64,000 nt of DNA, taken from NCBI RefSeq assembly GCF_030269515.1, contig NZ_BSTM01000024.1:1-64000 (forward strand), in the 5' to 3' direction. Below the pieces are notes generated by a model. That model did not search any database. It was given only the letters and a program-made list of their open reading frames with translations, and was not told the DNA's origin. This stretch comes from Actinomadura sp. NBRC 104412 (lineage in GTDB: Bacteria > Actinomycetota > Actinomycetes > Streptosporangiales > Streptosporangiaceae). Of this stretch, positions 1 through 64,000 are shown piece after piece. The stretch's first letter is position 1; each line of letters starts with the position of its first letter. The position numbers were made by a program, and so were the translations under genes.

Positions 1-56
1 AGCCCCTCAGCCCGGTGCAACCGACGGATCTCCGCCCAGTCCTCCACCTTCAACAC
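1..56 (-). CDS. istA: IS21 transposase IstA, N-terminal fragment (runs off the window)
   Basis: Read leftward from a GTG (or the following TTG) at 56, the frame gives [17 protein letters not shown], which matches the start of IS21-family IstA transposases, just before their helix-turn-helix. IstA is the DDE transposase that, with the ATPase IstB, moves the element. The rest lies outside the window, so it cannot be judged intact or broken. Confidence 0.6.
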
Positions 57-126
57 CTCACCAGGGTCCAGGGGCGGGTCACGATTCGGCCGGAACCACA
101 GGGTCAGTCTTCAGGCGGAATCAACA
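1..126 (-). mobile_element. Terminal part of an IS21-family-like insertion sequence
   Basis: The left edge reads, on the minus strand, from an apparent element end at about 126 (TGTTGATTCCGCCTGAAGAC, then TGACCC) through a short leader into the start of an IstA-like transposase. IS21-family ends typically begin with TG and a motif of this style, and their first gene starts close inside the end. Only one end is in the window, so inverted repeats and target duplication cannot be checked. The family assignment rests on the end motif and about 18 transposase residues. Confidence 0.55.
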
Positions 127-343
127 GGCGTCGGGCGCTGGGCGCCCTCCTTTTCCGGCACTGCGTGCGATCGCTGTATCGCTTGGACTCGGCTTGGCGG
201 CTGCGCGGTCGGAACGCTTGGGTGCTGTTCGGGGTTGGGGTGACTGGCTGAGGTGTGCTTGGGGCTTGTTTGGGGACGGGTTGGGTCCTTGGTGGTGGGC
301 GTGTCTCGGGTGGGGGGTTGGGGCGGCTAGGGTGGAGGGCGCT

Positions 344-727
344 ATGGCTCAAGAGGTGACCTTTTACGAAGCGGTCGGCGGTGAGGAGACCTTCCGGCGC
401 CTGGTCCACCGCTTCTACCAGGGTGTCGCGGAGGACCCGGTACTCCGTCCCCTCTATCCCGAGGAAGATCTCGGCCCTGCCGAGGAGCGGCTGCTGCTCT
501 TCCTCATCCAGTACTGGGGCGGCCCCAACACCTACAGCCGGCAGCGCGGCCATCCGCGCTTGAGGATGCGGCACGCGCCGTTCGTGATCGGGGAGCGCGA
601 GCGCGAGGCGTGGTTGCGGCACATGCGGGACGCGGTGGACGAGCTGGAGCTTCCCGAGGATCTGGAACGGATGCTCTGGGACTACTTCACGATGGCCGCG
701 CGCAGCATGGTCAACTCGCCGACCTGA
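344..727 (+). CDS. glbO: Group II truncated haemoglobin (GlbO-type)
   Basis: Predicted 127-residue haem globin of the trHbO family, which binds O2 and is linked to respiration or redox protection in actinobacteria. Visible family residues: Tyr B10 (Y25 in HRFYQGV), Tyr CD1 (Y38 in RPLYPE), the [11 protein letters not shown] segment with proximal His near residue 77, and Trp G8 in REAWLRHM (about W90). The ATG at 344 follows a GGAGGG-type site (332-339) and gives the usual family length; longer upstream frames have no homologous sequence. It stands alone and faces the next gene across a strong hairpin (728-758). Expected to be cytoplasmic. Confidence 0.93.
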
Positions 728-758
728 CGGCTGGCACAGGGTGCCCCTGTGCCAGCCG
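728..758. terminator. Bidirectional hairpin terminator
   Basis: A perfect 14-bp stem (728-741 with 745-758) with a TGC loop sits immediately after the globin stop codon and just before the end of the convergent peptidase gene. There is no T tract, as is common for high-GC actinobacterial terminators. Its position between converging genes supports termination in both directions. Confidence 0.75.
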
Positions 759-766
759 GTGTCGGC

Positions 767-2167
767 TCAGAGGGGTGGGCGCTGGAGGCGCAGGGGGTCG
801 GTCTCCACGTTCGGTGCCGACTTGAAGAGTTGCGGGCTCGGGGTGGTCCCGGCCCAGCGGTTCAGGTCGGCTATCGCCTTGGCCTGCTGGTCGGCGGGCA
901 GCCTCGTGATGAGCCTGGCGCTGTGGTTCATACCGGGCGCCGTGTAGACGGCAGAGTCGGTGCTGCCCTTGCCCAGGCAGAAGCGCTCCGAGCCCCACGG
1001 GTCGTTCTCGCCGTAGATGAACATCAGGCGGCTGCCGTGGTTGCGCACCCAGCGGTCGATGTCCCGCATGGCCCGTCCGCCGTCGAACCGCATCGGGATG
1101 TTCATGGGGACGTACGTACGGGGCTGGTAGCTGCTCTCGTACCGCAGGAGGGGGCGCAGCCAGGTGAACTGTGGTGTCGGCCAGCCCAGTTGCGTACCTG
1201 CCTGGTAGTAGTACGGGATGTACGGCGCAAGTCCCTGGTCGGTGTAGAAGGACAGGCCGGAGATGGCGTTCAGGCTCGCGTACAGGTCGTCGTCGGAGGC
1301 GTCCAGTGGGGGCAGATCGGGGCAGTCGGTCTGGAGGCTGTACTGCCAGAACGCCCACTCGTAGTCCATGACGGAGTTCTCGAAGGCCCGGTCGGGCGTC
1401 CGCAGGAGGGAGAACGTCCAGCCGTTGCGCGCGGCCTCGGCCTTGAACCTCGCGAGCATGGCGGGACGCCGCTTGAGGAACTCGCGGGCCAGGTTCTTCA
1501 GGTGGGCCCGGCACTCGTCGTCGGTGCCGACGGTCCGGAAGAACTCGTCGTACCGGCTGTCCTCGTCGTTGTCGGAGTCGTTGGGCGCGACGTACACCAC
1601 GCTGCCGTCCACGTCGCCGGGGTAGAAGCGCTTGTGGTAGACGGCCGTCATGCCGCCCTTGCTGGCCCCGGTGGAGATCCACTTGCGGTTGTAGATCTTT
1701 TTGAGCGCGCCGATGAGCCGGTGCTCGTCGGTGGCCGCCTGCCAGATGGTGTCCTTGGTCCAGTCGGCGGGTTCGGGTCTGGACGGGGTGAAGTAGCGGT
1801 GCTCCAGCGAGATCTGGTTGCCGTCCACCAGCGTCGTCGGCTCGGCCGTGAACATCGTCTCCGGCGTGTTGTAGCCGCTGGTGTAAAGCACCACCGGCCT
1901 GTCCTCGGACTTGTGCTGGAGCATCAGCCGCTGTTCGAACCACCGCCCGTGGGGTCGCCTGTGGTCCACCGGCTGCCGGTACGTCAGCCAGAACCACCGG
2001 ACACCGGCGATGGTCGAGGTCCTCTCCTCGACCTTCATGCCGGGGATCGCCTTCAGCCGGTCGGCGATGTCCCCGACCGCGGGAGCGGCCTGGACGGCCT
2101 GCGCCGCCGTACCGGTCAGCCCGGCGGCCAGCAGCAGGGCGAGCACACCTCGTGAGACGCGCCGCAT
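767..2167 (-). CDS. Secreted S37-family tripeptidyl/prolyl aminopeptidase
   Basis: Predicted 466-residue exported serine peptidase related to the Streptomyces mycelium tripeptidyl aminopeptidases (MEROPS S37, alpha/beta hydrolase fold). The N-terminus MRRVSRGVLALLLAAGL is a signal peptide ending near AQAVQAAP. The nucleophile is the Ser of GASKGGMT (about residue 169); GENDPWGSERF and a late GMNHSARL His region fit the rest of the triad. I prefer the ATG at 2167 because GAAGGGG lies 6 nt upstream; an ATG at 2173 touches that site. It probably trims peptides outside the cell. Monocistronic and convergent with the globin gene. Confidence 0.85.
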   Translation of the reverse strand: MRRVSRGVLALLLAAGLTGTAAQAVQAAPAVGDIADRLKAIPGMKVEERTSTIAGVRWFWLTYRQPVDHRRPHGRWFEQRLMLQHKSEDRPVVLYTSGYNTPETMFTAEPTTLVDGNQISLEHRYFTPSRPEPADWTKDTIWQAATDEHRLIGALKKIYNRKWISTGASKGGMTAVYHKRFYPGDVDGSVVYVAPNDSDNDEDSRYDEFFRTVGTDDECRAHLKNLAREFLKRRPAMLARFKAEAARNGWTFSLLRTPDRAFENSVMDYEWAFWQYSLQTDCPDLPPLDASDDDLYASLNAISGLSFYTDQGLAPYIPYYYQAGTQLGWPTPQFTWLRPLLRYESSYQPRTYVPMNIPMRFDGGRAMRDIDRWVRNHGSRLMFIYGENDPWGSERFCLGKGSTDSAVYTAPGMNHSARLITRLPADQQAKAIADLNRWAGTTPSPQLFKSAPNVETDPLRLQRPPL

Positions 2168-2283
2168 CGTCATCCCCTTCGCCTGGGAGCACAATTAGCG
2201 AGGCGACACTAAGGGGAAAAGAACGGGCAAAACGGGTCTCTGTCGTGCTTGTTACTCGTCCGTGATCATGTGGGCATAGTACT

Positions 2284-2484
2284 TCAGGATGTGGCCGACC
2301 CCACGAGCCGGACGAACTCCTCCATGCACGTCAGGCAGTGGGCGGCATGGCGGCTGAGCCGCTGGATGTCGATCTCGGGATACACGCCGTTCGCCCGCGC
2401 GAAGTCACGCACATAGGGGCACGGGCGCGGCTCGTCTTCGGCGGACGAGGTCATCCGGGGCGCGCCACCGCCGGAGGCGTTCAT
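2284..2484 (-). CDS. Small Cys/His protein, possible zinc-binding anti-sigma-like fragment
   Basis: A 66-residue unrecognised protein. It has CPYVRDFARANG and then HAAHCLTCMEEFVRL, an H-x3-C-x2-C pattern like the zinc finger of ZAS anti-sigma factors, but no membrane segment and no sigma-factor gene beside it. The ATG at 2484 has GGAG 6 nt upstream; another start at 2454 would drop ten residues. G/C third-position usage is normal, so it is probably real. Metal binding is an inference from the motif alone. Confidence 0.6.
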   Translation of the reverse strand: MNASGGGAPRMTSSAEDEPRPCPYVRDFARANGVYPEIDIQRLSRHAAHCLTCMEEFVRLVGSATS

Positions 2485-2650
2485 CTAAAGCTCCGTGAGC
2501 GTCGGCGGCGGATGTTGGATTTCCACATCTCCACTACGCGCGATGGTCGGGGACGGTTCGGCCCGTTCGGTAACACCGGGAGCCGCACCCGTGGACCTGC
2601 GTGAACCGGGTGCGGCGTTCCGGGAAACCGAACGGTGAGCGAGAGCCAGG

Positions 2651-4315
2651 TCAGTCGCGGGTCAGCCTGCGGTGCGTGACCCGGTGCGGGCGGGCCGCCT
2701 CGGCGCCCAGCCGGTCGATCTTGTTCTTCTCGTAGTCGGCGAAGTTGCCCTCGAACCAGAACCAGTTGGAGCCTTCCTCCCACGCCAGGATGTGGGTGGC
2801 GATGCGGTCCAGGAACCACCGGTCGTGCGAGGTGATCACCGCGCAGCCGGGGAAGTCCAGTAGCGCATTCTCCAGAGAACTCAGCGTCTCGGTGTCGAGG
2901 TCGTTGGTGGGCTCGTCCAGCAGCAGAACGTTGCCGCCCTGCTTGAGGGTCAGCGCCAGGTTCAGCCGGTTGCGCTCGCCGCCCGACAGCACGCCCGCGG
3001 GCTTCTGCTGGTCGGGCCCCTTGAACCCGAACGCGGCGACATACGCCCGCGACGGCATCTCGACCTGGCCGACCCTGATGTGGTCGCGCTCGTCCGAGAC
3101 GACCTGCCACACGGTCTTGGACGGGTCGATGCCGCCCCGGCTCTGGTCGACATAGGAGATCTTGACGGTGTCGCCGATCCTGAGCTCACCCGCGTCCGGC
3201 TGCTCCTCACCGATGATCATGCGGAACAGCGTGGTCTTGCCGACCCCGTTGGGGCCGATGACGCCGACGATGCCGTTCGGAGGCAGGTTGAACGACAGCT
3301 TCTCCATCAGCACCCGGTCGCCGAACCCCTTGGTCAGGTCCTCGGCGACGATCACCGTGCTGCCCAGCCGCGGGCCCGGCGGGATCTGGATCTCCTCGAA
3401 GTCCAGCTTCCGGGTCTTGGCCGCCTCGGCCGCCATCTCCTCGTACCGCTGGAGACGCGCCTTGCTCTTGGTCTGCCGCGCCTTCGGGTTGGAGCGGACC
3501 CACTCCAGTTCCTCCTGGAGGCGCTTCTTGCGCTTGGCGTCCTTGTTGCCCTCGACCTTGAGCCGGTCCGCCTTCTTCTCCAGGTACGTCGAGTAGTTGC
3601 CCTCGTACGGGTACAGCCGTCCCCTGTCGACCTCGCAGATCCAGCCCGCCACGTTGTCCAGGAAGTACCGGTCGTGGGTGACGGCCAGGACCGTCCCCTC
3701 GTACTTCTCCAGGTACTGCTCCAGCCACTGGACGCTCTCCGCGTCCAAGTGGTTGGTGGGCTCGTCCAGCAGCAGCAGGTCGGGATGTTCGAGCAGCAGC
3801 TTGCAGAGCGCCACCCGGCGCCGTTCACCACCCGACAGCCGCGTCACCGGCAGGTCCCCGGGCGGGCACCGGAGCGCGTCCATGGCCTGTTCGAGCTGGC
3901 TGTCGAGGTCCCAGGCGTTGCGGTGGTCGAGCTGCTCCTGGAGCTTGCCCATCTCCTCCATCAGCTCGTCGGAGTAGTCGGTCGCCATCTTCTCGGCGAT
4001 CTCGTTGAACCGGTCGAGCATCGCCTTGGTCTCGGCGACCCCTTCCTCGACGTTGCCGAGGACCGTCTTCTCCTCGTTGAGCGGCGGTTCCTGCTGGAGC
4101 AGCCCCACCGTGTACCCCGGCATGAGCCGGGCGTCGCCGTTGGACGGCTGCTCCAGGCCGGCCATCATCCGCAACAGCGTGGACTTGCCCATCCCGTTCG
4201 GCCCCAGAACGCCGATCTTCGCTCCGGGCAGGAAGCTCATGGTGACGTCATCAAGGATGACCTTGTCACCGTGCGCCTTGCGCACGCGCTGAAACGTGAA
4301 GATGTACTCCGCCAT
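2651..4315 (-). CDS. ettA: ABC-F translational regulator EttA
   Basis: Predicted 554-residue soluble ABC-F ATPase that binds the ribosomal E site and gates entry into elongation according to the ATP/ADP ratio. Two nucleotide-binding domains are visible: Walker A GPNGMGKST (about 38-46) and GPNGVGKTT (about 353-361), signatures LSGGERRRVA and LSGGERNRLN, and Walker B LLLLDEPTNHLD and VLLLDEPTNDLD. The charged interdomain linker (KKADRLKVEGNKDAKRKKR) is the P-site tRNA-interaction motif. There are no membrane segments, which separates it from true transporters. Length matches EttA (about 555). The start ATG gives the standard MAEYIFTFQ terminus. Confidence 0.96.
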   Translation of the reverse strand: MAEYIFTFQRVRKAHGDKVILDDVTMSFLPGAKIGVLGPNGMGKSTLLRMMAGLEQPSNGDARLMPGYTVGLLQQEPPLNEEKTVLGNVEEGVAETKAMLDRFNEIAEKMATDYSDELMEEMGKLQEQLDHRNAWDLDSQLEQAMDALRCPPGDLPVTRLSGGERRRVALCKLLLEHPDLLLLDEPTNHLDAESVQWLEQYLEKYEGTVLAVTHDRYFLDNVAGWICEVDRGRLYPYEGNYSTYLEKKADRLKVEGNKDAKRKKRLQEELEWVRSNPKARQTKSKARLQRYEEMAAEAAKTRKLDFEEIQIPPGPRLGSTVIVAEDLTKGFGDRVLMEKLSFNLPPNGIVGVIGPNGVGKTTLFRMIIGEEQPDAGELRIGDTVKISYVDQSRGGIDPSKTVWQVVSDERDHIRVGQVEMPSRAYVAAFGFKGPDQQKPAGVLSGGERNRLNLALTLKQGGNVLLLDEPTNDLDTETLSSLENALLDFPGCAVITSHDRWFLDRIATHILAWEEGSNWFWFEGNFADYEKNKIDRLGAEAARPHRVTHRRLTRD

Positions 4316-4478
4316 ATGCTCAAGCCTATTGGGTGCCGGGGGGTGGTGTGTTTATTGGCGGCGGGCGCGGGGCGTCTTCCGTGCGGCGACGCGCGGCCGG
4401 GGGCGTGGCTTCGCTCGGCCCCGCGTAGGTGGTGGTGATTACTGGTGGTTGGTCGGTTTTGGGGTGAAAGTTAGCGGG

Positions 4479-5768
4479 CTATTCGCCGGCGGCCTTCGAG
4501 CCGTCCAGGGCGGGGAGGCAGACTCGGTCGCGGCCGGACTGCTTGGCCCGGTAGAGGGCGAGGTCGGCGGCGGCCAGCAGCTCGATCAGGTCTTCGCCGT
4601 GCATGCGGAACAGCGCCACGCCCACGGAGATCGTCACGGCGACCGTGCCGTCCTCGGCGGGGACGGCCAGGCGCCGCACGCGGCCGCGCAGGCGTTCGGC
4701 GACGCGGCACGCCTCCACCGTGTCCGCTCCGGGCAGCAGTACGACGAACTCCTCGCCGCCGAACCGTCCCACGATGTCGTAGTCCCGCAACTGGCCGCAG
4801 AGGGTGGTGGCGACGCCCACCAGCACCTGATCTCCGACCAGGTGGCCGTGGGTGTCGTTCACCCGCTTGAAGTGGTCGATGTCGATCAGCAGCAGCGCCA
4901 GCGGGTCGTGGGTGCGTTGCGCGCGGGACAGCTCGGTGTCGGCCTCGCGCTGCCAGGCCGCCGCGTTCAGCAGGCCCGTCTTGGCGTCGGTGCGGGCCGC
5001 CGCCTGCAACTGCTGATGCATCAGGCTCCGCTGCAACAGCACCACCGGAGGCAACGCCAGCACCAGCAGTCCCAGCGACAGCGCGCTGACGATGGCGACC
5101 AGGACGCCGACGCACAGCTCCACCACGTCCAGAAGAAGACTCTCGCGGTTCCACAGGAGGTCCCGCCAGCGCCCGCCCGGGTTGGCGGCATGCGCCGCGA
5201 TCACCACCAGGATCGTGTCCAGCACCGTGAACAGCGCGGCACAGCCCACCGCCACGAGCAGGTCGAGGGAGCCCCCGACCACCCAGGTCGGCGTCCCGCC
5301 CAGCGGCTCGGGCACCGCCAAGTGGAACACCAGCGACGCGGCGCCGCCCGCCAGGCCCTGCGCCGACATGACCAGGACCCGCCGGTACAGCAGCGTGCGC
5401 CGCACCCTGAACTGCATCAGCAGTTGCACCGGCACCGGGATCAGCAACGCGTACACCGGCGGCAGGAGCAGTGCGACCGGCAGCCACCAGGCCGACAGCA
5501 TGTCGCGGGCGACGCCCGCCGGCATCCCGAGCCGCCGGGACGCCTCGATGCAAACGACGCCGCAGGCCAGCAGTGCGGCAAGAGTCAGTAGATCATTCGA
5601 GCGCGGAACGGCGTTCAGCACCGCCACGACCGTCAGCGCCAGATGCGTCGCGACGACCAGAGGCACATACACCGCCAGCAGGGACGGGCGCAACGGAACC
5701 GCCAGCAGCCTGGGCTTCCTGGCCAGATCCCCGCCGCGGTCACCAGCGGACGACCGCACAGCCGTCAT
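4479..5768 (-). CDS. Membrane-bound GGDEF diguanylate cyclase
   Basis: Predicted 429-residue enzyme that condenses two GTP into cyclic di-GMP, which controls development in filamentous actinobacteria. Residues about 30-250 hold six or more hydrophobic helices with no recognised sensor domain; the C-terminal domain starts near 255 (RTDAKTGLLNAAAWQ). The active-site loop is GGEEF (337-341), and the product-binding I-site RDYD sits at 328-331, exactly five residues upstream, so feedback inhibition is likely. There is no EAL domain. It is divergent from the NDH-type gene across a 477-bp gap. Confidence 0.9.
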   Translation of the reverse strand: MTAVRSSAGDRGGDLARKPRLLAVPLRPSLLAVYVPLVVATHLALTVVAVLNAVPRSNDLLTLAALLACGVVCIEASRRLGMPAGVARDMLSAWWLPVALLLPPVYALLIPVPVQLLMQFRVRRTLLYRRVLVMSAQGLAGGAASLVFHLAVPEPLGGTPTWVVGGSLDLLVAVGCAALFTVLDTILVVIAAHAANPGGRWRDLLWNRESLLLDVVELCVGVLVAIVSALSLGLLVLALPPVVLLQRSLMHQQLQAAARTDAKTGLLNAAAWQREADTELSRAQRTHDPLALLLIDIDHFKRVNDTHGHLVGDQVLVGVATTLCGQLRDYDIVGRFGGEEFVVLLPGADTVEACRVAERLRGRVRRLAVPAEDGTVAVTISVGVALFRMHGEDLIELLAAADLALYRAKQSGRDRVCLPALDGSKAAGE

Positions 5769-6245
5769 CCTTCCCCCTAAGCCTCACGTTGTGTAACACG
5801 ATAATTGCAAGGTGTGCGGAGCGGGCTGGAAACCGGTACCTTCGATAACGCACAAGTGGGTAGCCGAGCCGTGACCCACCGTAGGAGCAGCGAAACCGCT
5901 GTCCGCCGCACATCCAGAGGGGGAGTAGACATGAGCGGCATTTCCTGGATATAGCGCGGCCGCGACCCGACGACGCGGGGGCGCCAGCCGGTGGATCCCC
6001 GCCCGCCGCCGCGCCCCCTTCTCCCGAACGAGTCCCCCGCGAGCCGTCACCTCCCCGCTCCACTCCGGATCGGCCCGAACCGGCCCATCCGTCCACACCC
6101 GCGGTGGCACCGCCCTGAACCGTTCTCTCGGACACCCTCGTACGACAGGCTGGGACAGGCGGCCGGTTGACGCGACGCCGAGGCGCGGTCGAGGTGACGG
6201 GCGACCGCGGCAACGGGGTGACCGCTCGCGGGACGGTGATGCGGC
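5769..6245. other. Long divergent intergenic region with possible structured leader
   Basis: This 477-bp gap separates the leftward cyclase gene from the rightward dehydrogenase gene. On the plus strand it holds two compact hairpins (GTGGGT 5856-5861 with ACCCAC 5874-5879; CAGCG 5888-5892 with CGCTG 5897-5901, loop AAAC), a strong GGGGGAG site and a seven-codon ORF at 5931. I could not match the fold to a known riboswitch class. From 5955 to 6245 I see nothing convincing; frames there on the minus strand lack protein-like composition. Confidence 0.4.
5931..5954 (+). CDS. Possible seven-codon leader peptide (MSGISWI)
   Basis: A purine-rich GAGGGGGAG lies 5 nt upstream of ATG AGC GGC ATT TCC TGG ATA TAG, the best ribosome-binding site in the gap, yet the frame ends after seven codons. 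Two small hairpins lie just upstream. Such an arrangement can be a regulatory uORF for the dehydrogenase gene, which starts 291 nt downstream, or chance. No amino-acid run typical of classical attenuators is present. Confidence 0.3.
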   Translation: MSGISWI

Positions 6246-7994
6246 ATGTCGTTGCAGGAGTACGAGCCCACGGCACCGGGTGGCGGCGCCCGGCTGCTCA
6301 CCGGGGTGGGCGCCGGTCTCGTATCGGGACTGGCGGTCGGCGGGCTGATGGCATGGCAGGGCCTGATCGAGTCGCATGGCGCCTACGGCTGGGCCATCTT
6401 CGCCGCGTACGCGACCGTCACCGGCGGGCTGCTGGGCGCGATCGTCGGACGGCGGCCCTACGGCACGGCGGTGTCCGCGTCGGGCGGGCTGCTCCTCGGG
6501 CTGCTCGGCTGGGTGGTCTGGTGGCCGACCGTGGACCCGCTGCTGCGTTCCACCACCCTGACCTGGTCGATCGCGGCGGCAAGGGACGCCTACCCCGAAC
6601 TGGTCGGCTCACTGCTGCAAGGCGCCCTCGCCGGGACGCTCTATCACCTGGGCACCACCCTTCTCCCGGTGCGCGTGGGCGCCCGCCGTCCACCCAAGAT
6701 CAGGGCGGCGCGGCCTCCCGCGGCGCTCGTGGTCATCGTCGGCGGCGGGTTCGGCGGCGTCAGCGCCGCCCGCAGGTTCGAGCGGCTGAACCTGCGCTCC
6801 GACCGCTTCGCGGTGACCCTGATCAGCGACTCCAACTTCCTGCTGTTCACCCCGATGCTCGCCGAGGTCGCCTCGGGCGGGCTGGAGGCACAGCACATCA
6901 GCTCACCCGTCCGCGCGGCCGTCACGCACACCAGGTTCCGCCACGGCCGCGTGACCCACATCGACATCGCGCGGCGGCTCGTCCACCTGGAGGGCCCGGG
7001 CGAGAGCGTCCCCTACGACCACCTGGTACTGGCGGTCGGGTCCGTTCCTCATTTCCTGGACCTGCCGGGCGTCGCCGAGCACGCCTTCACGCTCAAGTCG
7101 CTCGCCGACGCGGCACGGCTGCGCGACCAGGTGCTGACCATGCTGGAGCGGGCCGACCAGGAGACCGACCCCCGCGAGCGGGCGCGGCTTCTCACGTTCG
7201 TCGTCGCGGGCGGCGGGTTCGCCGGGACGGAGGCGGTCGCCGAGCTCTACGACCTCACCCACGGCGTGCTCCACTTCTACCCCGGCATCGACCCTGACGA
7301 GCCGCGCTTCGTCCTCGTCCACTCGGGCAAGCGCATCCTGCCCGAACTGTCGGAGCGTCTGGGCGACTACGCGCTCGGCAAGCTGCGTGCACGCGGTATC
7401 GAGTTCCGCCTGGGCGTCCGGGTGAGTTCGGCCGGCGACCGCGAGGTGACGCTGAACGACGGGGAGGTCATCTCCACGGCCACCTTCGTCTGGGCGGCGG
7501 GCAACCGGCCCAACCCACTGCTGCGGTCGCTGCCCGGCGAACGCGGCCGCGGCGGCTCGGTCCCCGTCGACCGGACACTGCGCGCCTTCGAGCTGGAGGA
7601 CGTCTGGGCGATCGGCGACTGCGCCCACATCCCCGGCCCGGACGGCGCCCCGTACCCGCCGACCGCCCAGCACGCGATCCGCGAAGGCAAGGCCGTCGCC
7701 GACAACATCGCGGCCGTCCTCAAGGGCCGCCGCCCCCGTCCGTTCCGCTTCACCACCCTCGGCATCTTCGTCGCGCTCGGCCATCGCACCGCCGCCGGAG
7801 AGATCCGCGGCCGCCCGTTCTCGGGACTGACCGCCTGGCTCCTCTGGCGCGGCATCTACCTGGCCAAACTCCCCGGCCTCGAACGCCGTGTCCGGGTCCT
7901 CCTCGACTGGGCGCTCGAACTGGTCTTCCCCCGCGACATCGTCGTCACCGGCACCCAGACCACAACCCCGCTCACAACGCGAGGCCCCCAATGA
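6246..7994 (+). CDS. NDH-2-type NAD(P)H dehydrogenase with extra N-terminal membrane module
   Basis: Predicted 582-residue flavoprotein that passes electrons from NAD(P)H to quinone at the membrane without pumping protons. The NDH-2 core starts near residue 160, with FAD-binding GGGFGG (166-171), a second dinucleotide motif AGGGFAGTE (about 320) and the FAD-contact motif WAIGDCAHIP (about 455). Ordinary NDH-2 is about 400-460 residues. The extra first 145 residues form about four hydrophobic helices with LLGWVVWW and end in LYHLGTTLLPVR. This segment resembles the module repeated three times in the next gene, whose ATG overlaps this stop codon (ATGA), so the two proteins are probably made together and may form a complex. 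The ATG at 6246 has no strong Shine-Dalgarno sequence. Confidence 0.85.
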   Translation: MSLQEYEPTAPGGGARLLTGVGAGLVSGLAVGGLMAWQGLIESHGAYGWAIFAAYATVTGGLLGAIVGRRPYGTAVSASGGLLLGLLGWVVWWPTVDPLLRSTTLTWSIAAARDAYPELVGSLLQGALAGTLYHLGTTLLPVRVGARRPPKIRAARPPAALVVIVGGGFGGVSAARRFERLNLRSDRFAVTLISDSNFLLFTPMLAEVASGGLEAQHISSPVRAAVTHTRFRHGRVTHIDIARRLVHLEGPGESVPYDHLVLAVGSVPHFLDLPGVAEHAFTLKSLADAARLRDQVLTMLERADQETDPRERARLLTFVVAGGGFAGTEAVAELYDLTHGVLHFYPGIDPDEPRFVLVHSGKRILPELSERLGDYALGKLRARGIEFRLGVRVSSAGDREVTLNDGEVISTATFVWAAGNRPNPLLRSLPGERGRGGSVPVDRTLRAFELEDVWAIGDCAHIPGPDGAPYPPTAQHAIREGKAVADNIAAVLKGRRPRPFRFTTLGIFVALGHRTAAGEIRGRPFSGLTAWLLWRGIYLAKLPGLERRVRVLLDWALELVFPRDIVVTGTQTTTPLTTRGPQ

Positions 7995-9892
7995 CCCCCA
8001 TCCCCAACCACCAACCACCACCCCCGCCCCACGGACAGCCGCCGAACCTCCGCACAACGCCACCCACACCCAACACAACACCACCCGCAAACCGTGAGGC
8101 GCCGCCCACAGCAATCGGGGGACCATCCACAGCAAGCGGAGAGCTGCTGGACTCCCGTACGGCGCCGCACGCAGCGCACGCGACACCGCCCCTCGCGCGT
8201 GAGGGGCCGCACGCAGCACAGGGGAAGGCACCGGATCCGCGCACGATGCCGCGCGCAGAGCACACGCCACCGTCTGCAAACCCTGGGGAGCCGCACGCAG
8301 GACGCAAAAGGCTGACGGATCCCCGTATGGCGCCGCCCGTGGCGCACACAACGCCGGCCGCAGTGCGTGGGGGGCTGTCCGCAGCACAGGGAGGGATGGC
8401 GGATCCCCACACGATGCCGCCCGTGGCGCACGCGACGCCGCGAGGGGGGCCTGCTGCGGGTGGGGGGCTTCCCACGGCGCGTGGGGGGTTGCCTGGGGTA
8501 CGTGGGGCTTTGCCGGGTGCGTTGGCGGGGCTGGCCGGGGGCGTGGTGTTCGCTGCCGCGATGGGTTCGCTGGGCACGCTCCCGGCCGTGGCGGCGCTTG
8601 TCCGGTCGGACTCGGCCTGGGTCGGCCTCGCGCTGCACCTGGCGATCGCCGCCCTGGTCGGGGCCGGGTTCGGGCTCCTCGCGGCGCACCAGCGGATCCG
8701 TTCGAGCGAGCTGCTGTTCTGGGGCCTGGCCTATGGGGTGTTCTGGTGGTTCCTCGGGACACTGACCCTCCTTCCTCTGCTGACCGGGACGCCGCTTACC
8801 TGGAGCCTTGAGGCCGCCCAAGCCGCCGTGCCGAGCCTTCTGGGCCACCTCTACTACGGCGCGGTCACCGCCGTCGCCTTCGCCCTGCTGCACAGGGACG
8901 GCCAAGGCGATGACCACCTGCGGCCTCGTACGTTGCTGCGCGGCCTGCTCTCCGCGCTCGTCGTCGCCTGCTTCCTCGTCCTCGCCTTCGGTGTCGGCGC
9001 CGGGGCACGCCTGGGCTGGCTGCCGGCCGTCGCGATGTGCATGGGCATCTGCTATCCGGTGGTGTTCACCGGCCGTACCGAGGGCACCGGGCCGGCGCTT
9101 GTCCGTGGCACCGCCTACGGGTTCCTCTGGTGGATCGTGGTCAGCCTCACCTTCACGCCCTTGGTGGACGAGGGCGCGCTCGGCTGGGACCAGACCACGG
9201 TCGCCGCGGCCATGACGCGGCTTCCGCCGTACCTGCTGGCGGGCGCCGGCATCGCGGCCGTCTTCGGCTTGCTCGGCTCGCTCTCACGCAGCCTGCTGGT
9301 GGACGACGTCAGGCTCCTCCACCACGAGACCAGCACACGCGGCCTGCGGGTCGTCGGCTATGGCGCCGTCTCCGGGCTCCTCGGCGGCATCATCTTCGGC
9401 TTCGTCTGGTACGCCGTGGACGTCCTGCCCACCGTGGCCGGACTGGTCGGCGCCCGCGGCGTCGTCGCGGGATGGCTCGTCCACCTGGTCATCGCCCAGA
9501 TCATCGGTGTCTCCTATGCGGTCCTGTTCCGGGGACGCAGCTACGACCTCACCTCCGGCATCGGCTGGGGCCTCTCGTACGGCTTCTTCTGGTGGACGTT
9601 CGGCGCCCTGACCCTGCTCCCCGTGCTGCTGGGCCTGCCCCCGCGCTGGAACGCCACCGCCATCGCCGCCGCCTTCTCGGGCCTCATCGGACATCTCGCC
9701 TACGGCGCCGCCCTGGGCGCCACATACGCCCGGCTGGAACACCGGCACAACCCCTGGTGGATAGCCCGCAGCCGGGCCGAAGCCGCACGAGCCACCGCAC
9801 GCCGCGAACAGATCCTGGGCTCGGCCCCCGCGCTTTGGATCCTCACCATCCTCATCTCGCTGACCATTCCCGTCCTGGTGGGCACCACCTGA
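7991..9892 (+). CDS. Membrane protein with three copies of the module found on the NDH-2 partner
   Basis: A 633-residue protein of unknown function. Residues about 1-170 are Pro/Ala/His/Thr-rich, made of 28-residue repeats and probably disordered. Three related membrane modules follow at about 175-300, 317-445 and 451-580; each carries a G-x-x-YGxxWW core (GLAYGVFWW, GTAYGFLWW, GLSYGFFWW), then LTLLPLL or a similar run, and ends before a charged linker. A last helix lies near 615-630. The start overlaps the dehydrogenase stop, with GAGG about 7 nt upstream. Third-position A is frequent in the first 450 bases, unlike its neighbours, so the true start could lie further in, before the first module. 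Function is unassigned; a membrane partner for the dehydrogenase is an inference. Confidence 0.75.
   Translation: MTPIPNHQPPPPPHGQPPNLRTTPPTPNTTPPANREAPPTAIGGPSTASGELLDSRTAPHAAHATPPLAREGPHAAQGKAPDPRTMPRAEHTPPSANPGEPHAGRKRLTDPRMAPPVAHTTPAAVRGGLSAAQGGMADPHTMPPVAHATPRGGPAAGGGLPTARGGLPGVRGALPGALAGLAGGVVFAAAMGSLGTLPAVAALVRSDSAWVGLALHLAIAALVGAGFGLLAAHQRIRSSELLFWGLAYGVFWWFLGTLTLLPLLTGTPLTWSLEAAQAAVPSLLGHLYYGAVTAVAFALLHRDGQGDDHLRPRTLLRGLLSALVVACFLVLAFGVGAGARLGWLPAVAMCMGICYPVVFTGRTEGTGPALVRGTAYGFLWWIVVSLTFTPLVDEGALGWDQTTVAAAMTRLPPYLLAGAGIAAVFGLLGSLSRSLLVDDVRLLHHETSTRGLRVVGYGAVSGLLGGIIFGFVWYAVDVLPTVAGLVGARGVVAGWLVHLVIAQIIGVSYAVLFRGRSYDLTSGIGWGLSYGFFWWTFGALTLLPVLLGLPPRWNATAIAAAFSGLIGHLAYGAALGATYARLEHRHNPWWIARSRAEAARATARREQILGSAPALWILTILISLTIPVLVGTT
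8065..8484 (+). repeat. 84-bp tandem minisatellite inside a coding region
   Basis: GGATCCCC-type unit starts recur at exactly 84-bp spacing: 8149 (GGACTCCC), 8233, 8317 and 8401, with a weaker earlier copy from about 8065. Units are degenerate, roughly 65-80 percent alike by eye, and encode 28 residues each around DPRTMPPVAHATP. A period divisible by three keeps the frame of the surrounding gene open. Copy number may vary between strains. Confidence 0.85.
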
Positions 9893-10107
9893 CGGGGACA
9901 CGGCGACCACGGGATCGACGGCCACCGTGAGCGTCCTCTGGCGGGGGCGGGTCGCGGGTGCCCCTGGTGGGACGCATGGCGGAGCGATGCCCACCTACGT
10001 TGGGATGCCCCTCGTTCCCCGATGCGGCCGGCGTCCGGACCGTCCACCTGGCCGAGATTCTGGCCTCGACGGAGGAGGAGGCCGCCCAATGAACGGCCGC
10101 CCAGGGG

Positions 10108-10641
10108 TTAGGCGGCTTGGGGTTGTTGTTGGGGGTCTTGGTCGGTTTCAGGGGTTTCCGTGGTCGGTTGGTCTTCGAGAGCGGTGCTGGTCGGGGCTTC
10201 GGGGGCGGGGCCGGTCAGGGCCCACTGGTCGGTCACCTCCCGGGCCTCTCGGCGGTCTTCTTCGGTGAGGGCGCCGCCGCGCTGGACGGGACGGAAGTGG
10301 GCGGTGCCGCGGGACAGGTCGTGGCCCAGGGTGGTGGCCTCGATCTCGGCGGAGAAGCGCCACTGGCCGTCGCGTTCGTACTGGCGGACGCGGAGGCGGC
10401 CGGTGACGACCACGGGCTGGCCGCGTTTGAGCTCGGAGGCGTTGACGTTGTCCGCCAGGCCGCGCCAGCAGTTGACGGTGAGGAACATGGTCTCGCCGTC
10501 CTGCCATTGGCCGAGCCCCCTGTCGAAACGGCGCGGGGTGACGCCCACCCGCACCGACAGGAACGGGGTGCCGTTGGCGGTGATGGTGAAGAAGGGCTCG
10601 GCGGCGAGCCAGCCGACCACGGTGACGTTCGCTTCGTTCAT
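10108..10641 (-). CDS. ssb: Single-stranded DNA-binding protein (second, SsbB-like)
   Basis: Predicted 177-residue OB-fold protein that coats single-stranded DNA. The N-terminus MNEANVTVVGWLAAEP and later FLTVNCWRGLADNV and KRGQPVVVTGRLRVRQYE are typical SSB core strands (residues 1-110). The tail is Gln/Pro/Thr-rich and ends QPQAA, lacking the acidic DDDIPF-type C-terminus that recruits partner proteins, as in the shorter sporulation-linked SsbB of Streptomyces. I chose the ATG at 10641 because GGAG lies 5 nt upstream; an upstream ATG adds ten unrelated residues. It lies 85 bp after the two dynamin-like GTPase genes on the same strand. Confidence 0.9.
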   Translation of the reverse strand: MNEANVTVVGWLAAEPFFTITANGTPFLSVRVGVTPRRFDRGLGQWQDGETMFLTVNCWRGLADNVNASELKRGQPVVVTGRLRVRQYERDGQWRFSAEIEATTLGHDLSRGTAHFRPVQRGGALTEEDRREAREVTDQWALTGPAPEAPTSTALEDQPTTETPETDQDPQQQPQAA

Positions 10642-10726
10642 GGCTGCTCCGTTCTCATCGGACGACCACACAACGGTGACCGATGAGAACGGAGCGCGAC
10701 AAGAGACCCAATGGGCTGTGGATAAC

Positions 10727-12439
10727 TCAGCCGTTCAGGACGTTGGTCACCTCGTGGCGGAAGTGGCCGTAGCGGTCCAGCTCGGCGGCCACCGGGTCGA
10801 GGACCTTCTCCTGGGCGACCTCCTCGATGCGTTCCCGCATGTGGGTCTCCATCCGCTGGCCGTGCTTGGCGGCCTGGAGCGCCACCAGGTTGCGGCAGGC
10901 CGCGGACGTGAGGGCGCCCATGCCCAGGGTGCAGGCGACCAGGACCGTGACGTAGGGGATGAGGCCCGTCCCGCCCAGCAGGGCGTTGGGGTCGCCGCCG
11001 TCGGGGCCGACCACGGCGTAGACCAGGAGGAGGGCGATCCACAGCACGCCGAGCCCGCTGACCAGGACGAGGAAGTACTGCCACGTCTTCACCAGCCACC
11101 ACCAGCCGGGGATCTGGTTGAACGAGGGCAGCGCGTCCATCAGGGCGGCGCCGAGCGACTCGGGGAGCTCGGAGGCGTGGGAGCGGGCCGCGGCCCGTAC
11201 CGAACGGGCCCACGGCTCGGGCAGGGTGCGGGTGACGCCTTCGGTGACGCCCTGGAGGGCGGTGTCGATGTCGCCCTGCTGGGCGCCGATGGGGCCGGTG
11301 AAGGCGTTGCGCAGCTCGTCGCGGAGCTCGGTCAGCCGCATCCGGCGCAGCGGGTCGCTGCGCAGGCGGGTGACCAGCGCGCCGACGGGCCAGCCGACGA
11401 AGTCGGCGGCGCGCAGCTCGTAGGCGCTCTCCATGGCCTCGGCGACGGCGGGCGCCCCGGCCGCGTCGGCGAGGGCCTGGACGAGCTGGGCGCGGCGGTC
11501 GGGGGCGACGCCGGACGGTGGCTCGATGTCGCCCCGGTAGGCGGCGAGGCGTTCGGCGAGCCTGTCGATGTCGGCGTGCAGGCGTTCGCCGCGGGCCCGC
11601 CGGGCGGCGACGGTGTCGACCAGCACCTCCCGGAAGCCGCGGACCCCGGCCTGGTCGAGCGCGGACGTGGTGACGATGCGGGGGTCGGCCAGGCCCTCGG
11701 CCTGGAGCAGGCGGCGCAGGTCGGCGACGCAGTCCTCGACCTCGAACGACTGGAGCCGGTCGATCTGGTTGAGGACGATCAGCGTCACGGCGGCGTGCCG
11801 GGCGAACGGGACGATGTAGTTGCGGTGCAGGGCCGCGTCGGCGTACTTCTGCGGGTCCACCACCCACACCAGCAGGTCGGCGATGCTGACGAAGCGGTCG
11901 ACCTCGGCGCGGTGGACGGCCTGGATGGAGTCGTGGTCGGGCAGGTCCAGCAGGACCAGGCCGTGCAGGGAGCTGTCGTCGCGTTCGGTGTCCAGGGCGC
12001 TGGCGCGGGCGTAGCGGTGCCGCTTGTCGACGTCGAGCCAGTCGAGGAGCGGCCCGGCGCCGTCCAGGCCCCAGACGCAGGCGTGGGCGCGCGAGGTCAT
12101 CGGGCGGCGCAGCCCGGTGGGTGAGAGCTCCAGCCCGCAGACGGCGTTGAACAGGGACGACTTGCCGCTGCCCGTCCCGCCGGCGAGGGTCACGACGGTG
12201 TGGTCGCCCGACAGGCGCAGCCGCTGGCCGGCACGGTCGAGCAGTTCGACGGCGTCCTCCAGCAGGACGGGGTCGAGCCTGCCGCCGCCGTACTGGACGA
12301 GCCGGTCGAGGCCGTCGAGGCGGGCGGCCACGCCGGAGCCGGGCTCGGCGGCGGGCACGGGTGGCGCGGTATGGGAGCGACGGCCGCCCGCGCCGTCCGG
12401 GGGGACGTTCGCTGAGGCGGGGATGGCCGATGTGGTCAT
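10727..12439 (-). CDS. Dynamin-like GTPase with C-terminal membrane anchor (DynB-like)
   Basis: Predicted 570-residue P-loop GTPase. Walker A is GGTGSGKS (87-94), the G3 element is LLDLPDHDS (about 147) and G4 is NQID. Two hydrophobic helices near 452-478 and 493-514 are followed by a charged, probably helical tail. The ATG at 12439 overlaps the upstream GTPase stop (TGATG), so translation is coupled; a much longer open frame upstream is only the shadow of that gene. In Streptomyces, paired dynamin-like proteins DynA and DynB, of which DynB has two membrane helices, stabilise FtsZ rings at sporulation septa. Assignment here rests on pairing and architecture. Confidence 0.8.
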   Translation of the reverse strand: MTTSAIPASANVPPDGAGGRRSHTAPPVPAAEPGSGVAARLDGLDRLVQYGGGRLDPVLLEDAVELLDRAGQRLRLSGDHTVVTLAGGTGSGKSSLFNAVCGLELSPTGLRRPMTSRAHACVWGLDGAGPLLDWLDVDKRHRYARASALDTERDDSSLHGLVLLDLPDHDSIQAVHRAEVDRFVSIADLLVWVVDPQKYADAALHRNYIVPFARHAAVTLIVLNQIDRLQSFEVEDCVADLRRLLQAEGLADPRIVTTSALDQAGVRGFREVLVDTVAARRARGERLHADIDRLAERLAAYRGDIEPPSGVAPDRRAQLVQALADAAGAPAVAEAMESAYELRAADFVGWPVGALVTRLRSDPLRRMRLTELRDELRNAFTGPIGAQQGDIDTALQGVTEGVTRTLPEPWARSVRAAARSHASELPESLGAALMDALPSFNQIPGWWWLVKTWQYFLVLVSGLGVLWIALLLVYAVVGPDGGDPNALLGGTGLIPYVTVLVACTLGMGALTSAACRNLVALQAAKHGQRMETHMRERIEEVAQEKVLDPVAAELDRYGHFRHEVTNVLNG

Positions 12440-14598
12440 CGGGCGACCTCGAGGTTGTAGGTGGCCTGGTACAACTGGACGGGCACGGTCTCGTCGGGGA
12501 TGCCGGCGGCGTCGATGGCCTGCCCGTAGCGGATCGCCTCCTCGTCGAAGAGCATCCCGATCCGGTTGCGCAGGTCGGCGCGGGCCTTGGCGCCCATGCC
12601 GCGCAGCGACTCGGCGCCGAACAGGGCGTTGAGCAGCCGCTGCGGCACGGCGCTCGTGCCGCCCTCGACCGCGACCTCGGACGTACCGTACCCGAGCAGA
12701 CCGACCGTCAGGACCAGGGAGACCGCCTCCGAATCGAACGAGACCAGCTTGGCGACGGAGCGCTTGGTGACGCCCTCGGTGCGGATCAGCTCCTGAACGT
12801 GGTCCTGCCAGGCGCTGACCGCGCGGGTGACGCGGCGGGACAGTTCGGGGGACGCGTGGCCGAGGCCGGCGGCGGGACCGGCCAGGACCTGGCGGCCCGC
12901 GGGGTGCTCCCGCCACGAGACGACGACCTGCTCGGCGGCGTGCTCGGCGGTCGAGCAGATCAGCGATTCCAGGGCGCTGCGCAGCGCGGCCTTCAGCGCG
13001 CGGACCCGGGCGGGGTTGCGGCGCCTGCTGGAGGCCCTGCGGCTGGGACGGCCGCGCGGCGCGCGCAGGGAGCGCAGCAGGTCTCCGGTGCCGGCGAAGT
13101 CCTGCCAGCGGGCGAGCACCTCGCCGCGCAACAGGGAGCCGTTGCGGGTGGCCTCGTCCAGCTCGGCCAGCGCGGTGCCGTAGGCGGTGTCGACCGCGTG
13201 GGCCAGCTCGGCGCGCTGCTCCACCTGCGCCTCGACCTGCTTGGCCAGCTCGGGTACGCGGGTGCGGAAGCTGTTGAGGACGGCGGCCAGGGTGTCGCCG
13301 ATGACGATCGTGCGGTCGTCGGCGCTCTCGGCCATGCCGACCAGCCACTCCCGGATGTCCTCGACGGCCTCCTCGGGGAGCCGGCTGTCCTCCACCCGGG
13401 TCTCCGGGACGGTGAACCTGCGGGTCTCGCCGACCTCGTGTTCGGCGAGCATCTCGCCGAAGTGCTCGACGACCTCGGCGCCCGCCCCGTCGGGCACGCG
13501 GGACAGCACGACGCCGACGGTGGCGCCGTTCTCCTTGGCGCGCCGCAGCATCTCCCAGACCTGGGCGTCGGCGTAGCGGGCGGCGGTGGTGACGCACAGC
13601 CACAGGTCGGCGGCGGCCATCAGCTTGGTGGCGAACTCGTAGTGGTCCTCGAAGACCGAGTCGAAGTCGGGGCTGTCGAGCAGCGCCAGCCCGGGCGGCA
13701 GCGACTCGCTGCCGATCACGACGAGCTGGTCGCCGGCGATGGCGTCGGGGGCGGGGCCGCGGACCCGTCCCATGCCGGGCAGCATCGGCCCGTTCAGGAA
13801 CCAGTCGGCGTGGTCGGGGTGGCACACCAGGATGGGGCTGCTGGTGGTGGGGCGCAGCACGCCGGTGGCGCTGACCCGCGCCCCGACCAGCGTGTTGACC
13901 AGGGTGGACTTGCCCGCTCCCGTGGATCCGCCCAGCACCACCAGCATCGGGCTCGCGGACGCCTGGATCCGGGGCAGGACGTAGTCGTCGAGCTGGTTGC
14001 GCAGTTCGAGCTGGGCCTCGCGGGCCGCCTCCACGCCCGGGACCTCCAGCAGGAAGTCCAGCGCGGCGATCCGGTCGCGCAGGTCGGTGAGGATCCTGAT
14101 CAGCTCGCCGCGCCGTATCTCGATGCCCGCCTGGAGGGCCTCGGCATCACCGGACGGGTCACCGGCTCCCGGGCCGCCGCCCGCGTCACCGGACCCGCCC
14201 GACCGCTCGGGACGGTCGAACCAGTGCGCCCACTGCGTCGCCGAGCCCTGGGTGCCGGTGTCGCCGCCCGCGGGGCCGCCCGCGCCGGTGTCGAACTCGA
14301 CCGGGGCGGCGCCGCCCTTGGGCCTGTCCTCGTCCCTGTCCTTGTCCCTGTCCTCGTCCTTGGCGCGCCCTGACCGCCTGCCCTTTCCGCTGGACGGCTT
14401 CTTGCCGCCTGACGTGCTTCCGGGCGACGAGGCGGCGGCACCCTGGGGGGCGGCCTCGCTCACCGGCGTCTCGCCCTCACCACCGGGCGAGCCCTCACCA
14501 CCGGGCGAGGCGGCGGGCACGTCGGCCTCGCCGTGGGGGCCGGGGGCCACGCCTGCCTCCTCGTCGTGTACCGCGCTCTGCTCTGCGGGGGGTGTCAC
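12436..14598 (-). CDS. Dynamin-like GTPase without membrane helices (DynA-like)
   Basis: Predicted 720-residue protein. Residues 1-150 are low-complexity Gly/Ser/Asp/Lys (including KDEDRDKDRDEDR). The GTPase domain has Walker A GGSTGAGKST (223-232) and G3 LLDSPDFDS (about 300). A long helical region follows, with an Arg-rich stretch (RGRPSRRASSRRR). No clear membrane segment. The GTG start at 14598 overlaps the cysG stop (GTGA), and its own stop overlaps the next GTPase start. With that partner it probably works as a dynamin-like membrane remodeller; such genes are often mis-named ABC transporters. Confidence 0.78.
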   Translation of the reverse strand: MTPPAEQSAVHDEEAGVAPGPHGEADVPAASPGGEGSPGGEGETPVSEAAPQGAAASSPGSTSGGKKPSSGKGRRSGRAKDEDRDKDRDEDRPKGGAAPVEFDTGAGGPAGGDTGTQGSATQWAHWFDRPERSGGSGDAGGGPGAGDPSGDAEALQAGIEIRRGELIRILTDLRDRIAALDFLLEVPGVEAAREAQLELRNQLDDYVLPRIQASASPMLVVLGGSTGAGKSTLVNTLVGARVSATGVLRPTTSSPILVCHPDHADWFLNGPMLPGMGRVRGPAPDAIAGDQLVVIGSESLPPGLALLDSPDFDSVFEDHYEFATKLMAAADLWLCVTTAARYADAQVWEMLRRAKENGATVGVVLSRVPDGAGAEVVEHFGEMLAEHEVGETRRFTVPETRVEDSRLPEEAVEDIREWLVGMAESADDRTIVIGDTLAAVLNSFRTRVPELAKQVEAQVEQRAELAHAVDTAYGTALAELDEATRNGSLLRGEVLARWQDFAGTGDLLRSLRAPRGRPSRRASSRRRNPARVRALKAALRSALESLICSTAEHAAEQVVVSWREHPAGRQVLAGPAAGLGHASPELSRRVTRAVSAWQDHVQELIRTEGVTKRSVAKLVSFDSEAVSLVLTVGLLGYGTSEVAVEGGTSAVPQRLLNALFGAESLRGMGAKARADLRNRIGMLFDEEAIRYGQAIDAAGIPDETVPVQLYQATYNLEVAR

Positions 14599-15836
14599 GG
14601 GTCCCGTCCCAAGTCCGCTCGCATCATGTCGATCTCTCGTGCCACGTTGACCACGTCACCCACGACGACGATCGCCGGCGGCCGTACCCCGGCGGCCGCC
14701 ATCTCCTCGGCCACCGTGCCCAGCGTTGCCGTCAGCGCTCGCTGGCCCGGGAGGGTGCCGTCCTGGACCACGGCGACCGGCATATCAGACGACCGACCAT
14801 AGCGCATGAGGGTTTCGGCGATCAGCGTCATCCGCTCGACCGCCATCAGGAGGATCAGGGTGCCGCGGGACCGGCCCAGCGCGGGCCAGTCGACCGTGGA
14901 GGCGGGGTCGCCCGGGGGCACGTGCGCGGAGACCACGTGGAACTCCTGGGTGACGCCCCGGTGGGTGACCGGGATGCCCACGGCGGACGGCACGGCGACG
15001 GCGCTGGTGATGCCCGGGACGACGGTCACGGGGATGCCGTGCTTGGCGCAGTGCAGCACCTCCTCGGCGCCGCGCCCGAACACGAACGGGTCGCCTCCCT
15101 TGAGCCTGACCACGAACCTGCCCTGCCGGACGTGCTCGACGAGGTAGTCGTTGATGCGCTCCTGGGTGACGGTACGGCCGTAGGGGATCTTGGCGGCGTC
15201 CACCACCTGGACGTCGGCGGGCAGCTCGTCCAGCAGTTCGCGGGGGGCCAGCCGGTCGGTGACGACCACGTCGGCCTGCGCCAGGAGCTGCCGTCCCCGC
15301 ACGGTGATCAGCCCGGGGTCGCCGGGGCCGCCGCCGACCAGCGCCACGCCGACCGGCTTGGCGCGGGAATGCCGGGCCTCCAGGGTGGCGTCGCGCAGCC
15401 CGTCCACGACGGCGTCGCGGATCCCGGCGGCGCGCCGGGGGTCGCCGCCCGCCACCACGCCGACGGTGGTCTCCCCCACCCGGCCGCTCGCGGGCGTCCA
15501 GGCCGCGGACGCGTCGGCGTCGTCGGCCCGAACGCACCAGATGCGGGACGCCTCGGCCTCGGCGGCGACGGCGGCGTTGACCTTGGCGTCGTCGGTGACG
15601 GCCTGCACGAGCCAGGCGCCGTCGCAGTCGCCCTTCCGGTACGGGCGGCGCAGCCAGGTGAGGTTGCCGTCCCCCGCGGCCAGGTCCTCAAGGGACGGGG
15701 TGACCTCGGGGGCGACGAGCACCACCTCCGCGCCCGCGGCCAGCAGCGCGGGCACCCGCCTCTGGGCGACGCGCCCCCCGCCGACGACGAGCACTCGTCG
15801 CCCGCCCAGTCGCAGGGCTAGCAGGTACGGGGGCAC
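14595..15836 (-). CDS. cysG: Siroheme synthase / uroporphyrinogen-III C-methyltransferase (CysG-type)
   Basis: Predicted 413-residue bifunctional enzyme. The N-terminal Rossmann domain (VLVVGGGRVAQRR near 15-27) is a precorrin-2 dehydrogenase/ferrochelatase type. The C-terminal SAM methyltransferase starts near 163 (VALVGGGPGDPGL), with VVVTDRLAP, RLKGGDPFVFGRG, PGITSAVAVPSAVGIPVTHR and VVVVGDVV; it makes precorrin-2 from uroporphyrinogen III, the entry to both siroheme and B12. Slightly shorter than E. coli CysG (457). The gene lies 165 bp downstream of cobT and feeds directly into the dynamin-like gene through a 4-nt overlap. I see no riboswitch just upstream. Confidence 0.93.
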   Translation of the reverse strand: MPPYLLALRLGGRRVLVVGGGRVAQRRVPALLAAGAEVVLVAPEVTPSLEDLAAGDGNLTWLRRPYRKGDCDGAWLVQAVTDDAKVNAAVAAEAEASRIWCVRADDADASAAWTPASGRVGETTVGVVAGGDPRRAAGIRDAVVDGLRDATLEARHSRAKPVGVALVGGGPGDPGLITVRGRQLLAQADVVVTDRLAPRELLDELPADVQVVDAAKIPYGRTVTQERINDYLVEHVRQGRFVVRLKGGDPFVFGRGAEEVLHCAKHGIPVTVVPGITSAVAVPSAVGIPVTHRGVTQEFHVVSAHVPPGDPASTVDWPALGRSRGTLILLMAVERMTLIAETLMRYGRSSDMPVAVVQDGTLPGQRALTATLGTVAEEMAAAGVRPPAIVVVGDVVNVAREIDMMRADLGRDP

Positions 15837-16001
15837 GTGAGGGTTCTTCCGATCGGGGCTGTGGAATCGTTCGCCGGCACCGGTGACGGACTCGTGATGA
15901 TGTGGACCAAAGGTACTCGGGTTGCCGTCGTCATGGAGAGGGCTCCTCCAGTCGATAGCCGAGCGTGACTCATTCCGTGATCATGTCGTTACTCCGCCGG
16001 T

Positions 16002-17147
16002 TCACCGTGCCGGGTCCGGGCCGCGCGGGGTGGCGTCCCGGGCGGCGTCCCGGTCCGGGCGCTTCGCGCTGACCCCGGCCGAGTCGAACGTGGCGACCTC
16101 GTGAAAGACCCGTACCGCGCCCTGGACCAGCGGCAGTGCCAGCAGGGCGCCGGTGCCCTCACCGAGCCGCAGTTCGAGATCGACCAGCGGGCGAAGCCCC
16201 AGGTGACCTACGGTAGCCGAATGACCGGGCTCGGCCGAACGGTGCCCGGCAACGCACCCGCCGAGGGCCTGCGGCGCCAGCGCGGCGGCCACCAGCGCGG
16301 CGGCCCCGGCGATCACGCCGTCCAGCACGAGGGGGACGCGCAGCGCCGCCGCCCCGAGGATGAACCCGGCCAGCGCCCCGTGTTCCAGCCCCCCGACGGC
16401 GGCGAGCGCGCCCAGCGGGTCGCCGTCCGCGGATTCCCGGTCGAGGAGGCCGTGGCGGGTCAGGGCCGTGCGGACGACCTCGATCTTGCGGGCGTGGGTG
16501 GCGTCGTCGATGCCGGTCCCGCGTCCGGTGACGTCCTCGGGGGGCAGGCCGGTGAAGGCGGCGACCAGGGCGGCGGACGCGGTGGTGTTGGCGATGCCCA
16601 TGTCACCGGTGAGCAGGCAGCGGGCTCCGGAGGCCACCAGTTCGCGGGCCACCTCGATGCCGACCGCGACGGACCGCACGGCCTGGTCGGGCGTCATCGC
16701 GGGACCTTCGGTGATGTCGGCCGTCCCGTGGGCGACCTTGCGGATGAGCAGGCCGGGGGCGCGCTCCAGGTCGGCGGCGACGCCCGCGTCCACGACGGTG
16801 ACGGACGCGCCGACCTGCGCGGCGAACGCGTTGACGACCGCGCCTCCGGCGAGGAAGTTGGCCACCATCTGGGCGGTGACCTCCTGGGGCCAGGGCGAGA
16901 CGCCGCGCGCGTGGACGCCGTGGTCGGCGGCGAAGATCGCGACGGCGGCGGGGCTGGGCATGGGCGGCGGGCACTGCCCCGCCAGCCCGGCCAGCCGTAC
17001 GGGGACCTCTTCCAGGGCGCCCAGGGACCCGAGGGGCTTGGTGAGCCGGGCCTGGTGCTCGCGGGCGTCCCGCATGGCGGCCTCGTCCAGGGGACGGATG
17101 GCGGCGATCGTCTCCTCGATGAGCGCGCGGTCCTCGCTGGGGGTCAT
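16002..17147 (-). CDS. cobT: Nicotinate-nucleotide-dimethylbenzimidazole phosphoribosyltransferase
   Basis: Predicted 381-residue enzyme that activates the lower-ligand base by transferring ribose phosphate from nicotinate mononucleotide to dimethylbenzimidazole. Family motifs: LTKPLGSLGALE (about 35-46), FAADHGVHARGVSPWPQEVT, LTGDMGIANTTASAA and LRLGEGTGA, whose Glu matches the catalytic base. Length is close to the usual 350-360 plus a charged C-tail of about 20 residues (KRPDRDAARDATPRG). Last of the riboswitch-led block before the 165-bp gap to cysG. Confidence 0.95.
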   Translation of the reverse strand: MTPSEDRALIEETIAAIRPLDEAAMRDAREHQARLTKPLGSLGALEEVPVRLAGLAGQCPPPMPSPAAVAIFAADHGVHARGVSPWPQEVTAQMVANFLAGGAVVNAFAAQVGASVTVVDAGVAADLERAPGLLIRKVAHGTADITEGPAMTPDQAVRSVAVGIEVARELVASGARCLLTGDMGIANTTASAALVAAFTGLPPEDVTGRGTGIDDATHARKIEVVRTALTRHGLLDRESADGDPLGALAAVGGLEHGALAGFILGAAALRVPLVLDGVIAGAAALVAAALAPQALGGCVAGHRSAEPGHSATVGHLGLRPLVDLELRLGEGTGALLALPLVQGAVRVFHEVATFDSAGVSAKRPDRDAARDATPRGPDPAR

Positions 17148-17177
17148 GGGATCTCCAATCCAAAAGGGGGGAAGGGG

Positions 17178-18218
17178 TCAGGCGCCCAGGTCGCCGAGCG
17201 CCTTGAGCAGGGAGTCGTTGGCGGCACGGTCGCGGACGGCGATGCGCAGCCAGTCCGGGCCGAGCCCTGGGAAGGTGTCGCCGCGCCGCACCGCGTAACC
17301 GCGCTGCCGCAGCAGAGCCCGGATGCCGAGCGCGTCGGGCATGCGCACGCACAGGAACGACGCCCGCGCCTCCGGGACGACGTAGAGGCCCCGGCCGGAC
17401 AGTTCGGCGGCGAGCCGGTCCCGTTCGGCGGCCATGCCGGCGGCCCACGCCTCGGCTTCGGCGACGGCCTCGGGTGCCGAGCACGCCTCGATGGCGACCA
17501 GGGCCGGCGTGGACACCGCCCAGAGCGGCTGCGCCCCGGCCAGCACGTCGATCGTCGTCGGGTCGGCCAGGACGTAGCCGGCGCGGAGCCCGGCCAGTCC
17601 CCAGGTCTTGGTGAGGGAGCGGACGACGACCACCCCGGCGGGCAGCGGGGTGGCCAGGCTCTCCGGCTCTCCGGGGACGCAGTCCATGAACGCCTCGTCC
17701 ACCACGACGGTACGGCCGGGACGGGCCAGCCCGGCGACCGCGGCGGCCGGGTGCAGGACGGACGTCGGGTTGGTCGGATTGCCGATCACGACCAGGTCGG
17801 CGTCGGCGGGCACGGCGGACGGGTCGAAGGTGAAGTCCTTGCCGAGGATCACCCGTTCGACCCGGTGACCGGCGGCGCGCAGGGCCGCCTCGGGCTCGGT
17901 GAACTGGGGGTGGACGACGGCGGCGAGCCGTGGCCGCAGCGCGCGGGCGATCAGGACGAACGCCTCGGCGGCGCCCGCGGTGAGCAGCACCTCGCGTTCG
18001 GCGCGCCCGTGCCGCCGGGCCACCGCGCGCCGGGCGGCGGCGGGGTCCGGGTAGGCGGCGAGGTCGGACATCGTGGCGCGCAGGCGTTCGGCGAGCCATG
18101 CCGGGGGCGTGCCCGCGCGGACGTTCACCGCGTGGTCCCGAAGCCCGTCGCCGACCTCGGCGTCGCCGTGATGCCGCAGGTCCACCTCGTGCTCGCCCGG
18201 TCCCGCCATGGTGCTCAC
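17178..18218 (-). CDS. cobC: L-threonine-phosphate decarboxylase-type PLP enzyme (CobC/CobD family)
   Basis: Predicted 346-residue fold-type I PLP enzyme that supplies (R)-1-aminopropan-2-ol phosphate for the nucleotide loop. Motifs: LTAGAAEAFVLIARAL, VVIGNPTNPTSVL (cofactor contact), VVDEAFMDCVPGEPESLA and SLTKTWGLAGLRAGYV, with the Schiff-base Lys in TKTWG. Neighbours cobT and cbiX support the B12 role over histidinol-phosphate aminotransferase, its close paralogue. The N-terminal EVDLRHHGDAEVGDGLRDHAVNVR segment resembles that of CobC-type proteins. Confidence 0.88.
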   Translation of the reverse strand: MSTMAGPGEHEVDLRHHGDAEVGDGLRDHAVNVRAGTPPAWLAERLRATMSDLAAYPDPAAARRAVARRHGRAEREVLLTAGAAEAFVLIARALRPRLAAVVHPQFTEPEAALRAAGHRVERVILGKDFTFDPSAVPADADLVVIGNPTNPTSVLHPAAAVAGLARPGRTVVVDEAFMDCVPGEPESLATPLPAGVVVVRSLTKTWGLAGLRAGYVLADPTTIDVLAGAQPLWAVSTPALVAIEACSAPEAVAEAEAWAAGMAAERDRLAAELSGRGLYVVPEARASFLCVRMPDALGIRALLRQRGYAVRRGDTFPGLGPDWLRIAVRDRAANDSLLKALGDLGA

Positions 18219-18251
18219 GCCCGGCTCCCTTCGTCGAGGTCGCGACCCGGT

Positions 18252-19202
18252 TCACTGCCAGTGGACATGCCCGTGCCCATGCGTGTGCGTGTGCGCCGGG
18301 TCGGCCGGGTCGTCGGGATGGTCGTGGGGGGCCTGCGGCGCCCCCACCCGGTGCTCGAAGCCCGGCATGGCGATCCGGTAGACGCAGGTGTCGCAGTTCA
18401 TCCGGATGTCGCCGGCCAGGGCCTCCTCGTACCGTTCGGCCACGACGTCCGCGAGCCCGTCGCAGTCGCCGATCACCTCGGCGCAGCGCACGTCCAGTTC
18501 GGGATGCGAGGCCGCGTAGGCGCGGGCCTGCTGGGCGACCCGGTCCGGCAGCAGGCCCCTGAACAGGAAGTACGGCAGGACGACGACGCGCCGGGCGCCC
18601 AACCTGCGCAGCCGTTCCAGACCCTCGGGGACGCTGGGCCTGGCCAGCGAGACGAAGGCGGGCTCGACGCAGGCCAGACCGTGCCCCTGCTCGGGGCCGC
18701 CCGCTCCGCGTCCCTCCCAGAAGAGCCGCGCGACCTTGTGGATCTCGGCGTTGGCGTCTGGGTCGGTGGAGCCGCGCCCCACCAGGAGCACCGCCGTGTC
18801 ACGGTCGGGGCGCGTGCCGTCCAGGACGCTCTCCATGCGCTCTTGCAGGAGGGCGAGGAGGGTGGGATGCGGCCCGAGCGGACGCCCGTAGCGGTAGGAC
18901 AGCCCTGGATGGCGGGCCAGTTCACGCGCCATCGCGCCGGGGATGTCGCCCTTTCCGTGCCCGGCCGCGACGAGCACCAGCGGGACGGCGGCCACGCGCC
19001 GGTGCCCGTCCGCGTAGAGCCCGGACACGGCCTCGGTCAGCGGCGGCGGGGACAGCTCGATGAATCCGCCCGCCACGGGCACGGGCATCCGCCTGCGGAG
19101 CCTCCGGAGGAACCGCCCGAAGTCGGCGACGCCCTCGGCGTCCCGCGTGCCGTGTCCCACGACCAGCAGCGGCCGTCCCGTGTTCTCGTCGCGTTCGGTC
19201 AT
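18252..19202 (-). CDS. cbiX: Sirohydrochlorin cobaltochelatase CbiX-type with His-rich tail
   Basis: Predicted 316-residue two-domain class II chelatase that inserts cobalt (or iron) into sirohydrochlorin. Metal-site histidines appear in LLVVGHGTRD (about 12-21) and LVAAGHGKGDIPGAMA, with matching second-half VVVLPYFLFRGLLPDRV. After the catalytic part comes MNCDTCVYRIAMPGFEHR, a Cys pair, and then a tail rich in His (HDHPDDPADPAHTHTHGHGH) likely to bind or store metal. The start overlaps the cobH stop by 4 nt. Presence of this early chelatase beside the late CobN type is notable. Confidence 0.88.
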   Translation of the reverse strand: MTERDENTGRPLLVVGHGTRDAEGVADFGRFLRRLRRRMPVPVAGGFIELSPPPLTEAVSGLYADGHRRVAAVPLVLVAAGHGKGDIPGAMARELARHPGLSYRYGRPLGPHPTLLALLQERMESVLDGTRPDRDTAVLLVGRGSTDPDANAEIHKVARLFWEGRGAGGPEQGHGLACVEPAFVSLARPSVPEGLERLRRLGARRVVVLPYFLFRGLLPDRVAQQARAYAASHPELDVRCAEVIGDCDGLADVVAERYEEALAGDIRMNCDTCVYRIAMPGFEHRVGAPQAPHDHPDDPADPAHTHTHGHGHVHWQ

Positions 19203-19819
19203 GGCGCCTCGCCCTCCTCGTCCAGCAGGTAAAGCAGGGCGTTCGCGGCGGCGGCCGCGACCGCCGAGCCGCCCTTCTCCGAGACGTTGCTGAGCTGCGG
19301 GAGGCCGGAGGCGCGCAGCGCCTCCTTCGATTCGGCGGCTCCCACGAACCCCACGGGAAGGCCGATGACCAGCGCCGGGCGCAGCCGCCCCGCGCCGAGC
19401 GCGACGATCTCGAACAGCGCGGTCGGGGCGCAGCCCACGACCCAGACCGCGCCCGGACCGGCCTCGTCCGACGCGAGCCGGACGGCGGCGGCCGAACGGG
19501 TGATGCCCTCCTGCTTCGCCAGCGCCGCGGCCTCCGGGGTCCCGACCCGGCAGATCACGTCCCTGGAGGTGATCCCGGCCGCGACCATGCCGACGTCGGT
19601 GACGACCGGCACCCCCGACCGCAGGGCCGCCAGGCCGCGTTCCAGGTCGGGCTCGGCGGTGCGCAGGTCGGCGGCGTACTTCAGGTCGGCGCTGGCGTGG
19701 ATCACGCGCTCGGTCACGGCACGGGTCAGCGGGGGGAGCGCGGACAGGTCGACGCGGGAGCGCAGGATCTCCATCGACCTGACCTCGATCGGGTGGACGC
19801 GGCGTCCGGTCAGGCCCAT
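19199..19819 (-). CDS. cobH: Precorrin-8X methylmutase
   Basis: Predicted 206-residue enzyme that moves the C-11 methyl to C-12, giving hydrogenobyrinate. The catalytic His is at residue 41 in RVIHASADLKYA; the other family motifs VVTDVGMVAAGI, VGCAPTALFE and GLPVGFVGAAESKEAL are intact. Length is normal. It overlaps cbiX by 4 nt and the preceding cbiG-cobJ gene by 10 nt, so translation is probably coupled. Confidence 0.95.
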   Translation of the reverse strand: MGLTGRRVHPIEVRSMEILRSRVDLSALPPLTRAVTERVIHASADLKYAADLRTAEPDLERGLAALRSGVPVVTDVGMVAAGITSRDVICRVGTPEAAALAKQEGITRSAAAVRLASDEAGPGAVWVVGCAPTALFEIVALGAGRLRPALVIGLPVGFVGAAESKEALRASGLPQLSNVSEKGGSAVAAAAANALLYLLDEEGEAP

Positions 19820-21525
19820 CGATACCCCCTGGGGGTGATAAATCGCCCGGCGACCGTCCGGCTGCGGCTCGACCCGACCACCACCACGGTGACCATGTCG
19901 GCCATGGCGGGATCCACCTCCGCCAGCGTGGTCAGGGTGACCGACTCGCCGGGACGGGACGCGTCGCGGACCAGCCCGACCGGCGTGTCCGGCGGACGGT
20001 GCGCGGACAGGATCTCCAGCGCGGCGGGCAACTGCCAGTCGCGGGCTCGGCTGCGGGGGTTGTAGAAGCAGACCGCGAAGTCGCCCTCCGCCGCCGCCCG
20101 CACCCGCCGCTCGATGACCTCCCAGGGGGTGTGCAGGTCGGACAGGGAGATGGCGGCGTGGTCGTGCCCGAGCGGGGCGCCGAGCAGCGCGGACGCGGCC
20201 AGCGCGGCGGTGATCCCCGGGACGCCCTCCACCTCGATGCCGGAGGAGGCGAACTCCAGCGCGGGGCTCGCCATCGCGTACACGCCCGCGTCCCCGGAGC
20301 CGATGAGCGCCACGGCCCGTCCCGACTCCGCCTCCTCGACGGCGGCACGGGCACGCTCCTCCTCACGGCCGAGGCCGCTCGCCATCACCCGCGTCCCAGG
20401 ACGCAGCAGGTCGCGGACCTGCTCGACATACTGGTCCAGCCCCACCACCACCGACGACCGCCGCAGCACCGCCTCCGCACGCGGGGTGAGCAGGTCACGG
20501 GCGCCCGGACCGATCCCCACAAGGCCGAGCCGCCCCTTGGGGCGGAGCCGCGCCACGGCCGCGGTCGCGGCGGCCGACTTGCGCTTCTCCGCGACCAGCT
20601 CGGCACCGCGTCCGAGGCCGCGGGCCGCGTGCAGCGCCGCCGCCTCGGCGACGCTGGGCGTCCCCACCTCGGCACGGACGACCTCGGACGGGTTGGGCAC
20701 CTCTACCCGCGCCAGCACGTCCGCGGGGAAGGTGACGACCTCCCAGCCGCGCGCCTCGGCCGCGTCCAGGATCCCCTGCTCGCCGGCCTTCACGTCCACG
20801 GTCGCCAGGCAGCGCACCGACGCGGGCGCCAGGCCGGCGTCCGCGAGCGTCCCGTCGATCAGCTCACCCACCTCCGCGGCCGTGACGCCCCGCGCGGACC
20901 CGACCCCGACGACCAGCGACGGAGGCCGGTAGACCAAGCGGTCGCGGCGCGACCTGGCGGGCTCCGCCCGGTCGGTGACCAGGATCCCCGCCGACGCCCC
21001 GGGGTGCTCGCGGACGACGTTGGACGGCAGGGCGGGCAGCGGCCATCCGTCCGCGCCCTCGATCGTCACCGGCTCCCCGGACAGGACGGCCGCGCCGACA
21101 CGGGCGAGCAGTTCCGGGTTGTGGACGGTGAAGCCGAGGTCCGCGCCGTAGGAGTCGAGCGGGGTGATCCCGGCGCCGTCGCTGGCGGTCGTGACGACGG
21201 GCTCGCAGCCCAGCACCCCGGACAGCCGCCGGGCCAGCAGGTTCGCGCCATGGTGCCCGCCCAGGACCGCCACCGCGTGGCGTAAACCCTCGTCCACGCA
21301 CACCACGGCCGGGTCGGTGGTCTTGTGCCCGAGCAGCGGCGCCAGCACCCGGACCGTCGCCCCCACCGCCAGGAAGCTGACGATCGCGTCGCACGTCCCC
21401 CACGCCTCACGCAGCGCGGCGGACGCCTTGCCGCCCGTGAAGGAGCGCACCTCGCCGGGCCACGCCGCCTCCAGAGCCGCCGCGGCGGAACGTCCGGCGG
21501 CCGTGGCCGCCACCACCCCGATCAT
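19810..21525 (-). CDS. cobJ: CbiG-CobJ fusion: precorrin-5A hydrolase plus precorrin-3B C17-methyltransferase
   Basis: Predicted 571-residue fusion. Residues 1-310 match CbiG: an N-terminal half with FTGGKASAALREAW, LAPLLGHKTTDPAVVCVDEG and VLGGHHGANLLARRL, and a C-terminal half with VGVGSARGVTAAEVGELI and LATVDVKAGEQGI. Residues about 330-571 are a SAM methyltransferase (LVGIGPGARDLLTPRA, ALIGSGDAGVYAMASPALE, FYNPRSRARDW). CbiG opens the delta-lactone after C-17 methylation and CobJ does the ring contraction, so the fusion joins consecutive chemistry. Such fusions are known in actinobacteria. Confidence 0.92.
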   Translation of the reverse strand: MIGVVAATAAGRSAAAALEAAWPGEVRSFTGGKASAALREAWGTCDAIVSFLAVGATVRVLAPLLGHKTTDPAVVCVDEGLRHAVAVLGGHHGANLLARRLSGVLGCEPVVTTASDGAGITPLDSYGADLGFTVHNPELLARVGAAVLSGEPVTIEGADGWPLPALPSNVVREHPGASAGILVTDRAEPARSRRDRLVYRPPSLVVGVGSARGVTAAEVGELIDGTLADAGLAPASVRCLATVDVKAGEQGILDAAEARGWEVVTFPADVLARVEVPNPSEVVRAEVGTPSVAEAAALHAARGLGRGAELVAEKRKSAAATAAVARLRPKGRLGLVGIGPGARDLLTPRAEAVLRRSSVVVGLDQYVEQVRDLLRPGTRVMASGLGREEERARAAVEEAESGRAVALIGSGDAGVYAMASPALEFASSGIEVEGVPGITAALAASALLGAPLGHDHAAISLSDLHTPWEVIERRVRAAAEGDFAVCFYNPRSRARDWQLPAALEILSAHRPPDTPVGLVRDASRPGESVTLTTLAEVDPAMADMVTVVVVGSSRSRTVAGRFITPRGYRWA

Positions 21526-22799
21526 CGCGGGCCCCCCGGCTCGGGAAGCGGAGCGATCGTCACCGATGGCGGCGGCTCGCGCCGGACCGCCCTCGTCACC
21601 GGCGGGACGTCCACCTTGCGTTCACCCCACACGACGAACACGCCGGTCGGCGAACGGCCGACCAGGCCCGCCTGCAAACGGACGGCATGGGCGGTCAAGG
21701 ACGCACGCTTGATCGCCTCGATCGCCGCCTGGACGCGATCGGCCCGGTGCAGGACGATCACCACGCTGCGCAGGGCGCGGGACGCGCACACCCGCGCCAC
21801 CTCAGGCCCGCCCCCGCCGACGAACACCGCGTCCGGCTCGGGCAGGTGGTCCAGCACGCCGGGGGCCGTGCCGCGTGACACCGCCACCTTCACGCGGTGC
21901 GCCCGCACGTTGGCGCGGATGCGCTCGCAGGCCGCCTCGTCCTTCTCCACCGCGACGACGGCCGCTCCGAAACGCGCGCACTCGATCGCGACCTCGCCTC
22001 GTCCCGCGCCCACGTCCCAGACCATGTCGCCGATGCGCGGCCCCAGCTTGGCCAGCGCGAACGCCCTCACCTCGGGGCCGAACGCCGGACGCCCCGGCCC
22101 GAACGCCGCGTCCGGCAGCGCCCACTCGGACGGCCCCGGGCGCGGACCGGCGATCCAGCCGGGCTCACCGCCCGCCGCCACCCGCCTCGGGTCGAGCACC
22201 AGCACCACGTTCGGGTCACGCCAGGGCCGCGTGGTGGCTTCGGCCGGACGCACGCTGACGACCCGTTCATGAGGCCCGCCCAAGTCCTCACAGACCACGA
22301 ACGTGCGGGGCGTCTGCGGGAACAGCTCGCGCGCCAGCTCGGCCGGGCCCGAACCGGGCGCCGTCAGCACCGCGACCTTCGGGTGGGCGCGGCACGCGTT
22401 CACGGCGCGACGCAGCTCACGGCCGTGCGCGGACACCACCAGCGCGTCGTCCCACGGCATCCCGGCCCGCGCGAACGCCCGCGCGACCGACGACAGCGCC
22501 GGGATGACGCGGGGCCGCCGGCCGCGCCTGCGCAGCGCCCGGACGATCCCGAAGAACCCGGGGTCGCCGCTGGCCACCACGACGACCCGGCCCCGGTCGT
22601 CGTCGCGGTCGAGTTCGGCGTCGATCGCGTCCAGGGCCGGGCGCAGCTCCCCCATCACGACCGTGCGGACGCCCTCCGGTACGGGCAGCGCGGCCAGGTG
22701 CCGCGCGCCCCCGACCACGAGCGAGGCGCGTTCCAGCAGCTCGCGGGCCTCGCCGGCGGGCGGTGAACCGTCGTGGCCGAGCACCACCAGGGAGCTCAT
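21522..22799 (-). CDS. cobL: Precorrin-6Y C5,15-methyltransferase (CbiE-CbiT fusion)
   Basis: Predicted 425-residue bifunctional enzyme. The CbiE half (1-200) has VLGHDGSPPAGEARELLERA, VVASGDPGFFGIVRAL and VVSAHGRELRRAV. The CbiT half has GPEVRAFALAKLGPRIGDM and the SAM site VWDVGAGRGEVAIECA (about 265), then VFVGGGG. It methylates C-5 and C-15 and decarboxylates the acetate chain. The ATG at 22799 overlaps the neighbouring stop by 4 nt; a longer open frame upstream is a shadow of that gene. Confidence 0.94.
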   Translation of the reverse strand: MSSLVVLGHDGSPPAGEARELLERASLVVGGARHLAALPVPEGVRTVVMGELRPALDAIDAELDRDDDRGRVVVVASGDPGFFGIVRALRRRGRRPRVIPALSSVARAFARAGMPWDDALVVSAHGRELRRAVNACRAHPKVAVLTAPGSGPAELARELFPQTPRTFVVCEDLGGPHERVVSVRPAEATTRPWRDPNVVLVLDPRRVAAGGEPGWIAGPRPGPSEWALPDAAFGPGRPAFGPEVRAFALAKLGPRIGDMVWDVGAGRGEVAIECARFGAAVVAVEKDEAACERIRANVRAHRVKVAVSRGTAPGVLDHLPEPDAVFVGGGGPEVARVCASRALRSVVIVLHRADRVQAAIEAIKRASLTAHAVRLQAGLVGRSPTGVFVVWGERKVDVPPVTRAVRREPPPSVTIAPLPEPGGPR

Positions 22800-23317
22800 C
22801 GGCGCAGCCGCCCGTACATGCCGATCATGCGTTCGCCGGCGTCGTCCAGCAGCACCACCTGCGCCGCGATCGGATCGTCGCCTGCTCCCGCGGCCACGCT
22901 CTCCAGCTCGGCGGCGACGCGCCGGCACAGCTCGCGGCCGCACGGCCCGAGCAGTCCCGCGTCCCGCCACAGCGCGCAGGCCCGCCGCGCGGACCCGGCC
23001 GCGGCCACCTCGGCGGCCAGCTCGGGCGTCCCGCCCATGTCGGTCGTGATCTCGCCGAGCAGCACGTCCGCCCCCGGGCCGAGCGCGGCCACCAGGTCGT
23101 CCGCCGTGCCGAACAGGACGAGCCGGCCGAGCCCGTGCTCCACCGCCTGCCGCAGCGCCCGCGCCGGGTCCGCCGACTCGGCGAAGCACACCCCGGGCAG
23201 CGCGGGCAGCATCCGCGCCGCCGTCCGCCCCGACGGCTCGGGGCCGTGCAGGACGAGGGTCCGCTGCCCCTCCGCCGAGATCGCCGCCACCCGTGCCCCG
23301 ATGTCACCGCCGCTCAT
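22796..23317 (-). CDS. Short CbiD-like C-terminal-half protein in the cob operon
   Basis: A 173-residue protein whose start and stop each overlap the adjoining cob genes by 4 nt. The pattern ESADPARALRQAVEHGLGRLVLFGTADDLVAA, followed by a helical region and a closing IAAQVVLLDDAGERMIGMYG, resembles the C-terminal half of CbiD, the C-1 methyltransferase of the early-cobalt route. (I split the quoted stretch only in part; key positions are ALRQAVEHG near 50 and RLVLFG near 62.) The N-terminal catalytic half of CbiD, with its GKGVGTVTKPGL-type motif, is missing, and no other CbiD is in the window. It may be a remnant turned accessory protein. The homology is by eye and moderate. Confidence 0.5.
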   Translation of the reverse strand: MSGGDIGARVAAISAEGQRTLVLHGPEPSGRTAARMLPALPGVCFAESADPARALRQAVEHGLGRLVLFGTADDLVAALGPGADVLLGEITTDMGGTPELAAEVAAAGSARRACALWRDAGLLGPCGRELCRRVAAELESVAAGAGDDPIAAQVVLLDDAGERMIGMYGRLRR

Positions 23318-24141
23318 GAGGATCGAGCCTCCCTGAGACGGCGCCGGGCGGCCGGCTCGGCGCGCCGGTGCCCGTGGAAGTGGCCCGGGTGGTACAGGTG
23401 CGAACGGGTGCCGCCCGCCGCCAGCGCCGGACCCACCAGCACCAGCGTGTGCTTCCACAGCTTGTGCGCCTTCATCGTGGCCGCCAGCTCGCCCAGCGCG
23501 CACCGCACGACCAGCTCGTCCGGCCAGCTCACCCGGTACGCGATCACGCACGGGGTGTCCTCGGGGTAGCCGCCGTCCAGCAGCTCGTCCTGCAACCGCG
23601 CCGAGCGCGCCGCGGACAGGAACAGCGCCATCGTCGTCCCATGCCGCGCGAACTCGCCGACCTCCTCGCCCGGCGGCATCGGCGTCTTGCCCCCGCCGAG
23701 CCGCGTCAGCACCACCGACTGCGCGACCTCCGGGATGGTCAGCTCGCGTTCCACCGCCGCGGCAGCCGCGCTGAAGCTGGACACGCCGGGGACGACCTCG
23801 GTGTCCAGGCCCATCGCCTTGCAGCGGTCGAGCTGCTCCTGCAAGGCGCCCCACAAGGCGGGGTCGCCGGAATGGATACGGGCGACCGTCAGCCCCTCGG
23901 CCGCCGCCCGCTCGTAGTACGGCAGGACGCCCTCCATCGGCAGCCGGGCCGAGTCGACGATCTCCGCGTCCGGCCTGGCGTGCTCCAGCACGTCCGGGTG
24001 GACCAGGCTGGCCGCCCAGATCACCACGTCCGCCGCCGCGATCGACCGGGCCGCGCGGAAGGTCAGCAGGTCGGCGGCGCCCGGCCCGGCACCGACGAAC
24101 ACGACCCGGCCCCTGGACCCGCCTTCGGGCTCGGCCATCAC
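23314..24141 (-). CDS. cobM: Precorrin-4 C11-methyltransferase
   Basis: Predicted 275-residue SAM methyltransferase that methylates C-11. Motifs: VVFVGAGPGAADLLTFRA (about 13-30), VIWAASLVHPDVLEHA, RIHSGDPALWGALQEQ, VVPGVSSFSAAAAAVERELT and LFLSAARSARLQDEL, all characteristic of CobM/CbiF. A basic C-terminal tail (GHFHGHRRAEPAARRR) extends beyond the enzyme core. Both ends overlap neighbouring genes by 4 nt. Confidence 0.95.
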   Translation of the reverse strand: MMAEPEGGSRGRVVFVGAGPGAADLLTFRAARSIAAADVVIWAASLVHPDVLEHARPDAEIVDSARLPMEGVLPYYERAAAEGLTVARIHSGDPALWGALQEQLDRCKAMGLDTEVVPGVSSFSAAAAAVERELTIPEVAQSVVLTRLGGGKTPMPPGEEVGEFARHGTTMALFLSAARSARLQDELLDGGYPEDTPCVIAYRVSWPDELVVRCALGELAATMKAHKLWKHTLVLVGPALAAGGTRSHLYHPGHFHGHRRAEPAARRRLREARSS

Positions 24142-25442
24142 AGCCTCCCTCCCCTGCCGCCGCGGCGGACGCCGGGCACGATGAGCGCCGACAGGTACGG
24201 GACGGGACCGGTCAGCTCCCGCGCCGCCCCGACCTCCTCGCCCGGCAGGCCCAGCCGGGCCCCGTACACGGCGCCGTCCAGCCGTCCCGCGTCCTTCAAC
24301 GCGCCGATCACCTCGTCCGCGACCGAGCCGAACTTGTAGGCCACGACGGTGTCGCCCGACTCCAGCGCGGCGCGGAGCGCGGCGAACGCGGCGTCCCCGC
24401 CGGTCATCGGGACCAGCGTGACCGACTCCCCGCCCTCGGCCAGGACGGTGCCCGACCGGGCGGCCAGGTCCTGCATCGCGGTGATGCCGGGCACCGCCGC
24501 GATCTCGGTGCCGGGCCGCAGCTCCCGCACGGTCTGCGCCAGGTAGGTGAAGGTCGAGTAGACGTGGGGGTCGCCGATCGTCGCGAACGCCACGGTCGCG
24601 GCGCCTTCGTCGAAGGCCCGCACGACCCGTTCGGCGGCGGCGTCCCAGGCGGCGGCGCGCCGCTCGGTGACGCCGCCCCTGTCGTTGAGGGCGAACACCA
24701 CCCGCTCGGCCCTGGTCGTGTACGCGCGGACGACCGATTCGGCGCGGCCCTCCTCGTCCGGCGCCATCACCGGCACCAGGACGACGTCGGCCTCCCGCAG
24801 GACCCGCACGCCCTTGGCCGTCACCAGCTCCGGGTCCCCGGGTCCCACGCCCACCCCGACGAGCCGCCGCGTCCCCTCCGGGGAGCCGCCGTCCTCCAGG
24901 TCGGCGGCCAGCAGCGAGAACACGTGCTGGTCGGCGATGACGCCGTCCGGGTCCCGGTCCGCCGAACGCAGCAGCCCCTCATGCCGGAAGCCGGACTTCT
25001 CCGCCACCCGCAGGGACGGGACGTTGCCCTCCCTGATCCGCAGCTCCAGCCGGCGCAGCCCGCCCTCGCTCAGCGCCCACCGGCTCAGCGTCCTGAGGGC
25101 GTCGGTGGCCAGTCCCCGCCCACGCTCCGGAGGCCGGATCGCGTACCCGCACACGGCCGCGCCCGCCGCCCAGTCCACCCCCCAGATCCCGATCGCGCCG
25201 CTCAGCCCGCCGGTCACCCGATCGGTCACCGCCAGGTGCAGCCCCAGACCCGTCCGGGCCAGGTCGTGGACGCCCTGCGAGAGCCACCAGTGCAACGGGT
25301 CGCCCCCGGACGGGACGTTGGGCGGCAGAAAGTTCTCGCCCTCCCGCATCGCCGCCGTGATCGCGTCCAGGTCCGCGGGACCGAAGGGACGCAGCAGCAC
25401 CCGCTCGCCCTCCAGCCGCAGCCCTCCGTCGAAGCGCGTCAT
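24138..25442 (-). CDS. cobI: GNAT acetyltransferase-CobI (precorrin-2 C20-methyltransferase) fusion
   Basis: Predicted 434-residue two-domain protein. Residues about 5-185 form a GNAT N-acetyltransferase (RVLLRPFGPADLDAI; acetyl-CoA loop RPPERGRGLATDALRTL near 118; EGNVPSLRVAEKSGF). Residues about 194-434 are CobI (LVGVGVGPGDPELVTAKGV, FATIGDPHVYSTFTYLAQ, AVPGITAMQDLAARSG). There is no stop or frame change between them. Start ATG at 25442 follows GGGGAT and overlaps the cobB stop. CobI methylates C-20 of precorrin-2. The GNAT substrate is unknown; it resembles RimJ/RimL-type protein acetyltransferases. Confidence 0.88.
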   Translation of the reverse strand: MTRFDGGLRLEGERVLLRPFGPADLDAITAAMREGENFLPPNVPSGGDPLHWWLSQGVHDLARTGLGLHLAVTDRVTGGLSGAIGIWGVDWAAGAAVCGYAIRPPERGRGLATDALRTLSRWALSEGGLRRLELRIREGNVPSLRVAEKSGFRHEGLLRSADRDPDGVIADQHVFSLLAADLEDGGSPEGTRRLVGVGVGPGDPELVTAKGVRVLREADVVLVPVMAPDEEGRAESVVRAYTTRAERVVFALNDRGGVTERRAAAWDAAAERVVRAFDEGAATVAFATIGDPHVYSTFTYLAQTVRELRPGTEIAAVPGITAMQDLAARSGTVLAEGGESVTLVPMTGGDAAFAALRAALESGDTVVAYKFGSVADEVIGALKDAGRLDGAVYGARLGLPGEEVGAARELTGPVPYLSALIVPGVRRGGRGGRL

Positions 25443-26914
25443 CCCGATCCCCTTGCCGCCGCTACCAGGCGTTCCGCGAACGCGGGTTCTCCTGCCCAGT
25501 GCAGATGCAGGTAGGAGGCGACGCAATCCCCTTGGACGAAACCTTCCTTTGTGGGGGGACGACCCCCCACACCCCCCGGAACAACCGCACGACCGCCCTC
25601 CGGGCACTCGGACGGTCGTGCCGGGCCGGATTCGGTCCACTGCCAGGCCGCGGTCCTGCCATGCCGTGGCTCGGTGACCGTGCGGTGGAACTCGTGGCCC
25701 CTCACCCGTTCACCGACACGGGCGACCACCGAGTCGCTGACCGCGACGGCCGACCGGTAGCCCAGCGTCAGGCGCGGCCCCATGGTCGCCGACACCCCGT
25801 CCAGGACGCCGCACATCGGCTTTCCGTCCAGCTCAAGCGCCAGGTAGAGGAGACCGGCGCACTCGGCGTAGACGGGGCCGCGGGCGGCGAAGGCCCTGAG
25901 GGAGCGGCGCAGCGGCTCGTTCGCCGACAGCTCGGCCGCGTACATCTCCGGGAAGCCGCCGCCGATGACCACGGCCCGCGTCCCGTCCGGAAGGGCCTCG
26001 TCGCGCAGCGGGTCGAACCGGACGACCTCCGCGCCCGCCGCCTCCAGCAGTTCCTCGTTCTCCGCGTACCCGAACGTGAACGCCGGGCCTCCGGCGACCG
26101 CGACACGTGGGCGTCCGCCCTGCTCGCCGACCTGGTCACCCGGCTCCCACGGCCTGCCTCGTGGCGGCGGCGCGCTGCGCGCCAGGGCCGTCACCGCGTC
26201 GAGGTCACAGGACGAGGCGATCAGCGCGCCGAGCCGCTCCACGGTCGCGACCGCCTCGGCGTTCCGCTCGGCCGCCGGGATCAGCCCGAGATGCCGGGAC
26301 GGGGTCTCGATCCCGGGATCGCGCCGCAGCGCCCCCAGCACCGGCACGCCCAGCTCCTCGATCGCGTCCCGGCACAACCGCTCGTGCCCGTCCGAGCCGA
26401 TCCTGTTCAGGATCACCCCGCCGAGCCTGACCCGGTCGTCGTAGGTACGGAAGCCGTGCACGGTCGCCGCGACCGAACGGCCCGCCGCCGACGCGTCCAC
26501 CACCAGGACGACCGGGGCGTCCAGCAACCCGGCCACATGCGCGGTCGAGGCGAAACCGCCCTGCTCTGTGCCACCTTTTGGGGCGTCGGACCCCCAGACC
26601 CCCCGGGCTTCGCCCGTAGATGGGGGGGCGCCGTCGAACAGCCCCATGACCCCCTCGACCACCGCCACGTCGGCGCCCGCCGCTCCGTGCAGGAACAGCG
26701 GGACGACCAGTTCCTCGGAGGTCAGCCACGGGTCCAGGTTGCGGCCCGGACGGCCGGTGGCCAGCGCGTGGTAGCCCGGATCGATGTAGTCGGGGCCCAC
26801 CTTGTGCGGCGAGACGCGCGTCCCGCGCGCGGCCAGCGCCGCCATCAGCCCGGTGGCCACCGTCGTCTTGCCGCTGCCCGACGCGGGCGCGGAGACGACC
26901 AGCCGGGCTACCAT
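25439..26914 (-). CDS. cobB: Cobyrinate a,c-diamide synthase
   Basis: Predicted 491-residue ATP-dependent amidotransferase that amidates side chains a and c using glutamine. Motifs: P-loop SAPASGSGKTTVATG (8-22), HKVGPDYIDPGYHA, VEGVMGLFDG, and in the glutaminase domain VIGGGFPEMYAAEL, the nucleophile Cys in YAECAGLLYLALEL, and the late His of SYLHLHW. Two short Gly-rich insertions, about residues 101-120 and near 448-465, are encoded by related GC-rich sequences that look inserted in frame. The start at 26914 overlaps the cobO stop by 7 nt. Confidence 0.94.
   Translation of the reverse strand: MVARLVVSAPASGSGKTTVATGLMAALAARGTRVSPHKVGPDYIDPGYHALATGRPGRNLDPWLTSEELVVPLFLHGAAGADVAVVEGVMGLFDGAPPSTGEARGVWGSDAPKGGTEQGGFASTAHVAGLLDAPVVLVVDASAAGRSVAATVHGFRTYDDRVRLGGVILNRIGSDGHERLCRDAIEELGVPVLGALRRDPGIETPSRHLGLIPAAERNAEAVATVERLGALIASSCDLDAVTALARSAPPPRGRPWEPGDQVGEQGGRPRVAVAGGPAFTFGYAENEELLEAAGAEVVRFDPLRDEALPDGTRAVVIGGGFPEMYAAELSANEPLRRSLRAFAARGPVYAECAGLLYLALELDGKPMCGVLDGVSATMGPRLTLGYRSAVAVSDSVVARVGERVRGHEFHRTVTEPRHGRTAAWQWTESGPARPSECPEGGRAVVPGGVGGRPPTKEGFVQGDCVASYLHLHWAGEPAFAERLVAAARGSG
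25545..25582. repeat. GC-rich repeat element, copy A, inside cobB
   Basis: On the plus strand the stretch has CTTTGTGGGGGGACG followed by ACCCCCCACACCCCCCGG, close to the stretch near 26575. It encodes a Gly/Pro loop near the C-terminus of CobB and has inverted GGGGGG/CCCCCC arms. It probably represents a small dispersed element accepted in frame; family unknown to me. Confidence 0.5.
26570..26635. repeat. GC-rich repeat element, copy B, inside cobB
   Basis: Plus-strand CTTTTGGGGCGTCGG followed by ACCCCCAGACCCCCCGG matches copy A in order and spacing. A further CTTCGCCC and GGGGGGG arm follows, making a hairpin-like unit. It encodes an extra segment (RGVWGSDAPKGGTEQGG) absent from the usual CobB core between the Walker region and the following helix. 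Confidence 0.5.
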
Positions 26915-27510
26915 TCGATGCCCTTCTGGCCCTTCTGCCCGCGGTCCATCGGATGCCTGACCTTGCCCATCTCGGTGACCAGATCGGCGAACGCCACCAG
27001 CCGCGGATCGGCGTCCCTGCCGGTGATCACCACATGCTGGTCGCCCGGACGGTCCTTCAGCGCGGAGATGACGTCGTCCACGTCCACCCAGCCCCACTTC
27101 ATCGGGTAGGTGAACTCGTCCAGCACGTAGAACCGGTAGGTCTCGGCGGCCAGGTCCCGCTTGATCTGCTCCCAGCCCTCGCGGGCGTCCGCCTCGTGGT
27201 CGGCCTCGGTGCCGGGCCGCTGGATCCACGACCAGCCCTCGCCCATCTTGTTCCAGGTCACCGGGCCGCCCTCGCCGCTCTCCCCGAGCACGCGCAGCGC
27301 CCGCTCCTCGCCGATCCGCCACTTGGCCGACTTGACGAACTGGAACACCCCGATCGGCCAGCCCTGGTTCCAGGCGCGCAGCGCCATCCCGAACGCGGCG
27401 GTCGACTTGCCCTTGCCCGGACCCGTGTGAACGATCACCAGCGGGCGGTTGCGCCGCTGCCTGGTGGTCAGCCCGTCGTCGGGCACGTACTCCGGCTTGC
27501 CCTGCGGCAT
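26908..27510 (-). CDS. cobO: Corrinoid adenosyltransferase (CobA/CobO type)
   Basis: Predicted 200-residue enzyme that adds the adenosyl ligand to reduced corrinoids. Motifs: IVHTGPGKGKSTAAFG P-loop (about 26-41), GVFQFVKSAKWRIGEERAL, YVLDEFTYPMKWGWVD and VVITGRDADPRLV are typical for the CobO family, and the length (about 200) is standard. It lies 6 bp after chlI/D and its stop lies inside the start of cobB. Confidence 0.96.
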   Translation of the reverse strand: MPQGKPEYVPDDGLTTRQRRNRPLVIVHTGPGKGKSTAAFGMALRAWNQGWPIGVFQFVKSAKWRIGEERALRVLGESGEGGPVTWNKMGEGWSWIQRPGTEADHEADAREGWEQIKRDLAAETYRFYVLDEFTYPMKWGWVDVDDVISALKDRPGDQHVVITGRDADPRLVAFADLVTEMGKVRHPMDRGQKGQKGIEW

Positions 27511-27516
27511 CGTCGC

Positions 27517-29634
27517 TCACGCCACCCTTCGCCTGGTCGCCCGCACCACGCCCGCCAGGCCCTCGGCCGCCAGGTCGTCCAGCCGTACCGTCTCGGCGCC
27601 GAGCAGCGTCCCCAGCTCGGCCGCCAGGCCCAGCCTGACGGGACCGGACTCGCAGTCCACCACGACCGACGCCACCCCGGCGGCGGCGAGCGCACCCGCG
27701 GCCGGCGCCGGTGCCGGGCCATGGGTGGCGCGCCCGTCGGTCACCACCACGAGCAGCGGACGGCGGGAGGGATCGCGCATCCGCTCCACGCGCAGGACCT
27801 CGGCGGCACGGAGCAGGCCCGCCGCGAGAGGCGTCCTTCCGCCGGTGCGCAGCCGCTCCAGGCGCCGCGCCCCCGCCTCCACCGACGAGGTCGGCGGCAG
27901 CGCCACCTCCGCCTCGGCGCCCCGGAACGTGATCAGGCCGACCTTGTCGCGGCGCTGGTAGGCGTCCAGGAGAAGGCTCAGCACGGCGCCCTTGACCGCG
28001 CGCATCCGGCGCCGCGCCGCCATCGAACCGCTGGCGTCCACGACGAACAGCACCAGGTTGCCCTCGCGTCCGTCCCGTACGGCGGCGCGCAGGTCGCCCG
28101 GCGCGATGAGGATCCCCGGCCCGGAGCGCCCGCGCGCCCTCTGGTGCGGCGCGGCGGCACGCAGGGTCGCGGTCAGATGCAGACCGCCTTCGTGCCCTGG
28201 GCGGGAGCCCGAGATCCGCCCGTACGGGCCGCGCGCCTTGGAACGGCGTCCGGGGGCGCCGGTACCGGTGCCCGGCACCGTGAACAGCCGGGGACGGTAC
28301 GCGGCATCGGCCTGGGCGGGCTCGCCTTCACCGGCATCGTGGTGCTTGGCGGGCAGGCGTTCACCGTCCTTCGCCGACCGGCCGTTCAGCAGGGCGTCCA
28401 GGGTGCTGAGCACGCTCTCGCCGCCTCCTCCGCCGCCCCCGCCGCCGGGGCCGTCGTCAGGGCCGTCGTCTTGGGGGCCGGGGTCCTCGTCCGGGCCCGG
28501 ATCCGGCTCGGGGTCCCCGTGCTCGCGCAGGACCTCATCGAGCCTCTCCTCGTCCAGTCCGGGCGCGTCGAACGGGTCGCGGCGGCGCCGGTGCGGCAGC
28601 GCCAGCCGGGCGGCCGTCCGTACGTCCTCCGCGGTCACCGTGGTGCGGCGGTGCCAGGCGGCCAGCGCGATCGCGGCCCGCGCCGTCACCAGGTCGGCGC
28701 GCAGACCGTCCACCTCGAACGCGGCGCACACCGCCGTGATCTGGGCGAGCGCGGCGTCCGGAAGCGTCACCGCGGGCAGCCGCGCCTGCGCGGAGGCGAT
28801 CCGGGCGGCCAGTTCCGCGTCGGCCATCGCCCAGCGCGCGGCGAACCCGGCCGGGTCCCGCTCGAACTCCAGCCGCCGCCGCACCACCTCGGCGCGCTCG
28901 GCGGGGTCACGGGTCGCGGCGACCTCCACGGTCAGCCCGAAACGGTCCAGCAACTGCGGGCGCAGCTCCCCTTCCTCCGGGTTCATGGTGCCCACCAGCA
29001 GGAACCGGGCGGCGTGGCGGATCGAGACGCCCTCGCGCTCCACGTAGGACTCGCCCATCGCGGCGGCGTCCAGCAGCAGGTCCACCAGGTGGTCGTGCAG
29101 CAGGTTGACCTCGTCGACGTACAGGACGCCGCGGTGCGCGGAGGCCAGCAGCCCCGGCTCGTACGCCTTCACGCCCTCGGTGAGCGCGCGTTCGATGTCG
29201 AGGGAGCCGGTGAGCCGGTCCTCGGAGGCGCCGACGGGCAGCTCGACCAGGCGGGCGGGCCGCTCCCGCGCCGGGATGTGCGGCTCCTCGCCGTCCGGAT
29301 CGTCGTCCGGATCGTCGTGGGCCTCCAGGTGGCCGCGCGCGACCGCGTCGATCGCCGCCGGCTCCAGCGGCGGGTGCGGGCCGTCCGGGCAGGCCGGGTC
29401 GGGTTCGCGCGGGTCGCAGGAGAACCGGCAGCCCGTCACCACCGGCACCGGCGGCAGCAGGTCGGCCAGCGCCCGGACGATCGTCGACTTGGCGGTGCCC
29501 TTCTCGCCCCGGACCAGCACGCCCCCGACGCCCGGCGAGACCGCGTTGACCAGAAGCGCGAGTTTGAGATCGTCCATCCCGACGACCGCGGAAAAGGGGT
29601 AACGCGCCTGGCGGGGCGCGCCCGCGCGGCTCAT
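27517..29634 (-). CDS. Magnesium-chelatase-like ChlI-ChlD fusion (cobaltochelatase partner)
   Basis: Predicted 705-residue AAA+ plus von Willebrand A protein. The AAA part (1-340) has Walker A RGEKGTAKST (about 43-52), Walker B GVLYVDEVNLL and sensor LVGTMNPEEGELRPQLLDRF. An acidic, Gly-rich linker (DPGPDEDPGPQDDGPDDG) leads to a vWA domain with MIDAS motif VVDASGSMAARR and TDGRATHGP. In actinobacteria such fusions are thought to take the place of CobS/CobT as ATPase partners of CobN. First gene after a cobalamin riboswitch (29733-29880). Confidence 0.9.
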   Translation of the reverse strand: MSRAGAPRQARYPFSAVVGMDDLKLALLVNAVSPGVGGVLVRGEKGTAKSTIVRALADLLPPVPVVTGCRFSCDPREPDPACPDGPHPPLEPAAIDAVARGHLEAHDDPDDDPDGEEPHIPARERPARLVELPVGASEDRLTGSLDIERALTEGVKAYEPGLLASAHRGVLYVDEVNLLHDHLVDLLLDAAAMGESYVEREGVSIRHAARFLLVGTMNPEEGELRPQLLDRFGLTVEVAATRDPAERAEVVRRRLEFERDPAGFAARWAMADAELAARIASAQARLPAVTLPDAALAQITAVCAAFEVDGLRADLVTARAAIALAAWHRRTTVTAEDVRTAARLALPHRRRRDPFDAPGLDEERLDEVLREHGDPEPDPGPDEDPGPQDDGPDDGPGGGGGGGGGESVLSTLDALLNGRSAKDGERLPAKHHDAGEGEPAQADAAYRPRLFTVPGTGTGAPGRRSKARGPYGRISGSRPGHEGGLHLTATLRAAAPHQRARGRSGPGILIAPGDLRAAVRDGREGNLVLFVVDASGSMAARRRMRAVKGAVLSLLLDAYQRRDKVGLITFRGAEAEVALPPTSSVEAGARRLERLRTGGRTPLAAGLLRAAEVLRVERMRDPSRRPLLVVVTDGRATHGPAPAPAAGALAAAGVASVVVDCESGPVRLGLAAELGTLLGAETVRLDDLAAEGLAGVVRATRRRVA

Positions 29635-29732
29635 CGGCCCATCAGACAGGGCATGCCTCTTGTCCTTCCCTCGGGTGTCCACGCCCGTGGCTTCATGTGA
29701 GGGACGTCCCCTGGCGGGGGACCCATGTCCCT

Positions 29733-29880
29733 CCGACGGCCGGAGTCTCCTGGCTCCCGGATCGCCGCTCCCCCTCAGCCTTCCAGCGTCGCCGCCGTGG
29801 CACCTCGCGAGGGGAAGCTCCCCATGGTCACAGTTGCGGGACAGCCCCGGATTCGCACCGGGTTCCTCCGCGTCCGTCGA
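29733..29880 (-). promoter_or_regulatory. Cobalamin riboswitch before the chlI/D-cob operon
   Basis: Read leftward, the RNA has GGAACCCGGTGCGAATCC, GGGGCTGTCCCGCAACTGT and the B12 box GAGCCAGGAGACTC, the conserved core of adenosylcobalamin riboswitches. P1 can close between 29735-29739 and 29874-29878. The chlI/D start lies about 98 nt downstream, room for a terminator or sequestered start site. High B12 should lower expression of the leftward block. Confidence 0.95.
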
Positions 29881-30175
29881 CTGCACAGGATGGCACACCC
29901 GCGGCGACCGCCCAAGCCGCGCATGGGTGAGATCCGTTCCGCGACCGGGCGGCGACGGCGCGTAGGACCTGGCCGGAGCGCATTGGCACACCGGCGGCAC
30001 CGTGTTTCACTGGTGCGATGGATCGCACCCTTGAGCCGACTTCCCAGCATCACCGGGCGACGGGTGTCTCCTGGACCCGCACCCGACGTCCCTGAGTTCC
30101 GGCGCCCTCGCCCCGTTCCCCGAGCCCGTTCCCCGAGCCCTTTCCGACGTCCGCGCGCCGGCCCACCTTGGTCCC

Positions 30176-30820
30176 TCAGGCTGAGCAGGGAGGGTCGGCG
30201 GGCAGCCGGAGGAGGACGGGGATCGCGAACCACACGGCCTTGCCCGGACCGTGCGGGTAGCAGCGCGAGCGCGTCCGCAGCATGCCCCAACGCCCCTCCG
30301 ACAGCTCGTTCACGATGCTCAGCCCGCGGCCGTAGTCGCCGGACGTCCAGGAGTAGCCGGGCAGCCGCGCGGCGCGGTGCCGGTCGAAGACCGCGCAGCG
30401 CGCCTCACCGACGATCCCGCCCGCCATGTCGTCAGGGCCGTCCGCCGCCTCGCCCAAGGGCTGGTCGGGGTAGAGCCACAGCTCGTGCGGGCCGTGGTCG
30501 TGGGCGTGCTGGTGCGCGTTGGTGGCCAGCTCGCTCACGATCAGCCGGGCGTCGCTGATCACGGAGCGGGGGGCGTCCGCCAGGGCCAGCGCCTCGCCGA
30601 GGATCGCACGGGCGTAGCGGGCGCAGCCGGGGCCCGGAGGCAGCGCCCACACCTGCCCGATCGGCGGCGCGCAGGAACGCGGCACGCAGGCGGGCGGGCC
30701 CGCGAGCGGCATCGTGTCCGGGACGTCACGCCCCCCGTCGCCCACCGGGCCGCCGGGCTCCACCGGCTCGTGCGGACGGACGGCGCTCTGCGCGCCGTCG
30801 GCTGTCTTCGGCGTGGTCAT
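30176..30820 (-). CDS. Anti-sigma-type ATP-binding regulatory protein (HATPase_c)
   Basis: Predicted 214-residue protein with a GHKL-type ATP-binding domain: N-box SELATNAHQHA (about 95), G1 region CAVFDRHRAARLP and G2 GRGLSIVNELSEGRWG. The first 60 residues are Pro/Gly-rich and disordered. No sensor or dimerisation domain, so not a histidine kinase; this class acts as anti-sigma factors/partner switches. I chose ATG 30820, with GGGAGG about 8 nt upstream. It is divergent from an XRE regulator, the layout of abaA/whiJ-type loci in Streptomyces. Confidence 0.85.
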   Translation of the reverse strand: MTTPKTADGAQSAVRPHEPVEPGGPVGDGGRDVPDTMPLAGPPACVPRSCAPPIGQVWALPPGPGCARYARAILGEALALADAPRSVISDARLIVSELATNAHQHAHDHGPHELWLYPDQPLGEAADGPDDMAGGIVGEARCAVFDRHRAARLPGYSWTSGDYGRGLSIVNELSEGRWGMLRTRSRCYPHGPGKAVWFAIPVLLRLPADPPCSA

Positions 30821-31039
30821 CACGGGATCCTCCCGCACCGGCGCCCGGTGCCCCGGCCGCCTGCGCTCTCCGTAGTCCTCGGTCTTCGCCCCGTTACTTA
30901 CCGTCCACGCGCGGTCACCCCTCAGCTTCGCCTGGGATTCTCACGACCGCAACCGCTTCTGGAGACTTCCGGAGATTGGCCTTACCGGCTTAGTCGTTTC
31001 TGTTGAACTGAGCCGACCGAATAGGAAGACTCTCGCCAC

Positions 31040-31882
31040 ATGACATACCGGCCCACCGTTCGCGGCCGCAGGCTGGCCCGCGAACTGCGGAGACTGCGCG
31101 AACTGCAGCGGCTCACGTTGCAGGAGGTGGCGGACCGGCTGGACTGGTCCAGGGCCACCGTCTCGCGGCTCGAAACCGGGCAGACCCGCCCCAAGCCGAA
31201 CGACATCGCAGACCTGCTCGACCTGTACGGGGTCCCGAGCCCCCAGCGGGACGCGCTGATCACCCTCGCCCGCGAGGCCGGCCAGCGCGGCTGGTGGACG
31301 GCCTACGCGGACGTGTTCACCGGCAGCTACGTGGCGCTGGAGGACGAGGCGTCGCTGATCAGGACCTGGGACACCCAGCTCATCCACGGCCTGCTGCAGA
31401 CCGAGGACTACGCGCGGGCGGTGATCACCGCGGGCCGGATGCTGCCCACCACGGAGGACATCGAGCGCCGGATCGACGCCCGCAAGGCCCGGCAGGCTTT
31501 ACTGAACCGCGAGCGGGCGCCGCAGATCCACCTGATCTTCGACGAGTGCGTGCTGAAGCGCCCGATCGGCGGGCCCGGCGTGATGCGGGCGCAGCTCGAG
31601 TGGCTGCTGGAGCTGGCGGAACGGCCGCAGATCACCATCCAGGTGCTGCCGTTCGAGGCCAGGGAACACGCCGGACTTGACGGTCGTTTCACGATACTTT
31701 CGTTTCCGGACCCGGCAGACCCAGATATCGCCTATGTCGAGGGCACTATGGGCGACGTTTATCTCGAGAGCGCCGAGGCAATAGCATCACATGGGGAACG
31801 CTTCGAGCGCATCATGAAGCAGGCCATGTCCCCTGAGGATTCCGCGCCCCTCATCGCCGAGGCAGCAAGGAGTAGCCCGTGA
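31040..31882 (+). CDS. XRE regulator with DUF5753 ligand domain (WhiJ-like)
   Basis: Predicted 280-residue DNA-binding protein. The helix-turn-helix at 8-65 reads LARELRRLRELQRLTLQEV, then DRLDWSRATVSRLETGQTRP. The DUF5753 part (about 90-275) has LIHGLLQTEDYARAVI, RQALLNRERAPQIHLIFDE and VLPFEAREHAGLDGRF. It is followed with a 4-nt GTGA overlap by a DUF397 gene, the usual partner. WhiJ-type proteins repress sporulation genes in Streptomyces; the target here is unknown. Confidence 0.92.
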   Translation: MTYRPTVRGRRLARELRRLRELQRLTLQEVADRLDWSRATVSRLETGQTRPKPNDIADLLDLYGVPSPQRDALITLAREAGQRGWWTAYADVFTGSYVALEDEASLIRTWDTQLIHGLLQTEDYARAVITAGRMLPTTEDIERRIDARKARQALLNRERAPQIHLIFDECVLKRPIGGPGVMRAQLEWLLELAERPQITIQVLPFEAREHAGLDGRFTILSFPDPADPDIAYVEGTMGDVYLESAEAIASHGERFERIMKQAMSPEDSAPLIAEAARSSP

Positions 31883-32079
31883 ACCACCCCCATCACGCCC
31901 TCACCTCCGCCCGTTGGCGCAAGTCGTCCTACAGCGGCAGCGGCGACCAGTGCGTCGAAGTGGCGGAACTCGACGCCGGAACGCATGCGGTGCGCGACTC
32001 CAAGGATCCGCACGGCCCCGCGTTGACGCTGACGGCGGCCGAATGGCGCTCGTTCATCGAGGCCGTCCGGCGCGCCTGA
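31879..32079 (+). CDS. DUF397 small partner protein
   Basis: A 66-residue protein: RWRKSSYSGSGDQCVEVAE, then HAVRDSKDPHGPALTLTAAEW, ending in SFIEAVRRA. These are the standard DUF397 elements (WRKSSYS, CVEV, RDSKDP). Start is GTG overlapping the stop of the XRE gene. Such proteins are found beside XRE-DUF5753 regulators and probably modulate their DNA binding. Confidence 0.93.
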   Translation: MNHPHHALTSARWRKSSYSGSGDQCVEVAELDAGTHAVRDSKDPHGPALTLTAAEWRSFIEAVRRA

Positions 32080-32284
32080 CCCGTCCCGGCCGCCGATCGT
32101 CCCGGCGGCCCGGCCCGGTGACACGGCTTCTCCGCGCCGTCCGCGCCATCCGGGTGACGCAGGGTCATCCTGATGTCGGGTACCCAGGGGCCGCGGCACC
32201 CGCCGCGGCCCTTCGCCATGTCCGCCCCGCCTCCGCCCCTCCCGGGCTCCCCATCCCTCCCGGGCTCCCCGCCCCTCGCCCAGA

Positions 32285-32302
32285 ACTAGAACGTGTTCTA
32301 GT
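32285..32302. promoter_or_regulatory. KstR-type palindromic operator
   Basis: ACTAGAACGTGTTCTAGT has 8-bp perfect arms around a GT spacer and fits the TnnAACnnGTTnnA consensus of the TetR-family cholesterol-catabolism repressor KstR. It lies 49 bp before the F420-type oxidoreductase start, where it would cover a promoter. The regulator itself is not in the window, so a different TetR protein with similar specificity is possible. Confidence 0.6.
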
Positions 32303-32350
32303 ATCGCCGTGCGCCCCGGCACCCACGGGGCCGGTGAGGGAGGACGCCCG

Positions 32351-33370
32351 ATGACCGCGGAAATGAAGCTCGGCATCCATGTCGGGTACTGGCAGCGCGA
32401 CCCCGAGGACCGCACCGAGACCGTGCTGGCCGCCGAACGGCTCGGCTACGACTCGGTGTTCACCGCCGAGGCGTACGGGTCCGACGCCTTCACCCCGCTG
32501 ACCTGGTACGCCGCCCGTACCTCCACCATCAGGCTCGGCACCTCGGTGGTGCAGATGTCCGCGCGCACACCGGTCGCCACCGCCATGCACGCCCTCACCC
32601 TGGACGCGCTCTCCGGCGGACGGGTGATCCTGGGCCTCGGCGCGTCCGGGCCCCAGGTGGTGGAGGGCTGGTACGGGGTGCCGTTCCCCAAGCCGCTCGC
32701 GCGCACCCGCGAGTACGTCGACATCCTCCGCCAGGTCTGGCGCCGCGAGGAACCGGTGACCAGCGAGGGGCCGCACTACCCGCTGCCGTACCCCGGCGGC
32801 ACCGGCCTCGGCAAGCCGCTGAAGTCGATCGTCCACCCCGTCCGGCCCGAGATCCCGATCTATCTCGGCGCGGAGGGACCGAAGAACATCGCGCTCGCCA
32901 CCGAGCTGGCCCAGGGCTGGCTGCCGCTGTTCATCGACCCGACGCGGATCGAACCGCTGTTCGGCGAGGCGCTGGCGGGACGCCCCGACGGGTTCGAGAT
33001 CGCCGCGACCGTCACCACGATCGTCACCGACGACCTCGCCTCCGCGCTGGAGTTCGCCAAGATCCCGCTCGCGTTCTATATCGGCGGGATGGGCGCCAGG
33101 GACCGCAACTTCCACCTCGACCTGATCGGCAGGCTCGGCTACGCCGAGCAGGCCGCCCGCGTCCAGGAGCTGTTCCTGGACGGGCGCCGCGCCGAGGCGG
33201 TCAAGGCCGTGCCGGACGAGCTGGCCGACTCCATCTCGCTGCTGGGGCCGATCGGCCGGATCAAGGAGCGGCTGGCGCTGTGGCGCGACAGCCCCATCAC
33301 CACCCTGCTCATCGCCGGCGTCCACGACGAGCCCACGCTCCGCGCGCTCAAGGAACTGGTGGACGGCTGA
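32351..33370 (+). CDS. LLM-class F420-dependent oxidoreductase
   Basis: Predicted 339-residue TIM-barrel oxidoreductase of the luciferase-like family; probably uses coenzyme F420. It has the standard N-terminal strand LGIHVGYWQ and later TAEAYGSDAFTPLTW, GTSVVQMSARTP, LGLGASGPQVVEGWYGVPF and IPIYLGAEGPKN. Family members with these features often belong to steroid or lipid catabolic gene sets, which fits the KstR-like operator upstream. ATG 32351 follows GGGAGGACGCCCG. A TPP enzyme gene starts 69 bp downstream. Exact substrate cannot be told. Confidence 0.9.
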   Translation: MTAEMKLGIHVGYWQRDPEDRTETVLAAERLGYDSVFTAEAYGSDAFTPLTWYAARTSTIRLGTSVVQMSARTPVATAMHALTLDALSGGRVILGLGASGPQVVEGWYGVPFPKPLARTREYVDILRQVWRREEPVTSEGPHYPLPYPGGTGLGKPLKSIVHPVRPEIPIYLGAEGPKNIALATELAQGWLPLFIDPTRIEPLFGEALAGRPDGFEIAATVTTIVTDDLASALEFAKIPLAFYIGGMGARDRNFHLDLIGRLGYAEQAARVQELFLDGRRAEAVKAVPDELADSISLLGPIGRIKERLALWRDSPITTLLIAGVHDEPTLRALKELVDG

Positions 33371-33439
33371 CGCCGGGGAATGCGCGGCGCGTCCCCGGCG
33401 CTGAACCGGGTACATGATCGGAACTCGGGGGAAGGGACG

Positions 33440-35095
33440 ATGATGTCCACGCAGGTCGAGGCCGCGCGATTGCTGGTCCGCACGCTGGAGGCCGAAGGCG
33501 TGCGGTACGTGTTCGGCCTGCCCGGCGAGGAGAACATCCACTTCGTCGACGCGCTGCGCGACTCGCCGATCCGGTACGTGCTGGTCAGGCACGAGCAGGG
33601 CGCGGCGTTCATGGCCGAGATCTACGGCCGGCTGACCGGGCGGGCCGGGGTGGCCTCGGCCACGCTCGGCCCCGGCGCGATCAACCTTCAGCTCGGCGTG
33701 GCGGACGCCACCACCAACAGCACCCCGGTCGTGGCGATCTCCGCACAGGTCGGCCTCGACCGGATCTACAAGGAGTCGCACCAGATCGTCGACCTGGTCG
33801 CGATGTTCAAGCCCATCACCAAGTGGGCGGACCTGGTGCTCACCGCCGAGGCGCTGCCGGAGATGGTGCGCAAGGCGTTCAAGACCGCGCAGACCGAGCG
33901 TCCCGGCGCCGTCTACCTCGCCATCCCCGAGGACGTCGAGGCCGCGACGGTCGACGGCGAACTCAGGCCGCTGCCCGTGAACGTGGTCCGCCCGCAGGAG
34001 CCGTCGGCCTCGCAGATCGCCCGCGCCGCCGACGTCCTCGCCCTCGCCGAACGGCCGATCGTCCTGGCCGGGCACGGCGCCACCCGCAACCACGCGTCAC
34101 AGGCGCTGATCGACTTCGCCGAGCTCCTCGGGCTGCCGGTCGCGACCACCTTCAACGGCAAGGGCGTGTTCCCCGACGACCATCCCAAGGCGCTCGGCGC
34201 CGTCGGTTTCATGCGGCACGACTACGTCAACTTCGGCTTCGACGCGGCCGACGTGCTGATCACGGTCGGGTACGAGCTCCAGGAGTTCGACCCCGCCAAG
34301 ATCAACCCCAAGGGCGACAAGAAGATCATTCATATCCACCGGTTCCCCGCCGAAGTGGACGAACACTACCCGGTGCAGGTCGGCATCCAAGGCGACATCT
34401 CACGCTCCCTCATCGAACTCGGCGAGGCCACCCGCCGCCGCTTCGACCTCAACGGCACCGAGCACACCATCCGCCGGATGATCCGCGAGGAACTGGACCG
34501 GGGCCGCGCCGACGACGGCTTCCCTATGTCGCCGCTACGCGTGGTCGCCGACATCCGCGAGGCGATGGGACGCCACGACATCGTGCTGGCCGACACCGGC
34601 GCGGTGAAGATGTGGATGGCCCGGCTCTACCCGACCTACGAGCCCAACACGCTGCTCGTCTCCAACGGCCTGTCCTCCATGGGCTTCTCGGTGCCGGGCG
34701 CCATCGCCGCCAAACTCGCCCTCCCCGACCGCAAGGTCCTGGCCGCCACCGGAGACGGCGCGTTCCTGATGAACTCGCAGGAACTGGAAACCGCGATCCG
34801 AGAGAACGTCCCCATCACCGTACTGATCTGGGAGGACGGCGCGTACGGGCTGATCGAATGGAAGATGGACCTGGAACTGGGCCGCAGCTCCAACATCGCG
34901 TTCGGCAACCCCGACTTCGTCGCCTACGCCGAAAGCTTCGGCGCCAAAGGCTACCGAATCACCTCCGCCGACGAACTGCTCCCCACCCTCCGCAAAGCCC
35001 TCTCCGACAACGGCGTCTCCGTCGTCACCGTCCCCGTCGACTACTCCCACAACCTCCGCCTCACCGACGCGCTCATGTCGAGCGGCGGCAGATGA
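33440..35095 (+). CDS. Acetolactate synthase-like TPP enzyme
   Basis: Predicted 551-residue thiamine-diphosphate enzyme. The catalytic Glu lies in VLVRHEQGAAFMAE (about 50), the central domain at 190-330, and the TPP/Mg motif is GDGAFLMNSQELETAIREN (about 435). Length and order match large subunits of acetolactate synthase, AlsS-like catabolic forms and similar decarboxylases. No small regulatory subunit gene is adjacent, which disfavours a branched-chain biosynthetic role. Two ATG codons (33440 and 33443) follow GAAGGGA; I use the first. Tail overlaps the convergent methyltransferase gene by 23 bp. Confidence 0.88.
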   Translation: MMSTQVEAARLLVRTLEAEGVRYVFGLPGEENIHFVDALRDSPIRYVLVRHEQGAAFMAEIYGRLTGRAGVASATLGPGAINLQLGVADATTNSTPVVAISAQVGLDRIYKESHQIVDLVAMFKPITKWADLVLTAEALPEMVRKAFKTAQTERPGAVYLAIPEDVEAATVDGELRPLPVNVVRPQEPSASQIARAADVLALAERPIVLAGHGATRNHASQALIDFAELLGLPVATTFNGKGVFPDDHPKALGAVGFMRHDYVNFGFDAADVLITVGYELQEFDPAKINPKGDKKIIHIHRFPAEVDEHYPVQVGIQGDISRSLIELGEATRRRFDLNGTEHTIRRMIREELDRGRADDGFPMSPLRVVADIREAMGRHDIVLADTGAVKMWMARLYPTYEPNTLLVSNGLSSMGFSVPGAIAAKLALPDRKVLAATGDGAFLMNSQELETAIRENVPITVLIWEDGAYGLIEWKMDLELGRSSNIAFGNPDFVAYAESFGAKGYRITSADELLPTLRKALSDNGVSVVTVPVDYSHNLRLTDALMSSGGR

Positions 35096-35873
35096 TTTCG
35101 CCGTGGAGGACGGCGAACCAGGCGTCTTCTGCTGCGGCCCAGGACTTCCAGCCCTCGTACACGCGCTGCAGGCGTTCGCGTGTCGCGTGTCCGCCCGCGA
35201 TGGCGCGCTCGGCCACGTGGGAGCGGACCATCCGGCCGCCCCAGGTTTCGCTCCACCACTCGCGCTCCTCCGGTGTGGAGAAGCACCAGGTGGAGGCGCC
35301 GGCGTCGATCTCGCTGAAGCCCGCCTCGCGGGCCCAGGCGAGCATGCGTCGCCCGGCGTCCGGCTCGCCGCCCACCTCGCGCGCCACCCGGTAGTAGATC
35401 GGCAGCCAGTCGTCCATGCCGGGCGGCCTCGGATGCCAGACCATCCCGCCGAAGTCCGCCTCGCGCGCCGCCACCACGCCGCCCGGCTTGCACACCCGCC
35501 GCATCTCCCGCAGGGCCTGGACGGGGTCGGCCAGGTGCTGGAGCACCTGGTGGGCGTGGACGACGTCGAAGGTGGCGTCCGGGAAGTCCAGGGCGAGCAC
35601 GTCCCCCACCGTGAACTCGACGTTGGTCACGCCGTGCGCCTCGGCCGTCCGCCGTGCCTCGTCCAGGATGCCGGGCGCGGAGTCGATGGCGGTCACGGTG
35701 CCGGGGGCGACCCGTGCGGCCAGGCCCGCGGTGATCGTGCCCGGTCCGCAGCCCACGTCCAGCAGGGAGAGCCCGGGACGCAGGTGCCCGAGCAGGTACG
35801 CCGCCGAGTTCTCGGCGGTGCGCCACTGGTGGGAGGCCAGCACTGTCGCGTCGTGTCCGTGGAGGTAGTCCAT
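35073..35873 (-). CDS. Class I SAM-dependent methyltransferase
   Basis: Predicted 266-residue methyltransferase of the UbiE/Coq5-like type. SAM motif I is LLDVGCGPGTITAGLA (about 38-53), motif II VTAIDSAPGILDEAR, and the following region DVVHAHQVLQHLADPVQALREM. ATG 35873 is preceded by purines; an upstream start adds 25 poorly conserved residues. The C-terminal part (EREWWSETWGGRM) is seen in small-molecule methyltransferases of actinobacteria. Substrate unknown. Confidence 0.88.
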   Translation of the reverse strand: MDYLHGHDATVLASHQWRTAENSAAYLLGHLRPGLSLLDVGCGPGTITAGLAARVAPGTVTAIDSAPGILDEARRTAEAHGVTNVEFTVGDVLALDFPDATFDVVHAHQVLQHLADPVQALREMRRVCKPGGVVAAREADFGGMVWHPRPPGMDDWLPIYYRVAREVGGEPDAGRRMLAWAREAGFSEIDAGASTWCFSTPEEREWWSETWGGRMVRSHVAERAIAGGHATRERLQRVYEGWKSWAAAEDAWFAVLHGEIICRRST

Positions 35874-35946
35874 GCCGGAGACGGTAACCCAGCCGACCAG
35901 TATTTGAGAATGGTGTCTTGGGATGTGAGATGGCGGTGCCAAGAGC

Positions 35947-35982
35947 AACGGGGCGGAGACGACGATTCGTCTCCGCCCCGTT
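35947..35982. terminator. Perfect 16-bp terminator hairpin
   Basis: AACGGGGCGGAGACGA (35947-35962) pairs without mismatch with 35967-35982 around a CGAT loop, flanked by T and A residues on opposite sides. It follows the leftward small gene ending at 36003, and would insulate it from the methyltransferase gene. Confidence 0.8.
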
Positions 35983-36002
35983 TCGGGTCAGGTAGGGTGC
36001 GG

Positions 36003-36227
36003 CTACGCGGCCTCGGCGAAGGTCCGGCGGCGCGCGGGCATCCGGCGCGTGGCGGGCAGGGGCTCGACGACGGCCAGCGCGGGCAGTGCCTCGACGGCGG
36101 CGGTCTCGGCGTAGGCGTTGATCGCGAGGTGGGACAGCTCGGTGAGCCACGGCTCGATGACGGTCCGCTCGGCGGGACCGTGCAACCGCGGACGTGAGAT
36201 GTGAGACGTGCCGGTCGCTGCGCTCAC
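36003..36227 (-). CDS. Small hypothetical protein with basic C-terminus
   Basis: Not recognised. From a GTG at 36227 with AGGGG 8 nt upstream it encodes 74 residues: Ser/Thr-rich start, AERTVIEPWLTELSHLAINAYAET, and a basic end (RRMPARRRTFAEAA). (Key positions: EPWLTELSHL about 24-33.) A GTG at 36233 is also possible. A strong terminator follows its stop, which supports it being a real transcription unit. No membrane segment. Confidence 0.5.
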   Translation of the reverse strand: MSAATGTSHISRPRLHGPAERTVIEPWLTELSHLAINAYAETAAVEALPALAVVEPLPATRRMPARRRTFAEAA

Positions 36228-36414
36228 TGCCACTACCCCTTTCGGCACACCGGTGGCGCCCTCCCCCTGAGACCGCCTCACCGGAAACGGGATGTATCCG
36301 GAGATACGCACCGAACAATCTCCCCGGTTCGATGCCCTACTCAACGATGTACCCCGTCATCACATTTCTAACGTAGGCATCAGCACTGACATTTCTTCGC
36401 CGGGAGGGATCGCA

Positions 36415-36786
36415 CTGGTACCGGAGTCGCTCTACGGCCTGCCCGCCGTGGTGCCGCTGGTGTGGCTGGTGGCCGCCGGCGGCTGGATCGCCGTCGCGGC
36501 GGGCCTGCGCCGAGGGCTGTCCGGGCAGGCCCGCCGCGCCGCACTGATCGCGCACGTCATGACCGCTCCCGGGGTGGTGCTGGTCTGCGCGACCCTGGGG
36601 TTCGGCTTCCTGTACGCGACGGTCGCGCTGACCGCCGAGTGGTGGGCGCTGATCGTCGCCACGAGGCTGCGGCCCGAGCGGCTGGTGGCGTCGGGCTCGC
36701 CGCCCCGGCTGGCCGTCTGGTCGGCGCTGGCCGCGCTCGCCCTGCTCGGCGGCACCCATCTGGTGCATCTGGCGCCGAACGGCTGA
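36415..36786 (+). CDS. Small membrane protein, probable CTG start
   Basis: A 123-residue membrane protein of unknown function with four hydrophobic helices (VVPLVWLVAAGGWIAVAAG, APGVVLVCATLGFGFLYATV, EWWALIVAT and LAVWSALAALALLGG). A perfect GGGAGGG site (36402-36408) lies 6 nt before CTG at 36415, and no ATG, GTG or TTG is in frame near it. An ATG at 36292 would add 41 residues but lacks a site. The CTG is therefore my preferred start. Next gene is 93 bp downstream. Confidence 0.6.
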   Translation: MVPESLYGLPAVVPLVWLVAAGGWIAVAAGLRRGLSGQARRAALIAHVMTAPGVVLVCATLGFGFLYATVALTAEWWALIVATRLRPERLVASGSPPRLAVWSALAALALLGGTHLVHLAPNG

Positions 36787-36879
36787 TCACGCGATTTTCG
36801 GCACAATCGTCCGGCGAACGACCTGATCTCATTAAAGGTACGTAGTATCCGGGCAGGCCCGTCCCCTCGGAGGTGGCTC

Positions 36880-37560
36880 ATGCCGTGTGCGCTGTGCGGC
36901 GACATCATCCCGACCGAGGTCGCCCGGTGCCCGGCCTGCGGTGCCTGGGCGCGCCGGCGGGACTTCCGCGCCGTCGGGGTGGCGGTGTTCATGCTGCTCG
37001 GCTTCAACGCGTTCATCGCGCTGGGCTCCGGGATCAGCATGGTCCGGCTCATCGGCCCGCTGCGCGACGCGACCCGGGACACCTACGACCCGGCGGTCAC
37101 CTGGCGGGCGCTGTCCCCGTACGTCGAGGTGTTCATCCTCGGCGCGGTCATGGCGGGGGTCACGGGCCTGCTGTATCTGGGGTGGCTCTGGCGCGCGCAC
37201 CGGCAGTCCCCCGGCCCGCACCGGTACGGCAGGGCGTGGGTGGTGCTGGGCTGGGTCGTCCCCCTGGGCGTCCTGTGGATCCCGCCGAGGGTCGTGTACG
37301 ACGTGTGGGTCACCAGCGGGCGGCTCCGCACCGCGCAACGGCATGTCGCGGCGGCGGTCGTGGGCGCCTGGTGGACGTGCGTCCTGCTGGGCATCCTCCT
37401 GGCCCGGCTGTTCTCGGGCCTCGGCGTCCACACCCTCCCGGACGCGCGGCTCGCCGTGCACGTCGGCGTCGCCGCGGCGGCCTGCCAGGCGCTGGCCGCC
37501 GCGCTGTGCATGGCCACCGTCTTCGAGATCACCCGCGCCCAGGTCGCCAGAGAGACCTGA
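36880..37560 (+). CDS. DUF4328 membrane protein with zinc-ribbon N-terminus
   Basis: Predicted 226-residue protein. The start MPCALCGDIIPTEVARCPACG is a C-x2-C/C-x2-C zinc ribbon, followed by about six hydrophobic helices (such as VAVFMLLGFNAFIALGSG near 34 and VVLGWVVPLGVLWIPPRVV near 120), as in DUF4328 proteins. The PPRVVYDVW sequence is characteristic of that family. ATG follows GGAGGTGGCTC. Function unknown. Convergent with the polymerase gene 4 bp away. Confidence 0.82.
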   Translation: MPCALCGDIIPTEVARCPACGAWARRRDFRAVGVAVFMLLGFNAFIALGSGISMVRLIGPLRDATRDTYDPAVTWRALSPYVEVFILGAVMAGVTGLLYLGWLWRAHRQSPGPHRYGRAWVVLGWVVPLGVLWIPPRVVYDVWVTSGRLRTAQRHVAAAVVGAWWTCVLLGILLARLFSGLGVHTLPDARLAVHVGVAAAACQALAAALCMATVFEITRAQVARET

Positions 37561-37564
37561 CCCG

Positions 37565-40500
37565 CTAGGGCGACGTCGGCCCCGAACTGCCGCCGCTGGC
37601 GTACCACAGCCTGGCGGGCGGGCGCTTCACCGTCTCCCCCGCGTGCCCGATGTCGGCGTACGGGGACATCGCGAACCCGTTGGCGTACAGGACGCGACGG
37701 GCCACCGGACGCGCGGGCCCACCCCCGCGCGCCGGGGCCATCGCCCGCCGCAGCGCCTCGTCCCCGCCCTGCCGCCACGCCTCGTACAGGACGGTCAGGT
37801 CCCAGCAGTCGGACCCGGTGATCGACACCACCTCCGAGGGCGGTCCGGCGGACGGCTTCCCCGCCCGCCGCGCCACCCGTACCCAGGGACGGCGGAGCCT
37901 GCCCCGGACGACCATCAGCCACGAGCCGAACACGGTGGCGGCGCAGCGGTCCTGGACGGACTCGAAGAACGCCAGGTCGACCGGGCCGGTGGAGTCGTCG
38001 AGCGTGGCGAAGATGATCCGCTGCCCCGACCGCACCGCCGGTGTCTGGGTGGCGACCTTGACCCCGGCGACCAGCACGTCCTCCCCCTCGCGGCGGGACG
38101 GCAGGTCGCGGGCGCGGACCACGCCGAGCCGGTCGAGCAGCGCGTCGTAGAAGGTCAGCACGTGCCGGCTGACGTCGATGCCGAGGATGTCCAGCTCCGC
38201 CTCGACCATCTCGCCGGGCGTCATCGGCGGCAGCTCCCCGACCGGGATCGGCTCCAGGGTCCCGCCCTCCGCCACGGGATCCTCAAGGGCGAGCTGCCCC
38301 TCCACGACCGTCCCGGGACGCGCGGACGAGCGGTCCAGCGCGCCGACCCGGCAGAGCAGATCCCGCCGCGTCGGCACCCCGGCGTCCCCGATGCCGTACA
38401 GGGCGTCGAACCCTCCGGCGAGCACCAGCCGTTCGGCGGTGGGACGGGACACGCGGGCACGCCGCCAGAACTCGGTCAGCGACCGGTAGGGCCGCCCCGC
38501 GACGATCCGCTCGATCTCGGCCTCGCTGATCCCCCGGACCTCGCTGAGCGCCACCCTGATGCCCCGCGTGCCGTCCGCCGTGGGCTCGGCCTGCCAGGAC
38601 GCGCCCGAGGCGTTGACGTCCAGCGGCAGGATCGGGACGCCGAAGCGCCGCGCGTCGTCCAGGATCACCCGCTTGGGGTACATGCCGGGATCATGGGTGA
38701 GCACGCCCGCATAGAACGCCGCGGGGTGATGCCGTTTCAGCCAGGCCGACTGGTACGTGGGCAGCGCGAACGACGCGGCGTGCGCCTTGCAGAACCCGAA
38801 CGCCCCGAACGCGGTCAGCGTCCGCCAGACCCTGGCGACCGTCCCCTCGCTGTAGCCGCGTGCCAGCGCGCGTTCCCGGAACCATGTGCCGACCTCGGCC
38901 TGCCCCTCCTCGTCGGAGAGGGCGCGGCGCGCCGCCTCGGCGTCCGACAGCCCGCAGCCGGTCATCACGTCCAGGACGCGCAGCACCTGCTCGTGGAAGA
39001 CCACCACGCCCAGGCTCTCGCGTAACGGCCCGGCCAGGTCGGGATGCGGGTACGCGGGCTCGCGGAGCCCGTGCCGTGCCGCCAGGAACGGGGTGACCAT
39101 GTCGGAGTTGACCGGCCCCGGCCGGAACAGCGAGATGTCGATGATCAGGTCGCCCATGGTGCGCGGCAGCAGCTTGCCGACCAGCTCGCGCTGGCCCGGC
39201 GACTCGATCTGGAAGCAGCCCAGCGTCCTGGACGCGCAGATCATCTCGTAGGTGGGGCCGTCGTCGTGCGGGACGGCCTCCAGGTCGATCCGCGTGCCCT
39301 CGACCCGTTCGATCTCGTCCACCGCGTGCGCCATCGCCGACTGCATCCGCACCCCGAGGACGTCCAGCTTGAGCAGGCCCATGGCCTCGACGTCGTCCTT
39401 GTCGAACTGGCTCATCGGGAAGCCGAGCAGGCTCGGCTCCACCGGCGTGCGGTCGCGCAGCGTCGCGTTCGACAGCAGGACGCCGCAGGGGTGCATCGCG
39501 ACGTGCCGGGGCAGCCCGTCCAGCCGCTCGGCGATCCGGAAGATCACCCCGAGCCGTCCGTGCGCCAGGTTGCTCTGCCGCAGCTCGGGCAGGTCGTGCA
39601 GGGCGGCGCGGATCTGCTTGGCCCTGATGTGCGGGAACGCCTTGGCGATCGCGTCGATCTCGGCGGGCGGCAGCCCGATCGCGCCGCCCACGTCCCGGAT
39701 GGCGCTGCGCGCACGGTAGGTCTCCATCATCGACACGCACGCCACGCTGTCCTCGCCGAACCGCTCGAACAGCGCGCGGTACGCCTCAAGCCGCCGCGCC
39801 GACTCCACGTCCAGGTCGATGTCGGGCAGGCCGGGACGGCTGTCGGCCAGGAACCGCTCCATCACCAGGTCGTGCCGGAGCGGGTCGAGGTCGCCGATGC
39901 CGAGCAGGTAGTTGACCAGGCTGCCCGCGCCCGACCCGCGGATCGCGCAGCGGATGCCCTGCGAGCGGATCAGCGCGGCGGCGTCGGCGACGGTGAGGAA
40001 GTAGGCGGCCAGGCCCTTGCGCGCGATGATGCCCAGCTCGTGCTCCAGGCGCCGTGCCGCCTCGGCCGAGCGGTCCAGCCCGCGCCGCACCAGGCCCTCG
40101 CCGCACCTGGCGACCAGCCGCCCGTACGGGTCGGCGCCGGTCTCCGGCAGGTGGACGTCGTCCATCCCCAGGTCGTGGCCGGGGTCGAGGGCGCAGCGTT
40201 CCGACAGCCGCCGCGTCGCGTCCAGCAGTGCCCGCGCCTCGGCCGCGTCCGGGCCGCACACCCGCTCGGCGATGCGCCGCATCTCCGGGACCGACTTGAG
40301 GTAGGCGTGGCCGGTCTGGTCCTCCAGGTGTCGCCGATGCAGCGGGACGAGGCGGCGCGCCACGTCCAGCACCTGCGCCACGGGGTAGTCCGAGGGCTCC
40401 AGGTAGCGCACGGGGTTGGTCAGCACCGCGGGGACCCCGGCCTCGCGTGCCAGCGCCAGCATCCGGGCGGCCTCGAACGTCTCCCCCTTGCCGTGCTGGT

Positions 40501-40963
40501 CGACGATCTCCACGACCGTCTCGGCCGTCTCCCGCCAGGCCGCCAGCCGTGCCGCCGCCAGGTCGGGACGGCGGTCGGCGATCGCGCGTCCCACGTCCGA
40601 GCGCGGGCCGAGCAGCACCACCAGCCCGCCGGCGTGCGCTCCGATCAGCTCCCGGCTCGCGACGGGCGCGCCGCGCTCCCCCGCCTCGTGCGCGGCCGTG
40701 ACCAGCCTGCACAGCGATCCCCACCCGGTGCGCCCGGTCGCCAGCACCACCACCCGTCCGGCGCCGGTGGCCAGGTCGGCTCCCAGGACGGGGCGCAGTC
40801 CCGCGGCGCGGCAGGCGAGCACATGCTTGACCGCGCCGTACAGGCCGTCCCTGTCGGTGAGCGCCAGCGTCTCCATGCCCAGCTCCGCCGCGCGCGCGGC
40901 GAGCAGGCGCGGCGGCGCGACGCCATGGCGCAAGGAGAACGAGGACGCGACATGCAGGTGCAT
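37565..40963 (-). CDS. dnaE2: DNA polymerase III alpha subunit, DnaE2 error-prone type
   Basis: Predicted 1132-residue C-family polymerase used for damage-tolerant synthesis. A PHP domain starts at residue 1 (MHLHVASSFSLRHG). The palm has RGSGAGSLVNYLLGI and catalytic acidic residues in GLPDIDLDVES and LLKLDVLG. A helix-hairpin-helix and OB-fold region follow (VLVAGVKVATQTPAVRSG). Length fits DnaE2 (about 1050-1150) rather than replicative DnaE1 (about 1180). Association with DUF6504 and an SOS box upstream supports DnaE2. I see no imuB or imuA beside it. Confidence 0.88.
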   Translation of the reverse strand: MHLHVASSFSLRHGVAPPRLLAARAAELGMETLALTDRDGLYGAVKHVLACRAAGLRPVLGADLATGAGRVVVLATGRTGWGSLCRLVTAAHEAGERGAPVASRELIGAHAGGLVVLLGPRSDVGRAIADRRPDLAAARLAAWRETAETVVEIVDQHGKGETFEAARMLALAREAGVPAVLTNPVRYLEPSDYPVAQVLDVARRLVPLHRRHLEDQTGHAYLKSVPEMRRIAERVCGPDAAEARALLDATRRLSERCALDPGHDLGMDDVHLPETGADPYGRLVARCGEGLVRRGLDRSAEAARRLEHELGIIARKGLAAYFLTVADAAALIRSQGIRCAIRGSGAGSLVNYLLGIGDLDPLRHDLVMERFLADSRPGLPDIDLDVESARRLEAYRALFERFGEDSVACVSMMETYRARSAIRDVGGAIGLPPAEIDAIAKAFPHIRAKQIRAALHDLPELRQSNLAHGRLGVIFRIAERLDGLPRHVAMHPCGVLLSNATLRDRTPVEPSLLGFPMSQFDKDDVEAMGLLKLDVLGVRMQSAMAHAVDEIERVEGTRIDLEAVPHDDGPTYEMICASRTLGCFQIESPGQRELVGKLLPRTMGDLIIDISLFRPGPVNSDMVTPFLAARHGLREPAYPHPDLAGPLRESLGVVVFHEQVLRVLDVMTGCGLSDAEAARRALSDEEGQAEVGTWFRERALARGYSEGTVARVWRTLTAFGAFGFCKAHAASFALPTYQSAWLKRHHPAAFYAGVLTHDPGMYPKRVILDDARRFGVPILPLDVNASGASWQAEPTADGTRGIRVALSEVRGISEAEIERIVAGRPYRSLTEFWRRARVSRPTAERLVLAGGFDALYGIGDAGVPTRRDLLCRVGALDRSSARPGTVVEGQLALEDPVAEGGTLEPIPVGELPPMTPGEMVEAELDILGIDVSRHVLTFYDALLDRLGVVRARDLPSRREGEDVLVAGVKVATQTPAVRSGQRIIFATLDDSTGPVDLAFFESVQDRCAATVFGSWLMVVRGRLRRPWVRVARRAGKPSAGPPSEVVSITGSDCWDLTVLYEAWRQGGDEALRRAMAPARGGGPARPVARRVLYANGFAMSPYADIGHAGETVKRPPARLWYASGGSSGPTSP

Positions 40964-40985
40964 GGGAGCCGACCCCCTTCTCCCG

Positions 40986-41261
40986 CTAGTCCCACACCCG
41001 GGAGAGCAGCCAGGTGTCGGACGCGGTGTCGTGCCGCAGCTCGTACACCCCGATCTCCTGTTCCGGCGTGGCCTCGACCCGCCAGAACTCCCGTTCCCCG
41101 GTGACCTCGGCCTCCGGCTGCTGCTCGCGCCACCAGTCCCGGGTGGTGACCCAGTGCTCCAGTACGCGCCGTACGCTGTAGAGCCGCCCCCGCCAGACGA
41201 ACCGGACCGGGCGCCCGTCGGTCACCCAGACGTCCACCGGATCGCCGAACACGCGCGTCAT
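40986..41261 (-). CDS. DUF6504 protein, dnaE2 companion
   Basis: Predicted 91-residue protein: VDVWVTDGRPVRFVWRGRLY, VRRVLEHWVTTRDWWRE, EREFWRVEATPEQEIGVYEL and TWLLSRVWD. This is the small protein that lies beside dnaE2/imuB genes in many actinobacteria (often named DUF6504). Start ATG 41261 follows GGGGGAGGCAG. Stop is 22 bp before the dnaE2 start, so they form one transcript. Role unknown; probably works with the polymerase. Confidence 0.8.
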   Translation of the reverse strand: MTRVFGDPVDVWVTDGRPVRFVWRGRLYSVRRVLEHWVTTRDWWREQQPEAEVTGEREFWRVEATPEQEIGVYELRHDTASDTWLLSRVWD

Positions 41262-41320
41262 CTGCCTCCCCCGCCTTGAGTCGTATGGCTCACCGCACAG
41301 GGGAAGGCATGCGGCCTGTC

Positions 41321-41336
41321 TCGAACATACGTTCGC
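41321..41336. promoter_or_regulatory. LexA/SOS box
   Basis: TCGAACATACGTTCGC matches the actinobacterial LexA box TCGAAC-N4-GTTCGA at 15 of the expected positions. It lies 60-75 bp upstream of the DUF6504-dnaE2 start. LexA repression released by DNA damage is therefore likely. Confidence 0.8.
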
Positions 41337-41528
41337 AAGAAAGTCTAGGGAAGCCGACCTTCGTAAGCAAGGCGGGAGATTCCCCCCAGTTCCCGACGTT
41401 CGCCACAAAAGCGCAGGTCAGCGGCGTACCGGAAATCCCCTCCCGGCCGCGGCCACCCCCGGCGACGGCCCGTCGATCCAGGGATCCTCGGGGCGAACCA
41501 CATCGATCCAGGACTGACGCTAAGGTTT

Positions 41529-43304
<1,776 letters not shown>

Positions 43305-43310
<6 letters not shown>

Positions 43311-43323
43311 GGGACGCTCAGTC
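43305..43323. terminator. Short hairpin between converging stops
   Basis: GACTGAG (43305-43311) pairs with CTCAGTC (43317-43323) around GGACG. It covers both the kinase stop codon and the end of the convergent hydrolase gene. With only 7 bp it may be weak, but its position suggests a bidirectional terminator. Confidence 0.4.
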
Positions 43324-44292
43324 CGGCACCGGCAGGTAGCCGTCGATCCAGCGGGCCAGCTCGTCGAAGACCTGGTCGCGGACCGGCTTGGCGGACAGCA
43401 CCAGGTCATGGACCCCGCCCTCGATCCGGACGAGCGTGACATGCCGCCCCAGCCGCGGCGCCCAGCGCGCCATGTGCTCCACGTCCAGGACGGCGTCGGC
43501 GCTGCTCAGGTCGGCGACGCCCGGCTTGGGCCGGACGCTGCGGTCCGACGACATCACCAGCACGGGGACGTCGATGTCCAGCCCGGCGTGCAGGCGAAGC
43601 TGACCGCGCCGCACGGCCGCCAGCCACGCGGCCCGCACCGGGAAGCCCACCAGCGGCTTCCACTCCAGGTCGAAGTCCCACTCGCCGTCGTGGTCGCGGT
43701 GGATGCTGCGCACGTACAGGTCGGACACCCCGGCGGGCAGCCTGGCCGTGGGGAACCGCCGTCCCAGCGCCCTCGCCAGGCCGGCGCCCAGCTTCCGCAT
43801 CACCAGCGGCTCGTTGATGTCCAGGAACGGGCTGTTCAGGAACAGCCCGTCCACCAGGCCCCGGCCGCTGACCCGGTCCGCCCACAGCGCGGCGACCAGG
43901 CCGCCGGTGGAGTGGGCGTTGACCAGCAGGACGTCGTGCCCGTCCTCCTCCCGCGCGATCCGCACCGCCTCATCGATCTCCGGGAAGTACTCGGTGAGGC
44001 TGCGCACGAAGTTGGGGGTCTGGTGCGGGCGCAGCGAACGCCCGTACTTGCGCAGGTCGAGGGCGTAGAAGTCGAAGCCGTGCTCCACGTAGAAGTCGGC
44101 CAGGTGCTTCTGGAAGAAGTAGTCGACGAAGCCGTGCACGTACAGCACCGCGCGCCGGCAGGGATCGGTCGAGCGCCGCCGGACGAGCGTGGCGACGACC
44201 TCACCCTCCTCGTCCTCGCCCAGCGGCAGTTCGATCGCCTCGTACCCGTCCCCGAGCACATCGGTGGTCACTTCGATGACTCTGTCGGTCAC
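43318..44292 (-). CDS. Alpha/beta hydrolase, lysophospholipase/monoglyceride lipase-like
   Basis: Predicted 324-residue soluble serine hydrolase. Motifs: VLYVHGFVDYFFQ (oxyanion region, about 45-57), DFYALDLRKYGRS, nucleophile Ser in LVNAHSTGGLVAALWA (about 120; GHSMGG-like with A-H-S-T-G), Asp in VMSSDRSVRP and His in IEGGVHDLVLS. The substitution of T after the Ser is acceptable in the family. Substrate unknown; lipase-like. Confidence 0.87.
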   Translation of the reverse strand: MTDRVIEVTTDVLGDGYEAIELPLGEDEEGEVVATLVRRRSTDPCRRAVLYVHGFVDYFFQKHLADFYVEHGFDFYALDLRKYGRSLRPHQTPNFVRSLTEYFPEIDEAVRIAREEDGHDVLLVNAHSTGGLVAALWADRVSGRGLVDGLFLNSPFLDINEPLVMRKLGAGLARALGRRFPTARLPAGVSDLYVRSIHRDHDGEWDFDLEWKPLVGFPVRAAWLAAVRRGQLRLHAGLDIDVPVLVMSSDRSVRPKPGVADLSSADAVLDVEHMARWAPRLGRHVTLVRIEGGVHDLVLSAKPVRDQVFDELARWIDGYLPVPD

Positions 44293-44407
44293 CCCGGGGA
44301 CTCTAGTCGATCAGGCCGCTCGCGGTCTCGGTGAGACCGGGCGGCGCCGTCCCGGGCGACCCGGCCTGGAACGGGGGTCGCGGGTCGTCACCGCGCGGAC
44401 GGCGGTT

Positions 44408-44462
44408 CAGTGATCACACGCAAGGCGGCGTCCTCCCCGCCGAGGTCCCACAGTGATCACAC
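44408..44462. promoter_or_regulatory. Direct repeat of CAGTGATCACAC, possible operator pair
   Basis: CAGTGATCACAC occurs at 44408-44419 and again at 44451-44462. Each has the palindrome GTGATCAC. The spacing of 43 bp is about four helical turns, so a dimeric regulator could bind both on one face. They lie 116-170 bp before the molybdenum hydroxylase operon. No regulator gene is adjacent. Confidence 0.45.
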
Positions 44463-44577
44463 GGAGGATCCGCCGGGTGGCCCGCCGGTACAACGTACGA
44501 GGGTGGTCGCCACCCGTGACCGCCCTCATCACCCTGCCTCTGGCCGCACGGCCCATGGCTCCGGAACGGAGACGACG

Positions 44578-45120
44578 ATGTCATCGACCTCGCAGGTGAC
44601 GCGGCCCCCGGCGACCGTCAGCGGCCCGGGCGCCCTGCCGGTGACCCTGATGGTCAACGGTTCCGCCATGGTGGCCGATCTGGAGCCGCGGGTGAGCCTG
44701 CTCGACGCGCTGCGCGACCACCTGGACCTGACCGGGACCAAGAAGGGGTGCGACGCGGGCACGTGCGGCGCCTGCACGGTGTCGGTGGACGGCCGCCGGG
44801 TGCTGGCCTGCCTGACCCTGGCGATCTCCTGCGAGGGGCGGGAGGTCACCACGATCGAGGGCCTGGCCGGTCCGGGCGGCGAGCTGCATCCGATGCAGCG
44901 GGCCTTCATCGAGCACGACGCCTTCCAATGCGGCTACTGCACGCCCGGGCAGATCATGTCGGCGGTCGCGCTGCTGGAGGAGGGCAACGCCGAGGACGAC
45001 GCGGCGATCGCCGAGTACATGAGCGGCAACCTCTGCCGCTGTGCCGCGTACCCGAACATCCGCGCGGCGATCCGGGATGTGCGCGACCGATCCAGGGGAG
45101 ACGGCCATGCGGCCTCTTAG
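44578..45120 (+). CDS. Molybdenum hydroxylase, [2Fe-2S] small subunit
   Basis: Predicted 180-residue electron-transfer subunit of a xanthine-dehydrogenase-family enzyme. A plant-type cluster motif GCDAGTCGACTVSVDG (about 60) plus an upstream-related Cys in RVLACLTLA, and a second cluster motif QCGYCTPGQIMSA and NLCRCAAYPNI. No twin-Arg signal is visible at the start. ATG 44578 follows GGAGACGACG. Its stop overlaps the next gene by 14 bp. Confidence 0.93.
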   Translation: MSSTSQVTRPPATVSGPGALPVTLMVNGSAMVADLEPRVSLLDALRDHLDLTGTKKGCDAGTCGACTVSVDGRRVLACLTLAISCEGREVTTIEGLAGPGGELHPMQRAFIEHDAFQCGYCTPGQIMSAVALLEEGNAEDDAAIAEYMSGNLCRCAAYPNIRAAIRDVRDRSRGDGHAAS

Positions 45121-46108
45121 TTACGTGCGGGCCATGGCGGTCGAGGACGCGGTGGAGCGGGTGAGCGGCGACCCGGCCGGCGCGTTCCTGGCCGGGGGCA
45201 CCACGGAGATCGACCTGATCCGGTTCGGCCTGGCCGAGCCCGACCTGCTGGTCGACATCAACGACCTGCCGCTGAGCGGGATCGAGGACCTGCCCGGCGG
45301 CGGCCTGCGGATCGGGGCGCTGGCGCGGATGAGCGACGTCGCGAAGGACGGCGCGGTCAGCCGCCGCTACCCGGCCATCTCCGAGGCGCTGCTGCTCGGC
45401 GCGTCCCAGCAGTTGCGGAACATGGCGTCGATGGGCGGCAACCTCTGCCAGCGGACGCGCTGCCCGTACTTCGGGGACGGTATCTCGCCCTGCAACAAGC
45501 GCAACCCCGGCACCGGTTGCGCGGCGCTTGAAGGCATCAACCGCAACCACGCGATCCTGGGAACGAGCCCGCACTGCATCGCCACGCACCCGTCGGACGT
45601 CGCCGTGGCGCTCACCGCCTTCGACGCGGTGGTCCACACCATGGGCCGGGACGGCGACCGGCGCATCCCGATCGACGACTTCTTCCTGCTGCCCGGCGAC
45701 ACCCCGCACATCGAGCACGCGCTCGGCCACGGCGAGCTCATCACCGCGATCGAGATACCCGCGGCGCCGGTGGCGGCGCGCTCGCTCTACCTGAAGTACC
45801 GCGACCGGCAGTCCTACGAGTTCGCCCTGGTGTCGGTGTGCGCCGCGCTGCGCGTGGCGGACGGGACGATCAGCGAGGTCCGGCTCGCCCTCGGCGGCGT
45901 CGGCACCAAGCCGTGGCGCGCCCGCCGCGCGGAGGAACGGCTGCGCGGCGCCGCCCCCACCACGGAGTCCTTCGCCGAGGCGGCCGACGCCGAGCTCGCG
46001 GCCGCGTCGGTACGCCGGCACAACGCGTTCAAGGTGGCGTTCGCGCGGCGCGCCATCGTCCGGGCACTGCACCAGGTCATGGGAACGACCGACGGAGGCC
46101 GGCCATGA
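45107..46108 (+). CDS. Molybdenum hydroxylase, FAD subunit with extra [4Fe-4S] site (PaoB-like)
   Basis: Predicted 333-residue flavoprotein subunit. FAD contacts: AGGTTEIDLIRFGLAEPD and MASMGGNLCQRTRCPYF. The segment CQRTRCPYFGDGISPCNKR then GTGCAALEG places four Cys in the pattern seen in E. coli PaoB, which binds an additional [4Fe-4S] cluster. That makes this closer to aldehyde oxidoreductases of the PaoABC type than to plain xanthine dehydrogenases. ATG 45107 follows GGGGAG. Confidence 0.9.
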   Translation: MRPLSYVRAMAVEDAVERVSGDPAGAFLAGGTTEIDLIRFGLAEPDLLVDINDLPLSGIEDLPGGGLRIGALARMSDVAKDGAVSRRYPAISEALLLGASQQLRNMASMGGNLCQRTRCPYFGDGISPCNKRNPGTGCAALEGINRNHAILGTSPHCIATHPSDVAVALTAFDAVVHTMGRDGDRRIPIDDFFLLPGDTPHIEHALGHGELITAIEIPAAPVAARSLYLKYRDRQSYEFALVSVCAALRVADGTISEVRLALGGVGTKPWRARRAEERLRGAAPTTESFAEAADAELAAASVRRHNAFKVAFARRAIVRALHQVMGTTDGGRP

Positions 46109-48378
46109 GCGTCGCGTCCACGGCGACCGGCACCGGCACGGTGATCGGCAAGCCGCACGACCGGGTCGACGGGCACCTGAAGGTCACCGGGGCCGCCCGC
46201 TACACCACCGAGATCGACCTGCCCGGCCTGGTGCACGCCGTCATCGTCGGCGCCACGATCCCCAGCGGGCGGGTGGTCGGGATCGACGTCCGCGCCGCCC
46301 TCGCGCAGGAGGGCGTGCTGGCCGTCCTCACCCACCGCGACATCGGCAGGATCGCCGCGCAGCCGCGCCTGCTGCCGTCCCTCGCCGGCGGGCCCTCCCC
46401 CGGCGAGAGCTTCTTCCCGATGCAGGACGAGAAGGTGCACTACGCGGGCCAGCCCATCGCCATCGTCGTCGCCGACACCCAGGAGCGCATGCGGTACGCG
46501 GCGTCGCTGGTGACGGTGACCTACGAGGCGGACGAGTCGGTCACCACCATCGAGGAGGGCCGCGACGCCGCCTACGAGCCCGAGCGGCTGTTCGGCGGGC
46601 TGATGCCCGCCCGCGACGAGCGGGGGGACGTCGAGGCCGGGCTCGCCGCCGCGGACGTGCGCGTCGACGTGGCGCACCGGCTCGCCGCCAACAACCACAA
46701 CCCGATCGAGCCGTCCGCCACCACGGCGTGCTGGGACGACGGGAGGCTGACGCTCTACGACTCGACGATGAGCGTCCGGTCGACGCAGCTCACCGTGGCG
46801 CACCTGCTCGGGATGCCCCTCGCGGACGTCCGCGTCATCACCCGCTTCGTCGGCGGCGCCTTCGGCTCCAAGGCGATGACCTGGCCGCACGTGACGCTCG
46901 CCGCGATGGCCGCCCGCAAGGTCGGCCGCCCGGTACGGCTGTCGCTCACCCGCGCGCAGACGTTCACCTCCCACGGCCACCGGGAGGAGCAGGAGCAGCG
47001 GATGACGCTGGGCGCGACGCGGGACGGGCGGCTGACCGCCATACGGCACCACAAGCTGTCGGTCGGGTCGCCGTTCGACGACTGGGCGGAGCCAGCGACG
47101 GGCGTGTCGTCGCAGATGTACGCGTGCGAGAACTACCAGGGCGTCCACAAGCTGATCCGCGGCAACACCATGACCCCGACCTTCACCCGGGGACCGGGCG
47201 AGACGCTGGGCGTGTTCACCCTGGAGACGGCCATGGACGAACTCGCCTACGAGCTCGGGATGGATCCGGTCGAGCTGCGGCTCCTCAACCACACCGGCGT
47301 CGACCAGCATGGCAACCCCTGGTCCAGCGACGGCCTGGCGGACTGCGTCCGGCGGGGCGCGGACCTGTTCGGCTGGGGCACCCGCGACCCGCGGCCGCGC
47401 GTCCGCCGCGACGGCCACTGGCTGCTCGGCACCGGCATGGCCGCGGCAGGGTACCCGGTGGCGTTCTTCATGCCCACCCAGCGCGCCCGCGCCCGCCTGT
47501 ACGCGGACGGCAGCGCCACCGTGGCGACCGGCACCCCGGAGTTCGGCACCGGCGTCATGACGATCATGGCGCAGATCTGCGCGGACGTCCTCGGCCTGTC
47601 GGTGCGTTCGGTACGGCCCGAGATCGGCGACACCGACCTGCCCAACACCTCCGCCCCGGTCGGCTCGTCCGGCGCGTTCATGATCGGCTCCGCCGTCCAT
47701 GCCGCCGTCACCAACCTGCGCGACAAGCTGGTGCGCATGGCGGTCGCCGACGAGGAGTCCCCCCTGCACGGCGTCGACCCCGCGTCGGTACGGATCGCCG
47801 ACGGCGGCATGACGCTCCCCGAGCAGCCGGGCATCTCGGAGACCTACAGCGAGCTGATGCAGCGGCACCGCCTGGCCGATGTCGAGGCGCTGGGAAGCTG
47901 GACGCCGCCGTCCCCGGAGACCCCGCACGGCCTGCTCACCTTCGGCGCCCAGTTCGCGGAGGTCGCCGTCGACCCCGACCTGGGACTGACCCGGGTGCGC
48001 CGGATGGTCGGCGTCTTCGCGCCCGGTCACGTCCTCAACCCGAAGCTGGCCCGCAGCCAGCTCATGGGCGGCATGCTGTGGGGCCTCGGCCAGGCGCTCA
48101 TGGAGGGCAACCACATGGACCCGCGCCAGGGCCGCTGGGCCGCGAGCAACCTGGCCGAGTACCTCGTCCCCGTCAACGCCGACGCCCCCGAGGTGACCGT
48201 CGAATTCGTCGAGGTCGACGACGAGCTGGTCGGCCCTCTGGGAGCCAAGGGGGTCGGCGAGATCGGCCAGGTCGGCGCGGCCGCCGCGATCGCCAACGCC
48301 GTCTACCACGCGACCGGCCACCGGGTGCGGCGACTGCCCATGACCCCGGAGAGCATCATGGATCCGCCCGGCACATGA
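46105..48378 (+). CDS. Molybdenum hydroxylase, molybdopterin-binding catalytic subunit
   Basis: Predicted 757-residue catalytic subunit. Motifs: GKPHDRVDGHLKVTGAARYT (about 15-34), VITRFVGGAFGSKAMTW, the near-active-site FTRGPGE, and catalytic Glu in GAKGVGEIGQVGAAAA (about 725). Start ATG overlaps the previous stop (ATGA). Substrate is probably an aldehyde or heterocycle. No MobA/XdhC-like chaperone gene is in this set. Confidence 0.93.
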   Translation: MSVASTATGTGTVIGKPHDRVDGHLKVTGAARYTTEIDLPGLVHAVIVGATIPSGRVVGIDVRAALAQEGVLAVLTHRDIGRIAAQPRLLPSLAGGPSPGESFFPMQDEKVHYAGQPIAIVVADTQERMRYAASLVTVTYEADESVTTIEEGRDAAYEPERLFGGLMPARDERGDVEAGLAAADVRVDVAHRLAANNHNPIEPSATTACWDDGRLTLYDSTMSVRSTQLTVAHLLGMPLADVRVITRFVGGAFGSKAMTWPHVTLAAMAARKVGRPVRLSLTRAQTFTSHGHREEQEQRMTLGATRDGRLTAIRHHKLSVGSPFDDWAEPATGVSSQMYACENYQGVHKLIRGNTMTPTFTRGPGETLGVFTLETAMDELAYELGMDPVELRLLNHTGVDQHGNPWSSDGLADCVRRGADLFGWGTRDPRPRVRRDGHWLLGTGMAAAGYPVAFFMPTQRARARLYADGSATVATGTPEFGTGVMTIMAQICADVLGLSVRSVRPEIGDTDLPNTSAPVGSSGAFMIGSAVHAAVTNLRDKLVRMAVADEESPLHGVDPASVRIADGGMTLPEQPGISETYSELMQRHRLADVEALGSWTPPSPETPHGLLTFGAQFAEVAVDPDLGLTRVRRMVGVFAPGHVLNPKLARSQLMGGMLWGLGQALMEGNHMDPRQGRWAASNLAEYLVPVNADAPEVTVEFVEVDDELVGPLGAKGVGEIGQVGAAAAIANAVYHATGHRVRRLPMTPESIMDPPGT

Positions 48379-48536
48379 CCGGCGCCCCGCCATAGCCGGC
48401 GGCATCGACTTCATGCGCCATCCGTAGCGGCGCACCACGTGCCCACGGCCGCAGCGCAATTGTCCCCATTCGGTCCACCGGAACCGCCCGGAAAATGCGA
48501 TGCTCTGGGAATCGCCTATGGACGGAGGAGACGTTG

Positions 48537-49340
48537 GTGGACGGTTCCGGAGATCGGCCGAAGATCGACACGACGGTGCCGCATGTGGCGCGGATCTGGA
48601 ATTACTGGCTGGGCGGCAAGGACAACTACGAGGTGGACCAGCAGGTCGGCGACGAGATCACGCGGATGCTGCCGACCGTGCCCGTGCTCGCGCGGGCGTC
48701 GCGGCAATTCCTCAACCGGGCGGTCAGCCATCTGGCCGGGGAGGCGGGGGTCCGGCAGTTCCTCGACATCGGTACGGGCCTGCCCACCGTCGACAACACC
48801 CATGAGGTCGCGCAGCGCCTCGCGCCCGATGCCAGGATCGTGTACGTCGACAATGACCCGCTGGTCCTGACGCACGCCCAGGCGATGCTCACCAGCACCG
48901 AGGAGGGGGCGTGCGACTACATCGACGCCGACCTGCGGAATCCTGAGTACATCTTGGAGAATGCGGCACGCACCCTGGATTTCGACCGGCCGGTCGCGTT
49001 GATGCTGATGGGCATTTTGGAGTTCATCACCGACGACGAGGAGGCGTACCGGATCGTGGACCACCTGGTCGGCGCGCTGGCCCCCGGAAGTTACCTGGTG
49101 ATGTACGACGGGACGAACGTCATTCACGGGGAGGCGTCGGACCGGATCGTGGAGGTGTGGAACGAGTCCGGGAACGCGCCGCTCGTCCTGCGCAGTCCCG
49201 AGCAGATCGCCCGGTTCTTCAAGGGGCTGGACATCCTGGAGCCGGGCCTGGTCCCGGTCAGCCAGTGGCGCCCGGACCCGAATCCCTTCGGCGAGCCCGA
49301 GGCGGTCGACGCCTACGGCGCGGTCGGCCGCAAGCCATAG
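48537..49340 (+). CDS. SAV2177/DUF574-family SAM-dependent methyltransferase
   Basis: Predicted 267-residue protein: KIDTTVPHVARIWNYWLGGK DNYEVD (start), FLDIGTGLPTVDNTHEVAQ (SAM motif, about 75), VYVDNDPLVLTHAQAML and CDYIDADLRNPEYIL. These are diagnostic for the actinobacterial S-adenosyl-methyltransferase family SAV2177. GTG 48537 has GGAGGAG at 6 nt upstream; TTG 48534 is an alternative. Unlinked to the genes on either side. Substrate unknown. Confidence 0.9.
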   Translation: MDGSGDRPKIDTTVPHVARIWNYWLGGKDNYEVDQQVGDEITRMLPTVPVLARASRQFLNRAVSHLAGEAGVRQFLDIGTGLPTVDNTHEVAQRLAPDARIVYVDNDPLVLTHAQAMLTSTEEGACDYIDADLRNPEYILENAARTLDFDRPVALMLMGILEFITDDEEAYRIVDHLVGALAPGSYLVMYDGTNVIHGEASDRIVEVWNESGNAPLVLRSPEQIARFFKGLDILEPGLVPVSQWRPDPNPFGEPEAVDAYGAVGRKP

Positions 49341-49353
49341 GACGACGCCCCGC

Positions 49354-52300
49354 CTACGCGCCGTCCTCCAGGTTCCCCTCCAGTTCCAGATAGGTCGCCT
49401 GGAGGCGGCGCAGGACGTCCGGGTCGGGCTCGGCCCACAGGTTCCGGTCCGCCGCCTCAAGAAGGCGTTCGGTGATGCCGCGCAGCGCCCACGGGTTCGA
49501 CTGCTCCATGAACGAGCGGGTCTCCTCGTCGAACACGTACTCCTCGGCGAGCCTCTGGTACATCCAGTCGTCCACCACACCGGCGGTCGCGTCGTAACCG
49601 AACAGGTAGTCCACCGTCGCGGCCAGCTCGAACGCGCCCTTGTAGCCGTGCCTGCGCATGGCGGCGATCCAGCGGGGGTTGACCACGCGCGCGCGGAAGA
49701 CGCGGTGGGTCTCCTCGGCGAGGGTACGGGTCTTCACCTGGTCCGGTAGCGCGGAGTCGCCGATGTAGGCGGCGGGGCTCGTCCCCGTGAGGGAACGGAC
49801 CATGGCGACCATGCCGCCGTGGTACTGGAAGTAGTCGTCGGAGTCGACGATGTCGTGTTCGCGGGTGTCCTGGTTCTTGGCGGCGACCGCGATGCGGCGG
49901 AACGCGTTCTCCATGTCGGCGCGCGCCTCACGCCCGTCCAGCCCGCGTCCGTAGGCGTAGCCGCCCCACACCGCGTACACCTCGGCCAGGTCACGGTCGT
50001 CACGCCAGTTGCGGGCGTCGATCAGGGGCAGCAGGCCCGCCCCGTAGGCGCCGGGCTTGGACCCGAAGATCCGGGACGTGGCGCGCCGCCAGTCGCCGTG
50101 CGCGGCGTGGTCCTGGAGGGCGTGCCGCCGCAGATGGTTGGCGTCGGCCGGCTCGTCCAGGTCGGCGACCGCGCTGATCGCGTCGTCGAGGAGCGCGATG
50201 ACGTGCGGGAACGCGTCCCGGAAGAAACCGGAGACGCGGAGCGTGACGTCGATGCGCGGCCGTCCCAGCTCCGCCGCCGGGACGATCTCGAAGCCGGTGA
50301 CGCGGCGGGACGCGTCGTCCCACACGGGACGGCAGCCGATCAGCGCGAGCACCTCGGCGATGTCGTCGCCCTGGGTGCGCATCGCGGACGTCCCCCACAC
50401 GGTGAGGCCCACGCTGGACGGGTACTCGCCGGTGTCGGCCAGATGCCGCGCGATCAGCGAGTCGGCCAGCGCGACGCCCACCTCCCAGGCGTTGCGGGAC
50501 GGGATCGCCTTCGGGTCGACCGAGTAGAAGTTGCGGCCGGTGGGGAGCACGTTGACCAGGCCGCGGGTGGGCGAGCCCGACGGCCCGGACGGGACGTGCC
50601 CGCCGTCCAGGGCGTGCAGGACGGCGGTGACCTCACCCTCCGTGGCGTTCAGCCGCGGCACCAGCTCCGACGCCCCGAACTCCAGCAGGCGCACCACATC
50701 GGGCACCTCGCGGCCCAGCACCGTGTCGCAGACGGCCTTGGCGGCGCCGACGTCCCATCCCGCGTCCTCCATGCCCTGGACGAGCGTCCGCGCGGTGCGT
50801 TCCAGCAGGTCGATCGCGTCGGACGCGGTGCGGGACGGGCCGTCGCCCAGCCCCGGGACGGGATGCTCCAACGGGCGGCCGGGGTCGTCCAGAAGGCGCC
50901 GCTCGTCCAGGCCGTGCTCGGCGGCCAGGGCGGCGCGCAGGCCGGGCATCGCCCCCGCGACCCCGCCCCACACCTGCGACGCGCGCAGCACCGCCAGGAC
51001 GAGGTTGACGCGCGCCTCCCCCTCCGGGCGCTGCCCCAGGACGTGCAGGCCGTCGCGGATCTGCACGTCCTTGATCTCGCACAGGTACCCGTCGATGTGC
51101 AGGACGAAGTCATCGAACTCGGCCTCGCCGGGCATCTCGTCCTGGCGCAGGTCGTGGTGCAGTTGCGCGGCCTGCACCAGCGTCCAGATCTGCGCCCGTA
51201 CGGCGGGCAGCTTGTCCGGGTCGAGATCGGCGACGGTCGCGTACTCGTCCAGGAGCTGCTCCAGTCTCGCCAGGTCGCCGTACGACTCGGCGCGGGCCAT
51301 CGGCGGCACCAGATGATCGACGACGGTGGCGTGGCCGCGCCGCTTGGCCTGCGTCCCCTCGCCCGGGTCGTTCACGATGAACGGGTAGATCAGCGGCAGG
51401 TCGCCGAGCGCCGCGTCCGGGGCGCACCCGTCCGACAGGCCGAGCCCCTTGCCGGGCAGCCACTCCAGCGTGCCGTGCTTGCCCAGGTGGACGACCGCGT
51501 CCGCGCCGAACCCGCGATCGAGCCAGCGGTACGCGGCCAGGTAGTGGTGCGAGGGCGGCAGGGCGGGGTCATGGTAGATCGCGACCGGGTTCTCCCCGAA
51601 GCCGCGGGGCGGCTGGATCATCAGGATCACGTTGCCGAAGCGGAGGGAGGCGAGCACGATCTCGTCCCCGTCGACATAGAGGTCGCCCGGCGGCTCGCCC
51701 CAGTGCTCCCGGACGCCCGCGCGCAGCGGCTCCGGCAGGGCCTCGAACCATTCCCGGTAATCGTCGAGCCGGACGCGCACGGGCGCCTGGCGGAGCTGTT
51801 CCTCGGTGAGCCATTCCACGTCGTGCCCCCCGGCGGCGATCAGCCGGTGGATCAGCGGGTCGCCGTCGTCGGGATCCGCCCACAGGCCGTGGTCGTCGCC
51901 CAGGTGGTATCCGGCCTCGGCCATGCGCCTCAGCAGCCGGACCGCCGACACGGGCGTGTCGAGCCCCACGGCGTTCCCGACACGCGCATGCTTGGTCGGA
52001 TACGACGACAGGACGAGCGCCACCCGTTTCTCCGCGTTCGGCTTGTGCCTCAGCGCGGCGTGCCGTACGGCGATTCCCGCGACCCGATCCGCGCGTTCCT
52101 CGTCGGCGACGTAGACGGGGATCCCGTCCGGTCCGTGTTCCTTGAACGAGAACGGCACGGAGATCAGGCGGCCGTCGAATTCGGGGATCGCGACCTGCAT
52201 GGCGGCGTCCATGGGGGTCAGCGCGCCGTCCGAGTCCCGCCAGGCCGCCCTGCTGGAGGTCAGGCACAGCCCCTGGACGACCGGGACATCGAGGGCGGCC

Positions 52301-53007
52301 AGGGCGCCGGCGTCCCAGGCGTCCTCGTCCCCGCCCGCCGCCGCGTCCGCGGCCACCGCGCCACCGGCCGCGAGCACGGTGACGACGAGGGCGTCCGCCC
52401 GTCCCAGAAGGTCGAGCAGCCCTTGGCCGGCACCGCGAAGGGAGCCGCAGAAAACGGGCAGCGCGTTGGCCCCGTGCGCCTCGATGCGTTCGCACAGGAC
52501 GTCCACGAAGGCGGTGTTGCCCGACAGTTCATGGGCCCGATAGAAGACGACCCCGACCGTCGGCCCGTCCTTCCGCGGGCGGTCGCCGTGGATTCCGTAC
52601 GAGGGCATGGGCACCGGCGGAGCGAATCCCTCACCGGTCAGCAGGACCGTATCGCTCAGGAAACGCGACAACTGCCGCAGATTCTCGACGCCGCCCTCGC
52701 GCAGGTAATCGAGCGTCTCCGCCGCCACACCCGCCGGGACGGTCGACAGGGCCATCAGCTCCGCGTCCGGATCGGCCTCCCCGCCCAGCAGGACGAGCGG
52801 GAGCCCGGTGTCCCTCAGCCGTTCCACGCCCTCGGGCCAGGTCTTGCGTCCCCCCAGCAGCCGCACGACCGCGACGTCCACGCCGTCGACGAGCCGTTCC
52901 AGTTCATCGAGGTCGAGCCGGACGGGGTTGGCGGTCACGTACCCGGCGTCCGCCGCGCGTGCGGCGAGCAGTTCGGTATCGGCCGTGGACAGCAGCAGGA
53001 CACGCAT
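49354..53007 (-). CDS. cobN: Aerobic cobaltochelatase large subunit CobN
   Basis: Predicted 1217-residue subunit that inserts cobalt into hydrogenobyrinate a,c-diamide, driven by ChlI/D-type ATPases. Motifs: GVVFYRAHELSGNTAFVDVLCE, VLIQPPRG-like MIQPPRGFGENP, HLGKHGTLEWLPGKGLGLS, the Arg-rich WGGYAYG and later VKTRTLAEETHRVFRARV. Length is slightly below the usual 1250-1400. ATG 53007 follows GGGGGAGG; it is transcribed from a cobalamin riboswitch 35 nt upstream. Confidence 0.96.
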   Translation of the reverse strand: MRVLLLSTADTELLAARAADAGYVTANPVRLDLDELERLVDGVDVAVVRLLGGRKTWPEGVERLRDTGLPLVLLGGEADPDAELMALSTVPAGVAAETLDYLREGGVENLRQLSRFLSDTVLLTGEGFAPPVPMPSYGIHGDRPRKDGPTVGVVFYRAHELSGNTAFVDVLCERIEAHGANALPVFCGSLRGAGQGLLDLLGRADALVVTVLAAGGAVAADAAAGGDEDAWDAGALAALDVPVVQGLCLTSSRAAWRDSDGALTPMDAAMQVAIPEFDGRLISVPFSFKEHGPDGIPVYVADEERADRVAGIAVRHAALRHKPNAEKRVALVLSSYPTKHARVGNAVGLDTPVSAVRLLRRMAEAGYHLGDDHGLWADPDDGDPLIHRLIAAGGHDVEWLTEEQLRQAPVRVRLDDYREWFEALPEPLRAGVREHWGEPPGDLYVDGDEIVLASLRFGNVILMIQPPRGFGENPVAIYHDPALPPSHHYLAAYRWLDRGFGADAVVHLGKHGTLEWLPGKGLGLSDGCAPDAALGDLPLIYPFIVNDPGEGTQAKRRGHATVVDHLVPPMARAESYGDLARLEQLLDEYATVADLDPDKLPAVRAQIWTLVQAAQLHHDLRQDEMPGEAEFDDFVLHIDGYLCEIKDVQIRDGLHVLGQRPEGEARVNLVLAVLRASQVWGGVAGAMPGLRAALAAEHGLDERRLLDDPGRPLEHPVPGLGDGPSRTASDAIDLLERTARTLVQGMEDAGWDVGAAKAVCDTVLGREVPDVVRLLEFGASELVPRLNATEGEVTAVLHALDGGHVPSGPSGSPTRGLVNVLPTGRNFYSVDPKAIPSRNAWEVGVALADSLIARHLADTGEYPSSVGLTVWGTSAMRTQGDDIAEVLALIGCRPVWDDASRRVTGFEIVPAAELGRPRIDVTLRVSGFFRDAFPHVIALLDDAISAVADLDEPADANHLRRHALQDHAAHGDWRRATSRIFGSKPGAYGAGLLPLIDARNWRDDRDLAEVYAVWGGYAYGRGLDGREARADMENAFRRIAVAAKNQDTREHDIVDSDDYFQYHGGMVAMVRSLTGTSPAAYIGDSALPDQVKTRTLAEETHRVFRARVVNPRWIAAMRRHGYKGAFELAATVDYLFGYDATAGVVDDWMYQRLAEEYVFDEETRSFMEQSNPWALRGITERLLEAADRNLWAEPDPDVLRRLQATYLELEGNLEDGA

Positions 53008-53042
53008 CGGCAAGCCTCCCCCGGGGTCTCCACGCCCCGGCT

Positions 53043-53200
53043 CGGGTGACGAGGGCAACGACGACGCGGAGTCTCCTGGCTCCCGGATCGGCGCCCTGCC
53101 CCCGGCCTTCCAGCGTCACCGCCGTGGCCCTAGTCGAGGGAGGACTCCCCGGTCACAGTTGCGGGACAGCTCCGGACTCACACCGGATTCCTCACCCGCC
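53043..53200 (-). promoter_or_regulatory. Cobalamin riboswitch before cobN
   Basis: Leftward RNA shows GGAATCCGGTGTGAGTCC, GGAGCTGTCCCGCAACTGT and B12 box GAGCCAGGAGACTC. P1 can form from 53043-53048 and 53193-53198 (CGGGTG/CACCCG). The ribosome-binding site of cobN is only about 30 nt from the box, so control of translation is plausible. Same core as the riboswitch at 29733. Confidence 0.95.
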
Positions 53201-53240
53201 ATCGCCCCGCCATCGTAGCCCCGCCGTCTTCGGGTAGGGC

Positions 53241-53726
53241 ATGGGCATGTCCATGCCATCCATCCCGCCCGCGACCGGACGCCCGGTCGTCGGCTCCTAC
53301 GACGACTACGCGTCCGCGCAACGGGCGGTCGACTTCCTGTCGGACGCAGGGTTCCCGGTCGAACGGACCGCGATCATCGGTTCGGACCTCAAGATGGTCG
53401 AGACCGTCCTGGGCCGCCTCACCACGTCCCGTGCCGCCATGGCCGGAGCGGGCAGCGGCGCCTGGTTCGGTCTCCTGGTCGGGCTCCTGCTCACCCTCTT
53501 CACCATCGAGCGCGGCGCCGCCGTCCCGCTGTTCCTCGGCGCGATCGTCATCGGCGCGGTGTTCGGGGCCGTGTTCGGCTTCATCGCCCACGCCCTGACC
53601 CGGGGCCGCCGGGACTTCACGTCCCGCAGCCAGATCGTCGCCTCCTCCTACGACGTGGTGGCCGACGCCGAGGTGGCCGAGGACGCCAGGAACCGCCTCA
53701 TCCACCTGAACTGGCGAGAAGGCTGA
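53241..53726 (+). CDS. General stress protein 17M-like membrane protein
   Basis: Predicted 161-residue protein. The soluble part VVGSYDDYASAQRAVDFLSD followed by DAGFPVERTAIIGSDLKMVE matches the general stress 17M domain. Two hydrophobic hairpin helices (GAWFGLLVGLLLTLFTI and LFLGAIVIGAVFGAVFGFI) follow, and the end is soluble (SQIVASSYDVVAD). Start ATG 53241 has GGTAGGG; a start at 53247 is possible. Role unknown; often under sigma-B-type control. Confidence 0.87.
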   Translation: MGMSMPSIPPATGRPVVGSYDDYASAQRAVDFLSDAGFPVERTAIIGSDLKMVETVLGRLTTSRAAMAGAGSGAWFGLLVGLLLTLFTIERGAAVPLFLGAIVIGAVFGAVFGFIAHALTRGRRDFTSRSQIVASSYDVVADAEVAEDARNRLIHLNWREG

Positions 53727-53740
53727 ACCCGGCGCCGTGC

Positions 53741-54574
53741 TCATCCGGGGACGCGGGTCACAGCGATCAGGTGGCCGCTGAGCCCGCGCAGGCCCGGCTC
53801 GGTCTCGGTGGCCCTGGCCGCCTGAAGGATGATCTCCTGGGACGCGGGGTCGTCCCACCGGTCGGACAGCTGCGGCAGCCAGCCCGCCAGCCCTTCGACC
53901 CCCACGATCTCCACCACGTCCAGGCCCGCGTCCAGGCACTCGCCGCGCAGCTCGTCGGGGTGGTGGAAGTAGGCGGTGGTGAACCAGCCGGGCCGGTCGC
54001 GCTCGTTGCGGTGCCGACCCGTGGCCAGGTCGTCCTCCACGATCCGCCGGAACTCCGGGTCGAACAGGAAACCGCGGGCCAGCCCGTCGAACAGCGACGC
54101 GAAACGTGAGATCGCGGCGGCGAAGACGGGTCCGCCGGGACGGACGGCGCGTCCCGCCTCGCGCAACGCCGCCACGCGGTCGTCCCGTCCGGTGAGGTGG
54201 TAGAGCGGGCCGAGCAGCAGGGCGCCGTCGAACGCCGAGTCGGGGACGGGCAGCTCCCGGGCGTCCCCGAGGGACGCGGTGAGGCCCGGGGCCGCTTCCG
54301 CCAGCCGCCGGGCCGCCTCCACATGCTCGGGGACGACGTCGAACAACCGGACCCGGTGCCCGTCGGCCACGAGCCAGGCCGCGTGCACACCGGTGCCGCC
54401 GCCGATGTCGAGGAGGTCGAGGGTCCGGCCGTCGCCCGCGAGATGCCGGCGCACGATCTCCTGGGTGCGCAGTAGCTCCAGCCGCCCGAAGCCGGAGGTG
54501 ATCCGCGCCCCCTCGTCGGCCGAACGGTAGTGCCGGATGATCTCAGGCGGGGTCTCGCGCGGGGTCTCGGGCAT
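53741..54574 (-). CDS. Class I SAM-dependent methyltransferase
   Basis: Predicted 277-residue methyltransferase. Motif I LLDIGGGTGVHAAWL (about 54-68), motif II RVRLFDVVPEHVEAARRL, and later LLLGPLYHLTGRDDRVAALR. Adjacent to the LysE-type exporter, 7 bp upstream on the same strand, suggesting an operon. Substrate unknown. Confidence 0.9.
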   Translation of the reverse strand: MPETPRETPPEIIRHYRSADEGARITSGFGRLELLRTQEIVRRHLAGDGRTLDLLDIGGGTGVHAAWLVADGHRVRLFDVVPEHVEAARRLAEAAPGLTASLGDARELPVPDSAFDGALLLGPLYHLTGRDDRVAALREAGRAVRPGGPVFAAAISRFASLFDGLARGFLFDPEFRRIVEDDLATGRHRNERDRPGWFTTAYFHHPDELRGECLDAGLDVVEIVGVEGLAGWLPQLSDRWDDPASQEIILQAARATETEPGLRGLSGHLIAVTRVPG

Positions 54575-54581
54575 GCCGTGC

Positions 54582-55226
54582 TCAGTCCTTCCGTCCGGTG
54601 GCCGCCACGGTCACCGCCAGGCCGATCATCATGAGCCCGCCGGTGCCGCCGACCACGGACAGGCGGCGCGGGGACCGTGCGAACCACTGGCGCGCGGTGG
54701 CGGCGGCCAGGCCCCACATGCTGTCGCACAGCAGCGCGATCAGGCAGAAGATCAGGCCGAACGTCATCATTTGCAGCGGCACGTGGCCGCGCGCGGGGTC
54801 GGCGAACTGCGGCAGCACCGCCGCGAAGAACACCAGCGTCTTGGGGTTGGTCACACCGACCACGAATCCCTGCCACAGCTCGCGTCTCCCGGCCGCGCGG
54901 GACGCGGCGCCCAGCTCGTCCAGCGCGCCCTCCAGGGAACGGCGGTGCCGGAACGCCTGGACGCCCAGGTAGCACAGGTACGCGGCACCGGCCAGCTTGA
55001 GGACCGTGAACAGCAGCGCGGAACGCTCGATGACCGACCCGACCCCGAGCCCCACCGCCACGACCGCCACCAGCGCGCCGAGCTCGTTGCCGACGACGCT
55101 GGTCAGCGCCGTCCGCCGGCCGTGCGCCAGGGCCCGGCCGACCACGAAGAGAACGCTCGGGCCGGGGATCACGATGATCACCACGGCGATCGCCGAGAAC
55201 CCCAGCACCTGCTCGATCGAGACCAT
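54582..55226 (-). CDS. LysE/RhtB-family amino acid exporter
   Basis: Predicted 214-residue membrane protein with six helices. Motifs VIIVIPGPSVLFVVGRALAHG (about 18-38) and GFVVGVTNPKTLVFFAAVLPQF are typical for LysE/RhtB. The final helix MIGLAVTVAATG ends with a basic tail. Start ATG 55226 gives the standard length; an upstream ATG adds 12 non-family residues. Exports amino acids or related metabolites. Confidence 0.92.
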   Translation of the reverse strand: MVSIEQVLGFSAIAVVIIVIPGPSVLFVVGRALAHGRRTALTSVVGNELGALVAVVAVGLGVGSVIERSALLFTVLKLAGAAYLCYLGVQAFRHRRSLEGALDELGAASRAAGRRELWQGFVVGVTNPKTLVFFAAVLPQFADPARGHVPLQMMTFGLIFCLIALLCDSMWGLAAATARQWFARSPRRLSVVGGTGGLMMIGLAVTVAATGRKD

Positions 55227-55298
55227 CCCCGCACTGTAGGCACGGCGGGACGCGGCTCGCATCGCATTATCCGGGCCATGACCAGGCCCGATCCCGTG

Positions 55299-56525
55299 TC
55301 ATGCCTCCGGCGAGGCGGCGCCCCCATCGGCGAAGGACGCGGCGAGGTCGAGCAGCGTGCGGTCGGTGCCGCGGGGGCCGACCGCGCAAAGGCCGACCGG
55401 GAGCGCGTCCACCGGCGCCATGGGCATCACCACGGCGGGCAGTCCGGCGATCGAGGACAGGCTGGTCAGGCGTAGCGTCCTGAAGCGGTACTCCTCCATC
55501 GCGGCGCGTTCCAGGCCCACGAGCGGCGCCGGGGCGGTCGCGGCCGGCAGGAGGAGCACCGTGCCCGGCTCGAGCGCCGCGTACAGCACGCCGCGCGCCT
55601 CGTCCAGAAGGGCCTCGGAGGTCTCGCGGTCGCGCGGGTCCAGGTCGCGGCCGAGCGCGAACCGCGCCATCACGCCCTCGCCCAGCGAACCGGGGTGCGC
55701 CTCGATCCACGCGCCGTGCTCCGCCCACGCCTGTGCGGCCTGGACGGCACGGAACGCCGCGAACCACGTCTCCACGCGTCCACCGAGCAGCGACTCCACA
55801 CGCCGTACCTTGCCGGCGCGACGCTCGGCCAGCGTGCGGGCGGCCTCCTCGAAGGTCGCCCGGGTCGCGGGTTCGGCCAGCTCCAGCACGTCCTCGGCGA
55901 TCAGGAAGGTGCGGACGGGCTCGACCTCGGCGGGCGGGAGGAGCACGTCGCCCGCCCGCCGGAGCAGCCCGGCGTCGCGGGCGAACCAGCCCACCGTGTC
56001 GAACGAGGACGCCAGCGGCTGCAACCCTTCCGTGGACACCACACCATGCGTGGGACGCAACCCGAACAGCCGGCAGTGCGAGGCCGGGACACGTACCGAA
56101 CCCGCGGTGTCCGTGCCCAGCCCGAGGTCGACCACGCCGAGCGCGACCGCCGACGCGGAACCGTTGCTGGAACCTCCGGTGATACGGCCCGGCGCCGCGG
56201 GATTGGGCGGGGTGCCGTAGTGCTTGTTCGTGCCGTTCAGGCTGAAGGCGAGCTCATCGGTCTGCGTGATCCCCGTGATGTCCGCGCCGGCGTCCAGGAG
56301 CGCCTGCACGGCCCAGGCGTTGCGTTCCTGTACGGGCGCCTCCGCGAGCCAGTCGGGATTGCCCGCGCCGATCCGCTGCCCCGCGACCGCGTAGAGATCC
56401 TTGACGGCGACCCTGGTCCCGGCAAGCGGCCCGCTGCCGGAGCCGCGCACCAGGGGATCCCCCTTCACCCTCCAGACCGGGCCGGGAACCTGCCCGGCCA
56501 GGGACTCACCCTTACGTCCATCCAC
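55299..56525 (-). CDS. Amidase-signature family hydrolase
   Basis: Predicted 408-residue amidase. The Ser-cisSer-Lys triad: Lys in RVAVKDLYA (about 43), cis-Ser in GGSSNGSASAVALGVVDLG and the nucleophile Ser in GTDTAGSVRVPAS. Shorter than GatA (about 490), so not a tRNA amidotransferase. Substrate unknown. Close to LysE gene (72 bp) on the same strand. Confidence 0.92.
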   Translation of the reverse strand: MDGRKGESLAGQVPGPVWRVKGDPLVRGSGSGPLAGTRVAVKDLYAVAGQRIGAGNPDWLAEAPVQERNAWAVQALLDAGADITGITQTDELAFSLNGTNKHYGTPPNPAAPGRITGGSSNGSASAVALGVVDLGLGTDTAGSVRVPASHCRLFGLRPTHGVVSTEGLQPLASSFDTVGWFARDAGLLRRAGDVLLPPAEVEPVRTFLIAEDVLELAEPATRATFEEAARTLAERRAGKVRRVESLLGGRVETWFAAFRAVQAAQAWAEHGAWIEAHPGSLGEGVMARFALGRDLDPRDRETSEALLDEARGVLYAALEPGTVLLLPAATAPAPLVGLERAAMEEYRFRTLRLTSLSSIAGLPAVVMPMAPVDALPVGLCAVGPRGTDRTLLDLAASFADGGAASPEA

Positions 56526-56570
56526 GGTCAGGCACCGTACCAGGCGTCCCGGACCCCGACGAGGGAGGAC

Positions 56571-57242
56571 TCAGGCGAGAGCCGTCCAGTTCCCTTCGCG
56601 CCACACCATGAGGTCGCGGGTCAGCAGGTGGCCTGGTGGAACGTCCCATGCCGGGTCGTCGTCCTCGTCCCGGTCCTCCGACCACACCCGCTCGACGGCC
56701 CAGCGCAGCTTGTCCAGGCCGTCGGGGTGGGCCGTGCCGGACGCGACGAACACGTCCCTGGCGGGCGTCGCCACCACCAGATCGCCCTCCACGTCCTGGG
56801 CCAGCTTTTCCAGGAACCCGTCGTCCAGGATCAGTCCCGCCTCGAGCCCGGCCACCGCACCGGCCTCCGGGGGCGGGGCCGTGGAGCCGGGGCCGAGCGA
56901 GACCGTCACGGCGCGGGCGTCCGGGTACCAGCTCATCCGCAGGTCGGGACGGAGATTGCGGAGGTTCACCGTCGCCAGGCGGCGCAGGTCCCCGGGGTCG
57001 ATCCCCAGTTCCGCGCAATGCCTGCGGGCGACGTGCTCGTACCGCCGTCCCCCGAGTTCGGGACGCAGCGACCCGGCGCCCGGCTCACCCGCCGACTCCA
57101 GCGCGTAGGTGACGTACAGGTCGCCCGCGAACGGGTCGCGGATCGGCTCCTCCTCCGCCGGCAGCGGGAACTCCAACTGCACCTCCGCCGGCACCCGTGC
57201 CTTCATCATCGGGACGATGAGACTGGTCCGCGGCTCGGTCAC
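56571..57242 (-). CDS. DUF1444/YtpQ-like protein
   Basis: Predicted 223-residue soluble protein with pieces such as LSAL... absent; visible features are FAGDLYVTYALESAG (start), LGIDPGDLRRLATVNLRNL, and GLEAGLILDDGFLEKLAQDV then DVFVASGTAHPDGLDKLR. These match the YtpQ/DUF1444 pattern loosely. GTG 57242 follows AGGAGG with 8-nt spacing. It lies 89 bp from cobQ and 46 bp from the amidase gene. Function unknown. Confidence 0.65.
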   Translation of the reverse strand: MTEPRTSLIVPMMKARVPAEVQLEFPLPAEEEPIRDPFAGDLYVTYALESAGEPGAGSLRPELGGRRYEHVARRHCAELGIDPGDLRRLATVNLRNLRPDLRMSWYPDARAVTVSLGPGSTAPPPEAGAVAGLEAGLILDDGFLEKLAQDVEGDLVVATPARDVFVASGTAHPDGLDKLRWAVERVWSEDRDEDDDPAWDVPPGHLLTRDLMVWREGNWTALA

Positions 57243-57330
57243 GGCACGATCCTCCTGAGGCCGGTGAGGTTCCGAGCGGATCACACTACCGGCCCGCGCA
57301 CCCCCAGGCGCCCCAAGCACACGCCGTGAA

Positions 57331-58827
57331 TCACCGGTCTCCGCCGGCGGGCGGGACGACCGGCAGGCCCCGGGGCGCTCCATGCTCGATCAGCCGCCAG
57401 ATCGCCTCGGTGTCCAGGTGCTCCTCGACCAGATCGCCGAGCGCGTCCAGCGCCGCCTCGCGCAACGCCGAGAACTCGACGTCCGGAGCGGGGGTGAAGT
57501 CCCGTCCCGCCCGGCGCGCCACATCGGCCAGGAATGCGCGGCGGAAACCGTCGTTCTCCATCGCCCCGTGCCAGGCGGTCCCCCACACCGCGCCCACGCG
57601 GCACCCGTCCAGGAACGGCTCCCCGCCTTCCACCTCCACGATCCCGTGATGGATCTCGTACGCGGTGACCGGCTCCCCGTAGGCCCGTCCGCGCGGGCGC
57701 CCGAGCGTCTTCTCGCCCTCGAACACCACCCTGGCGGGCAGCAGCCCGAGCCCTTCGACGCTTCCTTCCCCCGACTCGTATCCGTCCTCGATATGCCGGG
57801 CCATCATCTGGAAGCCACCGCAGATCCCGAGCAGCGGCCGTCCCTCGTCCGCACGCCGCTTGATCTCGTCCGCGATCCCCCGCTCACGCAGCCAGCGCAG
57901 GTCCGCCACCGTCGCCCGGGAGCCCGGCAGCACCACCAGGTCCGCGTCGGCGAGGTCACCCGCGTTCACCGCGTACCGCACCACGACGCCCGGTTCGCAG
58001 CCCAGCGCGTCAAGGTCCGTGAAATTGGAGATCCTTGGGAACCGGACGACCGCGATTCGCAACGATTCCCTGCCATAGGGCGCGGTCGCCTCGGCACTCG
58101 GCCTCTCCAGCGCCAGCGAGTCTTCGGCGTCCAGACGCAACCCCGGTTTCCACGGAAGCACCCCGAACGTGGGCCGTCCGGTCAGCTCGGTGAGCCTCCG
58201 CACCCCGGGACGCAGCAGTTCCTCCGCACCGCGGAACTTGTTGATGACGAATCCCGCGACCAACGCCTGATCCGCCTCGTCCAGCAACGCCACCGTCCCG
58301 TAAAGGGAGGCGAAGACGCCGCCGCGGTCGATGTCCCCGACCACGACCACCGGCAGTTCCGCGGCGCGCGCCAGCCCCATGTTGACGATGTCCCCCGCCC
58401 GCAGATTGATCTCCGCCGGGCTCCCGGCCCCCTCGCAGATCACCACGTCGAACTCGGCCCGGAGCTCCGCGAGGCTCTCCCCCACGATCCTTCGCAGCCG
58501 CTCCTTGTGCCGCCCGTACTCCAGCGCGTCCACCTCGGCCACCGGACGTCCCAGAACGACCACCTGGCTGCGCCGATCGCTCCCGGGCTTGAGCAGCACG
58601 GGGTTCATGACCGCCCGCGCCTCGACCCCCGCCGCCTGGGCCTGCATGTACTGGGCCCGGCCGATCTCGGCGCCGTCCGCGGTCACCATCGAATTGAGCG
58701 ACATGTTCTGCGCCTTGAACGGCGCCACCTTCACTCCGCGCCGCGCAAGCCAGCGGCACAACCCCGCCGCCACAACGCTCTTGCCCGCGTCCGACGTCGT
58801 CCCGGCGACCAGAAGACCGCCGCTCAA
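57331..58827 (-). CDS. cobQ: Cobyric acid synthase
   Basis: Predicted 498-residue glutamine amidotransferase making four amidations (b, d, e and g). Motifs: P-loop-like [16 protein letters not shown] (7-22), [26 protein letters not shown] and, in the glutaminase domain, [14 protein letters not shown] with catalytic Cys and VEVEGG/YEIHHG His. The start is TTG at 58827, overlapping the cobD stop (TTGA); no ATG lies before the conserved [10 protein letters not shown]. Downstream of cobD in one operon. Confidence 0.95.
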
Positions 58828-59732
58828 CGCCTCGCGCCGATCACCAACGCGGCCAGCCCCGCCACCGCCGCCGACAGCCGGACCGCTTTCCGCACGTCCC
58901 TCACCTCGGGCGCCCGGCCGTCCCCCATCTCGTCCCGCCGTTCGGTGATCCCACCGTAGGAATTGACACCCCCGAGCCTCACTCCGAGCGCACCCGCGAA
59001 GGCGGCCTCGCACCTCCCCGCGTTAGGACTCGGATGCCGCCCGCCGTCCCTTATCAGGACCCTGAGCGCGTCCGGCGCCCTGCGTCCCGCGGCGATGACC
59101 GCGAGCACCCCGGTCACCCGCGCGGGCACCCAATTGAGCACGTCATCCAGCCGGGCCGCCGCCCACCCGAACCTTTCGTACCGTTCACTCCTATAACCCA
59201 CCATGGAATCCAGCGTGTTGGCCGCCCGATAAGCCAACAACCCCGGCACGCCCCCTACCAGCCCCCAGAACAACGGAGCCACCACCGCATCGGACGTGTT
59301 CTCCGCCACCGATTCCACGGTCGCCCGAGCCAATTCATCCACCCCAAGCCCGGCCGGATCCCGCGCACAAAGATGCGAAAGCAGTTCCCTCCCCCTCTCA
59401 ACGTCCCCCTCCTCCAGGACCCGCGCCATCCTCAACCCCTCCCGCCCCAGAGAGGTCCCACCCAGAACCACCCACGTAGCCAGCGCCGTACTCCCCACCC
59501 GCCAAACAGCCCGGCCCCGCGTCCAACGCTCCACCAGAGCCCCGACCCCCGCCGCACCCCCGACCAACACCCCCGCATACAAGGCACCCCGCCCCCGGTC
59601 ATCCTTGTAAAGCCGCCGCTCCAAAGCCTTCGCCACCTGACCGAAAGCGGCCACCGGATGCCCCCGCCGCGGATCCCCGAACACCACGTCCAAGGCCATC
59701 CCGAGCAGCAACCCCTCCCGCGAGCCCCGCAT
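58824..59732 (-). CDS. cobD: Adenosylcobinamide-phosphate synthase (CobD/CbiB)
   Basis: Predicted 302-residue integral membrane enzyme joining aminopropanol phosphate to cobyric acid. Motifs [17 protein letters not shown] (about 15-31), [38 protein letters not shown] and [18 protein letters not shown] 59732 follows GGGAGGGG. It starts a two-gene operon with cobQ. No riboswitch core is seen upstream. Confidence 0.95.
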
Positions 59733-59909
59733 CCAACCCCTCCCCACCCGAGTCCGGTACGCGACAGCCCAAATCGCCCCGGCATCACGCCCAGAACATA
59801 CCGGCGCCCCACGCCCCATCCGGCTACCCTCAAGGCCACTGCCAGGGCCATCTCCCAGATACGCCCGTGCGAAGACCACGGGTCGCGCTCTACACTCAGG
59901 GCCCAGCAG

Positions 59910-59983
59910 GCGCCCATAGCTCAGCCGGACAGAGCATCGGTCTTCTAAACCGACGGTCGGGGGTTCGAATCCCTCTGGGCGCG
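59910..59983 (+). tRNA. tRNA-Arg (anticodon TCT)
   Basis: A 74-nt cloverleaf: acceptor GCGCCCA pairs with TGGGCGC at 59976-59982 plus discriminator G; D-arm AGCTCAGCCGGACAGAGC; anticodon arm CGGT-CTTCTAA-ACCG with TCT; T-arm GGGGGTTCGAATCCC. CCA is not encoded. A TACACT -10-like box lies about 14-19 nt upstream. Decodes AGA, a rare codon in high-GC genomes. Confidence 0.97.
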
Positions 59984-59990
59984 CCCTCCC

Positions 59991-60020
59991 CGCCCAGCAA
60001 AACCGCTACTGAGCTGGGCG
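59991..60020 (+). terminator. Possible hairpin terminator after tRNA-Arg
   Basis: CGCCCAGC (59991-59998) pairs with GCTGGGCG (60013-60020) around a 14-nt loop, a few bases after the tRNA. There is no T run. It fits termination of the tRNA transcript. Confidence 0.45.
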
Positions 60021-60115
60021 CAGATCAAAAGGTCGGGCTGATGGCGCTCGCCCAAGTGACACGGTGTCCGTCTACTGAGCGGCAGGCGCTCCGGGGGCCG
60101 CTCTGCTGCGCAGGA

Positions 60116-60286
60116 TCAGCGATGCTCGGCAAGCGCGGCCTTAAGCGCCTCACGACTGACCACCAAGTTCGGCCCGTGAGGATCCTTACTGTCGCGGATG
60201 CCCACGGCCTCACCAAGGCGAGCCAACTCCACGCAGTCGGACCCGCCCTGCGTCCCGCTGTAACTACTCTTCCGCCACACCGTCAC
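60116..60286 (-). CDS. DUF397 protein, array copy 1
   Basis: A 56-residue DUF397 protein: VTVWRKSSYSGTQGGSDCV, then ARLGEAVGIRDSKDPHGPN and SREALKAALAEHR. GTG 60286 has GGAGGAGGG about 8 nt upstream. Nearly identical to copy 2 next door; one of four copies on the minus strand that follow an XRE-DUF5753 gene. Confidence 0.9.
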   Translation of the reverse strand: MTVWRKSSYSGTQGGSDCVELARLGEAVGIRDSKDPHGPNLVVSREALKAALAEHR

Positions 60287-60399
60287 TATGAAATCCCTCC
60301 TCCAAGACCCTCTGGATCAAGTCACGCGACTGCACTGCGGCAACGTTGCGACCCCCGACTGAGCAGCAGGCGCTCCGGGGGCCGCTCTGCTGCGCAGGA

Positions 60400-60570
60400 T
60401 CAGCGATGCTCGGCAAGCGCGGCCTTCAGCGCCTCACGGCTGACCACCAACTTCGGCCCGTGAGGGTCCTTACTGTCGCGGATACCCACGGCCTCACCAA
60501 GGCGGGCCAACTCGACGCAATCGGACCCGCCGGTCGTCCCGCTGTAACTACTCTTCCGCCACACCGTCAC
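60400..60570 (-). CDS. DUF397 protein, array copy 2
   Basis: A 56-residue DUF397 protein differing from copy 1 at a few sites (GTTGGSD; HGPK). It lies exactly 284 bp from copy 1. GTG 60570 follows GGAGGAGGG. Standard length and motifs, so functional by inspection. Confidence 0.9.
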   Translation of the reverse strand: MTVWRKSSYSGTTGGSDCVELARLGEAVGIRDSKDPHGPKLVVSREALKAALAEHR

Positions 60571-60667
60571 TGTGGAATCCCTCCTCCACCACCCTTTGGA
60601 TCAGGTCTCACGACTGCACCCCCCAACTGAGCGGCAGGTGCTCCGGGGGTCGCTTTGCTGGGCAGGG

Positions 60668-60853
60668 TCAGCGGTGCTCGGCAAGCGCGGCCTTCAGCGC
60701 CTCACGGCTGACCACCGACTTCGGCCCATGAGGGTCCTTACTGTCGCGGATACCCACGGCCCCACCGATGCGGGCGAGTTCAACACAGTCGGACCCGCTC
60801 GTCGTCCCGCTGTAACTACTCTTCCGCCACCCTTTGTCGCGACTGCCCCCCAA
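60668..60853 (-). CDS. DUF397 protein, array copy 3, with altered start region
   Basis: From KGWRKSSYSGTTSGSDCV onward it matches the other copies, but the GTGACGGTG start and the GGAGGAGGG site found in copies 1 and 2 are gone: the upstream spacer is joined directly at the WRKSS codons. A TTG at 60853 would read GGSRDKG before the conserved part, without a clear ribosome site. It may be untranslated or weakly translated. Confidence 0.6.
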   Translation of the reverse strand: MGGSRDKGWRKSSYSGTTSGSDCVELARIGGAVGIRDSKDPHGPKSVVSREALKAALAEHR

Positions 60854-60894
60854 CTGAGCGGCAGGCGCTCCGGGGGTCGCTCTGTTGCGCAGGA

Positions 60895-61068
60895 TCAGCG
60901 ATGCCCGGCGAGCACGGCCTTCAGCGCCTCACGGCTGACCACCAAGATCGGCCCGTGAGGGTCCTTACTGTCGCGGATACCCACGGCCTCACCAAGGCGG
61001 GCCAACTCGACACAGCTGGAGCCGCTCTGCGTCCCGCTGTAACTACTCTTCCGCCACATCATCGTCAC
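60895..61068 (-). CDS. DUF397 protein, array copy 4
   Basis: A 57-residue DUF397 protein (VTMMWRKSSYSGTQSGSSCV, ARLGEAVGIRDSKDPHGPI, REALKAVLAGHR). Start GTG 61068 lies inside the last codons of the XRE gene, with GGAGG about 9 nt upstream. It is the copy adjacent to the regulator and so may be the ancestral one. Confidence 0.88.
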   Translation of the reverse strand: MTMMWRKSSYSGTQSGSSCVELARLGEAVGIRDSKDPHGPILVVSREALKAVLAGHR

Positions 61069-61875
61069 TCTGGAACGCCTCCTCCATGACCCTTCGGATC
61101 AAGGCTACGCTCTGCCCAGCGGGAAGAACAGCGCCCATGATCCGCGTAAACAGGATCGCGAATTCTGCGACCTCGCGGGGAGACGATATAAGGCGCCCGC
61201 CACCCAACGATTCGGTGTAGGCCACTTCGCCGAAGTCGTCGCCGGTCAGCAGCGTCAAGGCACCGTCCAGACCAGGGTAGGCGCCCGTGTCGAAGGTTGC
61301 TGGGATGACGTGGACGAGAACGTTGTCTCGCTCGGCGACCTTGAGGACATGTGACAGCTGGTCCCGCATGATGGCGGGCGAGCCAATCGGCCGTCGGAGC
61401 ACTTCCTCGTCCAGAACGGCGGTGACGAACGCGCGATCCAGAATCGACTGACGTGCCATTCGCTCGGCCACGTCCTCCTCGACCTTGGGTGACCCGCCGC
61501 CGATCAGCAACGCCCGAGCATAGTCCTCCGTCTGGAACAGAGGCTGGATCAATTTCGGTTCAAAAGCCCGATGAGTCGAGAATCCTGCTCGAAGCCCTTC
61601 ATGTCGGCGAGCCACTGGGGTCGGTGGCCGATGCTGGCGAAGAACACCATGCGCTCGAAGTGGCCGCCCGTCTCCCATGCCACATCGAGCAGGTGAGCCT
61701 GCTTCGCGTCGAGTCGCTCCTTGCCGGTTTCGATCTTGGAAACCGTGGACTTGGACGCGCCGATGATCCGTCCCAGCGACTCACCTGACAGGCCGCGTTG
61801 CTCGCGGCAATGCCTCAGATAGACGGCTATCTCGTTCCACAGGCTCGCCTTCGGATCGAGCGGTGAGCTGCCCAT
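61043..61875 (-). pseudogene. XRE-DUF5753 regulator with frameshift
   Basis: The first part (ATG 61875, after AGGGGGA) encodes an XRE helix-turn-helix (SGESLGRIIGASKSTVSKIE) and a DUF5753 start up to MKGFEQDSRLIG, then stops at 61549. The remainder continues in another frame (RAFEPKLIQPLFQTEDYARAL, HVIPATFDTGAYPGLDGAL) to 61043. One missing base near 61570 (CATCGG for CATCCGG on the minus strand) explains the break. It could be a true pseudogene or a sequencing error. Confidence 0.8.
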
Positions 61876-62081
61876 TGCCAGTCCCCCTTGGTTTTCGATC
61901 GTTTCCGATCGCCGTGCACAGTCGAACGGTAACGCCAATGGCGTGAAGGTAAAGGCCGGACAACGAAAGATTCGGACCCGGAGGGCGGGATGTCGGAAAC
62001 GATCCTTTTGTCCCTGCCGGGATTCGTAGCCCGGCCGTCGGCAAGCGGGCAGGGCGGCCTACCCACCAAGGACATGAACGG

Positions 62082-62519
62082 ATGACCACGGCAAGCATGA
62101 TCGAAAATCTGGAATGGAGCGCGCTGCCCGTCCGCAGCCTCGCGCAATCGTGGCGCATCCTGCTGACCTCGCGCATGGAGCGCCATCCGGCCATTTCCGG
62201 TGAGCTGGCCTACGACATCCTCGTCACCGCATCAGAGCTGATCACCAACGCCGTGGAGCACGCGCCGCCCGACGACCCGATCACCCTGCGAGTACGGCTC
62301 GCCGAGAGCTGGGCGTGGCTGGGCCTGTGGGACGCGTCCAACAGGCCGCCCACGCCTAAGCCTTTCCCCCAAGAGGCCGCCGATCTGGACGGCATCGTAG
62401 CCGCTCTTCATGAGAACGGCCGCGGGCTACAGATCGTCACGGCCCTCGCATCCGATCAGGGGGTCCAGTTCACTCCGCCCAAAGGAAAATGGGTCTGGTC
62501 CAGTTTCCAATTCACGTGA
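62082..62519 (+). CDS. Anti-sigma-type ATP-binding regulatory protein
   Basis: Predicted 145-residue GHKL domain protein: N-box SELITNAVEHAPPDDP (about 50-65), G1 LGLWDASNRPP and G2 ENGRGLQIVTALASDQG. Divergent from the XRE-DUF5753 locus, the same order as at 30176-32079. Probably a partner-switch component with that regulator. ATG 62082 follows AAGGA. Confidence 0.88.
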   Translation: MTTASMIENLEWSALPVRSLAQSWRILLTSRMERHPAISGELAYDILVTASELITNAVEHAPPDDPITLRVRLAESWAWLGLWDASNRPPTPKPFPQEAADLDGIVAALHENGRGLQIVTALASDQGVQFTPPKGKWVWSSFQFT

Positions 62520-62533
62520 CCACGTCCTGGCTG

Positions 62534-63781
62534 TTAAGTGGTTCGGGGCGGGTTTGGGTGGCGGTGGGTGGATGCTAGGGCGAAGGTCAGGTAGGCCGCC
62601 AGTAAGGCGATGGCGGCGACCTTGAACATCGTGGCTACTCCGACCCACTCGGCCAGGGCGCCGCCGATGGGTGGGCCCAGGACCTTGCCCAGGTCCAGGC
62701 CCATGTGCAAGAAGGCCGAGACCAGGCCGTGGGGCTGGTCGTCGCGGGTGTCCTCGAAGGCCGAGGCGGCACCGGTGACCCGTAGCAGGCCGCGGGACAG
62801 TCCGGCCGCGGCGAACACCACGGCCTGAAGCCAGAACGACTCGCGGACGACGGGCACCAGGTACAGGGTGGCGACGCCCAGCAGGAACATCGGCGTGGTC
62901 AGGGAACGGCCGCTGACTCGGGCGAAGAGCGGGCCGGACGCGATCCTCGTCACCGACGACGTGAGGGAACGCACACTGGCCAGCAGGCCGATCTGCGTCA
63001 GGGTCAGGCCAGCGGCCAGCGCCAGCACCGGCTGGAAGGTGCTGAGCAGCGCGTTGTGCACGTTGATGAAGAACATGATCAAGGCGCCGCCGAACACCGC
63101 CATCGGCAGCGTTCGGATCGATCGCAACGCCGACAGTGCGTTGTGCTCCTTGCCGTCGTCATCCCTGGCGCGGGTCGCCGCGGCGAGTTGTCCCGGCAGC
63201 GACCGCAGCATGACCGCGGTCGCCAAGGCCGGGAACGCCGCCAGTACCAGGAAGCCGGCCGTGTAGCCCAGCCTGTCGGCCACCAAACCCGCGGTGGCAC
63301 CGCCGACGGCGTTCCCAAGACCCGTGAAGCCGGAGTACCAGCCCATGGCCGACGCGATCGACAGGTGCGACGGGCGGGACGCCACCAGTACGGTCAGCTG
63401 CGTGGTGGTGGCCATCGCCCAGCCGACGCCGTCCATCGCCATCAGCGCCCCGAACAGGACCAGTTCGTCCGTGAGCGGGACGACGGCGAAGGCGCCGGCC
63501 GACAGCAGCCCGCCGACGAGCAGCAGCGGGCGGACCCGGTCGGCCGCGTAGCCGGCGCCGACCGGCAACCGCGTCAGCAGCGAGCTCAGCCCGAAGATCG
63601 CCAGTACGGTGCCGATGGCGCCGGGACCGTGGCCGCGGCCGTCGGAGAGGTAGGGCGGCACCAGGACGTGCAGTGCCGCCTCGCCGGAACTGTAGAGAAA
63701 GACGCAGAGGTACGACGCGGCCAGAGGGTTGCCCCGGCTGAACGGGTTGAGCCGGCGTCGTCGCGCCTCCCCCTCATTCAC
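62534..63781 (-). CDS. MFS transporter
   Basis: Predicted 415-residue membrane transporter with about twelve helices. It has ASYLCVFLYSSGEAALHVL (helix 1), GYAADRVRPLLLVGG (loop 2-3) and AIFGLSSLLTRLPVGAG. Homologous to 12-TM efflux/sugar-type MFS. Overlaps the ABC transporter gene end by 8 nt, so it probably belongs to the same operon. Substrate unknown. Confidence 0.9.
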   Translation of the reverse strand: MNEGEARRRRLNPFSRGNPLAASYLCVFLYSSGEAALHVLVPPYLSDGRGHGPGAIGTVLAIFGLSSLLTRLPVGAGYAADRVRPLLLVGGLLSAGAFAVVPLTDELVLFGALMAMDGVGWAMATTTQLTVLVASRPSHLSIASAMGWYSGFTGLGNAVGGATAGLVADRLGYTAGFLVLAAFPALATAVMLRSLPGQLAAATRARDDDGKEHNALSALRSIRTLPMAVFGGALIMFFINVHNALLSTFQPVLALAAGLTLTQIGLLASVRSLTSSVTRIASGPLFARVSGRSLTTPMFLLGVATLYLVPVVRESFWLQAVVFAAAGLSRGLLRVTGAASAFEDTRDDQPHGLVSAFLHMGLDLGKVLGPPIGGALAEWVGVATMFKVAAIALLAAYLTFALASTHRHPNPPRTT

Positions 63782-64000
63782 CGACCGGGATCAACGAGCA
63801 CATCTTCTCCTGGAGGGTGACGGTCACTTCGGTGTCGGGCGGGAACGACAGCGACGGGTGGCACCGGGCGCGCAGTTCCAGCTCGCCGACCCGGATGACG
63901 TGGTCGACGGACTCGCCGAGGAACGCCCGGGTCTGGACGACACCGCTCCATCGGCCGACGACGTCGGACGTGGGGGCCGCGCCCTTCTGCACGTCGACGT
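63774..64000 (-). CDS. ABC transporter ATPase, C-terminal TOBE part (truncated by window)
   Basis: The last 74 residues seen are typical of a TOBE_2 domain after an ABC ATPase: GRWSGVVQTRAFLGESVDHV, LRARCHPSLSFPPDTEV and TLQEKMCSLIPVG. This suggests a Fe3+, spermidine or thiosulfate-type importer. The ATPase core lies beyond the window, so the substrate is unknown. Confidence 0.75.
   Translation of the reverse strand, partial: VDVQKGAAPTSDVVGRWSGVVQTRAFLGESVDHVIRVGELELRARCHPSLSFPPDTEVTVTLQEKMCSLIPVGE

Follow-up and report, generated by a model that had tools for sequence, protein, structure and literature searches.

Four DUF397 genes lie in tandem beside one XRE/DUF5753 regulator gene in Actinomadura sp. 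NBRC 104412, and two of the four are preceded by fragments of that regulator's own 3′ coding end. Judging from the sequence, we consider it likely that the array grew from one copy to four by tandem duplication of the regulator tail together with the DUF397 gene. The tail fragments, and a frameshift in the regulator, are features that were absent from the first-pass annotation of this DNA. The array is ordinary in kind, tandem DUF397 arrays being documented and common (they are already in print in PMC7159879 and PMC8269248); what is added here is the regulator-tail fragment as a mark of one way in which arrays can grow, plus the adjoining broken regulator frame.

DUF397 genes are highly multiplied in filamentous actinobacteria: genomes that contain bldB have 19 paralogues of it as the median (PMC10294661). 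In the parts of the literature on DUF397, DUF5753, and bldB–whiJ paralogues that were consulted, we found no description of regulator-tail fragments or of how the arrays arise. The tail fragments document, in the sequence itself, the way some arrays grow and which copies are translatable on their own, and they make the question of dosage testable, as young arrays with recognizable junctions can be found by search; for a single locus, the value is modest. Here, "the window" is the whole stretch of DNA that was analyzed, 64,000 nucleotides long (positions 1 to 64,000 of contig NZ_BSTM01000024.1), and the draft genome from which it comes totals 7.85 Mb over 131 contigs.

Structure of the locus

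The locus derives from an XRE–DUF397 gene pair, and one DUF397 gene still follows the regulator immediately and in the same orientation, in the layout of such a pair. As the array is on the minus strand, this regulator-proximal gene is numbered copy 4. The coding features are as follows:

60116..60286, minus strand: DUF397 copy 1, the most regulator-distal; GTG start, 56 aa; PF04149, 70.5 bits
60400..60570, minus strand: DUF397 copy 2; GTG start, 56 aa; PF04149, 70.4 bits
60668..60853, minus strand: DUF397 copy 3, without RBS and GTG start; in-frame TTG, 61 aa; PF04149, 62.3 bits
60895..61068, minus strand: DUF397 copy 4, regulator-proximal; GTG start, 57 aa; PF04149, 70.6 bits
61043..61678, minus strand: regulator C-terminal part, DUF5753; PF19054, 137.5 bits; frame differs from that of the HTH part
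61549..61875, minus strand: regulator N-terminal part, XRE HTH; PF13560, 40 bits for the ORF 61549-61938

The four genes span 60116-61068, and all four ORFs match DUF397 (PF04149) at 62.3–70.6 bits against a Pfam cut-off of 24, which bears out the four-copy array beside one regulator that the first-pass annotation had described. Its spacings of 284, 268, and 227 nt are likewise reproduced by an ungapped alignment of a 262-nt unit, present four times with starts at 60074, 60358, 60626, and 60853; units 2, 3, and 4 are 92, 76, and 77% identical to the first (60074). Copies 1 and 2 had been called nearly identical, but the wording was too strong, for they are 92% identical over the unit and differ at 11 of 162 coding sites, and any two copies of the array differ at 11 or more of these sites.

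The spacers measure 65 nt before copy 3, 106 nt before copy 2, and 122 nt before copy 1. As had been noted, copy 3 is without the RBS and GTG start: its short spacer has neither GGAGGAGG nor the in-frame GTG, both of which are present before copies 1 and 2. Its reading frame is open from the TTG at 60853, which leaves the 61-aa ORF. The start of copy 4 overlaps the 3′ end of the regulator by 26 nt (counted between ORF ends).

The regulator has both of its domains, XRE HTH and DUF5753, in different frames rather than in one protein. The HTH frame, for which the ATG start at 61875 was picked from the ORF translation, closes at 61549, and the DUF5753 frame is open to 61043. In an alignment with relatives, of which one lies on contig C59 of this genome and four belong to other genomes, the regulator is one base shorter than all five at about position 61570. 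The two domains share one open frame in 15 of the 16 closest homologues; in the remaining one, L067, the HTH match is partial. Although a single-base frameshift could be a sequencing error, a real one would probably be young, given that the DUF5753 part still scores 137.5 bits. With its frame broken, control by the regulator is probably altered or lost. A second XRE/DUF5753 regulator of this genome, on contig C9 beside a single DUF397 gene (L049:1173-1986), also has its DUF5753 match split over two frames.

Regulator-tail fragments

The ribosome-binding site (GGAGGAGG) and the start of the DUF397 gene are located inside the 3′ coding end of the XRE/DUF5753 regulator. Three stretches are to be compared:

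61060..61125, minus strand: regulator tail, the stretch of 3′ coding sequence in which the RBS is embedded; it corresponds to the fragments before copies 1 and 2
60278..60343, minus strand: regulator-tail fragment, by alignment to the tail; it holds copy 1's RBS (GGAGGAGG) and start region
60562..60608, minus strand: regulator-tail fragment with the RBS and start region of copy 2, by alignment to the tail

The fragment before copy 1 aligns to the regulator tail of its own locus over 66 nt at 78% identity, and the one before copy 2 over 47 nt at 81% identity. For either fragment, none of 300 shuffles did as well, and the own tail was the best of 43 (z 7.8 for copy 1 and 8.5 for copy 2). Ahead of copy 3, nothing in the spacer matches the regulator tail (shuffles did as well in 60 of 300 cases, and z was 0.7 against the tails of other loci).

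On the spacer side, both fragment alignments run up to a W codon; on the tail side, they stop 3 nt short of it, an offset due to the one extra codon of copy 4. A GTG placed 12 nt before this conserved W codon and within the regulator frame is found in all eight of the close homologues L090–L097; in L098, the ninth homologue examined, there is an ATG 18 nt before the W, and the regulator stop precedes the W. Where the present regulator reads QSVALI, the copy 1 fragment reads QSRDLI, which resembles RSRDLI of the homologue G021. Going by these few residues, an earlier form of the tail may survive in the copy 1 fragment.

Origin of the array

All three spacers share the junction CTCAGT(T/C)GGGGG...GCAGTCG, in which CTCAGT closes the unit; beyond copy 1, the flanking sequence departs from this pattern as soon as CTCAGT ends. 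From this common junction and the diverging flank, we infer one founding duplication followed by unequal crossing-over. In a DNA tree, rooted at the midpoint only and leaving the order of copies within the array unfixed, the four copies form one side of a branch (support 89/98; 86% of 200 bootstrap trees). Nearest to them are the two copies of another array in this genome, on contig C36 (91/91), so that the two arrays look like separate expansions of related loci. Identity is 86–94% within the array versus 70–77% to the best-scoring other DUF397 domains in a set of 223 domains.

The first-pass annotation had proposed recent unequal recombination. Recombination agrees with the single tree branch and the common spacer junction, but "recent" can be kept only in a relative sense, as pairwise dS among the copies runs from 0.13 to 0.41. 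A single-copy version of the locus was not encountered at this position in the chromosome; three homologues inspected with wide flanks had no cobD, MFS, or HATPase match.

Tail fragments of the locus's own regulator are found before copies 2 and 1 and not before copy 3. Growth by duplication of tail and gene together would have begun with an illegitimate duplication that started inside the regulator tail and yielded a second, self-sufficient translation unit, that is, a tail with RBS, a DUF397 gene, and a spacer. Homologous unequal crossing-over between units would then have added copies and carried the common junction along. A later deletion would have removed the leader of copy 3, and a later loss of one base would have split the regulator.

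Selection on the copies

Changes unique to one copy among the four were counted. Copy 1 has 5 synonymous and 0 nonsynonymous changes and copy 2 has 2 and 0; copy 3 has 5 and 4 as printed, or 6 and 3 after hand correction of one double-hit leucine codon, and copy 4 has 2 and 5, with two of the five in one codon. In binomial tests against an assumed neutral nonsynonymous share of 0.70, on counts that are small and changes that are not polarized by a model, p was 0.0002 for copies 1 and 2 together (0/7), 0.025 for copy 3 as hand-corrected (3/9) or 0.10 as printed (4/9), and 1.0 for copy 4 (5/7). Copies 1 and 2 differ from copy 4 by Fisher's test (p = 0.02), and pairwise dN/dS is lowest between copies 1 and 2 (0.13) and highest between copies 2 and 4 (0.65). 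At the level of sequence, this suggests that copies 1 and 2, each with its own leader, are constrained, and that copy 4, whose start sits in the end of the frameshifted regulator, is less so.

These counts bear on whether the array is a decaying remnant, in which the regulator has become a pseudogene, the start of copy 3 is gone, and the other copies persist for lack of time. Decay would account for the frameshift and the start loss, and also for a nonsynonymous share that is no different from neutral in copy 4 and, as printed, not significantly below 0.70 in copy 3. It sits poorly with the seven unique changes of copies 1 and 2, not one of them nonsynonymous, with the difference between these copies and copy 4, and with the four DUF397 domains and the DUF5753 part, which all score well over their cut-offs. 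Because copies 1 and 2 look constrained, wholesale decay is unsupported, and we regard a decaying remnant as rather unlikely. Of the earlier suggestion that amplification was followed by decay, the start loss of copy 3 and the frameshifted regulator can be retained, but copies 1 and 2 do not conform to it.

If the array did grow by duplication of tail and gene, the overlap of the DUF397 RBS and start with the regulator end might shape DUF397 growth more widely: a duplication would have to include the regulator end to give a working extra copy, and cassettes that include the tail would multiply DUF397, uncouple the copies from the regulator's end, and let arrays outlive their regulator. We put this forward tentatively, as a possible but not a probable generalization. 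Were it true, the window would have caught the process mid-step, with two self-sufficient and constrained copies beside a broken regulator, and there would be a route to the regulator-free DUF397 arrays reported in PMC7159879.

Function and known systems

By domains and layout, this is an XRE–DUF397 locus of the WhiJ/BldB/AbaA type. On the divergent side of the regulator are the following:

62082..62519, plus strand: divergent HATPase_c_2 gene, AbaA-like by domain and layout; PF13581, 44.4 bits
61897-61908 and 61993-62004, no strand assigned: arms of a candidate operator pair, an exact 12-nt inverted repeat in the divergent intergenic region

An HATPase_c gene beside the regulator is what the whiJ/bldB/abaA type has, and the AbaA label used here denotes domain and layout, after PMC10294661, rather than sequence comparison. 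From the literature on XRE–DUF397 loci, the DUF397 proteins are taken to be co-regulators. They would modulate the XRE regulator, which would control its own operon and probably also the divergent HATPase gene, and with extra copies, DUF397 would become more abundant relative to the regulator, or its pool more varied. That the DUF397 proteins are XRE co-regulators here, and that the array amounts to a change in the amount or mix of DUF397, is by analogy a plausible reading, which we hold with somewhat less than even confidence.

Several known systems can be compared. Streptomyces clavuligerus has XRE-(n)DUF397 units in which one XRE regulator is followed by several tandem DUF397 genes, as here; 5 of its 20 XRE–DUF397 transcription units are tandem, and DUF397 output exceeds XRE output within pairs (PMC8269248). 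Unlike those units as described in the consulted part of that source, the present locus, from a different genus, has tail fragments and a frameshifted regulator. The whiJ/bldB/abaA loci of S. venezuelae, for example whiJ9-bldB9-iosA, also join an XRE regulator to a DUF397 (BldB-like) partner, and 5 of 10 bldB paralogues there have an HATPase-type abaA gene nearby (PMC10294661). Our locus differs from the S. venezuelae loci, as that source presents them in the part consulted, in its four DUF397 genes and split regulator frame; its candidate operator is the inverted repeat GATCGTTTCCGA, whereas the WhiJ9 repeats are direct repeats, CGXXCTCAAC (PMC10294661). Scr1/Scr2 (SCO4441/SCO4442) of Streptomyces coelicolor is an XRE–DUF397 pair (PMC6262351), which is like the present locus except that, going by the portion of that source consulted, the four DUF397 copies and the split regulator frame are particular to ours.

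DUF397 genes occur in multiple tandem copies in and outside VMAP-ternary systems (PMC7159879), and arrays with an HTH gene resemble the one described here. The VMAP-system arrays without an HTH gene (PMC7159879) differ in that respect, the HTH gene being present in our locus, and no VMAP components were noticed among the ORF lists and Pfam matches looked through.

A type II toxin–antitoxin locus with amplified toxin genes, DUF397 being the toxin and XRE the antitoxin, is a further alternative, proposed for such genes from genome context (PMC2701414, PMC7159879). We consider it very unlikely: when 14 DUF397 proteins were overexpressed in S. coelicolor, viability was not clearly affected (PMC10364602), the behavior of Scr1/Scr2 is not that of a toxin–antitoxin system (PMC6262351), and constrained toxin genes could hardly be maintained next to an antitoxin gene that is broken.

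Tail fragments in other arrays

Each inter-copy spacer was scored against the tail of its own locus and against the tails of other arrays, and z > 4, a line that we set ourselves, was required for a fragment. The final set comprised 42 arrays with 64 spacers. L140 was removed as a copy of L038, with its tail kept among the 43 control tails; also left out were L012 (fragmented), L092 and L101 (the same as loci L062 and L046), the lower DUF397 of L006, and spacers shorter than 30 nt (2 of 69, by our own count of copies). The arrays came from the genome analyzed here (G000), from relatives found by similarity, and from the 80 regulator loci listed out of 473 confirmed; with sources chosen by similarity and listing, the 42 arrays form a non-random set. 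A comparison of the 43 arrays for 40-mers in common showed L139 to be close to L038/L140, and single ones were shared by L046 with L034 and by L062 with L061.

The own tail ranks first for 18 of the 64 spacers versus about 1.5 (64/42) expected, and 16 of the 64 pass z > 4 over the tails of other loci; these 16 belong to 13 of the 42 arrays, among them the one in the window. The other 29 arrays have no fragment above that line, among them the four-copy arrays L002 and L038 with a spacing of 188–194 nt; the tail route is thus not established as the only or main one. L005, L009, L010, and L046 beat shuffles but fall to z 0.3–3.4 against the tails of other loci. The strongest fragments belong to L161 of Streptosporangium saharense (98% identity over 136 nt) and to L008, from the same genome as the window (93% over 137 nt). 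Copies are more similar in fragment-bearing arrays (Mann–Whitney p = 0.004), which is consistent with fragments eroding over time. In the two-copy array L161 (L161:4855-5246), the copies are the most alike of the arrays compared.

One might also read the regulator-like stretches as leaders that have converged, or as short leader peptides, themselves translated, through which translation is coupled to the copy that precedes. A 50-aa ORF (60264-60416) does start in the end of copy 2 and traverse the fragment before copy 1. Yet the own tail is the best of 43 for both fragments in the window, matches of 93–98% over 136–137 nt as in L008 and L161 are not expected from convergence, and a TGA interrupts the regulator frame of the copy 2 fragment just upstream of its best-conserved part (judged by eye). 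We consider leaders of either kind very unlikely and retain duplicated regulator tails as the explanation.

DUF397 copy number in the genome and its relatives

The genome contains 62 stretches that match PF04149, and the loci fetched from it include, besides the window array, one six-copy and two other four-copy arrays (L001, L002, and L004). The closest homologues of the regulator are 16 regulators with 57–69% protein identity, from 65 genomes of the genus that were searched. Among the matches listed, the best named relatives of the regulator are Actinomadura records, one of them a 100% match to a genome of the same genus (G011). Fourteen of the 16 have one full DUF397 copy beside them and two have two; one of the 14 single-copy loci has a further partial DUF397 match. 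A wider survey covered 80 loci among the matches listed from a scan with the regulator profile, in which 473 were confirmed. The full copies beside these 80 listed regulators numbered none in 11, one in 51, two in 10, three in 5, and four in 3, and 10 of the 11 zero-copy loci have a partial DUF397 match. One DUF397 gene per XRE partner, which the first-pass annotation took to be usual, is hence the state of the majority (51 of the 80 listed), but 18 of the 80 have at least two copies and 3 of the 80 have four.

Partial DUF397 pieces occur elsewhere in the same genome, beside or without full copies (L003:2828-2890, L013:2027-2113, and L012:2024-2633), as if arrays also lose copies. Two further loci of this genome meet contig ends: L041:2841-3458, on C59, has a related regulator with an HATPase neighbor and runs off the contig, and L010:1900-2671, on C36, is a related DUF397 array, near a contig end, that has one in-frame stop as well as tail-like leaders. 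L041 and L010 may be one locus split by assembly.

That the copy number, the frameshift, or both are an artefact of assembly or sequencing is suggested by the draft state of the genome (131 contigs) and by the related C36 array near a contig end, but is highly improbable. For the copy number, the four units differ mutually and each spacer is distinct, which false duplication by the assembler would not yield; the single-base frameshift has evidence neither for nor against an error. In such an assembly, four copies could be a lower bound.

Genomic neighborhood

Two neighbors flank the module:

59910-59985, plus strand: tRNA-Arg, adjoining the module beyond copy 1
62534-63781: MFS transporter gene

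The cobD and tRNA-Arg region is matched, at least in part, in all 65 genomes of the genus, our own included. At E ≤ 1e-100, the MFS gene (62534-63781) is matched in 1 of the 65, which is the genome itself. The MFS stretch is an accessory stretch beside the widely conserved cobD/tRNA-Arg region. An island at the tRNA-Arg was considered and rejected: no second tRNA-Arg 3′ end was found in the window on both strands, or in C24:58500-98000 on the plus strand with up to 2 substitutions. In four relatives, the stretch beyond the tRNA-Arg was also inspected. Three have no DUF397 or DUF5753 match there, one of these (L083) having a weak HTH match, and the fourth (L085) has an HTH/DUF5753 regulator without DUF397.

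No HATPase match was found in the flanks of L090–L098, the nine closest named loci among the matches listed; within L090–L111, only L099, L101, L105, and L106 have one (E 1e-5). This speaks against the HATPase gene as a fixed partner of the regulator, though a DNA match to the HATPase gene of the window is present at the related locus on contig C59. The arms of the intergenic inverted repeat read GATCGTTTCCGA and TCGGAAACGATC, and the repeat was not found upstream of L090–L098 with up to 3 mismatches allowed. The 14-mer GATCGTTTCCGATC has one exact occurrence in the genome and three more with one mismatch.

A search for sites found nothing promoter-like or terminator-like, and Rfam gave no match except the tRNA. 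The spacer between copies 2 and 1 folds better than shuffles (z −2.65, 4/200), and folding is no better than that of shuffles for the two remaining spacers and for the flank beyond copy 1 (z 0.29, −0.35, and −0.64). A terminator role was dropped, with one of four folded stretches beating shuffles and no terminator-like site. Among solved structures, there was no real match to DUF397 (best E 0.72); the regulator profile matched five chains at E ≤ 0.01, covering its first 64 positions, the HTH part, only.
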